DNA of 34,641 bases, from positions 1-34,641 of the forward strand of contig NZ_JAGFVL010000049.1 in NCBI RefSeq assembly GCF_017599345.1, read 5' to 3'. Of this stretch, positions 1-34,641 are shown one piece after another. The notes under the pieces were generated by a model, which searched no databases, was not told where the DNA came from, and worked only from the letters and a program-made list of their open reading frames with translations. The position numbers and the translations under genes are program-made. Position 1 is the stretch's first letter. The number at the start of each line of letters is the position of its first letter. The DNA is from Gracilibacillus suaedae (GTDB taxonomy: Bacteria; Bacillota; Bacilli; Bacillales; Amphibacillaceae).

Positions 1-51
1 AGGAAAGCATTCCTGTAATAAAGCAAAATGGGTATTGAATAAAAAATACCC

Positions 52-117
52 CCTTGGTATGATACGAGGTGTCCAAAGCTGATCAGCGAAAAGGACCCTT
101 AATTAGAACCAAGGAGG
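52..117 (+). promoter_or_regulatory. Structured leader that can hide the transposase ribosome site
   Basis: CCTTGGT at 52-58 is the exact complement of ACCAAGG at 108-114, and the latter contains most of the AAGGAGG ribosome site (111-117). Between them GTCC (about 70-73) can pair with GGAC (about 93-96), and GCTGATCAGC is a self-complementary tip. A separate hairpin, GGGTATT/AATACCC, lies at 30-51. Pairing would occlude translation of the transposase, a usual way for insertion sequences to avoid expression from outside transcription. A guide-RNA role for this leader is an alternative. Confidence 0.45.
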
Positions 118-123
118 ACTATT

Positions 124-1407
124 ATGTATTATAAACAAAATGAAAAAATATCACAAGTAACGGAACAAACATTAATTATCGGGATTGATATCGCCAAAAA
201 CAAACACGTTGCACGTGCGCAAGATTTTCGTGGCATACAGTTTGGAAAAGCTTTATACTTTGATAACTCATGGGAAGGCTTTGAGAGCCTCATGTGTTGG
301 AAAGATGAATTATGCGTCCAGCATGAAAAAACGGATATTATCATGGGGATGGAACCAACGGGACATTATTGGTTACCTTTAACTTATTGGTTAAAAGGAA
401 AACAGCTAAAAGTCGTTGTTGTCAACCCGGCTCATGTCAAGAAATCAAAAGAATTGGATGATAATTCACCAACCAAAAATGATGTAAAAGATGCCAGAGT
501 AATATCCCGTCTCATCCAAGATGGGCGTTATTCGGAACCGAATTTACCAGAAGGTATCTATGCAGAACTGCGAGAAGGTATGAATTTGTACGAGCAATTA
601 ATAAAGGATTTTCAAGCAGTAAAAGGTCGTGTTCATCAATGGATTGACCGGTATTTTCCTGAATATACAACGGTCTTTTCCAACTGGGAAGGAAAAGCCT
701 CTTTGGAAGTCCTCAAGATGGGATTGTTTCCGGATGAAATCGTCCAAACAGAGGACATTACCATCTTGCATGAAATTCGTAAAGCAGTCAAAAAAGGAGT
801 GGGATTGAAAAAGATCCGACAATTAAAAGAAGTTGCCGGACATTCTGTTGGCATACAAGAAGGAAAAACCCTAGCTAGGTTAAAACTGAAAACATTAATG
901 GAACAATATGTCCTGCTTCAAGAGAAAATAGAAGAGGCATGGGAAGTGGTAGAGGAGTTTCTAGATACCATCCCAGGCGTGAAAGAAATGGATGATATGA
1001 AAGGGGTTGGCAAGGTAACGATCGCATCATTCTATGCAGAAGTGGGCGATATAAGCAACTATACGCATCCTGAACAAATCATTAAATTGGCAGGATTAAA
1101 TTTGAAACTGGCCACGTCCGGTAAATGGAAAGGCAGAACCATCATCACGAAGAGAGGGCGCCCGAAATTACGTGCTCTGTTGTTTAAAGTCATTCTGCCA
1201 TTGGTGAATCACAATCCTGCATTTAAGGCAATACATGAATATTTTACGACAAGAAAAGAAAATCCATTGAAGAAAAAACAATCCTTAATTGCATTATGTT
1301 GTAAGTTAATTCGTGTATTATTTGCCATTGGAAAGAAACAAGTAGCCTTTCGTCCAGAAAAGATGTTACAGGATATCCCACATTTTCGTTTAAAAGATGC
1401 CGTATAA
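124..1407 (+). CDS. IS110-family transposase (DEDD, RuvC-like)
   Basis: A 427-residue recombinase that excises and inserts its own element. The N-terminal RuvC-like domain shows the DEDD set: Asp22 (I-G-I-D-I-A-K-N), Glu77 (G-M-E-P-T-G-H-Y-W), and Asp120 and Asp123 (K-N-D-V-K-D-A-R). A central helical region (about 150-290) is followed by the C-terminal Transposase_20 domain (about 290-400), with the G-V-G-K helix-hairpin-helix-like motif, A-G-L-N and a T-S-G-K segment whose Ser332 is the likely catalytic serine. The length is somewhat above the usual 320-420 range for the family and the frame is intact. The ATG has AAGGAGG six bases upstream. In this family the enzyme works with a structured noncoding RNA made from the same element; candidates lie on both sides of the gene. 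Active or recently active is plausible, since nothing is broken. Confidence 0.93.
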   Translation: MYYKQNEKISQVTEQTLIIGIDIAKNKHVARAQDFRGIQFGKALYFDNSWEGFESLMCWKDELCVQHEKTDIIMGMEPTGHYWLPLTYWLKGKQLKVVVVNPAHVKKSKELDDNSPTKNDVKDARVISRLIQDGRYSEPNLPEGIYAELREGMNLYEQLIKDFQAVKGRVHQWIDRYFPEYTTVFSNWEGKASLEVLKMGLFPDEIVQTEDITILHEIRKAVKKGVGLKKIRQLKEVAGHSVGIQEGKTLARLKLKTLMEQYVLLQEKIEEAWEVVEEFLDTIPGVKEMDDMKGVGKVTIASFYAEVGDISNYTHPEQIIKLAGLNLKLATSGKWKGRTIITKRGRPKLRALLFKVILPLVNHNPAFKAIHEYFTTRKENPLKKKQSLIALCCKLIRVLFAIGKKQVAFRPEKMLQDIPHFRLKDAV

Positions 1408-1456
1408 CAAAAGATTTGGTAATGTTCTCTTCATGGAATGACAGTTATACCTAAGT

Positions 1457-1564
1457 GGCTTGACATGGAGCCTCTATGGGCATGATCTCCTCGCCAAGGA
1501 ATCAAATGGTAAAAAATTGGCTCTGTTGGATCAGGGTATCATGCCCACCTCTCCACATCAAGCC
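1457..1564 (+). ncRNA. Candidate IS110/IS1111 guide (bridge/seek) RNA hairpin
   Basis: A long hairpin begins 50 bases after the transposase stop. The outer stem GGCTTGA..TGGAG (1457-1470) pairs with CTCCA..TCAAGCC (1551-1564), 12 of 14 positions with two adjacent mismatches. After a small internal loop, TGGGCATGAT (1477-1486) pairs perfectly with ATCATGCCCA (1538-1547). Inside, GCCAA (1493-1497) pairs with TTGGC (1517-1521). The result is stems separated by internal loops, the architecture expected for the RNA that guides IS110-family recombinases, and its position after the gene fits the IS1111 subgroup. The structure is read directly from the sequence; the role is inference. Confidence 0.5.
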
Positions 1565-1899
1565 GTGCAATGAATAGAGTGTAGTGAAAGAAAGACTACA
1601 GACGATAGTAGCGTATGAATGAAAGATTATCTTAAATAGAAACACATGAATGACATCAAGAAAACAAACACAACATCTGAAGCCACGGAGCAGCCGGCAA
1701 ACTTATATACGATCGGGCAATGACCCTGGAGGAAAGCATCGCCGGCCCCACTTCATGGATAGACCGAACGAAGGAATGTATGCGCAAAGACGCTGTGAGA
1801 TATGGGAGGGTTTGTCGCCATGAGTACTGTGGGAATGGAGTGCGATCATAGCACAACTAATTACCATTTTTTTCAAAACAGAAAGAATGGCTTATTAAG

Positions 1900-2363
1900 T
1901 ACACCCTTTTTCACCATCATTCCCTAAATGATTTGGTTGACTCCAGTTATGATGTGAAGTAGTCCTTGATATGTAGATGAAATTCTAAGAAAAACAGAGT
2001 AATCAAGAGAATACGTTAGTATATAGAGGGAGTATAAAATTTGGGTGTCTGTCTACGCAAGCGTCCAGAAACTAGGCGACTTCACGAATCGCCCTATATT
2101 TGGATTTATAAACTTTATAAGTGATTTCCTATACCATAAGAAGTTGCTATTTGTACACTATTTAGATATGCATTAGGAACACTAATTAAAATCCGCTCAT
2201 CCTGATCACTTAATGCTAAGTAGATTTGCGATTCCTTTAGTAGCTATCGGTCAACAACAAATCTATTCTTTCCTAATTTGCTTTTAATAATGAGCGCAGT
2301 AGTGCGTATTCTCATTCTAAAAAGCATCATACATAAAAGAAAGTTATAGAATGGAGGGGGAAT
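1900..2363. other. Intergenic region, no gene seen
   Basis: AT-rich DNA between the insertion sequence and the next gene, with stops in all frames and no recognisable protein fragment. A small hairpin, GGCGA/TCGCC at 2075-2093, is followed by an AT-rich stretch, but its U-run is poor and I do not call it a terminator. I could not pick a convincing promoter for the downstream gene. Confidence 0.5.
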
Positions 2364-3932
2364 ATGGCGGATATCGCTTCCGTTATTTTATTGGCAATTG
2401 TATTGGTAATTTTAATTATTCCTGGGGCACTTATGATTCTATGGTTTTGGAAAGACCGAAATCAAAAAAGACACGCAGTCTTACGTAATTATCCACTAAT
2501 AGGAAGGGTTCGTTATTTTTTGGAAAATATTGGGCCAGAGCTAAGGCAATATCTGTTTACCGAAGATGATACAGGGAAGCCATTTTCTAGAAAAGATTAT
2601 CTCCATATTGTCATGCCGGCAAAATATAAAAAAAGATTAGAAGGTTTTGGTTCCAAGCGAGATTTTGATCAGCCAGGCTATTATATTAAAAACACCATGT
2701 TCCCAAAGTTGAAAGAAGAATTATCGATTGACCACGAACCAAAAGTGGATACAAAGATATATCACATTGATAAGGAAAACCTTTTTGCCAGAAAAGAACA
2801 CCGTCAGGCACAGAAAGTATCCCCTTATTTACTAGGCAAGGAGCATGAAATTGTAATTGGTCCAGAAACAGAAAACCCTTTTCATGTGCGAGGATTAATC
2901 GGTATGGCTGGAATGAGTTATGGTGCGCTTGGTGAAAGGGCTATTACTGCACTTTCTATCGGACTCGGACGTGCCGGTGGTACATGGATGAATACGGGAG
3001 AAGGTGGCTTATCTTCCTATCATTTAAAAGGTAATGTAGATTTAGTCTTGCAAATTGGTCCAGGTTTATACGGTGTGCGCACTCCTGACGGGGAAATGTC
3101 TTGGGAGCAACTAAAAAAGAAGGCTACTATTGACCAAATAAAAGCCTTTGAATTGAAGCTCGCCCAAGGTGCAAAAACACGTGGCGGGCATCTAGAGGCG
3201 GAAAAAGTAACGGAAGAAATTGCTAGAGATCGAGGTATTGTGCCATATCAATCGAATGACAGCCCGAATCGGTTCCAGCAATTTTCAGATGTTCATGGTT
3301 TGTTAGATTTTGTTGAACAAATACGTGAGGTAACCGAAAAACCGGTTGGCATAAAAATAGTTGTCGGGCAAGAAAAGGATGTGTATCAATTAGCAGAAGC
3401 GATGAAAGAAACGGGGAAGAAACCAGATTTTATTTCTGTCGATGGGGGAGAAGGTGGAACAGGGGCTACTTTCCAGGAGCTAACGGATAGTGTAGGGCTT
3501 CCGATTAAGTCTGCGATTCCGATCCTTCATAATGCATTAGTTCAGGCAGGGGTTCGTGAGCGAGTGAAAATTATTGCATCTGGTAAATTGTTTACTCCGG
3601 ACCGAATTGCTTTTGCTTTAGCACTAGGAGCAGATTTAGTCCAGGTTGCTAGAGCATTTATGATCACAACAGGATGTATTATGGCACAAGTGTGTCATAC
3701 GAATCATTGCCCTGTAGGTGTAGCAACAACAGATCCGAAACTGCAAAGAGGATTGGATATTGAAGAGAAATCTTATCGAGTAACTAATTATGTGATATCA
3801 ATTAGAGAAGGACTCTATAATATAGCGGCAGCTGCAGGTATAGAATCCCCGACACAATTAAGAGAGAAACATGTTGCTTATAAAGATCTGTACGATGTAG
3901 TATACGAAAATCATTTAATGACAAATAAATAA
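2364..3932 (+). CDS. FMN-binding glutamate synthase family protein, membrane-anchored (YerD-like)
   Basis: A 522-residue protein resembling the central FMN/synthase domain of glutamate synthase, the size of B. subtilis YerD. Residues 4-27 are a single hydrophobic helix followed by basic residues, so the catalytic part should lie on the inner face of the membrane. Family motifs are G-M-A-G-M-S-Y-G-A-L-G-E-R-A, the glycine-rich N-T-G-E-G-G-L-S, the FMN-phosphate region V-D-G-G-E-G-G-T-G-A, and C-X5-C-X4-C at Cys438, Cys444 and Cys449, which matches the 3Fe-4S ligands of GltB. The glutaminase domain of true glutamate synthase is absent and no GltD partner lies nearby, so the substrate is unknown. 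GGAGG six bases before the ATG supports the start. It sits 45 bases before the ROK regulator; a functional link is not evident. Confidence 0.85.
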   Translation: MADIASVILLAIVLVILIIPGALMILWFWKDRNQKRHAVLRNYPLIGRVRYFLENIGPELRQYLFTEDDTGKPFSRKDYLHIVMPAKYKKRLEGFGSKRDFDQPGYYIKNTMFPKLKEELSIDHEPKVDTKIYHIDKENLFARKEHRQAQKVSPYLLGKEHEIVIGPETENPFHVRGLIGMAGMSYGALGERAITALSIGLGRAGGTWMNTGEGGLSSYHLKGNVDLVLQIGPGLYGVRTPDGEMSWEQLKKKATIDQIKAFELKLAQGAKTRGGHLEAEKVTEEIARDRGIVPYQSNDSPNRFQQFSDVHGLLDFVEQIREVTEKPVGIKIVVGQEKDVYQLAEAMKETGKKPDFISVDGGEGGTGATFQELTDSVGLPIKSAIPILHNALVQAGVRERVKIIASGKLFTPDRIAFALALGADLVQVARAFMITTGCIMAQVCHTNHCPVGVATTDPKLQRGLDIEEKSYRVTNYVISIREGLYNIAAAAGIESPTQLREKHVAYKDLYDVVYENHLMTNK

Positions 3933-3937
3933 TGTGA

Positions 3938-3955
3938 TATACTTATTTAAGTATA
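3938..3955. promoter_or_regulatory. Inverted repeat before the ROK gene
   Basis: TATACTT at 3938-3944 and AAGTATA at 3949-3955 form a perfect 7-base inverted repeat around ATTT, between the glutamate-synthase-like gene and the ROK gene. The left arm also contains a good -10 hexamer (TATACT). It could be an operator for autoregulation or part of the ROK promoter. There is no U-run, so a terminator is unlikely. Confidence 0.35.
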
Positions 3956-3977
3956 TTAAGAAAGTCGGGGGAAGAAG

Positions 3978-5168
3978 ATGCAGCGTGGAAGTTTTCAATG
4001 GATGAAATCAATCAATAAATCTATTATTTTAAATAAAATTAGGACGGCTGGCTCTATTTCACGTGCACAAATTGCTAAAGAGACACAGTTAACACCACCA
4101 ACTGTTGGAAGTATCGTGAAAGAACTGTTGGAGCAAGGGCTGATCAAAGAAAGTCAGCTCGGTATTTCACAAGGTGGAAGAAAACCAACGTTGTTAGTAC
4201 TCAATACGAATGGCTTTCATATTATTGGCATTGACGTAGGTCCAAGTGATATTCGTTTTATCATTTCAGACTTGGCTGGGAAAATCGTAGATGAAGTGGA
4301 ACAAAAAATAGCACAAGAATTAACTAACGATAGCTTTCTAAACATGCTTACAAGTGGAGTTGAGCTATTAATAACGAAACAGTCTTCCTTGCAATATATC
4401 GGGATTGGTGTGGCAATGCATGGTGTAGTAGATTCTGAGCAAGGCATTTCAATTTTTGCACCTAACTTAAACTTACGAAATATACCAATCAAAGATCATT
4501 TAGAAGCAGCGTTTGAGATGGATGTAAAAGTAGAAAATGATGCAAAATCATTAGCCTTGGGAGAAGCATGGTTTGAAAATCAAATGACTGCTAAAAGTAT
4601 GATCGCGGTGAATGTGGGACGAGGCATCGGTGCCGGTCTAGTGATTGATGGAAAATTATATAGTGGGGAACACGGTATTGCTGGCGAAATAGGCCATATG
4701 ACAGTTGATTTATATGGCAAAAAGTGTTCGTGTGGAAATGAAGGTTGTTTACAAACGGTTGCTTCAGGGCCTGCGATTGCAGAGAAAGCATTCGAATTAT
4801 TAGAGCAAGGTAATGCAAGCAGCTTATCGGAGTATCGTGAAACGATAACAGCGGAGAATGTACATCAAGCGGCGATGGAGGGAGATCGCTTAGCCCAAGA
4901 TGTGTTAAAGGAAGCGGGAACTTATTTAGGAATTGCACTGACCAATTTAATTCACGTATGTAATCCTAGTACTATTATTATTGGCGGCGGAGTTTCAAAT
5001 GCTGACTCCTTTATTCTGGATCCGATTATGGACACGATTAAAACAAGAGCGATATCAGAAAGAGCAAAGAGAACACCAGTCTATCTATCTAAATTAGGTG
5101 AATATGGTTCTTCGCTTGGTGCAGTAGCACTGATTTTGAGTGAACTATTTGAGCCGGTAGTAGAGTAG
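3978..5168 (+). CDS. ROK-family transcriptional regulator (XylR/NagC type)
   Basis: A 396-residue sugar-responsive regulator. Residues about 10-65 form a winged helix-turn-helix (I-S-R-A-Q-I-A-K-E-T-Q-L-T-P-P-T-V-G-S-I-V) followed by the wing Q-G-G-R-K-P. The rest is a ROK sugar-kinase fold: phosphate-loop-like I-G-I-D-V-G, E-N-D-A-K with the kinase-type Asp, N-V-G-R-G-I-G-A-G, and the zinc motif H..C-S-C-G-N-E-G-C-L-Q. ROK proteins with this N-terminal domain are usually repressors that bind AT-rich palindromes and are released by a sugar. Its ATG has a purine-rich site (GGGGGAAGAAG). It lies upstream of AraC and the galactan operon, so it is the main candidate for the shared AT-rich operator before ganS and galK; that assignment is inference. 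Xylose or another sugar as ligand cannot be excluded. Confidence 0.88.
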   Translation: MQRGSFQWMKSINKSIILNKIRTAGSISRAQIAKETQLTPPTVGSIVKELLEQGLIKESQLGISQGGRKPTLLVLNTNGFHIIGIDVGPSDIRFIISDLAGKIVDEVEQKIAQELTNDSFLNMLTSGVELLITKQSSLQYIGIGVAMHGVVDSEQGISIFAPNLNLRNIPIKDHLEAAFEMDVKVENDAKSLALGEAWFENQMTAKSMIAVNVGRGIGAGLVIDGKLYSGEHGIAGEIGHMTVDLYGKKCSCGNEGCLQTVASGPAIAEKAFELLEQGNASSLSEYRETITAENVHQAAMEGDRLAQDVLKEAGTYLGIALTNLIHVCNPSTIIIGGGVSNADSFILDPIMDTIKTRAISERAKRTPVYLSKLGEYGSSLGAVALILSELFEPVVE

Positions 5169-5181
5169 GAGTATCCATTAT

Positions 5182-5204
5182 TACTATTTTACTTTATAAT
5201 AGTA
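5182..5204. promoter_or_regulatory. Inverted repeat between ROK and AraC genes
   Basis: TACTATT (5182-5188) and AATAGTA (5198-5204) are perfect inverted arms around a 9-base AT-only-plus-C spacer, in the 73-base gap between the two regulator genes. It may be an operator or a weak stem-loop. No U-run follows. Confidence 0.3.
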
Positions 5205-5241
5205 GTTGAAAAGTACTATTTGTTAAGAAAGTTGTGATAAA

Positions 5242-6081
5242 GTGGCTGTGAAAAAACGATTTACTTTTTCCGTTTCCGAAAACCCTCTTCCCTTATATAT
5301 TGAAAGTATTGGTTATAATCCGTATGAATTGGACTTTAATCGGCCTGAAGGATATCCCTATTATCATTGGTTGCAAACGGTGAAAGGAGAGGGAATCATT
5401 GAACTAGCCAATCAATCCTTTTCTTTACCATCAGGCAAAGGTATTTTGTTAACGCCATATACCCCTCATAAATATTACTCTGATCACGAAGCTAGTGAAC
5501 ATTGGGAAACATACTATATTACTTTTACTGGAGCAGCGATAGATCCTATTTTAAATGCGCTAGATATGAACTATTCAGCTTTCTATGAAGAAAATGAAAA
5601 TATATCTTTTAGTAGACACATGGAGAAAATTATTGGGAAGTTGGAAGTGTTTCAGGACCCGCATCATTTAGCTCATGAAATTTCAGCTGATCTTTATCAA
5701 TTTTTAATGCGTTTGAAAAAATATGGTCAAATGAATAATAAACTGTCTGTCTTGCAATCATTTGAAAAAATAAGAGGTATTGTTGAGTGGTTGGAACAAG
5801 TCTATCCACAAGACATTGGTTTATTAGAAATGTCGGAAAAAGCACAAGTTAGCTCCCAACATTTAAATACTATGTTTCATGATACATTCGGTATTAGTCC
5901 TTATTCTTTTCTTGTACAATTACGAATCAGAGAAGCCAAACGCATTTTGATCACTACACCGGATTTATCTTTGAAAGAGATTGCCAAACAAGTTGGGTTT
6001 AATGGTGTCAGCCACTTTGTTACAACATTTAAAAAACGCGAAGGTATTACACCTTCCACTTACCGGAACCTGTATCAATAG
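5242..6081 (+). CDS. AraC-family transcriptional regulator
   Basis: A 279-residue regulator with an N-terminal cupin-type sugar-sensing domain (about 20-150; Y-Y-H-W-L-Q..G-E-G-I-I-E-L..L-P-S-G-K-G-I-L-L-T-P-Y-T-P-H) and a C-terminal pair of helix-turn-helix motifs (about 180-275): L-L-E-M-S-E-K-A-Q-V-S-S-Q-H-L-N-T-M-F and L-S-L-K-E-I-A-K-Q-V-G-F-N-G-V-S-H-F-V-T-T-F-K, then the family ending G-I-T-P-S-T-Y-R. Such proteins next to glycoside hydrolase operons usually activate them with the imported sugar as ligand. The start is GTG at 5242 with only a weak ribosome site; GTG at 5248 is an alternative, two residues shorter. It reads toward the galactan operon, 485 bases ahead of ganS, and probably controls it. 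Confidence 0.87.
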   Translation: MAVKKRFTFSVSENPLPLYIESIGYNPYELDFNRPEGYPYYHWLQTVKGEGIIELANQSFSLPSGKGILLTPYTPHKYYSDHEASEHWETYYITFTGAAIDPILNALDMNYSAFYEENENISFSRHMEKIIGKLEVFQDPHHLAHEISADLYQFLMRLKKYGQMNNKLSVLQSFEKIRGIVEWLEQVYPQDIGLLEMSEKAQVSSQHLNTMFHDTFGISPYSFLVQLRIREAKRILITTPDLSLKEIAKQVGFNGVSHFVTTFKKREGITPSTYRNLYQ

Positions 6082-6094
6082 TGGTGCAGGTTTT
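6067..6094 (+). terminator. Possible terminator overlapping the AraC stop
   Basis: AACCTG (6067-6072) pairs with CAGGTT (6087-6092), followed by TT and AT-rich DNA. The loop is long (14 bases) and the U-run short, so this is a weak candidate. Confidence 0.3.
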
Positions 6095-6480
6095 ATATTA
6101 AGTATCGTTAGAACACTAGAATAGTAGGAAGAAAAACAGATAATTAATAAAGGCTAATCTATGTTACTCATCTACTAGTGCTTAGTTTCATCTTTTAGGA
6201 TTTTATCAGTGCTAAACGTCTGTAAGTCTCGGCTACTGGTCATATTCCCACTTTATTTATGAATTCTCCTTTATCCAATTTTATGCATGTAATCCTCTGC
6301 GAATAGTTTCTTTAACTATACAATGATGGGGGGATGTTCAGGCTCTCTATCCTTCACTTTCTGATAAATTTCTTCCGATTATTTATAAATGTAACTTCAT
6401 AGTTATTTTCATATGATTAGCAATGAATGACATCTATCATGTTATCGGATGTGTTTCATTATTTGAAAGTAATATAGAAT
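6095..6480. other. Intergenic region, no gene seen
   Basis: About 390 bases of AT-rich DNA with stops in all frames between the AraC gene and the galactan operon promoter region. I recognise no protein remnant or RNA gene. The length leaves room for activator binding sites, but I could not identify any with confidence. Confidence 0.45.
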
Positions 6481-6501
6481 AATTTGATATATAAATCATT
6501 A

Positions 6502-6518
6502 TGAAATCGCTTTATAAT
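6502..6518 (+). promoter_or_regulatory. ganS promoter -10 with overlapping candidate cre site
   Basis: A perfect -10 hexamer TATAAT lies at 6513-6518. No good -35 sits 17 bases upstream, which would fit an activator-dependent promoter; TTGATA at 6484-6489 is too far (23 bases). TGAAATCGCTTTAT at 6502-6515 agrees with the catabolite-responsive element consensus TGWAANCGNTNWCA at 12 of 14 positions and overlaps the -10, so CcpA binding there would block transcription. Confidence 0.5.
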
Positions 6519-6532
6519 AAATTCTGTAGAGA

Positions 6533-6552
6533 TAATTAAATTAATTTATTAA
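6533..6552. promoter_or_regulatory. AT-rich near-palindromic operator before ganS
   Basis: TAATTAAATTAATTTATTAA lies just after the -10 and runs into the ganS ribosome site. The same 20 bases occur at 24052-24071, just downstream of the galK promoter. With one more T, the 21-base galK copy matches its own reverse complement at 16 of the 20 positions outside the centre. Location and symmetry fit a repressor operator shared by the galactan and Leloir operons; ROK repressors favour such AT-rich palindromes. Confidence 0.6.
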
Positions 6553-6565
6553 GGAGGTCATGAAG

Positions 6566-7858
6566 TTGTTTAAAGAGAAAACTTTATGGGGTTTATTATC
6601 AATGGCAATGTTTGTGCTTTTACTTGCAGCATGTGCTCCAGAACGTGAAGGAGTAGAGGAAGCTACCGACAATAACGAAGGATCAGAAGGTACAGAAGAA
6701 TCACAAGAGCAAGAAAAGCCAGAGGAACTGGTTGTATGGATTAATGATGAAGATATTGCAGAAGATATTTCAGTGGAAATGTTTGAAAAGTATACTGAAG
6801 AAACAGGAATTGAAATCTCTTATAAAAGAGTAGCATTACCTGATCAGGTAGAAGAATTAGCACTTGCAGGTCCTACCGGTGATGGACCGGATTTATTTTT
6901 CCAGCCTCAGGACAGTTTAGGGGATGTCATTGCGCAAGGTTTAGCATTGCCAATTGATTATTCTCAAGAGGAAATAGACGGATTTACCGAAGAAGCAATT
7001 AATGCTTTTACGTATGATGGAGATATTTACGGTGCTCCAGTAGCAGTAGAAACATATTTTGCCTATTACAATAAGGACATTATCGATAGTGTACCAGAAA
7101 CTATTGATGAAGTATTCGATATGTCTAAAGAGGTTACGGACGCTAGCAATGATCAATATGGGTTTTTAGTATCACCAGAATTTTATTACTTGTACTCCTT
7201 TATGAACGCTTATGGTGGATACGTGTTTGGTGAAGAGGATGGTGTATATGACCCAACTGATATTGGGCTAGATAACGAAGGTGCAGTTGAAGGTTTAACT
7301 AAATATCAGGAATTTATTAGCGAAGGCTTAATGCCAAAAACATTAACCGTTGACGTATTAGACGGTCTATTTACGGAAGGTAAAGTTGGTATGGTATTTA
7401 GCGGACCATGGAATATGCCAATATATAAAGAAGCACTTGGAGACAGTGTTGCAACAGCTCCACTTCCAAAAATGAATGGTGAAATTGCTCCATCCTTCAT
7501 CGGAGTAAAATCATGGTTAGTCTCTTATTATAGTGATCAACCGGAATGGGCAGAAGATATAGCTAAATTTATGACGAATGATGAAAATTCACAAGCTTAC
7601 TTTGATGTAACTGGTGAATTACCGCCAAAACCTGAAATTCTTGATGCAGTAGATGATCCAATGTATGCAGGATACACAGAACAAGTACCACAGGGTACAC
7701 CAATGCCAAACATCCCTCAAATGGCACAGGTTTGGGATATGGATGTTGCAATTGAATTGATTAATAACGATGCAGATGTCGAAGAAGCACTAACAGACAC
7801 CGTTCAAAATATTAAAGATAATATGGATGTTTCCGGTGGCTTATCAGGAGAAGAATAA
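6566..7858 (+). CDS. ganS: Galacto-oligosaccharide ABC transporter binding lipoprotein (GanS-like)
   Basis: An extracellular solute-binding protein of about 430 residues, MalE-type family 1. A basic start and hydrophobic helix are followed by the lipobox L-A-A-C (Cys25 counted from the ATG at 6560), so it is a lipoprotein held on the outer face of the membrane. An acidic, Glu/Ser/Asn-rich linker of about 30 residues precedes the binding fold (V-V-W-I-N-D-E-D..G-D-G-P-D-L-F-F-Q-P-Q-D). Start choice: AAGGAGG (6551-6557) is only two bases from ATG 6560 but eight from TTG 6566, so the TTG is more likely used. It is first in an operon with two permeases, GH53 and GH42, the content of B. subtilis ganSPQAB, which sets the likely substrate as beta-1,4-galacto-oligosaccharides. 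No ATPase gene is present; a shared MsmX-type ATPase is expected elsewhere. Confidence 0.87.
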   Translation: MFKEKTLWGLLSMAMFVLLLAACAPEREGVEEATDNNEGSEGTEESQEQEKPEELVVWINDEDIAEDISVEMFEKYTEETGIEISYKRVALPDQVEELALAGPTGDGPDLFFQPQDSLGDVIAQGLALPIDYSQEEIDGFTEEAINAFTYDGDIYGAPVAVETYFAYYNKDIIDSVPETIDEVFDMSKEVTDASNDQYGFLVSPEFYYLYSFMNAYGGYVFGEEDGVYDPTDIGLDNEGAVEGLTKYQEFISEGLMPKTLTVDVLDGLFTEGKVGMVFSGPWNMPIYKEALGDSVATAPLPKMNGEIAPSFIGVKSWLVSYYSDQPEWAEDIAKFMTNDENSQAYFDVTGELPPKPEILDAVDDPMYAGYTEQVPQGTPMPNIPQMAQVWDMDVAIELINNDADVEEALTDTVQNIKDNMDVSGGLSGEE

Positions 7859-7866
7859 TCAACTTG

Positions 7867-7892
7867 GAGTGGAAAAGTCTGCTTTTCCACTC
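7867..7892 (+). other. Stem-loop between ganS and ganP
   Basis: GAGTGGAAAAG (7867-7877) and CTTTTCCACTC (7882-7892) form a perfect 11-base stem with a TCTG loop, eight bases after the ganS stop. The run of T after it is short and broken, so it is probably a leaky terminator or an mRNA 3'-end stabiliser. Such stem-loops after binding-protein genes raise their level over the permeases. Confidence 0.7.
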
Positions 7893-7925
7893 TCCATTTT
7901 GTACTAATAGAAAGAGGTGGTATCT

Positions 7926-9239
7926 ATGTCCCAGCATCAAGAACAAGAGCAACTAACCAGCTATCAAAAAAAAATGAATCCAAATGTAGCAATGGTTCTT
8001 TCCATTTTACTAGCAGGATTAGGTCAAATCTATAATAAGCGCTATATGAAGGGAATTTCTTTTATGATATTGGAAATTGCCTTTATCCTAGCGACTTTTG
8101 ATTTTCTTTGGTTAGGACTTTGGGGAATTGTTACATTAGGAACAATTCCAGGGGTCGATCATTCAATTTATTTACTCGTTTATGGGATTGTTTCCTTAAT
8201 TTTAATTGCATTCGCATTCATGTTATATATCTTTAATGTGCGGGATGCAAGAAAACAGGCGATTTTACTAAATAATGGCTGGCAGCCTCCAACTTTTAAA
8301 CAAGCAATTAAAAATAGCTATGATAAAGCGTTCCCGTATATTATGACAGCGCCTGGATTAGTGTTGCTGATTTTTACAGTTGTTTTTCCGCTTTTATTTG
8401 CAATTGCTTTAGCCTTTACAAACTATGATCTTTACAATTCTCCACCAAGATATTTAGTAGAATGGATTGGGTTTGCTAATTTTACAGATTTAGCAACCGT
8501 CCCGATTTGGCAAAATACGTTTATTAGTGTATTTGGCTGGACTATAATCTGGACAGTTGTAGCAACATCTTTCCAAATCGTTGTCGGTTTGATTTTAGCC
8601 GTATTAGTAAATGATAAGCGGGTAAAATTTAAAAAGACGATACGTACAATCCTGATTTTGCCATGGGCAGTACCAGGGTTTGTGTCGATTTTAATTTTTG
8701 CGGCTATGTTTAATGATGAATTTGGAGCGATAAACCGTGATATTATTATACCGTTAATTGGCGGCAATGGACTACCATGGTTAACGGACCCAACCTATAC
8801 GAAAATGGTATTAATCATGATCCAGACATGGTTAGGGTATCCATTCGTATTTGCACTGTTCTCAGGGGTGCTCCAAAGTATCTCATCTGAGTGGTATGAA
8901 GCAGCTGAAGTAGATGGTGCAACACGCCTGCAGAAATTCAAGAATATTACTTTGCCGCACGTGTTGTTTGCAACAGCACCATTATTAATCATTCAATACA
9001 CTACAAATTTTAATAACTTTAATATTATTTATCTCTTTAATGAAGGTGGACCAGCTGTGCAGGGGCAAAATGCCGGTGGAACAGATATTTTGATTTCATG
9101 GGTATATAAATTAACATTTGATACGAACAATTACAGCATGGCTGCTGCGATTTCCTTAATCATTGGTTTAATCGTTTCGGTATTTGCCTTTTTCCAATTC
9201 AGACGTACCAATTCATTTAAAGAGGAGGGGAATATCTAA
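7926..9239 (+). CDS. ganP: Galacto-oligosaccharide ABC transporter permease (GanP-like, MalF type)
   Basis: A 437-residue integral membrane permease. The N-terminus carries a hydrophobic region (about 20-105) with the motif L-A-G-L-G-Q-I-Y-N-K, typical of the long MalF/GanP class, followed by six further membrane segments. The coupling (EAA) loop Y-E-A-A-E-V-D-G-A-T..F-K-N-I-T-L-P contacts the ATPase. The start is ATG 7926 with AAAGAGGTGG just before it; an upstream in-frame GTG at 7917 lies inside that ribosome site and is rejected. It follows ganS after a stem-loop and overlaps ganQ by one base (TAATG at 9237-9241), which implies translational coupling of the two permeases. Confidence 0.9.
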   Translation: MSQHQEQEQLTSYQKKMNPNVAMVLSILLAGLGQIYNKRYMKGISFMILEIAFILATFDFLWLGLWGIVTLGTIPGVDHSIYLLVYGIVSLILIAFAFMLYIFNVRDARKQAILLNNGWQPPTFKQAIKNSYDKAFPYIMTAPGLVLLIFTVVFPLLFAIALAFTNYDLYNSPPRYLVEWIGFANFTDLATVPIWQNTFISVFGWTIIWTVVATSFQIVVGLILAVLVNDKRVKFKKTIRTILILPWAVPGFVSILIFAAMFNDEFGAINRDIIIPLIGGNGLPWLTDPTYTKMVLIMIQTWLGYPFVFALFSGVLQSISSEWYEAAEVDGATRLQKFKNITLPHVLFATAPLLIIQYTTNFNNFNIIYLFNEGGPAVQGQNAGGTDILISWVYKLTFDTNNYSMAAAISLIIGLIVSVFAFFQFRRTNSFKEEGNI

Positions 9240-10081
9240 TGAGTCCAAAATTAAAATCAGCATTGGAGTTAACCGGTATATATGCTATTTTTGCGTTTAT
9301 GACAGTGATTATCCTTTACCCGATTGTTTGGGCTATTGGTATGTCATTAAACCCTGGACAGAGTCTCTACTCCTCTTCCATTATTCCGGAAAACTGGTCG
9401 TTAGAGCATTATAAATGGTTGTTTACCGACCCGAGAAGTAACTATGTAACATGGTATAAGAACAGTATGATTGTTTCAGGCTGCGCTGCCTTGTTCTCTG
9501 TCATTATGACGTCGGTTGTCGCATTTTCATTTTCTAGGTATAAATTCGTTGGGAGAACTTCTGCGTTATATACGTTTCTAATATTGCAGATGTTCCCCGT
9601 TATGATGGCGATGGTAGCTTTGTATATTTTCTTACACTTAGTAGGATTACTGGATTCATTAACAGGCTTAATCCTAATATATGTTGGAAGTCAAATTCCT
9701 TTTAATGCATGGCTTGTAAAAGGTTACTTAGATACAATCCCAAGAGAGTTAGATGAAGCCGCTCGAATTGATGGAGCAGGTCACTTTACCGTGTTTTGGC
9801 GAATTATATTACCACTGGCAAAACCAATTCTAGCCGTAGTTGCGTTATTCAATTTTATGACACCTTTATTTGACTTTATATTACCTTCTATCGTATTGAA
9901 CAGTCCGGAGAATTACACGATTGCGTTAGGATTATTTAACTTTATAAATGATCAATTCTCTAACAACTTTACAAGATTTACAGCTGGTGCCATATTAATT
10001 GCGATACCGGTAGCGGTTGTGTATTTGTTCTTACAGCGTTATTTGATATCTGGTCTAACAGCAGGTGGAACAAAAGGATAA
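9239..10081 (+). CDS. ganQ: Galacto-oligosaccharide ABC transporter permease (GanQ-like, MalG type)
   Basis: A 280-residue inner permease subunit with six predicted membrane helices and the EAA loop L-D-E-A-A-R-I-D-G-A-G..F-W-R-I-I-L-P-L-A-K-P at about 175-200, as in MalG. The length is usual for the family. Its ATG overlaps the stop of ganP by one base, with GAGGAGGGG upstream as ribosome site. With GanP it should form the channel for galacto-oligosaccharides delivered by GanS. The next gene starts 24 bases after its stop. Confidence 0.9.
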   Translation: MSPKLKSALELTGIYAIFAFMTVIILYPIVWAIGMSLNPGQSLYSSSIIPENWSLEHYKWLFTDPRSNYVTWYKNSMIVSGCAALFSVIMTSVVAFSFSRYKFVGRTSALYTFLILQMFPVMMAMVALYIFLHLVGLLDSLTGLILIYVGSQIPFNAWLVKGYLDTIPRELDEAARIDGAGHFTVFWRIILPLAKPILAVVALFNFMTPLFDFILPSIVLNSPENYTIALGLFNFINDQFSNNFTRFTAGAILIAIPVAVVYLFLQRYLISGLTAGGTKG

Positions 10082-10105
10082 TCATCAATTTTGGAGGATT
10101 TATAT

Positions 10106-11185
10106 ATGACACAAAAAGAGTTTATTAAGGGTGTCGATTTGTCATTTGTCGATGAGGTAGAGACAGAAGGTGGACAGTATTATGAGAATGGTAAAGCCGT
10201 CGATGTGATGGAAATATTGCATCGTGCCGGAGTTAATGCTGTCCGTTTACGATTATGGCATACACCCACTGGGGGATATTGTAATTTAGATAGAACGATA
10301 AAAATGGCCAAAAGAATAAAAGCCTATAATATGAATTTTTTACTAGACTTTCATTATTCCGACTATTGGGCAGACCCAGGCAAGCAGACAAAGCCAAAAG
10401 CCTGGGAGAATCTAAGCTTTGATGAGCTTGTCGAAGCCGTATATAGTTATACAAAAGAAGTTATCGAAGCTTTTAAGAAAGAAGATCTAACACCAGACAT
10501 GGTTCAGATTGGTAACGAGATTACGAATGGAATGTTATGGGAAGACGGAAAGATTTATAAAGAAGAGCAATCAGGGGAAGTGGAGAATTGGGATGGAATT
10601 ATTCCACTTATTAAAGCAGGACTGGATGGCGTACAAGCTGCCACAAAGGACACCGGCCAAATAAAAACAATGATCCATATTGACCGAGGAGGAGATAATC
10701 TTGGTTCACGTAAATTCTACGATCAAATGGAAAAGTATCAGCTTGAATATGATGTGATCGGTCTCTCCTATTATCCTTGGTGGCATGGTCCATATGAAGA
10801 TTTTGAAATAAATATGGAAGATATCGCAACTCGTTATCAGAAAGAAATAATAGTAGTGGAAGTTGCTTATCCATGGATTGTGCCAGATGAAATTCCAGAG
10901 ATAGATGATGAACCGGATTTTCGTGAACATCTTGTACCGGGATACCCTGCCACAGCAGAGGGTCAAAAAGCTTATTTGGAAATGTTAATGGAAACAGTAA
11001 AACAAACACCAGATAATTTAGGTAAAGGCATTTATTATTGGGAACCGTGTTGGATTCCTTCTAAGCAAAAGTGGTCAGTCGGCCATGAAAATAATTGGTC
11101 TCATTTAACTTTATTTGATTATGAAGGCAACAGATTAATGGGACTAGATGCATTCGCTAATGAAAAACCAACAAGAAGGAGTTAG
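10106..11185 (+). CDS. ganB: GH53 endo-beta-1,4-galactanase without signal peptide
   Basis: A 359-residue glycoside hydrolase family 53 enzyme, which cuts beta-1,4-galactan or its fragments by a retaining mechanism. Visible motifs: F-I-K-G-V-D-L-S at the start of the barrel, V-R-L-R-L-W, L-L-D-F-H-Y-S-D-Y-W-A-D-P-G-K-Q, Q-I-G-N-E-I-T-N-G-M-L-W with the acid/base Glu138, and I-V-V-E-V-A-Y-P-W with the nucleophile Glu252. The start is ATG 10106 with GGAGG eight bases upstream; the upstream in-frame TTG (10091) overlaps that ribosome site. The mature fold begins at about residue 6, so there is no room for a signal peptide. B. subtilis GanB is secreted; this one should act inside the cell on imported oligosaccharides. 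It is followed after 8 bases by the GH42 gene. Confidence 0.9.
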   Translation: MTQKEFIKGVDLSFVDEVETEGGQYYENGKAVDVMEILHRAGVNAVRLRLWHTPTGGYCNLDRTIKMAKRIKAYNMNFLLDFHYSDYWADPGKQTKPKAWENLSFDELVEAVYSYTKEVIEAFKKEDLTPDMVQIGNEITNGMLWEDGKIYKEEQSGEVENWDGIIPLIKAGLDGVQAATKDTGQIKTMIHIDRGGDNLGSRKFYDQMEKYQLEYDVIGLSYYPWWHGPYEDFEINMEDIATRYQKEIIVVEVAYPWIVPDEIPEIDDEPDFREHLVPGYPATAEGQKAYLEMLMETVKQTPDNLGKGIYYWEPCWIPSKQKWSVGHENNWSHLTLFDYEGNRLMGLDAFANEKPTRRS

Positions 11186-11193
11186 ATGATACG

Positions 11194-13245
11194 ATGAAGT
11201 TTAACCCAGTAAGCAACAAAATACCAAAAATGCTGCATGGTGCAGACTATAATCCGGAGCAATGGGATAAATTCCCAGAAGTATTAGCGGAAGACATTCG
11301 CTTAATGAAGCTTGCTAAATGTAACGTGATGTCAGTCGGGATTTTTTCCTGGGCGAAATTGGAGCCAGAAGAAGGAATATTTACATTTGAATGGATGGAT
11401 CAATTACTGGATACCTTTCACGAAAATGGGATGTATGCTTTTCTGGCGACACCAAGTGGTGCAAGACCGGCATGGATGTCGGAAAAGTATCCAGAAGTAT
11501 TACGAGTAGGGGCTAACCGTGTACGAAATCTGCACGGAATGCGCCATAATCACTGCTTTACATCACCTGTATATCGAGAAAAAGTAGAGATAATGAATAG
11601 CAAATTAGCAGAACGCTATGCTGACCACCCAGCAGTAATCGGCTGGCATGTGTCCAACGAATATGGTGGGGAGTGCCATTGTGAATATTGTCAAGATGCG
11701 TTCCGTGAATGGCTTAAGAAAAAGTATCAAACGTTAGATGCATTAAATGATGCATGGTGGACAACGTTCTGGAGTCATACTTATTCGAGTTGGTCTCAAG
11801 TGGAATCTCCTGCACCACACGGAGAAACAATGGTACATGGCCAAAACCTTGATTGGAGACGCTTTGTCACGGATCAAACATTAGATTTTTATCGTCATGA
11901 AGTAAAGCCATTAAAAGCTGTTAATCCTGAAATGCCGGCAACAGCAAACTTTATGGAAGCATTTGAAGGTTTAAACTACGCAAAATTCACTGATGACATC
12001 GATGTGATCTCATGGGATTCCTATCCTACATGGCATGATAAACAAGGTGAGTCCTATCTCGCTGCTTACACGGCGATGAATCATGACTGGTTCCGTTCCT
12101 TAAAAGATGGCAAGCCATTTTTATTAATGGAGAGCACGCCAAGTTTAACGAATTGGCAGCCGATCAGTAAGCTGAAAAAGCCAGGTATGCATGTTTTATC
12201 ATCATTACAAGCGGTAGCACATGGCTCTGATTCCGTCCAATACTTCCAATGGCGTAAAAGTCGCGGCTCCAGTGAAAAATTCCATGGTGCAGTGGTAGAC
12301 CATGCTGGACATGAGCATACACGTGTATTCCAAGAGGTTCAAGAGCTGGGGGAAGGCTTGGCCAATTTAGATGAAGTAGTTGGTTCAACAGTTGATGCAG
12401 AGGTAGCGATTATTTTTGATACCGAAAATCGCTGGGCAGTCAAAGATGCTCAAGGCCCCCGTAATGCTGGTATTCATTATGAGCGTACTGTGACAGAGCA
12501 TTATCAGGCATTTTGGGAACAAGGTATTGCGGTAGATGTGATTGATTCCGAAAAAAATCTTTCTAAATATAAATTAGTAGTGGCACCAATGCTCTATATG
12601 GTCAGACCTGGAGTCGGCGAAAATATTGAAAAATTTGTTCAAAATGGCGGGACTTTTGTTACGACTTACTGGTCCGGCATTGTCGATGAAAATGACCTTT
12701 GTTTCCTCGGTGGCTTCCCAGGTCCATTACGTAAAACGTTAGGAATCTGGTCGGAAGAGATTGATGGTTTATATGATGGCGAAACTAATCGCATTAAAGT
12801 AGTAGGCAATAATGAATTAGACTTGCGTGGTGAATTTGAAGCAAAAGAATTGTGTGATTTAATCCATTTAGAAGGCGCGGAAGCACTAGCACAGTATGGC
12901 AGTGATTTTTATGCAGGAAGACCTGCGCTTACAGTAAATCAATATGGCAAAGGAAAAGCATATTATATTGCTTCGAGAAATGATCAGCCGTTCCATCGTG
13001 CTTTTTTTGAAAAGCTAGCAGATCAGCTATCATTGAAACGAGCGACTGGTGGCTTACTACCAAAAGACGTTAGTGCTCAAGTTCGAACAGATGGCACAAA
13101 CGAATTCTTGTTTTTAATGAACTTTTCAAATCAGATAAAAAATATTAACTTGGGTGGTCAGACTTATCGAGATTTGCTCACAGACAATGAAGTACTAGGA
13201 GCTGTCTCATTGGATGGATTCGGTGTTAAAGTATTGAAAAAATAA
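11194..13245 (+). CDS. ganA: GH42 beta-galactosidase (GanA-like)
   Basis: A 683-residue family 42 beta-galactosidase, cytoplasmic, releasing galactose from the ends of galacto-oligosaccharides. Domain A is the barrel, with H-G-A-D-Y-N-P-E-Q-W, the acid/base Glu156 in G-W-H-V-S-N-E-Y-G, and the nucleophile Glu313 in L-L-M-E-S-T-P-S. Cysteines of the H-N-H-C and C-H-C-E-Y-C segments match the zinc cluster found in many GH42 enzymes. Domain B (trimerisation, about 395-600) and a small C-terminal domain follow. No signal peptide. AAGGAG lies 12 bases before the ATG; the intervening ATG at 11186 runs into a stop at once. It is the last gene of the operon, closed by a strong terminator. Confidence 0.93.
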   Translation: MKFNPVSNKIPKMLHGADYNPEQWDKFPEVLAEDIRLMKLAKCNVMSVGIFSWAKLEPEEGIFTFEWMDQLLDTFHENGMYAFLATPSGARPAWMSEKYPEVLRVGANRVRNLHGMRHNHCFTSPVYREKVEIMNSKLAERYADHPAVIGWHVSNEYGGECHCEYCQDAFREWLKKKYQTLDALNDAWWTTFWSHTYSSWSQVESPAPHGETMVHGQNLDWRRFVTDQTLDFYRHEVKPLKAVNPEMPATANFMEAFEGLNYAKFTDDIDVISWDSYPTWHDKQGESYLAAYTAMNHDWFRSLKDGKPFLLMESTPSLTNWQPISKLKKPGMHVLSSLQAVAHGSDSVQYFQWRKSRGSSEKFHGAVVDHAGHEHTRVFQEVQELGEGLANLDEVVGSTVDAEVAIIFDTENRWAVKDAQGPRNAGIHYERTVTEHYQAFWEQGIAVDVIDSEKNLSKYKLVVAPMLYMVRPGVGENIEKFVQNGGTFVTTYWSGIVDENDLCFLGGFPGPLRKTLGIWSEEIDGLYDGETNRIKVVGNNELDLRGEFEAKELCDLIHLEGAEALAQYGSDFYAGRPALTVNQYGKGKAYYIASRNDQPFHRAFFEKLADQLSLKRATGGLLPKDVSAQVRTDGTNEFLFLMNFSNQIKNINLGGQTYRDLLTDNEVLGAVSLDGFGVKVLKK

Positions 13246-13255
13246 AACGAGTTTT

Positions 13256-13284
13256 AAAGGCATTCCTTGAATAGGAATGCCTTT
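13256..13284 (+). terminator. Terminator of the galactan operon
   Basis: AAAGGCATTCCT (13256-13267) and AGGAATGCCTTT (13273-13284) form a perfect 12-base stem with a 5-base loop, followed by ATTCT, eleven bases after the GH42 stop. Confidence 0.85.
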
Positions 13285-13310
13285 ATTCTACCCCAAAGGA
13301 GTTGAAGTGA

Positions 13311-13351
13311 GCGGCCACCCGTTGAATCATGGAAGTGGGTAGTTGGAGTGG
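13311..13351. repeat. Decayed remnant of the palindromic repeat family
   Basis: GCGGCCACCC at 13311-13320 and GAAGTGGGTAGTTGGAGTGG at 13332-13351 look like the two ends of the repeat element at 34441-34566 (GGCCGCCCAC .. GAAGTGGGCAGCCGGAGTGG) with the whole centre deleted. Short, so only moderately sure. Confidence 0.45.
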
Positions 13352-13529
13352 AGGTAATGCTGTACATTTATTTTCATCATTGCTACCAAAGTAATCGTAC
13401 ATGGGTATTTTTACACGACCCTCGAGAAGGTGGAATAAGATGTCCCAAATAATCTTAAGTGATCATCTATGTAGGAAGAGCACTTTTTTACATTAAAGTC
13501 CCGTTAACTGAAGAAATCTACAACTGTAT
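13352..13529. other. Intergenic DNA, nothing recognised
   Basis: Stops in all frames and no recognised site. Together with the repeat remnant and the pseudogene next to it, this looks like a decaying region between two sugar operons. Confidence 0.4.
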
Positions 13530-13934
13530 TTAAATATTTGGACAGCATTTCTTTATCTCAGAAATAAAAAGTTCCGATTCTTTAGGTGAATTTTAACGCT
13601 TCCTAACAATGCGGATTGGTAGAAGATTTCAATTCCATCTGTAGATGACAATACCCGATAACCAGTATAAATATATTTGTTCTATATATCTTTGTTATAT
13701 GTTCATATGGGATACGACTATAAAATGGACCGCCTCTCACCAATAAATGATCTTTAAAGAAAATGTTACCCATAAAATAAATACAACTGTGATTATAAAT
13801 GTAGATAAAATAATGTCACCAATTCCATTAATGTCAGCGAAGAACAAGGGTAATAACGTAAAAACTCCTATAATTAAAACTGCAGTAAATATGAATATAA
13901 TAAAAATTTGATCCACTTTAGAGCGAAAAGACAT
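13530..13934 (-). pseudogene. Broken PH-domain membrane protein gene
   Basis: On the minus strand, ATG 13934 (GGGAG eight bases before) starts M-S-F-R-S-K-V-D-Q-I-F-I-I-F, followed by two hydrophobic helices and ending at S-L-K-I-I-Y-W-stop (13737). Past that point, other frames continue the same family: K-D-H-L-L-V-R-G-G-P-F-Y-S-R-I-P-Y-E-H-I-T-K-I, then T-G-Y-R-V-L-S-S-T-D-G-I-E-I-F-Y, then S-P-K-E-S-E-L-F-I-S-E-I-K-K-C, ending at a stop at 13530. That is the layout of small bacterial PH-domain proteins: two membrane helices, the L-x-I/V-R-G-G-P-F core, and the S-P-K..F-I-x-E-I end. At least three frameshifts split it, so a functional full-length product is unlikely. Its function was unknown even when intact. 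Confidence 0.75.
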
Positions 13935-14006
13935 ATAATCAACTCCCATATGGAAATATTTATTCCAGATAGGTAACCTTTGCCACGTAGACAAGCGATT
14001 AGCCGC

Positions 14007-14036
14007 TTGACGAATCTATAAATAAACAGGTAGAAT
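14007..14036 (+). promoter_or_regulatory. Candidate promoter of the IclR-galactonate operon
   Basis: TTGACG (14007-14012) and TAGAAT (14031-14036), 18 bases apart, each differ from the sigma-A consensus at one position. The -35 overlaps the right arm of a small inverted repeat, CAAGCG/CGCTTG (13992-14009). Confidence 0.5.
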
Positions 14037-14060
14037 TAAGGTGTTCCACTTATAAGAATG

Positions 14061-14081
14061 ATGTTCCATAATGCGGAACAT
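14061..14081. promoter_or_regulatory. Operator-like palindrome before the IclR gene
   Basis: ATGTTCC (14061-14067) and GGAACAT (14075-14081) are perfect arms around a 7-base spacer (ATAATGC), 20 bases before the IclR start. A half site TGTTCCA lies at 14042-14048. TTCC..GGAA palindromes of this size are typical for IclR-family operators, so autoregulation and control of the operon are likely. Confidence 0.65.
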
Positions 14082-14100
14082 TTTAAAAGGAGAAGTAATT

Positions 14101-14865
14101 ATGTCCCAAGTTCAATCAGTAGAACGAACGCTTTCTATTTTAGAAATATTGTCAGCACATCCGGAAGGTTTAAGTATCGCGAATCTTTCCAAGGAATTAT
14201 CACTAGCAAAAAGCACCGTACATCGTCTGTTAAGCACATTAATGACAAACGGCTATGTACAACAAGACGAACAGACAGGTCATTATCGACTTGGTATTCA
14301 ATGTCTTGTTTTAGCGAGTTCCTTGTTGAATCAATTGGATATCCGAAAAGTTGCGAAAGAAGCATTACACAATCTAGCAAAAAGCTCAGGTGAAGTAGTG
14401 CACTTATGTATCCATGATAATAATGAAGTCGTTTACATTGACAAAGTGGAAAGTGATCAAACATTAAGAATGTATTCTCAAATTGGAAGAAGAGCTTTAA
14501 TGCATTGTACAGGGGTAGGAAAAGCGTTGCTCTCAGGCTTCACACAAGAGCAATTAGATCATTTAATTGCAGAAAAAGGACTGCCGAAATTCACAGAGAC
14601 CACGATTACCGATAAAGCCAATCTGCAAAAAGAATTAAGGGAAATTCAAGATAGAGGATATGCAATCGATGAACAGGAGCACGAAAAAGGTATTCGCTGT
14701 ATTGCAGCTCCGATTTATGATCATGATGGTAACGTCGTTGCTGCTATCAGTATTGCAGGACCTGCTGATCGAGTGACAAAAGAAAGGGTTAAAGAGGATT
14801 TAGCACAAGCTATTTTAACGCAAAGTAAACAGATATCCGCAAAATTAGGTTATATCAAAAACTAG
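14101..14865 (+). CDS. IclR-family transcriptional regulator of galactonate genes (KdgR-like)
   Basis: A 254-residue regulator. Residues about 4-60 form the winged helix-turn-helix (R-T-L-S-I-L-E-I-L..L-S-I-A-N-L-S-K-E-L-S-L-A-K-S-T-V-H-R-L-L), then the G-H-Y-R-L-G hinge, and residues about 75-250 the IclR ligand domain (R-R-A-L-M-H-C-T-G-V-G-K-A-L-L, G-Y-A-I-D-E-Q-E-H-E-K-G-I-R-C-I-A-A-P-I). The start is ATG 14101 with AAGGAG eight bases upstream; an in-frame ATG at 14071 lies inside the operator and is rejected. It is the first gene of the operon, 19 bases before the dehydratase. By context the ligand is 2-keto-3-deoxygalactonate/gluconate or galactonate; this is inference. Confidence 0.88.
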   Translation: MSQVQSVERTLSILEILSAHPEGLSIANLSKELSLAKSTVHRLLSTLMTNGYVQQDEQTGHYRLGIQCLVLASSLLNQLDIRKVAKEALHNLAKSSGEVVHLCIHDNNEVVYIDKVESDQTLRMYSQIGRRALMHCTGVGKALLSGFTQEQLDHLIAEKGLPKFTETTITDKANLQKELREIQDRGYAIDEQEHEKGIRCIAAPIYDHDGNVVAAISIAGPADRVTKERVKEDLAQAILTQSKQISAKLGYIKN

Positions 14866-14884
14866 GTGAAAGGAGTGTTGGAAA

Positions 14885-16033
14885 GTGAAAATTACCAACA
14901 TCGAAACATTTGTTGTAGCACCAAGATGGTGTTTTGTCAAAGTGGAAACAGATGAAAGTATTGCAGGATGGGGAGAGCCTGTAGTAGAGGGGAAGGCAGC
15001 AACAGTAGAAGCAGCAGTACATGAACTGGCTGACTTTCTAATAGGAAAGGATCCTTTAAAAATAGAGGACCACTGGAATGTCATGTATCGTGCTGGCTTT
15101 TACCGCGGTGGGCCGATTTTAATGAGTGCTATTGCTGGTCTTGATCAAGCATTATGGGATATTAAAGGGAAATACTTTAATGCTCCAGCTTATCAATTGC
15201 TAGGTGGGGCATGTCGTGACTTGATCCGTGTTTATTCCTGGATTGGTGGTGACAGGCCAAGTGATGTGGGAGCTGCGGCCAAAAACGTAGTGGAAGCAGG
15301 TTTTACTGCAGTAAAAATGAATGGAACAGAAGAACTGCAATATGTTGACAGTTATGAAAAAATTGATAGCGTTATCGAAAGGATTGCATCTGTACGTGAA
15401 GCTGTCGGTGATTATATCGGTATCGGTATTGACTTTCATGGCAGGGTGCACAAACCAATGGCTAAAATACTGGCAAAAGAACTGGAGCCATTCCGCCCGA
15501 TGTTTATTGAAGAACCAGTTTTACCAGAAAATAATGAAGCATTAGCGGAAATAACGAAACATACCTGCATTCCGATTGCGACTGGTGAGAGAATGTATTC
15601 TCGTTGGGATTTCAAGCCATTATTTGAATCCGGTTTAGCGGATATTATCCAGCCGGACTTATCTCATGCAGGCGGGATTACTGAAGTGAAAAAGATTGCT
15701 TCGATGGCAGAAGCATATGATATCGCTGTTGCGCCACATTGTCCATTAGGTCCGATTGCTTTAGCAGCTTGTTTACAAATGGATGCAACCGCTCACAATG
15801 CATTCATCCAAGAGCAAAGTCTAGGTATTCATTATAACCAAGGGAATGATTTATTAGATTATATAACAGACAAAACCGTATTTGATTACCGAGATGGACA
15901 TGTCAAAATTCCTCAAGGACCAGGTCTTGGTATTGAAATCAATGAAGAGAAAGTAAAGGAAATGGCAAAAGAAAGACACAGATGGCGAAATCCTGTTTGG
16001 CGTCATCAAGATGGAACCGTTGCGGAATGGTAA
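14885..16033 (+). CDS. dgoD: D-galactonate dehydratase
   Basis: A 382-residue enolase-superfamily enzyme, exactly the length of E. coli DgoD, converting D-galactonate to 2-keto-3-deoxygalactonate. The family residues fall at the same numbers as in DgoD: metal ligands Asp183 (G-I-D-F-H-G-R), Glu209 (F-I-E-E-P) and Glu235 (A-T-G-E-R), and catalytic His185 and His285 (A-P-H-C-P-L-G-P-I). The segment [14 protein letters not shown] is nearly identical to the E. coli enzyme. The start is GTG with AAAGGAG nine bases before. The kinase starts 12 bases after its stop. Other acid sugar dehydratases in the superfamily lack this match, so the call is firm. Confidence 0.94.
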
Positions 16034-16045
16034 GGAGGGATTCTA

Positions 16046-16999
16046 ATGGATGTTGTAACAATCGGGGAATCGATGGCTCTTTTTACACCTGATAAAACAG
16101 GGAAAATGCGATATGCTTCCCAGTTTTCTAAGAAATTTGCCGGTGCAGAAACGAATGTTGCAATAGGTGTCACACGTCTTGGATTGCAGGCTGGATGGAT
16201 AAGTCGAGTTGGTGATGACGAATTAGGCAAAGCGCTTATTTCTTTTGTTCGAGGAGAAGGAGTAGACACTTCACAAGTGAAAAAAGATTCGCAAGCACAG
16301 ACAGGCCTCTATTTTAAAGAACTAAGAAGCGAACAAGATGTCCGTGTCTATTACTATCGAGCCGGGTCTGCTGCTAGTAATTTAAGTCCAGGCCAAATTC
16401 AGGAAGATTACATTGCCAGCGCAAAGTATCTTCACTTAACAGGTATAACGCCAGCATTGAGTGAAAGCTGCTATCAGACAGTTAAACAAGCAATCGAATA
16501 CGCAAAAAAACATAATGTAACGATTATATTTGATCCAAATATTCGCGAGAAATTATGGGGATCGAAAGAAAAAGCAAAACAAGTGTTATTAGAAATTGCA
16601 GCGGAAGCCGATATTGTTCTGCCTGGAGTAGGTGAAGCTACGTATTTATTTGGTCAACATGAACTTGAGCAGTATGCCAACCTTTTTCTTGAAAACGGTG
16701 CGGAGGTTGTCATCCTTAAACAAGGTAGTAAAGGGTCCTCCTTTTTTACAAAGGAGGAACAGGCTTTTGTTCCTGGTTATCCGATCGAACGTGTCGTTGA
16801 TCCCATTGGCGCAGGGGATGGATTTGCCGCAGGAGTGATTTCTGGACTATTAGAAAAACTACCTCTTGAAAAGACGATAGCTAGAGCTAATGCCATAGGT
16901 GCAATGGTAACCATGGTGAATGGCGATGTAGAAGGGTTGCCCGATATCGAAGAAATTGAACGATTTATTCAGGACACAAAAGAAGATGTGAGCAGGTAA
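16046..16999 (+). CDS. kdgK: 2-keto-3-deoxygluconate/galactonate kinase (PfkB family)
   Basis: A 317-residue ribokinase-type kinase. It shows the N-terminal V-V-T-I-G-E-S-M-A-L-F, the sugar-binding F-A-G-A-E-T-N-V-A-I-G-V-T-R-L-G, the central V-Y-Y-Y-R-A-G-S-A-A-S-N-L typical of KdgK, and the PfkB signature D-P-I-G-A-G-D-G-F-A-A-G with the catalytic base Asp258. It should phosphorylate 2-keto-3-deoxygalactonate made by the preceding gene. Sequence family alone suggests the gluconate epimer; enzymes of this family often accept both, and E. coli's dedicated DgoK is unrelated. AAGGAGGG precedes the ATG, and the aldolase follows after 21 bases. Confidence 0.9.
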   Translation: MDVVTIGESMALFTPDKTGKMRYASQFSKKFAGAETNVAIGVTRLGLQAGWISRVGDDELGKALISFVRGEGVDTSQVKKDSQAQTGLYFKELRSEQDVRVYYYRAGSAASNLSPGQIQEDYIASAKYLHLTGITPALSESCYQTVKQAIEYAKKHNVTIIFDPNIREKLWGSKEKAKQVLLEIAAEADIVLPGVGEATYLFGQHELEQYANLFLENGAEVVILKQGSKGSSFFTKEEQAFVPGYPIERVVDPIGAGDGFAAGVISGLLEKLPLEKTIARANAIGAMVTMVNGDVEGLPDIEEIERFIQDTKEDVSR

Positions 17000-17020
17000 T
17001 ACGAAAGGAGTTCATTTTTA

Positions 17021-17644
17021 ATGGGTGTCTTGCAAAGTATTTATCAATATAAATTAGTCGCAATAATTCGTGGTGTACCCTCAGAACATATTCTTGATGT
17101 AGCAAATGCACTTCATCAAGGAGGAATTAGAATATTAGAGATTACGGTCGATACTACGAATGTATTAGATGCAATAGAGCAGGTAAGAAAAGAATTTGAT
17201 CAAGAGCTGATCGTTGGTGCCGGAACCGTTTTAGATGCGGAAACAGCTCGAGCAGCGATTATGGCAGGCTCGCAATTCATTTTTTCTCCAACTGTTGACA
17301 TAGATACGATTAAGTTAACGAAAAGGTACGGTATTGTCAGTATTCCGGGAGCAATGACCCCGACAGAAATTTTAACCGCCTATGAAAATGGCGCAGACCT
17401 TATTAAAATCTTCCCTGCAACAGCATTAGGACCAACCTATATCAAAGACATAAAAGGACCGTTGCCACATATACCGTTAATGCCAACAGGTGGGGTCAAC
17501 CTTGATAATATATCTGCTTATTTTCAGGCAGGAGCAGTGGCAGCGGGATTGGGTAGTTCCTTGGTGAAAAAACAACAAACATATTCCAAAGAGGATTTAA
17601 AAGCGTTAACACATAGAGCAGAACAATTTATGGCAAAAGTTTAG
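17021..17644 (+). CDS. KDPG / KDPGal aldolase
   Basis: A 207-residue class I aldolase of the Eda/KdgA/DgoA family, splitting the 6-phospho-2-keto-3-deoxy sugar acid into pyruvate and glyceraldehyde 3-phosphate. The Schiff-base lysine is Lys129 in D-L-I-K-I-F-P-A, the catalytic Glu40 lies in R-I-L-E-I-T-V-D-T, and G-A-G-T-V-L and M-P-T-G-G-V bind the phosphate end. Length is normal. It completes dehydratase-kinase-aldolase, so in this operon the galacto epimer is the likely substrate, while the sequence family would also allow KDPG. AAAGGAG precedes the ATG. The broken GH2 gene follows after 18 bases. Confidence 0.92.
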   Translation: MGVLQSIYQYKLVAIIRGVPSEHILDVANALHQGGIRILEITVDTTNVLDAIEQVRKEFDQELIVGAGTVLDAETARAAIMAGSQFIFSPTVDIDTIKLTKRYGIVSIPGAMTPTEILTAYENGADLIKIFPATALGPTYIKDIKGPLPHIPLMPTGGVNLDNISAYFQAGAVAAGLGSSLVKKQQTYSKEDLKALTHRAEQFMAKV

Positions 17645-17662
17645 AGGAATGGAGTGAACAAG

Positions 17663-18463
17663 ATGACAAATGACTGGGAGACACTATCCTTAAATTAAAT
17701 TTCTGGCGTGCACTGATTGATAATGATATTTATGAAACAAATCAGTGGAAACCTGTCAGCAACAAAGCGTACTGGCAGAAATATGGTTTACACTGGTTAC
17801 AGCATCGGCTTGATGATCAGGTATCGGATGACAGAAAACAAGTACAGAGGTAATTGCAAAAGTAAGAATTGCACCTCCTGGTCTTTCTTAACAACCTATA
17901 TCTATGATGTCTTTGCTAGTTGAGGTATTCAAGTTAGGGTTACCGGCCAATTAAATGGAGATACGCCGGATACTTTCCCGAGAATTGGCCTGCAAATGAA
18001 AGTCCCAAATGCGTTTGATCAGGTAAAGCGGAATGGAAGAGGACCTAGTGAAGCTTATGTCGATAGTAGAGTAGAGAAGCAAATCGTTTCGGTGTTTGGT
18101 AAGGCACAGTCGATCAGCTATTTACTAATTACGCTGTACCACAAGAGAATGGTAATCGCCATCAAGTAAAATGGATGTCTCTTTCCCGGGAAGAGGGCAC
18201 TGGACTTCTAGTAACAGGGGAACCAACCTTTGATTTTAGTGTGCATCGTTATGATATGGAAAATATCGATCAGACAGAAGGATCTTACTTTAAATATTGA
18301 CTATAAACAGCATGGCATCGGTTCTGCGAGCTGTGGTCCAGATGTTCTGGAGAGATATCAATTACATGCAGAGGACTTTGCGTTTACTGTTCGTTTTATT
18401 CCTTTTTCATCTAATGATGATCCCAAACATGTAGCCAAAACTACATTATCTAAGAGAATATAA
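17663..18463 (+). pseudogene. Remnant of a GH2 (LacZ-type) beta-galactosidase
   Basis: A ribosome site (GGAGTG) and ATG 17663 read M-T-N-D-W-E-T-L-S, which resembles the start of an EbgA/LacZ-like protein. The sequence then jumps to the LacZ C-terminal domain in several frames: L-N-F-W-R-A-L-I-D-N-D-I, then T-E-V-I-A-K-V-R-I, then F-P-R-I-G-L-Q-M-K-V-P..G-R-G-P-S-E-A-Y, then V-P-Q-E-N-G-N-R-H-Q-V-K-W, and finally L-N-I-D-Y-K-Q-H-G-I-G-S-A-S-C-G-P. So the catalytic barrel is deleted and the rest carries at least four frameshifts; it cannot make an active enzyme. Its place at the end of the galactonate operon suggests that operon once handled a beta-galactoside. GH42 now supplies that activity nearby. 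Confidence 0.85.
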
Positions 18464-18468
18464 TTTTT

Positions 18469-18540
18469 CTGGACACTTTTTATAATTATCTGGACACTTT
18501 CGCCATTTACTGGACACTTTTTAAGATAATCTGGACACTT
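18469..18540. repeat. Four direct repeats of CTGGACACTT, about 21-base period
   Basis: CTGGACACTT starts at 18469, 18490, 18510 and 18531, spaced 21, 20 and 21 bases, with AT-rich spacers. All face the same way, at two helical turns. Arrays like this are binding sites for multimeric proteins; similar stepped repeats occur at the ends of some transposons, so a solo transposon end right after the pseudogene is one explanation. No matching opposite end is seen in the window. Confidence 0.75.
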
Positions 18541-18552
18541 ACACAAAGAACC

Positions 18553-18580
18553 CGCTTCTAGATTTAATCATCTAGAAGCG
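18553..18580. terminator. Probable bidirectional terminator between pseudogene and galM
   Basis: CGCTTCTAGAT (18553-18563) and ATCTAGAAGCG (18570-18580) form a perfect 11-base stem with a 6-base loop, extended by AAC/GTT beyond one mismatch. It lies between convergent genes. U-rich tracts on both sides are moderate. Confidence 0.6.
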
Positions 18581-18663
18581 AGTTCATCTAGTTCTTTCTT
18601 ATAATTCACTGCACCACATATTAGAGCCACATGTGTCACCATTCTCTAACGTTGCCAACTTCC

Positions 18664-19710
18664 TTAGTCTATTATGTCAAAAATAAAAGTAGTTTTGGCA
18701 AAATATTTTTCATCTTTATCTAACCAGATGGAAGGGAATCCTTCATGATGAACCGACGCCGGTGAACCTTGTGTTTCAAGGCACAGTCCTAAATATCTTA
18801 CCGACTCTCGTTCGCGTAATCCTAATCCTTCTGGCAGGTTATTAGATGTGTACATCACCACACCAGGCTGATCGGTTATCACTGTTAACCGACGACCACT
18901 TTCTTTCTCGCGAACAACAGCACTTTCCTGTTTGGAATGGTCAAAGATAAAGTAATGATCATAGCCATGATTTGCCACTAGATTTTGCTTATAATCGGAT
19001 GTCACACCATCTTTCATCAGGCGGCCATTCCGGAAATCATAGACAGTATCATCTACTTCTAAAATGTTACCAGTTGGAATTAATTCTTCATCCAATTCAA
19101 CAAACTGACTGCTGTCCAATGTAATCTCATGATTTTGAATATCTGATTTCAAATTACCGCTCAGGTTAAAATAGGAATGGTTAGTACTTGTTAGAACCGT
19201 TTTATGATCAGCTACACCTTCATAGGTAATCGTAAAAGCATTATCATTATTCAAGGTATAAGTTACTGTCATCTGCAAGTTTCCAGGATAGCCGTTTTCA
19301 CCATCTTTGCTTTTTAATGTCAGTGTTAGTCCTACTTCATCATTATTTTCAAAAGGGACAACCTTCCAGATTGATTTATGAAATCCTGGCTCACCACCAT
19401 GTAAGTGATGTTCTCCTTCATTTTTCGGTAGTGTAAAGGTCTTGCCATTCACTTCAAATTGCGCTTTTTCAATTCGTCCGGCTACACGACCAATTAACGC
19501 CCCAAAAAACCCAGGATTGTCAAGGTAATCTTCATAGTTTTCAAAACCAATCACGACATTTTCCAGTTTACCATCACGATCTGGTGCAAGTATCTTTGTA
19601 ATGATACCACCAAAATCAAGGATAGAAACAGCCATCTGATTATCATTGATTAAGGTAAACTCTTTCCATTGCTGGTCTTTTACTTTGACTACATCTGTTT
19701 TTACTTCCAT
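18664..19710 (-). CDS. galM: Aldose 1-epimerase (galactose mutarotase)
   Basis: A 348-residue mutarotase interconverting beta- and alpha-D-galactose so that GalK can use it. Motifs: D-F-G-G-I-I-T-K, H-H-L-H-G-G-E-P-G-F-H-K, the catalytic histidine in L-T-S-T-N-H-S-Y-F-N-L-S-G, and the catalytic glutamate near the end in L-C-L-E-T-Q-G-S-P. Cytoplasmic, no signal peptide. AGGAGG lies nine bases before its ATG, and the gene starts 17 bases after the galT stop; it is the last gene of the galE-galT-galM run. Confidence 0.93.
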   Translation of the reverse strand: MEVKTDVVKVKDQQWKEFTLINDNQMAVSILDFGGIITKILAPDRDGKLENVVIGFENYEDYLDNPGFFGALIGRVAGRIEKAQFEVNGKTFTLPKNEGEHHLHGGEPGFHKSIWKVVPFENNDEVGLTLTLKSKDGENGYPGNLQMTVTYTLNNDNAFTITYEGVADHKTVLTSTNHSYFNLSGNLKSDIQNHEITLDSSQFVELDEELIPTGNILEVDDTVYDFRNGRLMKDGVTSDYKQNLVANHGYDHYFIFDHSKQESAVVREKESGRRLTVITDQPGVVMYTSNNLPEGLGLRERESVRYLGLCLETQGSPASVHHEGFPSIWLDKDEKYFAKTTFIFDIID

Positions 19711-19727
19711 AACCCGTTTCCTCCTAG

Positions 19728-21221
19728 TTATCTTTCATTTAGGTGTGACAAAAACCGTTTAAACGCATCTCTTCCGGACTGGTTTGTTTTATACACCCCG
19801 GCATCCTCCAAGACACGTGCAAATTTTTGTCCTAGTGCATCTTCTACAATTTTGTTAACGTTGTCTTTTGTTATCGTTGAATGTCTATCTTCCATAGATT
19901 GTACCCAATCATGGTGGTATTCTGCAACCGTTACCTTTTGACCGAGGAGATGCTTTTTAATTATCTCTAGCTCCTCTTTTAAACGGGGAGGAAGTACTGC
20001 AAGCCCCATCACCTCAATAAGCCCAATGTTTTCTTTCTTAATATGGTGTACATCCTCATGTGGATGGAAGAGTCCCATCGGATGTTCTTCTGTTGTACGA
20101 TTGTTACGTAATACGAGGTCGATTTCGTATAATTCGCCACGTTTGCGAGCAATTGGTGTGATCGTGTTGTGTGGCGTATCACCTGTATATGCAAGGATAT
20201 CTGCACTAGGATCACTGTATTCTCGCCATTTTTGTAAAATGTAATCAGATGCATCCACCAGTTTGCTGCGATCAGTATGGCGTAAGCGAATTACCGATAA
20301 TGGCCATTTAACAACAACCGCTTCAACATCGGAAAAATCGTCCAATATAAAGCTAAATTCCTCTTCGGCATTTGTCATTGCAAAGGTATAGTGACCACCT
20401 TGATAGTGATCATGTGATAAAATACTGCCACCGACAATCGGTAAGTCAGCATTTGAACCAATGAAATAATGTGGGAATTTTTCAACAAAAGCTGTAAGTC
20501 TGGCAAAAGAATCTCGGTTAATTTTCATAGGACGGTGTTCTTTTGCGAACAGGATACTGTGTTCATTGTAATAGACATAAGGAGAGTATTGTAGAAACCA
20601 TTCTTCCCCTTCCAATGGAACCTTAATAACCCGGTGATTAGAACGTGCCGGGTGACCGATCCGTCCTACATATCCCTCATTTTCCACACATAATAAACAT
20701 TTCGGATAAGCGATATCCTGTTTCATTTCTTTTTCACGCTTAATTTGTTCGGGATCCTTTTCCGGTTTTGACAGGTTTATCGTAATGTCTAACTGTCCAT
20801 AATCCGATGCTGTTTTGAAATGAATGTTGTTCGCAATCCGTTTTGTTTGAATGTAATTACTATCTTTGCTTAGTTGATAGAAATAGTCCGTTGCTTTTTC
20901 TGGTGAGGCTTGATATTTTAGATAAAAGGTTTGGTTTACTTCTGAAGGTTTTGAGATAAAAACGTCCATGATTTTGGCAGTTAGTTGTTCTCTTTCATCA
21001 AGTAAGCCTTCGATTAATCCTCTTTTTACAGCCTGATCCGCTAAATCTTCTAAAATTTCCGGAATATCCTGGTTTAACAGTTCTGCGTCATCTTGATAAC
21101 TTGCTTCATTGAGTAGCCCTAACACTTGATTACGTGCATAAATTTCGTCACCAGTCTGGATCAATCCTTTCTCCATAGCTTTGTTGACTAATGTGTTCAC
21201 TAAGCTTGAGATATTGGTCAT
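19728..21221 (-). CDS. galT: Galactose-1-phosphate uridylyltransferase (type 2, Bacillus form)
   Basis: A 497-residue transferase exchanging UMP between UDP-glucose and galactose 1-phosphate. It is the long Firmicute form, seen in N-H-R-V-I-K-V-P-L, F-A-K-E-H-R-P-M-K-I, G-S-N-A-D-L-P-I-V-G-G-S-I-L-S-H-D-H-Y-Q-G-G (with the active-site H-x-H) and E-E-H-P-M-G-L-F-H-P-H. The start is ATG 21221, with AAGGAGG six bases before; the frame stays open upstream into galE, but that extension is galE read in another frame. The galE stop is one base away, so the two are translationally coupled. Confidence 0.93.
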   Translation of the reverse strand: MTNISSLVNTLVNKAMEKGLIQTGDEIYARNQVLGLLNEASYQDDAELLNQDIPEILEDLADQAVKRGLIEGLLDEREQLTAKIMDVFISKPSEVNQTFYLKYQASPEKATDYFYQLSKDSNYIQTKRIANNIHFKTASDYGQLDITINLSKPEKDPEQIKREKEMKQDIAYPKCLLCVENEGYVGRIGHPARSNHRVIKVPLEGEEWFLQYSPYVYYNEHSILFAKEHRPMKINRDSFARLTAFVEKFPHYFIGSNADLPIVGGSILSHDHYQGGHYTFAMTNAEEEFSFILDDFSDVEAVVVKWPLSVIRLRHTDRSKLVDASDYILQKWREYSDPSADILAYTGDTPHNTITPIARKRGELYEIDLVLRNNRTTEEHPMGLFHPHEDVHHIKKENIGLIEVMGLAVLPPRLKEELEIIKKHLLGQKVTVAEYHHDWVQSMEDRHSTITKDNVNKIVEDALGQKFARVLEDAGVYKTNQSGRDAFKRFLSHLNER

Positions 21222-21222
21222 G

Positions 21223-22215
21223 TTAATCCTCCTTGTAGCCTGTAGGATTAGCCTGATGCCAATTCCATGCATCGGTAATAATCTTATCAATATCAGTTCT
21301 GGTCGGGTTCCAACCAAGAATACGCATTGCTTTATCTGATGCAGCAATTAACGTACTAGGATCACCTGCTCTTCTTGGTGCTACTTCTGCCGGAATTGGG
21401 TGATTTGTTACTTTTCTTGCTGCATCAATGATTTCTTTTACAGAGAAGCCTTGGCTGCTTCCTAAGTTAAAGACATTACTTTCTCCGCCTTCTCTTAAAT
21501 ATTTAAGTGCTAGTATATGGGCATCGATTAAATCTTCGACATGAATGTAGTCACGGATACATGTGCCATCAGCAGTATTATAGTCGTCACCAAAAATAGA
21601 GATGTACTCTCTTTGACCTAACGCTACTTGCAATATAATTGGAATTAAGTGTGTTTCAGGACGATGGTCCTCGCCAATTTCGCCTGTACTGCGTGCTCCA
21701 GCAACATTAAAGTAACGAAGTGATACAAAACGGATACCGTGAGCAGCTTCAGTCCATTTCATCATTTTTTCCATTGTTAATTTTGTTTCACCATACGTAT
21801 TAGTAGGGTTTGTTGGCATTGTTTCCGTAATTGGTACTTGTTCTGGTTCACCGTATGTTGCTGCAGTGGAAGAGAAGACAATATGTTTGATATCGAATTC
21901 TGTCATGGCTTGCAGTAATACTTGGGTTCCGTATACATTGTTATCGAAATATTTGAGAGGGTCTTCCATTGATTCACCTACTAATGAGTTTGCTGAAAAA
22001 TGGAGTACTCCATCAATCTTTTCGTGTGTAAATACTTCGCGCAAGAATTCGATGTCACGAATATCGCCACTATAAAATGTTGCGTCTGGATGAACTGCAC
22101 CCGCATGCCCTGTTAATAAATTATCAATCACCACTACCTCATATCCTTGATCAATTAATTGATATACAGCGTGCGAGCCAATGTAACCAGCTCCACCTAA
22201 AACTAAAATACGCAT
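21223..22215 (-). CDS. galE: UDP-glucose 4-epimerase
   Basis: A 330-residue short-chain dehydrogenase-type epimerase interconverting UDP-galactose and UDP-glucose with bound NAD. Motifs: G-G-A-G-Y-I-G-S-H at residues 7-15, the S-S-T-A-A-T-Y-G segment, and Y-G-E-T-K with the catalytic tyrosine and lysine. C-terminal G-W-N-P-T matches the family. It is separated from galK by about 630 bases filled by two repeat elements, so it may rely on readthrough or its own promoter; I found no clear sigma-A site just upstream. Confidence 0.95.
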
Positions 22216-22330
22216 TTGTCATCATCCTTTCTAACTTAAAAAATATTAAAATAGAACCATTCACAAAATACATACACTACGAACCAATAAGCATGGATTT
22301 ACTCTCCTCCATTCTGATTCTAGTCGAGTG

Positions 22331-22526
22331 CTAAGCCACCGCTGCGGAAAAAATACTCGCTTTCCGTGGGGAACGCTTCAGCCAGGGAGCTTCTTGATTA
22401 AACATCTTTGTCCCCTTGCACCGAGGAAGCCTACTTCGAAGCTTTACTAGGAGACGCAGGTGCATCACGCAGGGTCTTCAGACTGTTCCTTTCCCACAGG
22501 AGTCTCGCATTTTTTCTGCAGCTTAG
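22331..22526 (-). repeat. Palindromic repeat element R1 (between galE and galK)
   Basis: Read on the minus strand: CTAAGC at one end, GCTTAG at the other, arms with AGAAAAAATGCG against CGAGTATTTTTTCCGC, the boxes GACTCCTGTGGGAA, GAAGACCC, GGCTGAAG and CCCCACGGAAAG, and a longer internal stem bounded by TGCACC/GGTGCA. Same architecture as R2-R4 but a larger centre. It has no gene. The stretch 22216-22330 beside it holds only the galE leader. Confidence 0.8.
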
Positions 22527-22610
22527 AATAGTGTTCTAATAAAATGACAGGAAATCCAAAGGAAATCGTTCCCTAAGTTCTATTCTTACCATAATTGGAA
22601 AACTAAATTT

Positions 22611-22741
22611 AGCGTAGGCAGAATACGGAGACTCCTGTGGGAACAGCGCGAGCCGAAGATCCACTTGGTAAAGTGCTTTTCTTTACCAAGTTAGCTGAGG
22701 CCGTGCCCACGGAAAGCGCAGTATTCTGCCGGAGCGGTATT
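22611..22741 (+). repeat. Palindromic repeat element R2
   Basis: Outer stem GGCAGAATAC (22617-22626)/GTATTCTGCC (22721-22730), perfect. Boxes CTCCTGTGGGAA and CCCACGGAAAG pair with one bulged T. Inner hairpin ACTTGGTAAAG (22663-22673)/CTTTACCAAGT (22681-22691), perfect. It is nearly identical to R3 in the opposite direction. Weaker similarity extends into the flanks on both sides (for example AGTTCTAT-CTT before it and CTATGG..ATGGA after it), so the mobile or duplicated unit is larger than the palindrome. Confidence 0.85.
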
Positions 22742-22844
22742 CCAACACTTCCTATGGAAAGAATGGAGGAAAGCCTCCCTCCGGAAATTTTCATTAGTTC
22801 GCAGTATCTATCAACTACGAACCAGTATGAGCGGCAGTTTATGC

Positions 22845-24023
22845 CTAAAGTGATATCTCCTTAGCACCATCTCCGACTGCGGCTACGTAAAAGGTTGGAG
22901 CGTAACCCACTTTGTCTTGATAGGATTTGTCAATGGCTTGTTTGACAGCTTCAACCATTGTCTTTTCTACGATAGCAATCGCGCACCCGCCAAATCCAGC
23001 GCCTGTCATCCGGGCGCCTAGGACACCTTTTTGTTGCCAGGCAGTTTCGGCAATGGTATCAAGCTCCACGCCTGTTACTTCATAATCATCGCGTAATGAT
23101 ACATGAGATTGGTTCACTAATTCACCAAATTCCTTGAGGTCACCAGCATTTAACTTTTTCAAAGCATCGATCGTTCTAGCATTTTCATATACAGCATGTT
23201 TTGCCCGTTTTTGATTTGTTTGATCAGTAATTAATGAACGGTTTTCCTCGAATTGTTCTGGTGTCAATTCACCAAGGCTGTTAATAGAAAGTTCTTTTTG
23301 CAGGTCCGCTAGCGCTACTTCACATTGATTGCGACGTTCATTATACTTGGAATCAGCGAGTTCACGTCGTTTATTCGTATTAATAATAATGATATCATGA
23401 TTTTCCAATTTTATTGGTGCATATTGATAGTTTAATGTATCACAGTCTAATAGCATCGCGTGATCTGCTTTCCCCATACCAATTGCAAATTGATCCATAA
23501 TGCCACTGTTGACACCGATATAATCGTTTTCAACTTTTTGTCCAAGTTGGACCATCCGAATACGGTCTATATCAAGTCGGTAAAGATTTTCTAATAAAAC
23601 CCCAGTTACAAGTTCAATGGAAGCAGAGGAAGAGAGACCCGCACCGTTAGGAATATTTCCGTAGAATAATACGTCAAATCCTTTATCAATATTAAACCCT
23701 TCTTCCAGGAAGTAAAGAATCATTCCTTTTGGAAAATTGGTCCAACTGTCTTCGCCTTTGTAGGAAAGGTCATCTAGTGATACTTCAATTATTCCTTTAT
23801 CAGGAAAATTATCCGAATAGAGTCGTAACTTTTTATCCTGTCTTGGTACTGCTAACGCATACGTACCAAAGGAAATTGCAGCAGGGAAGACATGCCCGCC
23901 GTTATAATCTGTGTGTTCCCCGATCAGATTAATTCTACCTGGTGCAAAAAATGCTCTGGGCTGTTCAGTTGTTTGGAACATACCTTGAAACTTGGCAACT
24001 AATGTTTTTATATCCATTTTCAT
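22845..24023 (-). CDS. galK: Galactokinase
   Basis: A 392-residue GHMP-family kinase phosphorylating alpha-D-galactose. It carries the galactokinase signature G-R-I-N-L-I-G-E-H-T-D-Y-N-G-G, the ATP loop P-N-G-A-G-L-S-S-S-A-S, N-S-G-I-M-D-Q-F with the catalytic Asp, and the C-terminal G-A-R-M-T-G-A-G-F-G-G-C. The start is ATG 24023, seven bases after AAAGG; GTG 24029 and ATG 24017 are in-frame alternatives. It has a strong promoter with the shared AT-rich operator just downstream of the -10, and is divergent from the nuclease gene. galE, galT and galM follow on the same strand beyond two repeats. Confidence 0.95.
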   Translation of the reverse strand: MKMDIKTLVAKFQGMFQTTEQPRAFFAPGRINLIGEHTDYNGGHVFPAAISFGTYALAVPRQDKKLRLYSDNFPDKGIIEVSLDDLSYKGEDSWTNFPKGMILYFLEEGFNIDKGFDVLFYGNIPNGAGLSSSASIELVTGVLLENLYRLDIDRIRMVQLGQKVENDYIGVNSGIMDQFAIGMGKADHAMLLDCDTLNYQYAPIKLENHDIIIINTNKRRELADSKYNERRNQCEVALADLQKELSINSLGELTPEQFEENRSLITDQTNQKRAKHAVYENARTIDALKKLNAGDLKEFGELVNQSHVSLRDDYEVTGVELDTIAETAWQQKGVLGARMTGAGFGGCAIAIVEKTMVEAVKQAIDKSYQDKVGYAPTFYVAAVGDGAKEISL

Positions 24024-24050
24024 TATCACCCTTTGAAATATTTTGTCGAC

Positions 24051-24071
24051 TTAATTAAATTAATTTATTAA
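24051..24071. promoter_or_regulatory. AT-rich near-palindromic operator downstream of the galK promoter
   Basis: Bases 24052-24071 are identical to 6533-6552 before ganS; a further T at 24051 completes a 21-base imperfect palindrome. It begins five bases past the -10 hexamer, that is from about +1 into the leader, a repressor-type position. Confidence 0.65.
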
Positions 24072-24075
24072 CTAA

Positions 24076-24104
24076 AGTATACGTGATTTCGTTAATAGAT
24101 ACAA
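24076..24104 (-). promoter_or_regulatory. galK promoter
   Basis: On the minus strand, TTGTAT (24104-24099) and TATACT (24081-24076) are separated by exactly 17 bases. The -10 matches the consensus at 5 of 6 positions, the -35 at 4 of 6. Confidence 0.7.
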
Positions 24105-24121
24105 GGCTAAAATGGAAATAA

Positions 24122-24149
24122 TTGATTGAGGTGAACAGTCACCTATAAT
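24122..24149 (+). promoter_or_regulatory. Promoter of the nuclease gene with palindrome in its spacer
   Basis: TTGATT (24122-24127) and a perfect TATAAT (24144-24149) lie 16 bases apart. The spacer contains AGGTGA-ACAG-TCACCT, a perfect 6-base inverted repeat with 4-base centre (24129-24144), placed where a repressor would exclude RNA polymerase. The start site would leave a leader of about 145 bases. The element AAAATGGAAATA occurs twice around it. Confidence 0.6.
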
Positions 24150-24299
24150 GATGTCACATAAAATGGAAATAAACGGCACTACTCGTTATTTATCTTTACA
24201 AAAGTTAACAAACACTTTACGCAGAGTTTAATTAATTTCAACCTTGAATTGATAGAATCAAAGATGGAAGATAGACAAATTAATAGAGGAGGAGAGAGA

Positions 24300-27200
24300 A
24301 TGGAGCGACATTCAAGGTTAAAAATATCTAGCTTATTTTTGGCATTTTTACTTGTATTTACTCAACTCTCAACAGCATTTATACCTATAGTAGAAGTAAG
24401 TGCACAAGAACAAGAGACGGAGGCTATTTCTGTATCTGATGCATTGGCAGAAGGTCATGATACAGAAGTGACCATGGAAGGGTATATAGTAGCCCCTTTT
24501 AATAATCAGTATGCCATTAAGGTAGCAGAAGAGAATAATGATGAGGCTACGTCTATCATTGTTAAGTTGGAATCAGATCAACGTGATCAATTTAGTCCAC
24601 AGTTAAATGAAGCAGCATTAGGACAAAAAATTACTGTGACAGGTACAAGGGACCTTTATTCCAATCAGGAATCCATTGAAAATGTAACAAGTATTACATT
24701 TGCTGATGGTGATGCAATAGAGGACGAAGACCCGGTTCCGTCTAACCTATCGATTTTAGAAGCACGCCAACAAAGCAATGGAAGTGTCGTAACCATTGAA
24801 GGTGTGGTAACTTCTAGTAATCTAGCAGATCCAAATAGCAGTCAATTATCCACATACATACAAGATGAGACAGCAGGTATTAATCTTTTTGCATTTGAAG
24901 GATCTTCTTTTCCAACATTAAGTGAAGGAGATCGAGTTCAAATAACAGGTGAAATCGATGTTTATAATGGATTAACAGAGATTATACCAACTGACATGGA
25001 AGTGATCGCTAGTGGTGAAACTCTACCAGCTGCAACAGATATTACGTTAGCAGATTTAAATGATGAAGCAGTAGCAGAGTCATTAGAAGGTCAATTAGTT
25101 TCTGTTTCCGGATATATGCAAAATATTCCATCTGATCCTGCTGGTGGAGGCTACAATATTTCGTTAATCGACAGTGACTTTAATAGTACAACGTTAAGAG
25201 TAATGGAAGGAACGTTAGATGTTACGGAGCTAGAAGAGGGTAACTGGTATGAGATTACAGCTGTTTTAAGCCAATACAACAGCTATCAACTATTACCTAG
25301 AAAAGCTAGTGATCTATCATTAGCGGAGGAGCAACTGGACGCGCCAGATGCAAGTGGAGAATATACTTCAACAGTTGAATATGTTTCGGATGGTGACACG
25401 ATTCGGTTAACAACACCTGTGTTAGGATCTGATCGAGTACGTTTTGTTAACATTGATACACCTGAGACAAATGTGAATGGAGCAAATGGTGTAGATGAGG
25501 AAAATCAACAAGAACATGGTCAATATGCAACAGAACGCTTGAAAGAATTATTGCCAGAAGGTTCAACCGTAACATTAAAAATTGGTGAAGAACCGACTGA
25601 TCAATATGGTAGATTGCTAGCGGAAGTCATCAATGAAGATGGCGTAAATACGAACCTGGAATTAGTTAAAGAAGGATTCGCAACAACCTACTTTATCTGG
25701 CCAATTGGTGATGAAGATAATTATCAGCTTTATCAGGATACCGTTAAAGAAGCAATAGATAATGAACAAGGTATTTGGAATCCTGAAAACCTATTAACAG
25801 AGTTACCTTTTGAGTACCGTGCCATTTCAGAAGGTGGAGATTTCCATCGTTATGTAGGAAACTCCGATACGAAAGAATATGTAGAACCTACCGAATATGC
25901 AGAAGTTCCGGTGGAAAAACGTATCTTCTTTGCAAGTGCGGCGGAAGCTGAAGCACAAGGATATACTTCTGCAACAGCAGGTGAAGAACCATCTGATGAC
26001 ATATTGGAAGTACAACTATTAAGCATGAACGACTTGCACGGAAAGATCGACCAGGAATACGTATTAGATGTTGATGGCGAAGATGCAGTGTATGGTCGTA
26101 TGGATTACACGGCACAAGCGATTAAAGAACGAGAACAAGAAAACGAGAATACCTTACTTGTACATGCAGGTGATATGATTGGTGGAAGTTCACCTATTTC
26201 AGGTTTGCTTCAAGATGAGCCAACAGTAGAAATTATGAATGAAATGGGCTTCGATATAGGTACAGTAGGAAACCATGAATTTGATGAAGGATTAGATGAA
26301 TTAAAACGCATGGTAAATGGTGGGGATCATCCAGAAGGACTAGGTACAGAAGGTTACGAAGGGATGAACTTTGATATGCTTTGTGCCAACTGTATTCAAG
26401 AAGATACAGGTGAAACCTATTTACCACCATATGCTATTCAGGAAGTTGACGGTGTAGAAATTGGTTTTATCGGTGTTAATACACAAGAGACAATGAACAT
26501 GGTCATGCCGTCTTCTTTAGAAAATGTAGCATTTACGGATGAAACAGAAGCAGTTAATGATGCAGTTGATGAATTACAGGAACAAGGTGTGGAAGCAATT
26601 GTTGTTCTTGCACACATGCCGGCGACACAATCTGGATCAACTGCTACAGGAGCTGCAGCAGATTTGGCTAAAAATACCGATGATGCAGTAGACATTATTT
26701 TTGCAGCCCATAACCACCAAGTAGTAGATGCCGTTGTTGATGAAAAATGGATTATTCAAGCATCGGAATATGGAAAAGCCTTTGCTGATGTTGATATTCA
26801 AATTGATCGTGAAACAAAAGATATTGTGGATGTAGAATCAGAAGTCGTATTTGTGAAGCAAGATGATTACCAACCTGAACCAGCGGTTGAAAGTATTTTG
26901 AATAAATATGAGGCTGAAATCGAATCTATTGTAAATGAAGAAATCGGTTATAATGCACAGGAACTAACTGGGCAGTATACCAATGATGGTGATCACGGTT
27001 TAGGTAATTTAATTGCAGATGGTATGAAATGGGTAATGGATGCTGATTTTGCGATGCACAATGGTGGTGGTATCCGCGACTCCTTAAACGTAGGTCCAAT
27101 AACTTGGGGTGAAGTGTTTAATATTCTACCTTTTGCTAATAATGTGATGTCAGTGGAAATCAAAGGTGAAGATTTAATTCCTATTCTAAATGACAATTTA

Positions 27201-28928
27201 TCAAGTTACGGATCAGATTATAGTGTGTCCGGTTTACACTACACCTATAATTATGATTATCAGCATGTAGTAGATATTACCTTTCCGGACGGATCGCCAA
27301 TTGATCCAGAGGAAACATATGTATTAGCAACGAACAATTATATTGGTACGCAAGATGGTCCAATTAGTAATTTAGGTAAAAATCCAGTAATGGGTCCAGT
27401 TGATGTTGATGCTGCGGTGGATTATATCAAGTATTTAGATACTTCTGAAGAAAACCCATTAGTAGTTGGACCAGAGGGACGTATTACGCAAACAGACGAG
27501 GTTCCAGACATGGAAGATGAAGGCGAGGCGATCGGCTATAATGCACAGGATTTAGTCGGTAGTTACACAAATGGCATTGATCATGGTTTAGGTAATTTAA
27601 TTACAGATAGTATGAGAGTGGAAATGGACAGTGATTTTGCTGTGACGAATGGTGGAGGAATTGGTTCTTCCTTATTAGCTGGACCGATCACGACATCTTC
27701 GTTAGAAAAAATACTAACCCATGGTAATACATTAGTGAAAATGGAAGTGACAGGTGCTGAATTAGAAGAGATTCTGAATGCACAGCTTTCTGATAACGGT
27801 TCTGATTATAGTGTATCTGGGTTCCAATATCGCTATAATAAGGCAGCAAATAAAGTGATATCTATAACACTTCCAGACGGCAAGAAAGTGAAAAAGAATG
27901 ATACCTATACCTTAACAACAAATAGCTATTTAGCATCAAGAGGTGTATTCGCATCAATCGATTCTGAGCGAGAAGAAGGCCCTGTCGATGTAGAGGCGCT
28001 TGAGAATTACATTATTGCTCTAGAAACAACAGAGGATAATCCATTGTTATATGGTACAGAAGGTCGTATCTCTACTGTACCGAAAGTGACATTGCCAGAT
28101 GTTGTAGATAATAAGGCGAAAGTAAAAGATGTTATTTTTGATCAGGTAGCAGCAAAGGGCAAAGTTACCGTTGACTTTACCGAAGTAGAAAATATTGACG
28201 AGAGCCAACCATTAGAAATTACAGTAACCAAATCGCAATTAGCCAAATTAAAAGAAAAAGATGCAGTTTTAGCTGTGAAAAAAAATGATGTAACACTAGA
28301 ATTTCCAGCAGCAGTGTTTACTGGGGAACAGGATGCTACCATCATCATCGAAAAGCTAGCAGATGTAGAAGGTGCGAAAAGTGCTGTTTATGATTTTACC
28401 CTTGTGGAAGGTGAAACTATAATAAGTGACTTTTCTGAAACAGAAGGTGTTCAATTAGCCTTTAACATCCATGACGAAGATGTGGAATACTCAGACCTTT
28501 TGAAGGTATTTTACCTAAATGAGAAAACAGAGGAATGGGTAGAAATTGGCGGTGAGTATCAAGGCGGTATTGTGACAGCGACAACTACTCACTTCTCGAT
28601 CTTTACTGTAATGGAAGCTAGTGAAGATAATGATAATAATGACGATGATGAGACCAATAACAATGGTGGAAACAATGATGGTGACGAAACTAATAATGAT
28701 GTTGGAAATAATGACGATGGTGAAGCCAATAACAACGATGGAGATTCAAAAGATAATGATAAGAACTCCAATGGATCAGAAGATCAAAAGAAAACAGAGA
28801 ACACATCAACAGAAAATAATGAGCTACCAGATACCGCTACATCCATGTTTAACTACTTGATAGCAGGTGTCGTCATAATCGCATTCGGCTTATTATTGCT
28901 GATTCGCAAAAGAAAACTAAGCTTATAA
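24300..28928 (+). CDS. yhcR: Cell-wall-anchored nuclease / 5'-nucleotidase (YhcR-like, LPDTA)
   Basis: A 1542-residue exported protein with the domain order of B. subtilis YhcR, but longer. Residues 1-35 are a signal peptide ending V-S-A. About 40-340 hold DUF6359/OB-fold-type domains. About 354-495 are a thermonuclease domain with R-F-V-N-I-D-T-P-E-T and D-Q-Y-G-R, the catalytic Arg/Glu/Arg set. About 565-845 are a metallophosphatase (N-D-L-H-G, G-D-M-I-G-G, G-N-H-E-F, A-A-H-N-H). Two 5'-nucleotidase C-terminal domains follow, about 880-1040 and 1078-1235; the second has lost the substrate Arg (N-G-G-G-I-G for N-G-G-G-I-R). An all-beta region, an Asn/Asp-rich linker (about 1441-1505) and the sorting signal L-P-D-T-A (1509-1513), helix and R-K-R-K-L end it. 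The start is ATG 24300, GGAGG seven bases before. It probably degrades external nucleic acid for nucleosides and phosphate. Confidence 0.9.
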   Translation: MERHSRLKISSLFLAFLLVFTQLSTAFIPIVEVSAQEQETEAISVSDALAEGHDTEVTMEGYIVAPFNNQYAIKVAEENNDEATSIIVKLESDQRDQFSPQLNEAALGQKITVTGTRDLYSNQESIENVTSITFADGDAIEDEDPVPSNLSILEARQQSNGSVVTIEGVVTSSNLADPNSSQLSTYIQDETAGINLFAFEGSSFPTLSEGDRVQITGEIDVYNGLTEIIPTDMEVIASGETLPAATDITLADLNDEAVAESLEGQLVSVSGYMQNIPSDPAGGGYNISLIDSDFNSTTLRVMEGTLDVTELEEGNWYEITAVLSQYNSYQLLPRKASDLSLAEEQLDAPDASGEYTSTVEYVSDGDTIRLTTPVLGSDRVRFVNIDTPETNVNGANGVDEENQQEHGQYATERLKELLPEGSTVTLKIGEEPTDQYGRLLAEVINEDGVNTNLELVKEGFATTYFIWPIGDEDNYQLYQDTVKEAIDNEQGIWNPENLLTELPFEYRAISEGGDFHRYVGNSDTKEYVEPTEYAEVPVEKRIFFASAAEAEAQGYTSATAGEEPSDDILEVQLLSMNDLHGKIDQEYVLDVDGEDAVYGRMDYTAQAIKEREQENENTLLVHAGDMIGGSSPISGLLQDEPTVEIMNEMGFDIGTVGNHEFDEGLDELKRMVNGGDHPEGLGTEGYEGMNFDMLCANCIQEDTGETYLPPYAIQEVDGVEIGFIGVNTQETMNMVMPSSLENVAFTDETEAVNDAVDELQEQGVEAIVVLAHMPATQSGSTATGAAADLAKNTDDAVDIIFAAHNHQVVDAVVDEKWIIQASEYGKAFADVDIQIDRETKDIVDVESEVVFVKQDDYQPEPAVESILNKYEAEIESIVNEEIGYNAQELTGQYTNDGDHGLGNLIADGMKWVMDADFAMHNGGGIRDSLNVGPITWGEVFNILPFANNVMSVEIKGEDLIPILNDNLSSYGSDYSVSGLHYTYNYDYQHVVDITFPDGSPIDPEETYVLATNNYIGTQDGPISNLGKNPVMGPVDVDAAVDYIKYLDTSEENPLVVGPEGRITQTDEVPDMEDEGEAIGYNAQDLVGSYTNGIDHGLGNLITDSMRVEMDSDFAVTNGGGIGSSLLAGPITTSSLEKILTHGNTLVKMEVTGAELEEILNAQLSDNGSDYSVSGFQYRYNKAANKVISITLPDGKKVKKNDTYTLTTNSYLASRGVFASIDSEREEGPVDVEALENYIIALETTEDNPLLYGTEGRISTVPKVTLPDVVDNKAKVKDVIFDQVAAKGKVTVDFTEVENIDESQPLEITVTKSQLAKLKEKDAVLAVKKNDVTLEFPAAVFTGEQDATIIIEKLADVEGAKSAVYDFTLVEGETIISDFSETEGVQLAFNIHDEDVEYSDLLKVFYLNEKTEEWVEIGGEYQGGIVTATTTHFSIFTVMEASEDNDNNDDDETNNNGGNNDGDETNNDVGNNDDGEANNNDGDSKDNDKNSNGSEDQKKTENTSTENNELPDTATSMFNYLIAGVVIIAFGLLLLIRKRKLSL

Positions 28929-28930
28929 CG

Positions 28931-28964
28931 AAAAAGGCTACATTCAGCTGAATGTAGCCTTTTT
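28931..28964. terminator. Bidirectional terminator
   Basis: A perfect palindrome from AAAAAGGCTACATTCAG to its complement, ending in TTTTT both ways, between the convergent nuclease gene and metE. It can end transcription from both sides. Confidence 0.92.
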
Positions 28965-29032
28965 TCTTTCATTAATATAGTACGTCTGTTCCTTGGGAGA
29001 GTACAAAACGTCGTAACCCCTCAAGTCTAATT

Positions 29033-31306
29033 TTACTGTTGCTTAATAGTAGTATACTGCTCTCTTATTTTCTTAGCTGCTTCCACCATTTTTTCCAGAG
29101 CGGCGATGGTTTCAGGTTCTCTTCTCGTTTTTAGCCCGCAATCTGGGTTGATCCAGAATTGTTCGACATCAATGGTTTCTAGAGCACGTTTGATGTTTAC
29201 TTCAAGCTCTTGCAAAGTTGGAACACGTGGGCTATGAATGTCATAAACACCAAGCCCGATCTCTTTTTTATAATCATTTTTTTCAAAGGTTTCCACCATT
29301 TCCCCATGACTTCGGGAAGTTTCGATCGAAATCACATCAGCGTCTAATCCATCGATAGCTTCATAAATTTCGCCAAATTCAGAGTAGCACATATGCGTAT
29401 GGATTTGTGTGTCTGGTTTGACCGTCGCCGTTGCAAGCTGAAAAGCATTAACAGCAGCATCAAAATAGGCAGGCCATTTTAAGCGATCCAATGGTAATCC
29501 TTCACGTAACGCAGGTTCATCTACTTGGATGATGTTAATTCCTGCTTCTTCAAGTGCTAATACTTCTTTTTCTAGCGCTAAGGCAATTTGATCTTGTACT
29601 GTGAATCGAGGTAGTTCTTCATGAACAAATGACCAATTTAAGATGGTTACAGGTCCAGTTAACATTCCCTTAACAGGACGATCAGTTAAAGATTGGGCAT
29701 AGGCGATCTCTTTCACGGTGATGGCCTTTTCCCACTCCACATTTCCAACTAATAAAGGTGGTTTAACACAACGTGAGCCATAGGATTGCACCCAACCAAA
29801 TTCGGTAACCGCAAAGCCTTTTAATTTTTCTCCAAAATATTCAACCATATCGGTTCGTTCGAATTCACCGTGAACGAGTACATCTAAATCTAAATCTTCC
29901 TGAATTTGAATCCATCTTCTCGTCTCTGCTTCAATAAAATCCTGGTAGGCTTGGTCAGAGATATCACCTTTACGCCATTTTGTTCTTGTTCTTTTTACTT
30001 CGGGTGTTTGCGGTAAGCTCCCGATTGTTGTTGTCGGTAATAAAGGCAGATTTAATGATGCTTGTTGACGTTTCTTTCTCTCTGTAAAAGGAAGTTCTCG
30101 TTTTGCATTTTGTCTTGCGATAGCAGGTGTTTGATTACGGTAGTCAGATTGATCCAGATTCAATATTGCTTGTTGGCTAGCTTCAAAAGCGTCAGCAACA
30201 GACTGTTTTCCTGCTTGTAAAGCGGTTGTTAAATTTTGCAGTTCTTCTAATTTTTCATTGGCGAAGCTTAATCCGTCTTTGACAACAGGATCTAGCTTTT
30301 CTTCTAAATGTTTCGTTACTGGCACATGTAATAAGGAACAGGATGGTTGTATAATTAATGTTTCTGGGTTTGCTGTTTGTTGGATATGCTGTAAAAGTTG
30401 ATATTTTTCCTCTAAATTAGCACGCCATACATTACGACCATTGATAATACCAGCACCTAAAACTTTATCGGAAGGGAAGCCAAACTTTTGGATCAACTCT
30501 AAATGATCACCATGTACAAAGTCTAATCCAATTCCCTTTACTGGTAGAGCAGTAATTTGTTGATAATGTTGAACCGTCTCAAAATAGGTTTGTAAAATGA
30601 TCTGAATTCCTGATACATTGTTATCGATCGATTGATATACTTGCTCTACAAGATGTATTTCCTTTTCAGAAAGGTTAGTACCCAAAATAGGTTCATCTAT
30701 TTGTACCCACTTAGCTCCTGCTGCTGCTAATTCGTTAAGAACTTGTTCGTATAATGGAAGCAAGCGGTTAATCCAACTTTCTAATTCATCTTCTTGATAT
30801 CCTTTTGCCAGTTTAACAAATGTGACAGGTCCAACAATGACAGGCTTGCCGTCAATGTTCAATTCTTCTTTTGCTTCCTGATAATAATATAATGCCCGGT
30901 TCTCTATTAATTTTGGTGATGTTCCGCTTAGTTCTGGCACTATATAGTGGTAATTGGTATTGAACCATTTTGTCATTTCCGCCGCTACAGCATTTGTTTC
31001 ACCACGAGCAATCGCAAAATAGCTAGACAAGTTTGTTGGGGTATGTTGCTGAAATCGCTCTGGAATAATATTAAAGGAAACAGCTGTATCTAATACATGA
31101 TCATAAAATGAAAAATCCCCCACAGGAATAAGGTCAATTCCTTGCTCTTTTTGCTTTTTTAAGTTGTTAAGTCGTAATTTTTTGGTTTGTGCTTTCAGTG
31201 ATTCTTCACTAATGTCTCCTTGCCAGAATGCTTCGATGGATTTTTTCCATTCTCTTTTTTCTCCTATACGCGGATAACCTAAATTGGCACTAAGAATTGT
31301 TGTCAT
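29033..31306 (-). CDS. metE: Cobalamin-independent methionine synthase
   Basis: A 757-residue 5-methyltetrahydropteroyltriglutamate-homocysteine methyltransferase, the last step of methionine synthesis. The N-terminal half starts [15 protein letters not shown]; the C-terminal half starts near [10 protein letters not shown] and carries the zinc ligands in H-T-H-M-C-Y-S-E-F, the downstream Glu (I-S-I-E-T-S-R-S-H), and N-P-D-C-G-L-K-T-R. Full family length. AAAGGAG lies ten bases before the ATG. It follows the yitJ-like gene by 21 bases, so it shares the upstream SAM riboswitch. Confidence 0.96.
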
Positions 31307-31327
31307 TGTGTAAAAACTCCTTTAAAT

Positions 31328-33166
31328 TTATATTTTTGTTACTAACTTAGCTTGTTGCTGAACATACTTCGTGAGCTCCACTGTTAATGGATAATGCATA
31401 AACGGAGTGATAATATAAATACCATTAAAATAATTCATCGCCGTTTTAATTAACTCCTTGGCAATTTGCATTCCCTCTTGTAAACTGTCCTGGCGGTTAT
31501 CATGGCGCTGCATTCTTGTGCGCACTTCGTCAGATAGTTTCATGCCTGGTACCTCATGATGAAGAAATTCTGCATTTCGATGAGAGGTAAGTGGCATGAT
31601 ACCAATGAAAATAGGTTGATCAATATGTTTAGTAAGTCGATGCAATTGAATAATTTGCTCGTGGTTGAATATCGGCTGTGTCAAAAAGTAGTCCGCACCA
31701 TGCTTTATTTTCCGTTCCATTCTTTTCACTGCTTTTTCGAGATTGGCCACATTTGGATTAAACGCAGCAGCTACCTGAAATTGAGTATTTGTTTTCAAAG
31801 AACTACCAGAAAATGAAAGCCCTTGGTTACACTGTTTGATCAGCTTTGTTAATTCAAAAGATGTGACATCAAAGACAGATGATGCACCCGGAAAACCACC
31901 AATACGAGTCGGATCTCCCGTTATAGCTAGAATTTCATGGAGACCTAATGTATGCAATCCCATTAGGTGGGATTGAAGCCCGATTAAGTTACGATCACGA
32001 CATGTCAAGTGGATGAGCGGTGTTGCGTGACATCCTGCTTGCTTCATTTTTACAGCCATCGCTAGATTACTAATACGTGGAGTAGCCAAGGAATTATCTG
32101 CTAATGTAATTGCATCAACTCCAGCATTCTCCAAAGCAAATACACCATTCATGAAAGAGTCTGTGTCCAAATGTTTTGGTGCGTCTAATTCGACAATAAC
32201 GGTATGTCGTTTTCGAGCCTTATCTGCAATTGTTGTTCGTAGTGGTGGCTGCTGGTCTGTTTTATTTTGGGTAAATGTTACTTGCTTTACTTCTTTTTCT
32301 GTAATAGGTTCTAAGTCTGCTATTCCATCTTTGAGTGCACGAATATGTTCTGGCGTCGTGCCGCAACATCCGCCTATTAACCGGACCCCTTGATCACGGA
32401 AATCCTTCGCACATCGTTCAAAGTAGTGAGTATGCTGGGTGTAAACTAGTTTCCCGTTTTGATAAGCAGGAAGACTTGCATTAGGATATGCTGCCAAAAG
32501 TGCCTTTTCCAGGAGTGGAACTGATTCTAATGCCTTGATCATATAGTGAGGGCCTAAATGACAATTCACTCCTACAACATCTGCACCAATATCTTCTAGT
32601 GTTTGGAGGGCTACGGGAAGCTGGATGCCATTTTCCATCACACCAGGTTCATGCATCGATACATTCGCTATGATAGGCAGATCTGTTTCTTGTCTAGCAA
32701 TCTCTAAGACTTGTTTTATTTCTTCGAAGTCATAGTATGTTTCTAGTAATATCCCATCCACACCTTCTAGTAATAGCGAGAATAGCTGTTCCTTAAAGCT
32801 GCGGATAATATCCTTCTTAGAAGCTACTATTTTTTGCACACCTCTAATTCCACCAATCGTTCCTAACACAAATGCCCGGTCTTCGGCAACGGTCTTGGCG
32901 AGTTGAACCGCTTTGGTATTCAATTGATGTACTTGATCTTCTAAACCAAACCGTGCCAATTTGATATAATTTGCTCCGTATGTGTTGGTTTGAATGATTT
33001 CTGCCCCCGCATCAAGATAGGTTTGATGAACATGAATGATTTCATCGGGATGGGTAGTGTTGTAAGATTCGAAACATCGATCTACACCATGGGAGTATAG
33101 TAAAGTTCCCATTGCTCCATCAGCGACCATTAATCTGTTTTGTAAATGACTAATTAGTTTGGACAT
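31328..33166 (-). CDS. yitJ: Bifunctional homocysteine S-methyltransferase / methylenetetrahydrofolate reductase
   Basis: A 612-residue fusion as in B. subtilis YitJ. The N-terminal homocysteine methyltransferase domain (about 1-290) shows A-D-G-A-M-G-T-L-L, G-V-N-C and G-G-C-C-G-T-T-P-E-H, the three zinc cysteines. The C-terminal MetF-type domain (about 320-605) binds FAD and makes methyltetrahydrofolate (I-V-E-L-D-A-P-K, I-T-G-D-P-T-R-I-G, F-L-T-Q-P-I-F). It feeds methyl groups to MetE, the next gene. The ATG has AGAGAGGTG just before it. An S-box riboswitch and terminator lie in its leader. Confidence 0.94.
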   Translation of the reverse strand: MSKLISHLQNRLMVADGAMGTLLYSHGVDRCFESYNTTHPDEIIHVHQTYLDAGAEIIQTNTYGANYIKLARFGLEDQVHQLNTKAVQLAKTVAEDRAFVLGTIGGIRGVQKIVASKKDIIRSFKEQLFSLLLEGVDGILLETYYDFEEIKQVLEIARQETDLPIIANVSMHEPGVMENGIQLPVALQTLEDIGADVVGVNCHLGPHYMIKALESVPLLEKALLAAYPNASLPAYQNGKLVYTQHTHYFERCAKDFRDQGVRLIGGCCGTTPEHIRALKDGIADLEPITEKEVKQVTFTQNKTDQQPPLRTTIADKARKRHTVIVELDAPKHLDTDSFMNGVFALENAGVDAITLADNSLATPRISNLAMAVKMKQAGCHATPLIHLTCRDRNLIGLQSHLMGLHTLGLHEILAITGDPTRIGGFPGASSVFDVTSFELTKLIKQCNQGLSFSGSSLKTNTQFQVAAAFNPNVANLEKAVKRMERKIKHGADYFLTQPIFNHEQIIQLHRLTKHIDQPIFIGIMPLTSHRNAEFLHHEVPGMKLSDEVRTRMQRHDNRQDSLQEGMQIAKELIKTAMNYFNGIYIITPFMHYPLTVELTKYVQQQAKLVTKI

Positions 33167-33190
33167 AAAATTTCACCTCTCTTCTTTACA

Positions 33191-33227
33191 AAATAAAAAA
33201 TCTCCGGCTATAGAAAGACGGAGATTT
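33191..33227 (-). terminator. Riboswitch-controlled terminator
   Basis: On the minus strand, AAATCTCCG (33227-33219) pairs with CGGAGATTT (33206-33198), followed by a T-rich run (33197-33191). It comes right after the SAM aptamer and 25 bases before the gene, the expression platform of an S-box. Confidence 0.9.
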
Positions 33228-33238
33228 ATTAGAAAAAG

Positions 33239-33345
33239 ACTCTCATCTTTCAAGCACATCATGCTTGCTGGAATTAGCACCTTGTCAATGATTGACGGTT
33301 GCTGAGGTATCGTAGGGCCAGTCCCTCCACCTCTCTGGATAAGAA
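33239..33345 (-). ncRNA. SAM-I (S-box) riboswitch
   Basis: On the minus strand the conserved S-box elements appear in order: CTTATCCAGAGAGGTGGAGG, GACTGGCCC, GATACCTCAGCAACC, AAGGTGCTAATTCC and GAAAGATGAGAG. A terminator follows. By family knowledge, S-adenosylmethionine binding lets the terminator form and shuts off yitJ-metE. Confidence 0.97.
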
Positions 33346-33375
33346 AAAGCTATTTAGTTAGTAACATTTGTTAGT

Positions 33376-33404
33376 AGTTTACAACAACCGCAAACCAATT
33401 TCAA
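33376..33404 (-). promoter_or_regulatory. Candidate promoter of the S-box operon
   Basis: On the minus strand, TTGAAA (33404-33399) and TAAACT (33381-33376) are 17 bases apart, and transcription would start about 25 bases before the aptamer. Confidence 0.5.
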
Positions 33405-33444
33405 GCCCATTTTGAAAATAATGGTATGAAATTGACGGGATAAC

Positions 33445-33472
33445 TTGACTGTTCTTATAATTATGATATGAT
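33445..33472 (+). promoter_or_regulatory. Nitroreductase promoter
   Basis: TTGACT (33445-33450) and TATGAT (33467-33472), 16 bases apart, each one mismatch from the sigma-A consensus. Confidence 0.7.
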
Positions 33473-33482
33473 AAAGTTTAGT

Positions 33483-33497
33483 TGAAAATGATTATCA
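33483..33497. promoter_or_regulatory. Fur box
   Basis: TGAAAATGATTATCA matches the Bacillus 7-1-7 Fur consensus TGATAATNATTATCA at 14 of 15 positions. It sits a few bases after the predicted transcription start, so iron-loaded Fur would repress the gene. Confidence 0.8.
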
Positions 33498-33517
33498 ATA
33501 ACAAGGAGGATATCTCC

Positions 33518-34084
33518 ATGAACCTACAACAACTCATTAAAGAACGTCGCTCGATATCTGTTTATCAAGATAAAGAGGTTTCACAAAGTTTGATCGAAGA
33601 ACTATTAGAAATAGCTATTTGGGTTCCTAATCATAAGATGACAGAACCATGGCGCTTTGTTTTTATTCAAGGAGAGGCTAAAGAAAAACTGGCAAATATT
33701 AACCGGCAAGTAGCAGTCTCCAAAACAACTAGTAATTCAGATGAAGAATTAAAAATAGTAAGCGATAATGCTTATCATAAAATAATGAATGTGCCATTTA
33801 TCTTCTTTGTCGTTAATACCTTACACCCCCAAGAAAAGTTAAGAGAAGAGGATTATGCTTCTTCTAGTTGCTTAATACAGAACTTTAGTTTACTAGCGTG
33901 GGAAAAAGGATTAAGTACTTTTTGGAAAACAGGAAAACTAGCCTTCTGTGAAGAAACAGCAGAATTGATTGGTTTACAAGAGGATGAAAGAGTAGTGGGG
34001 CAAATACAAGTAGGCTATCCAGCCAAAAATCTTCATCCAGTTCCCAGAACATCTGCAAAAGAAAGAATCACCATTATAGAGTAA
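33518..34084 (+). CDS. Nitroreductase-family flavoprotein, Fur-box controlled
   Basis: A 188-residue nitroreductase-fold protein that should bind FMN and reduce a substrate with NAD(P)H. The N-terminal R-R-S-I-S-V-Y matches the FMN-phosphate motif, W-V-P-N-H-K-M-T-E-P-W-R-F-V the next conserved block, and G-Y-P-A-K near the end is typical of the family. The size and the W-V-P-N-H motif resemble B. subtilis YfhC/YdjA-type proteins. The start is ATG 33518 with AAGGAGG eight bases before; the upstream in-frame TTG at 33482 overlaps the Fur box and is rejected. A Fur box at the promoter suggests a job under iron starvation, perhaps reduction of ferric chelates or a flavin; the substrate is not known. 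Confidence 0.87.
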   Translation: MNLQQLIKERRSISVYQDKEVSQSLIEELLEIAIWVPNHKMTEPWRFVFIQGEAKEKLANINRQVAVSKTTSNSDEELKIVSDNAYHKIMNVPFIFFVVNTLHPQEKLREEDYASSSCLIQNFSLLAWEKGLSTFWKTGKLAFCEETAELIGLQEDERVVGQIQVGYPAKNLHPVPRTSAKERITIIE

Positions 34085-34120
34085 AACGCATCGGACGCTT
34101 GAATCCCGATGCGTTTTTTT
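34084..34120 (+). terminator. Terminator after the nitroreductase gene
   Basis: AAACGCATCGG (34084-34094) pairs with CCGATGCGTTT (34106-34116), followed by T to 34120. It begins at the stop codon. Confidence 0.9.
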
Positions 34121-34202
34121 GCTGTAGAACACAGTATCCATAAACTGCGCAGTAACTCTCTTGAGGATCTGCTCTGTCCATCCTCCCATAGAGAGTGCAC
34201 CG

Positions 34203-34334
34203 AATACCGCTTCGGCAGAATACTGCGCTTTCCGTGGGCACGGCCTCAGCTAACTTGGTAAAGAAAAGCACTTTACCAAGTGGATCTTCGGCTCGTGTGA
34301 GTTCCCACAGGAGTCTCCGTATTCTGCCTACGCT
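34203..34334 (-). repeat. Palindromic repeat element R3 (inverted copy of R2)
   Basis: Read on the minus strand it is almost identical to R2, differing at a few bases around AACTCACACGAGCC versus AACAGCGCGAGCC and one G to A near the end. Same outer stem and ACTTGGTAAAG/CTTTACCAAGT inner hairpin. The region after the terminator (34121-34202) holds no gene; it is partly alignable with the R2 flank. Confidence 0.85.
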
Positions 34335-34440
34335 ATTGTTGTGCTCTGGTTATAGAAAGGATAGAACTCATGGAAATACATATGGTGGAGAATTCGATTG
34401 GTTGATTTCGGATTAGTGTTGTAGGGCATATCTTAACGAA

Positions 34441-34566
34441 GGCCGCCCACTTTCACTCCTGTGGGAATTGTTTGACCTGAAGATCCACTTTTTCGAGCGG
34501 TTTTGGCTCGAAAAAGTTAGCTGAAGGACAAACCCCACGGAAAGGGAAGTGGGCAGCCGGAGTGGC
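34441..34566 (+). repeat. Palindromic repeat element R4 (same layout, different stems)
   Basis: Outer stem GCCCACTT (34445-34452)/AAGTGGGC (34547-34554). Boxes ACTCCTGTGGGAA, GAAGATCCACTT, AAGTTAGCTGAAGG and CCCCACGGAAAG are shared with R2. The inner hairpin is ACTTTTTCGAGC (34487-34498)/GCTCGAAAAAGT (34506-34517), perfect but different in sequence from that of R2. Bases 34567-34641 show no gene or site. Confidence 0.85.
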
Positions 34567-34641
34567 AGTTATGATCACGATATATGTCAAAATTACTTCA
34601 TAGGTGACTGTGCATTTAATTTCGAACAAACAGTATTTTCA

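Follow-up and report, generated by a model that had tools for sequence, protein, structure and literature searches.

The four repeat copies R1 to R4 in the analysed stretch of Gracilibacillus suaedae DNA (34,641 nucleotides, hereafter the window) are part of an extensive folded-repeat family of Bacillus-type bacteria, whose members stand mostly as back-to-back pairs inside small cassettes. The unit is a nested palindrome of ~120-200 nt that combines constant unpaired boxes with covarying stems. New here are the divergent pairing of the units and the placement of the pairs between two different sites of ~28 bp (Table 1). These repeats are probably the cargo of a non-autonomous cassette family that spreads chiefly through recombination at, or between, the borders of cassettes already in place.

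Table 1. Repeat copies, cassette boundary sites and an adjoining terminator-like hairpin in the window
Feature	Positions	Strand	Description	Model score
R1	22333..22529	-	type-C outer stem, long inner part	cmsearch 66.6 bits, E 1.7e-13
R2	22605..22743	+	type-A outer stem	covariance model 156 bits, E 1.3e-35 (the alignment behind the model includes R2)
R3	34201..34340	-	type-A outer stem	147.7 bits, E 1.5e-33
R4	34429..34571	+	type-B outer stem	127.6 bits, E 1.4e-28
Type-1 boundary site, composite 1	22260..22287	-	outer arm TTCACAAA, spacer, inner arm ACTACGAACCAA	
Type-2 boundary site, composite 1	22794..22821	+	TTAGTTCGCAGTATCTATCAACTACGAA	
Type-1 boundary site, composite 2	34128..34155	-	AACACAGTATCCATAAACTGCGCAGTAA	
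Terminator-like hairpin and T run	34083..34120	+	behind nitroreductase gene, just upstream of composite 2; read directly; outside the 35 type-1 ends counted for terminators	

R1 stands divergent to R2, and R3 to R4, a paired arrangement overlooked in the earlier note, which had taken R1-R4 for copies of one structured unit; all four are indeed found by the covariance model, and the inner stems given there for R2/R3 and for R4 stand as described. Each copy holds the box CTCCTGTGGGAA once, and these four are its only exact occurrences in the window; with up to two mismatches it gives 7 matches against 1.89 expected, a count that 0 of 100 shuffles reach. CCCACGGAAAG is likewise found exactly once in each of R1-R4, and with two mismatches allowed its matches in the window are not above chance (10 of 100 shuffles). 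On either strand, R2, R3 and R4 give folds far beyond those of shuffles (z -5.1 to -7.2, with R2 at -5.1 and R4 at -6.3; 0 of 200 shuffles), while R1, whose inner part is longer than and different from that of the other copies, folds weakly on its own (z -1.37, 14 of 200 shuffles as good; one strand tested). As R2 and R3 are near-identical over the compared arms (inverted repeats I1 and I2, 99% and 100%), the window offers three independent versions of the repeat, for which reason the covariation test was repeated across the genome and in relatives.

Of 113 model matches in the searched parts of the genome we used 94, each giving a unit position, though some copies at contig ends may be counted twice. 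All 38 neighbouring unit pairs are divergent (<- ->), with none convergent or tandem, and in 32 of the 35 typed pairs the two units differ in outer-stem type. Two different recognised sites of ~28 bp flank 26 of these 35 pairs, enclosing subterminal sequence along with the units; the other nine lack one or both recognised ends, and four of the nine have a type-D unit together with other end sequences. The type-2 site of composite 2 would fall past the contig end. The end pattern has 122 matches against 3 for the reversed pattern used as control, so that the cassettes carry the MITE feature of a short element with terminal inverted repeats. Of 49 adjacent end pairs with a separation above 100 bp, 46 fall in the range 100-599 bp, and 40 of the genome's 42 own end pairs span 175-597 bp; by the box-pattern search, 11 of 40 end pairs contain no unit. 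At the sites, the outer arms lie in host DNA and repeat the inner arms in degenerate form, with a spacer of 6-8 bp between.

Placement of the cassettes is intergenic, only one of 42 end pairs falling inside an ORF call, where genes are taken as ORFs of at least 90 aa and not from annotation. In 31 of 35 cases the gene next to the type-1 end has its 3' end turned towards it, and in 23 of 35 a terminator reads towards this end; type-2 ends have such a terminator in 4 of 35 cases, shuffled flanks in 1 of 35. Composite 1 breaks this orientation rule, its type-1 end lying towards a gene 5' end and its type-2 end towards a gene 3' end. The longest ORF per end pair measures 16-146 aa, somewhat above one shuffle each (22-91 aa).

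The covariance model finds matches in 139 of 146 genomes of the family (none in the other seven), bearing out the earlier expectation that similar repeats occur in many Bacillaceae, and in 64 of 299 genomes of the class, with 24 of the 118 sampled genera of the class represented. At phylum level there are matches in 2 of 299 genomes, namely the genome itself and one of its order. We found no name for the family in Rfam or in the literature searched. A structured repeat thus widespread in a bacterial family has gone without a name that we could find, despite its apparent kinship with part of an sRNA curated in Rfam, and the 139-position covariance model gives annotators the means of finding it.

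We compared the cassette slots with those of G. lacisalsi (G007), where 10 of 42 end pairs were comparable in this one species pair. All 10 slots are filled in G. lacisalsi, none of the 10 being empty there, and in 9 of them the best score for the cargo comes from one of 41 other cassettes in its own genome, ahead of the corresponding slot in G007; cargo thus appears to have been replaced at fixed slots. When only the nine other G007 slots serve as the comparison, the corresponding slot matches better in 4 of 10 cases and less well in 6 of 10, so some cargo has been inherited in place. Identity is 79-87% in flank and site and falls to 51% just inside. One site is unrecognisable in G007 at 2 of the 10 slots. 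The type-1 site of composite 1 is also present in G. lacisalsi with different cargo, and the G007 slot of R1/R2 holds cargo without detectable similarity to R1/R2 (0 bits). Within G. suaedae, the contigs C44, C46 and C52 each end in a nearly identical interior, and the left flanks of the three differ. In distant relatives lacking a cassette, the flank is too divergent for a junction to be read.

These comparisons are compatible with a spread in which new insertions play the lesser part and existing cassettes recombine at their boundaries or between them. Two routes may be proposed: host recombinases of the XerC/XerD type could carry out site-specific exchange at dif-like sites, or copies could undergo homologous gene conversion with one another. 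The main rival, to which we give a substantial chance but one short of even, is that gene conversion alone accounts for the pattern, old MITE insertions having their interiors homogenised and swapped by RecA-dependent conversion among dispersed copies with common ends and subterminal sequence, and with no site-specific enzyme now at work. The closer own-genome paralogues in 9 of 10 slots, the break in identity just inside the shared terminal sequence and the shared interiors of C44, C46 and C52 would all follow from it. However, the R1/R2 slot in G007 has little beyond the two sites in common, which is short for homologous recombination, and conversion leaves unexplained why host DNA should hold degenerate outer-arm copies of the inner arms. 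Shared slots with differing contents provide a natural assay for how palindromes spread, in which breakpoints can separate site-specific exchange, gene conversion and structure-replacing transposition.

A more specific form of the preferred reading, cassette recombination at resident boundaries, is rather speculative: dozens of fixed intergenic slots, each with two different inverse dif-like sites, would have their cassettes of folded non-coding unit pairs swapped by host XerC/XerD, recognition during exchange would be of the folded single strand, and certain units (tsr24 in staphylococci) would have been recruited as sRNAs. The two boundary-site consensuses agree with the genus dif at 19 of 28 positions (2 of 20000 shuffles as good) and 16 of 28 (39 of 20000), in a comparison that was picked after viewing the logo. 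Seven integrase-family genes are present in the genome, including two of 299 and 302 aa that we take, from size and neighbours, to be host xerD and xerC, and none of the seven has a recognised end within ~1.5 kb. A single end-like match with 3 mismatches, in locus L166, was judged to be due to chance. Simple integration of a circle through one att site does not fit, because the two spacers of one cassette differ.

Resemblance to an Rfam family, tsr24 (RF02577), an sRNA of Staphylococcus aureus, is the sole pointer to a transcribed-RNA role for the unit. The stretch 22583-22733, containing most of R2, matches tsr24 with 34.2 bits (E 6.7e-6), aligning to model positions 95-213 of 238 with structure kept; in that alignment the boxes and nested stem follow in the same order and on the same strand. 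The best relative scores 44.8 bits, and locus L148 is the one place where the full model, positions 1-238, is matched. It is conceivable, though unlikely, that the unit is primarily a functional RNA gene or leader, as tsr24 is in S. aureus, with mobility secondary. Every one of these matches nevertheless stays below the Rfam gathering score of 50, so that tsr24 is not among the gathering-score matches of the window, where the 5' part of tsr24 is unmatched; R2, R3 and R4 fold well on both strands; and copy number, heterotypic pairing, cargo turnover and the seven family genomes lacking a match favour a mobile element. The unit is here a high-copy paired repeat, whereas tsr24 is a described sRNA, one of 39 (tsr1 to tsr39) identified in S. 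aureus according to PMC7392542. The family raises the question of whether tsr24 descends from a mobile repeat.

The earlier note had read covariation among the stems as selection on a fold. The covariation itself is real: alignment A1 (35 units) has both-side changes in 25 of 38 base pairs (0 of 500 shuffles), and alignment A2 (66 units from 45 loci, fitted to the covariance model of 139 positions) has them in 37 of 38, with 93.7% of cells paired against 33-44% in slid controls. A few recent duplications, the alternative on which that reading was to fall, do not account for covariation across both alignments. Selection is likely but unproved, as template switching or whole-stem exchange could change both arms together. 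A constraint on the fold itself, as single-stranded DNA or RNA, can be inferred from internal loops that remain unpaired and constant while the stems change. An imbalance of G.U over A.C cells, which would bear on RNA versus DNA, is not significant (49 vs 38, p 0.28; alignment not fitted to the model). We consider it improbable that the compensatory changes are mutational, template switching in palindromes copying one arm onto the other to give perfect stems without selection, even though whole inner stems differ blockwise between subfamilies in A1 and doubly changed cells (178) exceed G.U cells (49). Such switching should also wipe out the internal loops, yet GACTCCT/GGAAAG and GAAGA(T/C)CC/AGCTGA stay unpaired, nearly constant and uncorrected to perfect palindromes, loops persist in relatives across the class, and single-pair compensated changes are also seen (TAAAG/CTTTA to TGAAG/CTTCA in A1). 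Some relatives have GGTGAGA/CTCACC in place of the usual internal loops.

We hold it equally improbable that the cassette is a MITE dependent on a DDE transposase acting in trans, possibly a palindrome-replacing one like IS1272, for which a resident palindromic cassette would be the preferred target and be replaced. Terminal inverted repeats, palindromic cargo apparently replaced in place and the lack of any target duplication seen are in line with such a process, as IS1272, of the IS1182 family, is reported to replace target inverted repeats without duplications (PMC5678879), and the relative G005 has an element with ends GAGCTGGGACAGAATTA and GAGACTGGGACAGAAGTAA. Against it, the transposase model PF13751, the only family model searched, is absent from the analysed genome (G000), G007 and G013 and found only as a fragment in G005.

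Least probable of all is a REP/BIME-like element mobilised by a Y1 (HUH) transposase, which would recognise the folded single strand as RAYTs do with REPs or TnpA with IS200/IS605 ends. Intergenic divergent hairpin pairs are BIME-like, and in G005 degraded Y1 genes lie between two divergent units: Y1_Tnp matches occur there at 12 places, of which 8 are flanked by units on both sides, 3 by a unit on one side only and 1 by none (loci L238 and L239 repeating L215 and L223), and the aligned Y1 copies form the ~1 kb element with terminal inverted repeats whose ends are given above. The link to a REP-associated tyrosine transposase, raised in the earlier note, does not hold in the genome itself, which has one truncated Y1_Tnp match and no unit within ~1.5 kb of it. 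Y1_Tnp has no match at E 0.001 in 5 of 17 genus genomes (one of them only 73% complete), including G007 and G013 with at least 22 units each, and G007 compared with G000 suggests that cassettes were recently replaced in a lineage that has no Y1 gene. Among 27 loci scanned around Y1 and integrase genes, only 4 hold units, 2 of these flanking a Y1 gene. The G005 Y1 core resembles copies without units in G009 and G015 (L243, L247), and may therefore be a passenger.

With REP/BIME systems, REPtrons and TIRtrons, the family shares intergenic palindromes in inverted pairs and many copies, a feature of REP/RAYT systems, and the G005 Y1 gene between two inverted units is like the TIRtrons (IS200/IS605-type RAYT, TIRYT) described in PMC3733652. 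The units are ~120-200 nt long with several internal boxes, however, as opposed to REPs, for which PMC3733652 gives 20-40 bp, and defined boundary sites, differing cargo at shared slots and several unit-rich genomes with no Y1 match set them apart. The bacterial MITEs bcr1, RUP, ERIC and EFAR, listed in PMC3733652, are likewise short intergenic elements with inverted ends, but here there are two different end types, a strong terminator bias and no established target duplication, with heterotypic divergent structured units inside and conserved slots of differing content. Replacement of a resident palindrome without target duplication would be common ground with IS1272 (PMC5678879), but three of the four genomes searched have no PF13751 match and the fourth has a fragment.

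Also comparable are the pdif modules and other XerCD-exploiting elements, in which a segment without a recombinase of its own lies between two inversely placed dif-like sites. The cassettes would share this layout, XerCD action on them being putative, and differ in being chromosomal, in occupying dozens of slots, in carrying non-protein cargo and in a similarity to dif that is partial.

The covariance model locates all four palindromic units of the window (R1 to R4), in agreement with the earlier note's assignment of them to one repeat family, and each unit carries a single copy of the box CTCCTGTGGGAA, making exactly four in the window. The units stand in two divergent pairs, R1/R2 (composite 1) and R3/R4 (composite 2). 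Read from the outside in, the unit features AGCGnAG, a variable outer stem, GACTCCT, an NNGGG/CCCNN stem and a third stem, followed by a core of GA-AG-A(T/C)CC, a variable inner stem and AGCTGA, with the return via GGAAAGCG. Fold z-scores lie between -5.1 and -7.2 for R2, R3 and R4 on either strand, and at -1.37 for R1 on the one strand tested. A kink turn, our first reading of GCC-GAA-GA / GA-GGC, was dropped because the folds and a G-C to A-U change at columns 58/100 (one of the 35 rows of the alignment A1) are better fitted by a tandem G.A loop beside an AG/CU helix.

Repeat units and other features of the window
Feature	Position	Strand	Assignment
R1	22333-22529	-	covariance model match
R2	22605-22743	+	covariance model match
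1559-aa ORF	24249-28928	+	SNase, 5'-nucleotidase, calcineurin-like phosphoesterase, OB-fold and LPXTG anchor domains
SAM riboswitch	33240-33345	-	RF00162, 105.4 bits
R3	34201-34340	-	covariance model match
R4	34429-34571	+	covariance model match

The SAM riboswitch, the sole Rfam match in the window at curated thresholds, lies upstream of two minus-strand genes (31328-33166 and 29033-31306) with homocysteine methyltransferase/MTHFR and methionine synthase domains, and the 1559-aa ORF features an 18-nt-period repeat near 28614-28742.

The proposal that the stems covary across constant boxes was upheld in two alignments. BLAST with R2 as query returned 66 matches in the own genome, and a box pattern recovered 103 units, 54 of them non-redundant, of which 35 make up A1; the other 19 comprise units with a long inner part (R1 included), units carrying deletions, near-duplicates and three matches put down to chance. 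In A1, 25 of the 38 pairs show changes on both sides and 91.1% of cells are paired, relative to 34-43% for slid structures; none of five measures was reached by any of 500 shuffles, which carry no correction for relatedness, a bias that the slid structures correct in part. The covariance model was built from A1 and then run on relatives, and the resulting alignment A2 (66 matches in 45 of the 48 loci L110-L157, without L115, L116 and the own-genome locus L112) features double changes in 37 of 38 pairs with 93.7% of cells paired, compared with 33-44% if the pairing partners are displaced by 1-3 columns; being fitted to the model, A2 leans towards it, whereas A1 was not fitted. The strand test, which weighs G.U against A.C, is not significant in A1 (49 vs 38) and is significant in A2 (59 vs 33) and A3 (117 vs 68), both of which are model-fitted and lean to standard pairs.

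Similar repeats had been expected in many Bacillaceae, and model matches are indeed present in at least 139 of 146 genomes and at least 44 of 46 genera of the family (E 1e-4), in at least 64 of 299 genomes and at least 24 of 118 genera of the class (E 1e-6), and in at least 2 of 299 genomes of the phylum sample, namely the own genome and one of its order, where all genome counts are lower bounds, obtained with stricter filters and with no more than 22 or 10 scored candidates per genome. Judged by the nitroreductase gene, the nearest named relative is G. lacisalsi DSM 19029 (94% over 200 aa); among 80 named loci of nitroreductase relatives, seven contain a unit match, from Gracilibacillus (two of six loci), Alkalicoccobacillus, Aquibacillus, Salibacterium, Cytobacillus and Litchfieldia, and the Flavobacterium and Alicyclobacillus loci contain none. 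R2 scores 34.2 bits (E 6.7e-6) with the Staphylococcus aureus sRNA tsr24 (RF02577; gathering score 50), which was also matched at the unit in six of ten relatives' loci (L142, L143, L144, L147, L148 and L151; E up to 0.011) and in four loci of a set of seven (L110, L141, L144 and L148; E up to 0.027), with a best score among relatives' loci of 44.8 bits. The unit is thus kin to part of tsr24 and, by the curated score, not a member.

Plasmid records were matched once by R2 and 14 times by the unit of the relative's locus L157, and phage records, searched with the L157 unit, gave no match. Five of the plasmid matches score equally, and two of these, on inspection, have the unit among the genes of a zwf-gnd cluster, outside any IS. 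In plasmids from different genera, B. subtilis and Paenibacillus urinalis (L158 and L159), a similar intergenic unit stands between gnd and a hypothetical gene of a zwf-gnd-glucose-6-phosphate isomerase cluster, and is adjoined in L159 by Tn3-family genes. Literature searches by sequence strings and by words yielded no name for the repeat family among the papers listed; for B. halodurans and B. anthracis, PMC2267715 describes the stem-loop families Bhal-1, Bhal-2 and Bant-1.

Divergent pairing is the dominant arrangement in the own genome, where 94 unit positions (94 of 113 model rows, with 19 weaker or cut-off rows left out) give 38 pairs of neighbours separated by under 400 bases in the fetched sequence, all of them divergent; three physical copies of the R4-type unit, at the ends of contigs C44, C46 (the window), C52, C25, C49 and C58, probably enter the count twice. 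The box-pattern catalogue holds 85 units and 35 pairs, of which 32 join two different outer-stem types and 26 lie between two recognised ends; among the nine others, four have a type-D unit and flanks that end differently. Divergent pairs are found in 19 of 45 relatives' loci, and L117 is the one locus among them with three units in the same direction. Solitary units with a type-E outer stem occur in three own-genome loci (L021, L027 and L034), and their outer flanks carry a TTTGTCCCAGCCTC-like motif that resembles the element ends of genus genome G005.

Most pairs sit as cargo in cassettes bounded by two types of end of about 28 bp. The end motif TTACTKCGCAGTWTRTRK has 122 matches, versus 3 for the reversed pattern, and ends pair convergently, with 40 of 42 own end pairs spanning 175-597 bp and two doubtful ones spanning 743 and 756. 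Counted by box pattern, the 40 distinct end pairs enclose two units in 26 cases, one in 3 and none in 11. The type-1 end reads TTACTGCGCAGT-TTATGGAT, then TTTGTGC outside, and the type-2 end TTACTTCGCAGT-ATRTATCT, then ACTGTGAATTA outside, the outer arms being degenerate inverted copies of the inner arms. In sequence logos of distinct ends (34 of type 1 and 45 of type 2, from 114, the remainder being unsortable), whose inner positions are partly set by the search pattern, conservation ends some 8-10 bases out in the host flank. A longer, autonomous cassette was not found in the fetched sequence: neighbouring ends over 100 bp apart make 49 pairs, a count in which overlapping loci may double a pair, and of these 46 lie at 100-599 bp and three above 4.6 kb, the latter taken as unrelated neighbours. 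Nine own contigs (C44, C46, C52, C18, C19, C35, C50, C58 and C61) start or end inside cassettes, so that near-identical copies probably broke the assembly, and a copy lying at a contig end may be overlooked or double-counted. The R3/R4 interior is nearly identical at the contig ends of C44, C46 and C52, with differing flanks.

Cassettes are oriented with respect to neighbouring genes, taken as ORFs of at least 90 aa. The counts draw on 35 type-1 and 34 type-2 ends from 42 end pairs, two of them overlapping with others: the neighbouring gene presents its 3' end to the type-1 end in 31 of 35 cases (binomial p 3.5e-6) and its 5' end to the type-2 end in 23 of 34. Within 140 bases, a terminator-like hairpin directed at the cassette is found for 23 of 35 type-1 and 4 of 35 type-2 ends, as compared with 9 and 5 of 35, respectively, for hairpins reading away from it and 1 of 35 for shuffled type-1 flanks. 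Composite 1 is an exception to the orientation rule; composite 2, left out of the count since the contig stops short of its type-2 end, fits it by eye, behind the nitroreductase terminator.

Comparison with G. lacisalsi (G007) suggests that the place of a cassette outlasts its cargo. All ten comparable slots, that is, the ten of 42 own end pairs with both flanks in the fetched G007 sequence, are filled there, and for nine the cargo finds a higher-scoring partner among 41 other own-genome cassettes than in the same G007 slot, the C30 slot being the exception (684 vs 661 bits); set against the nine other G007 slots alone, the same slot scores better in four of ten. Over the 19 usable ends (of 20), identity is 87% in the outer flank and 84% in the outer arm, and declines to 79% across spacer plus inner arm and to 51-53% over the cargo's first 40 bases; one of the two sites is unrecognisable in G007 for two slots (C20 right and C19_8929 right). 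In the R1/R2 slot, G013 and G010 have other units and G007 an unrelated, repeat-rich cargo, and nothing is present in G009 or G002; the R3/R4 slot is occupied in four of these genomes (G007, G013, G010 and G009), and the G002 piece showed no unit. Two slots on C19 are both filled in G007; G013 has one of them filled and retains an end remnant at the other, and no unit was seen there in G010, G012 or G002. Two G. lacisalsi loci (L105, at 11840-12170, and L201) show slots with unrelated cargo of short TTCCGAGGAAA / CCCCGGAAG repeats. Elsewhere on C19, inserts of 112 and 135 bp (L070, 1413-1524 and 14811-14945) are absent in G. lacisalsi; with a 5-bp overlap of the aligned pieces at their junctions, they look like insertions of another repeat family with target duplication. 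We regard as solid the family, its fold and covariation, its spread in the class, the pairing, the boundaries and, for this one species pair, the differing cargo at shared slots.

As to what moves the cassettes, the association with a REP-associated tyrosine transposase that the earlier note had suggested fails in the own genome, where a RAYT/IS200 mobiliser was rejected since the only Y1 transposase match is truncated; none was found in G002, G007, G008, G013 or G014 either. It is retained as a rival because of G005, in which 8 of the 12 places with Y1 matches are flanked by units on both sides, 3 on one side and 1 on neither, and where aligned copies define an element of about 1 kb with terminal inverted repeats. 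Yet the G005 Y1 core is 74% like copies in G009 and G015 that have no units beside them, and the gene may thus be a passenger. About 11 copies of the G005 element are present (L215, L223 and L228-L236); they combine terminal repeats of the GAGCTGGGACAGAA type with divergent units and a degraded IS200-like Y1 gene, and in some of them a single unit is left. A linked tyrosine recombinase was rejected, as none of the seven PF00589 genes of the own genome stands beside a recognised cassette end and the one weak end-like match in their vicinity, with 3 mismatches, was judged chance. An IS1182-type transposase was dismissed with no PF13751 match in three of four genomes searched, the own genome among them.

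The boundaries themselves resemble the genus dif site, which was found once in each of three genomes: the type-2 consensus agrees with it at 19 of 28 positions (2 of 20000 shuffles as good) and the type-1 consensus at 16 of 28 (39 of 20000), figures that are optimistic because dif was picked for comparison after the logo had been seen. On this view each cassette would be bounded by a pair of inversely oriented dif-like sites whose strong arms lie on the inner side, an arrangement known from pdif modules.
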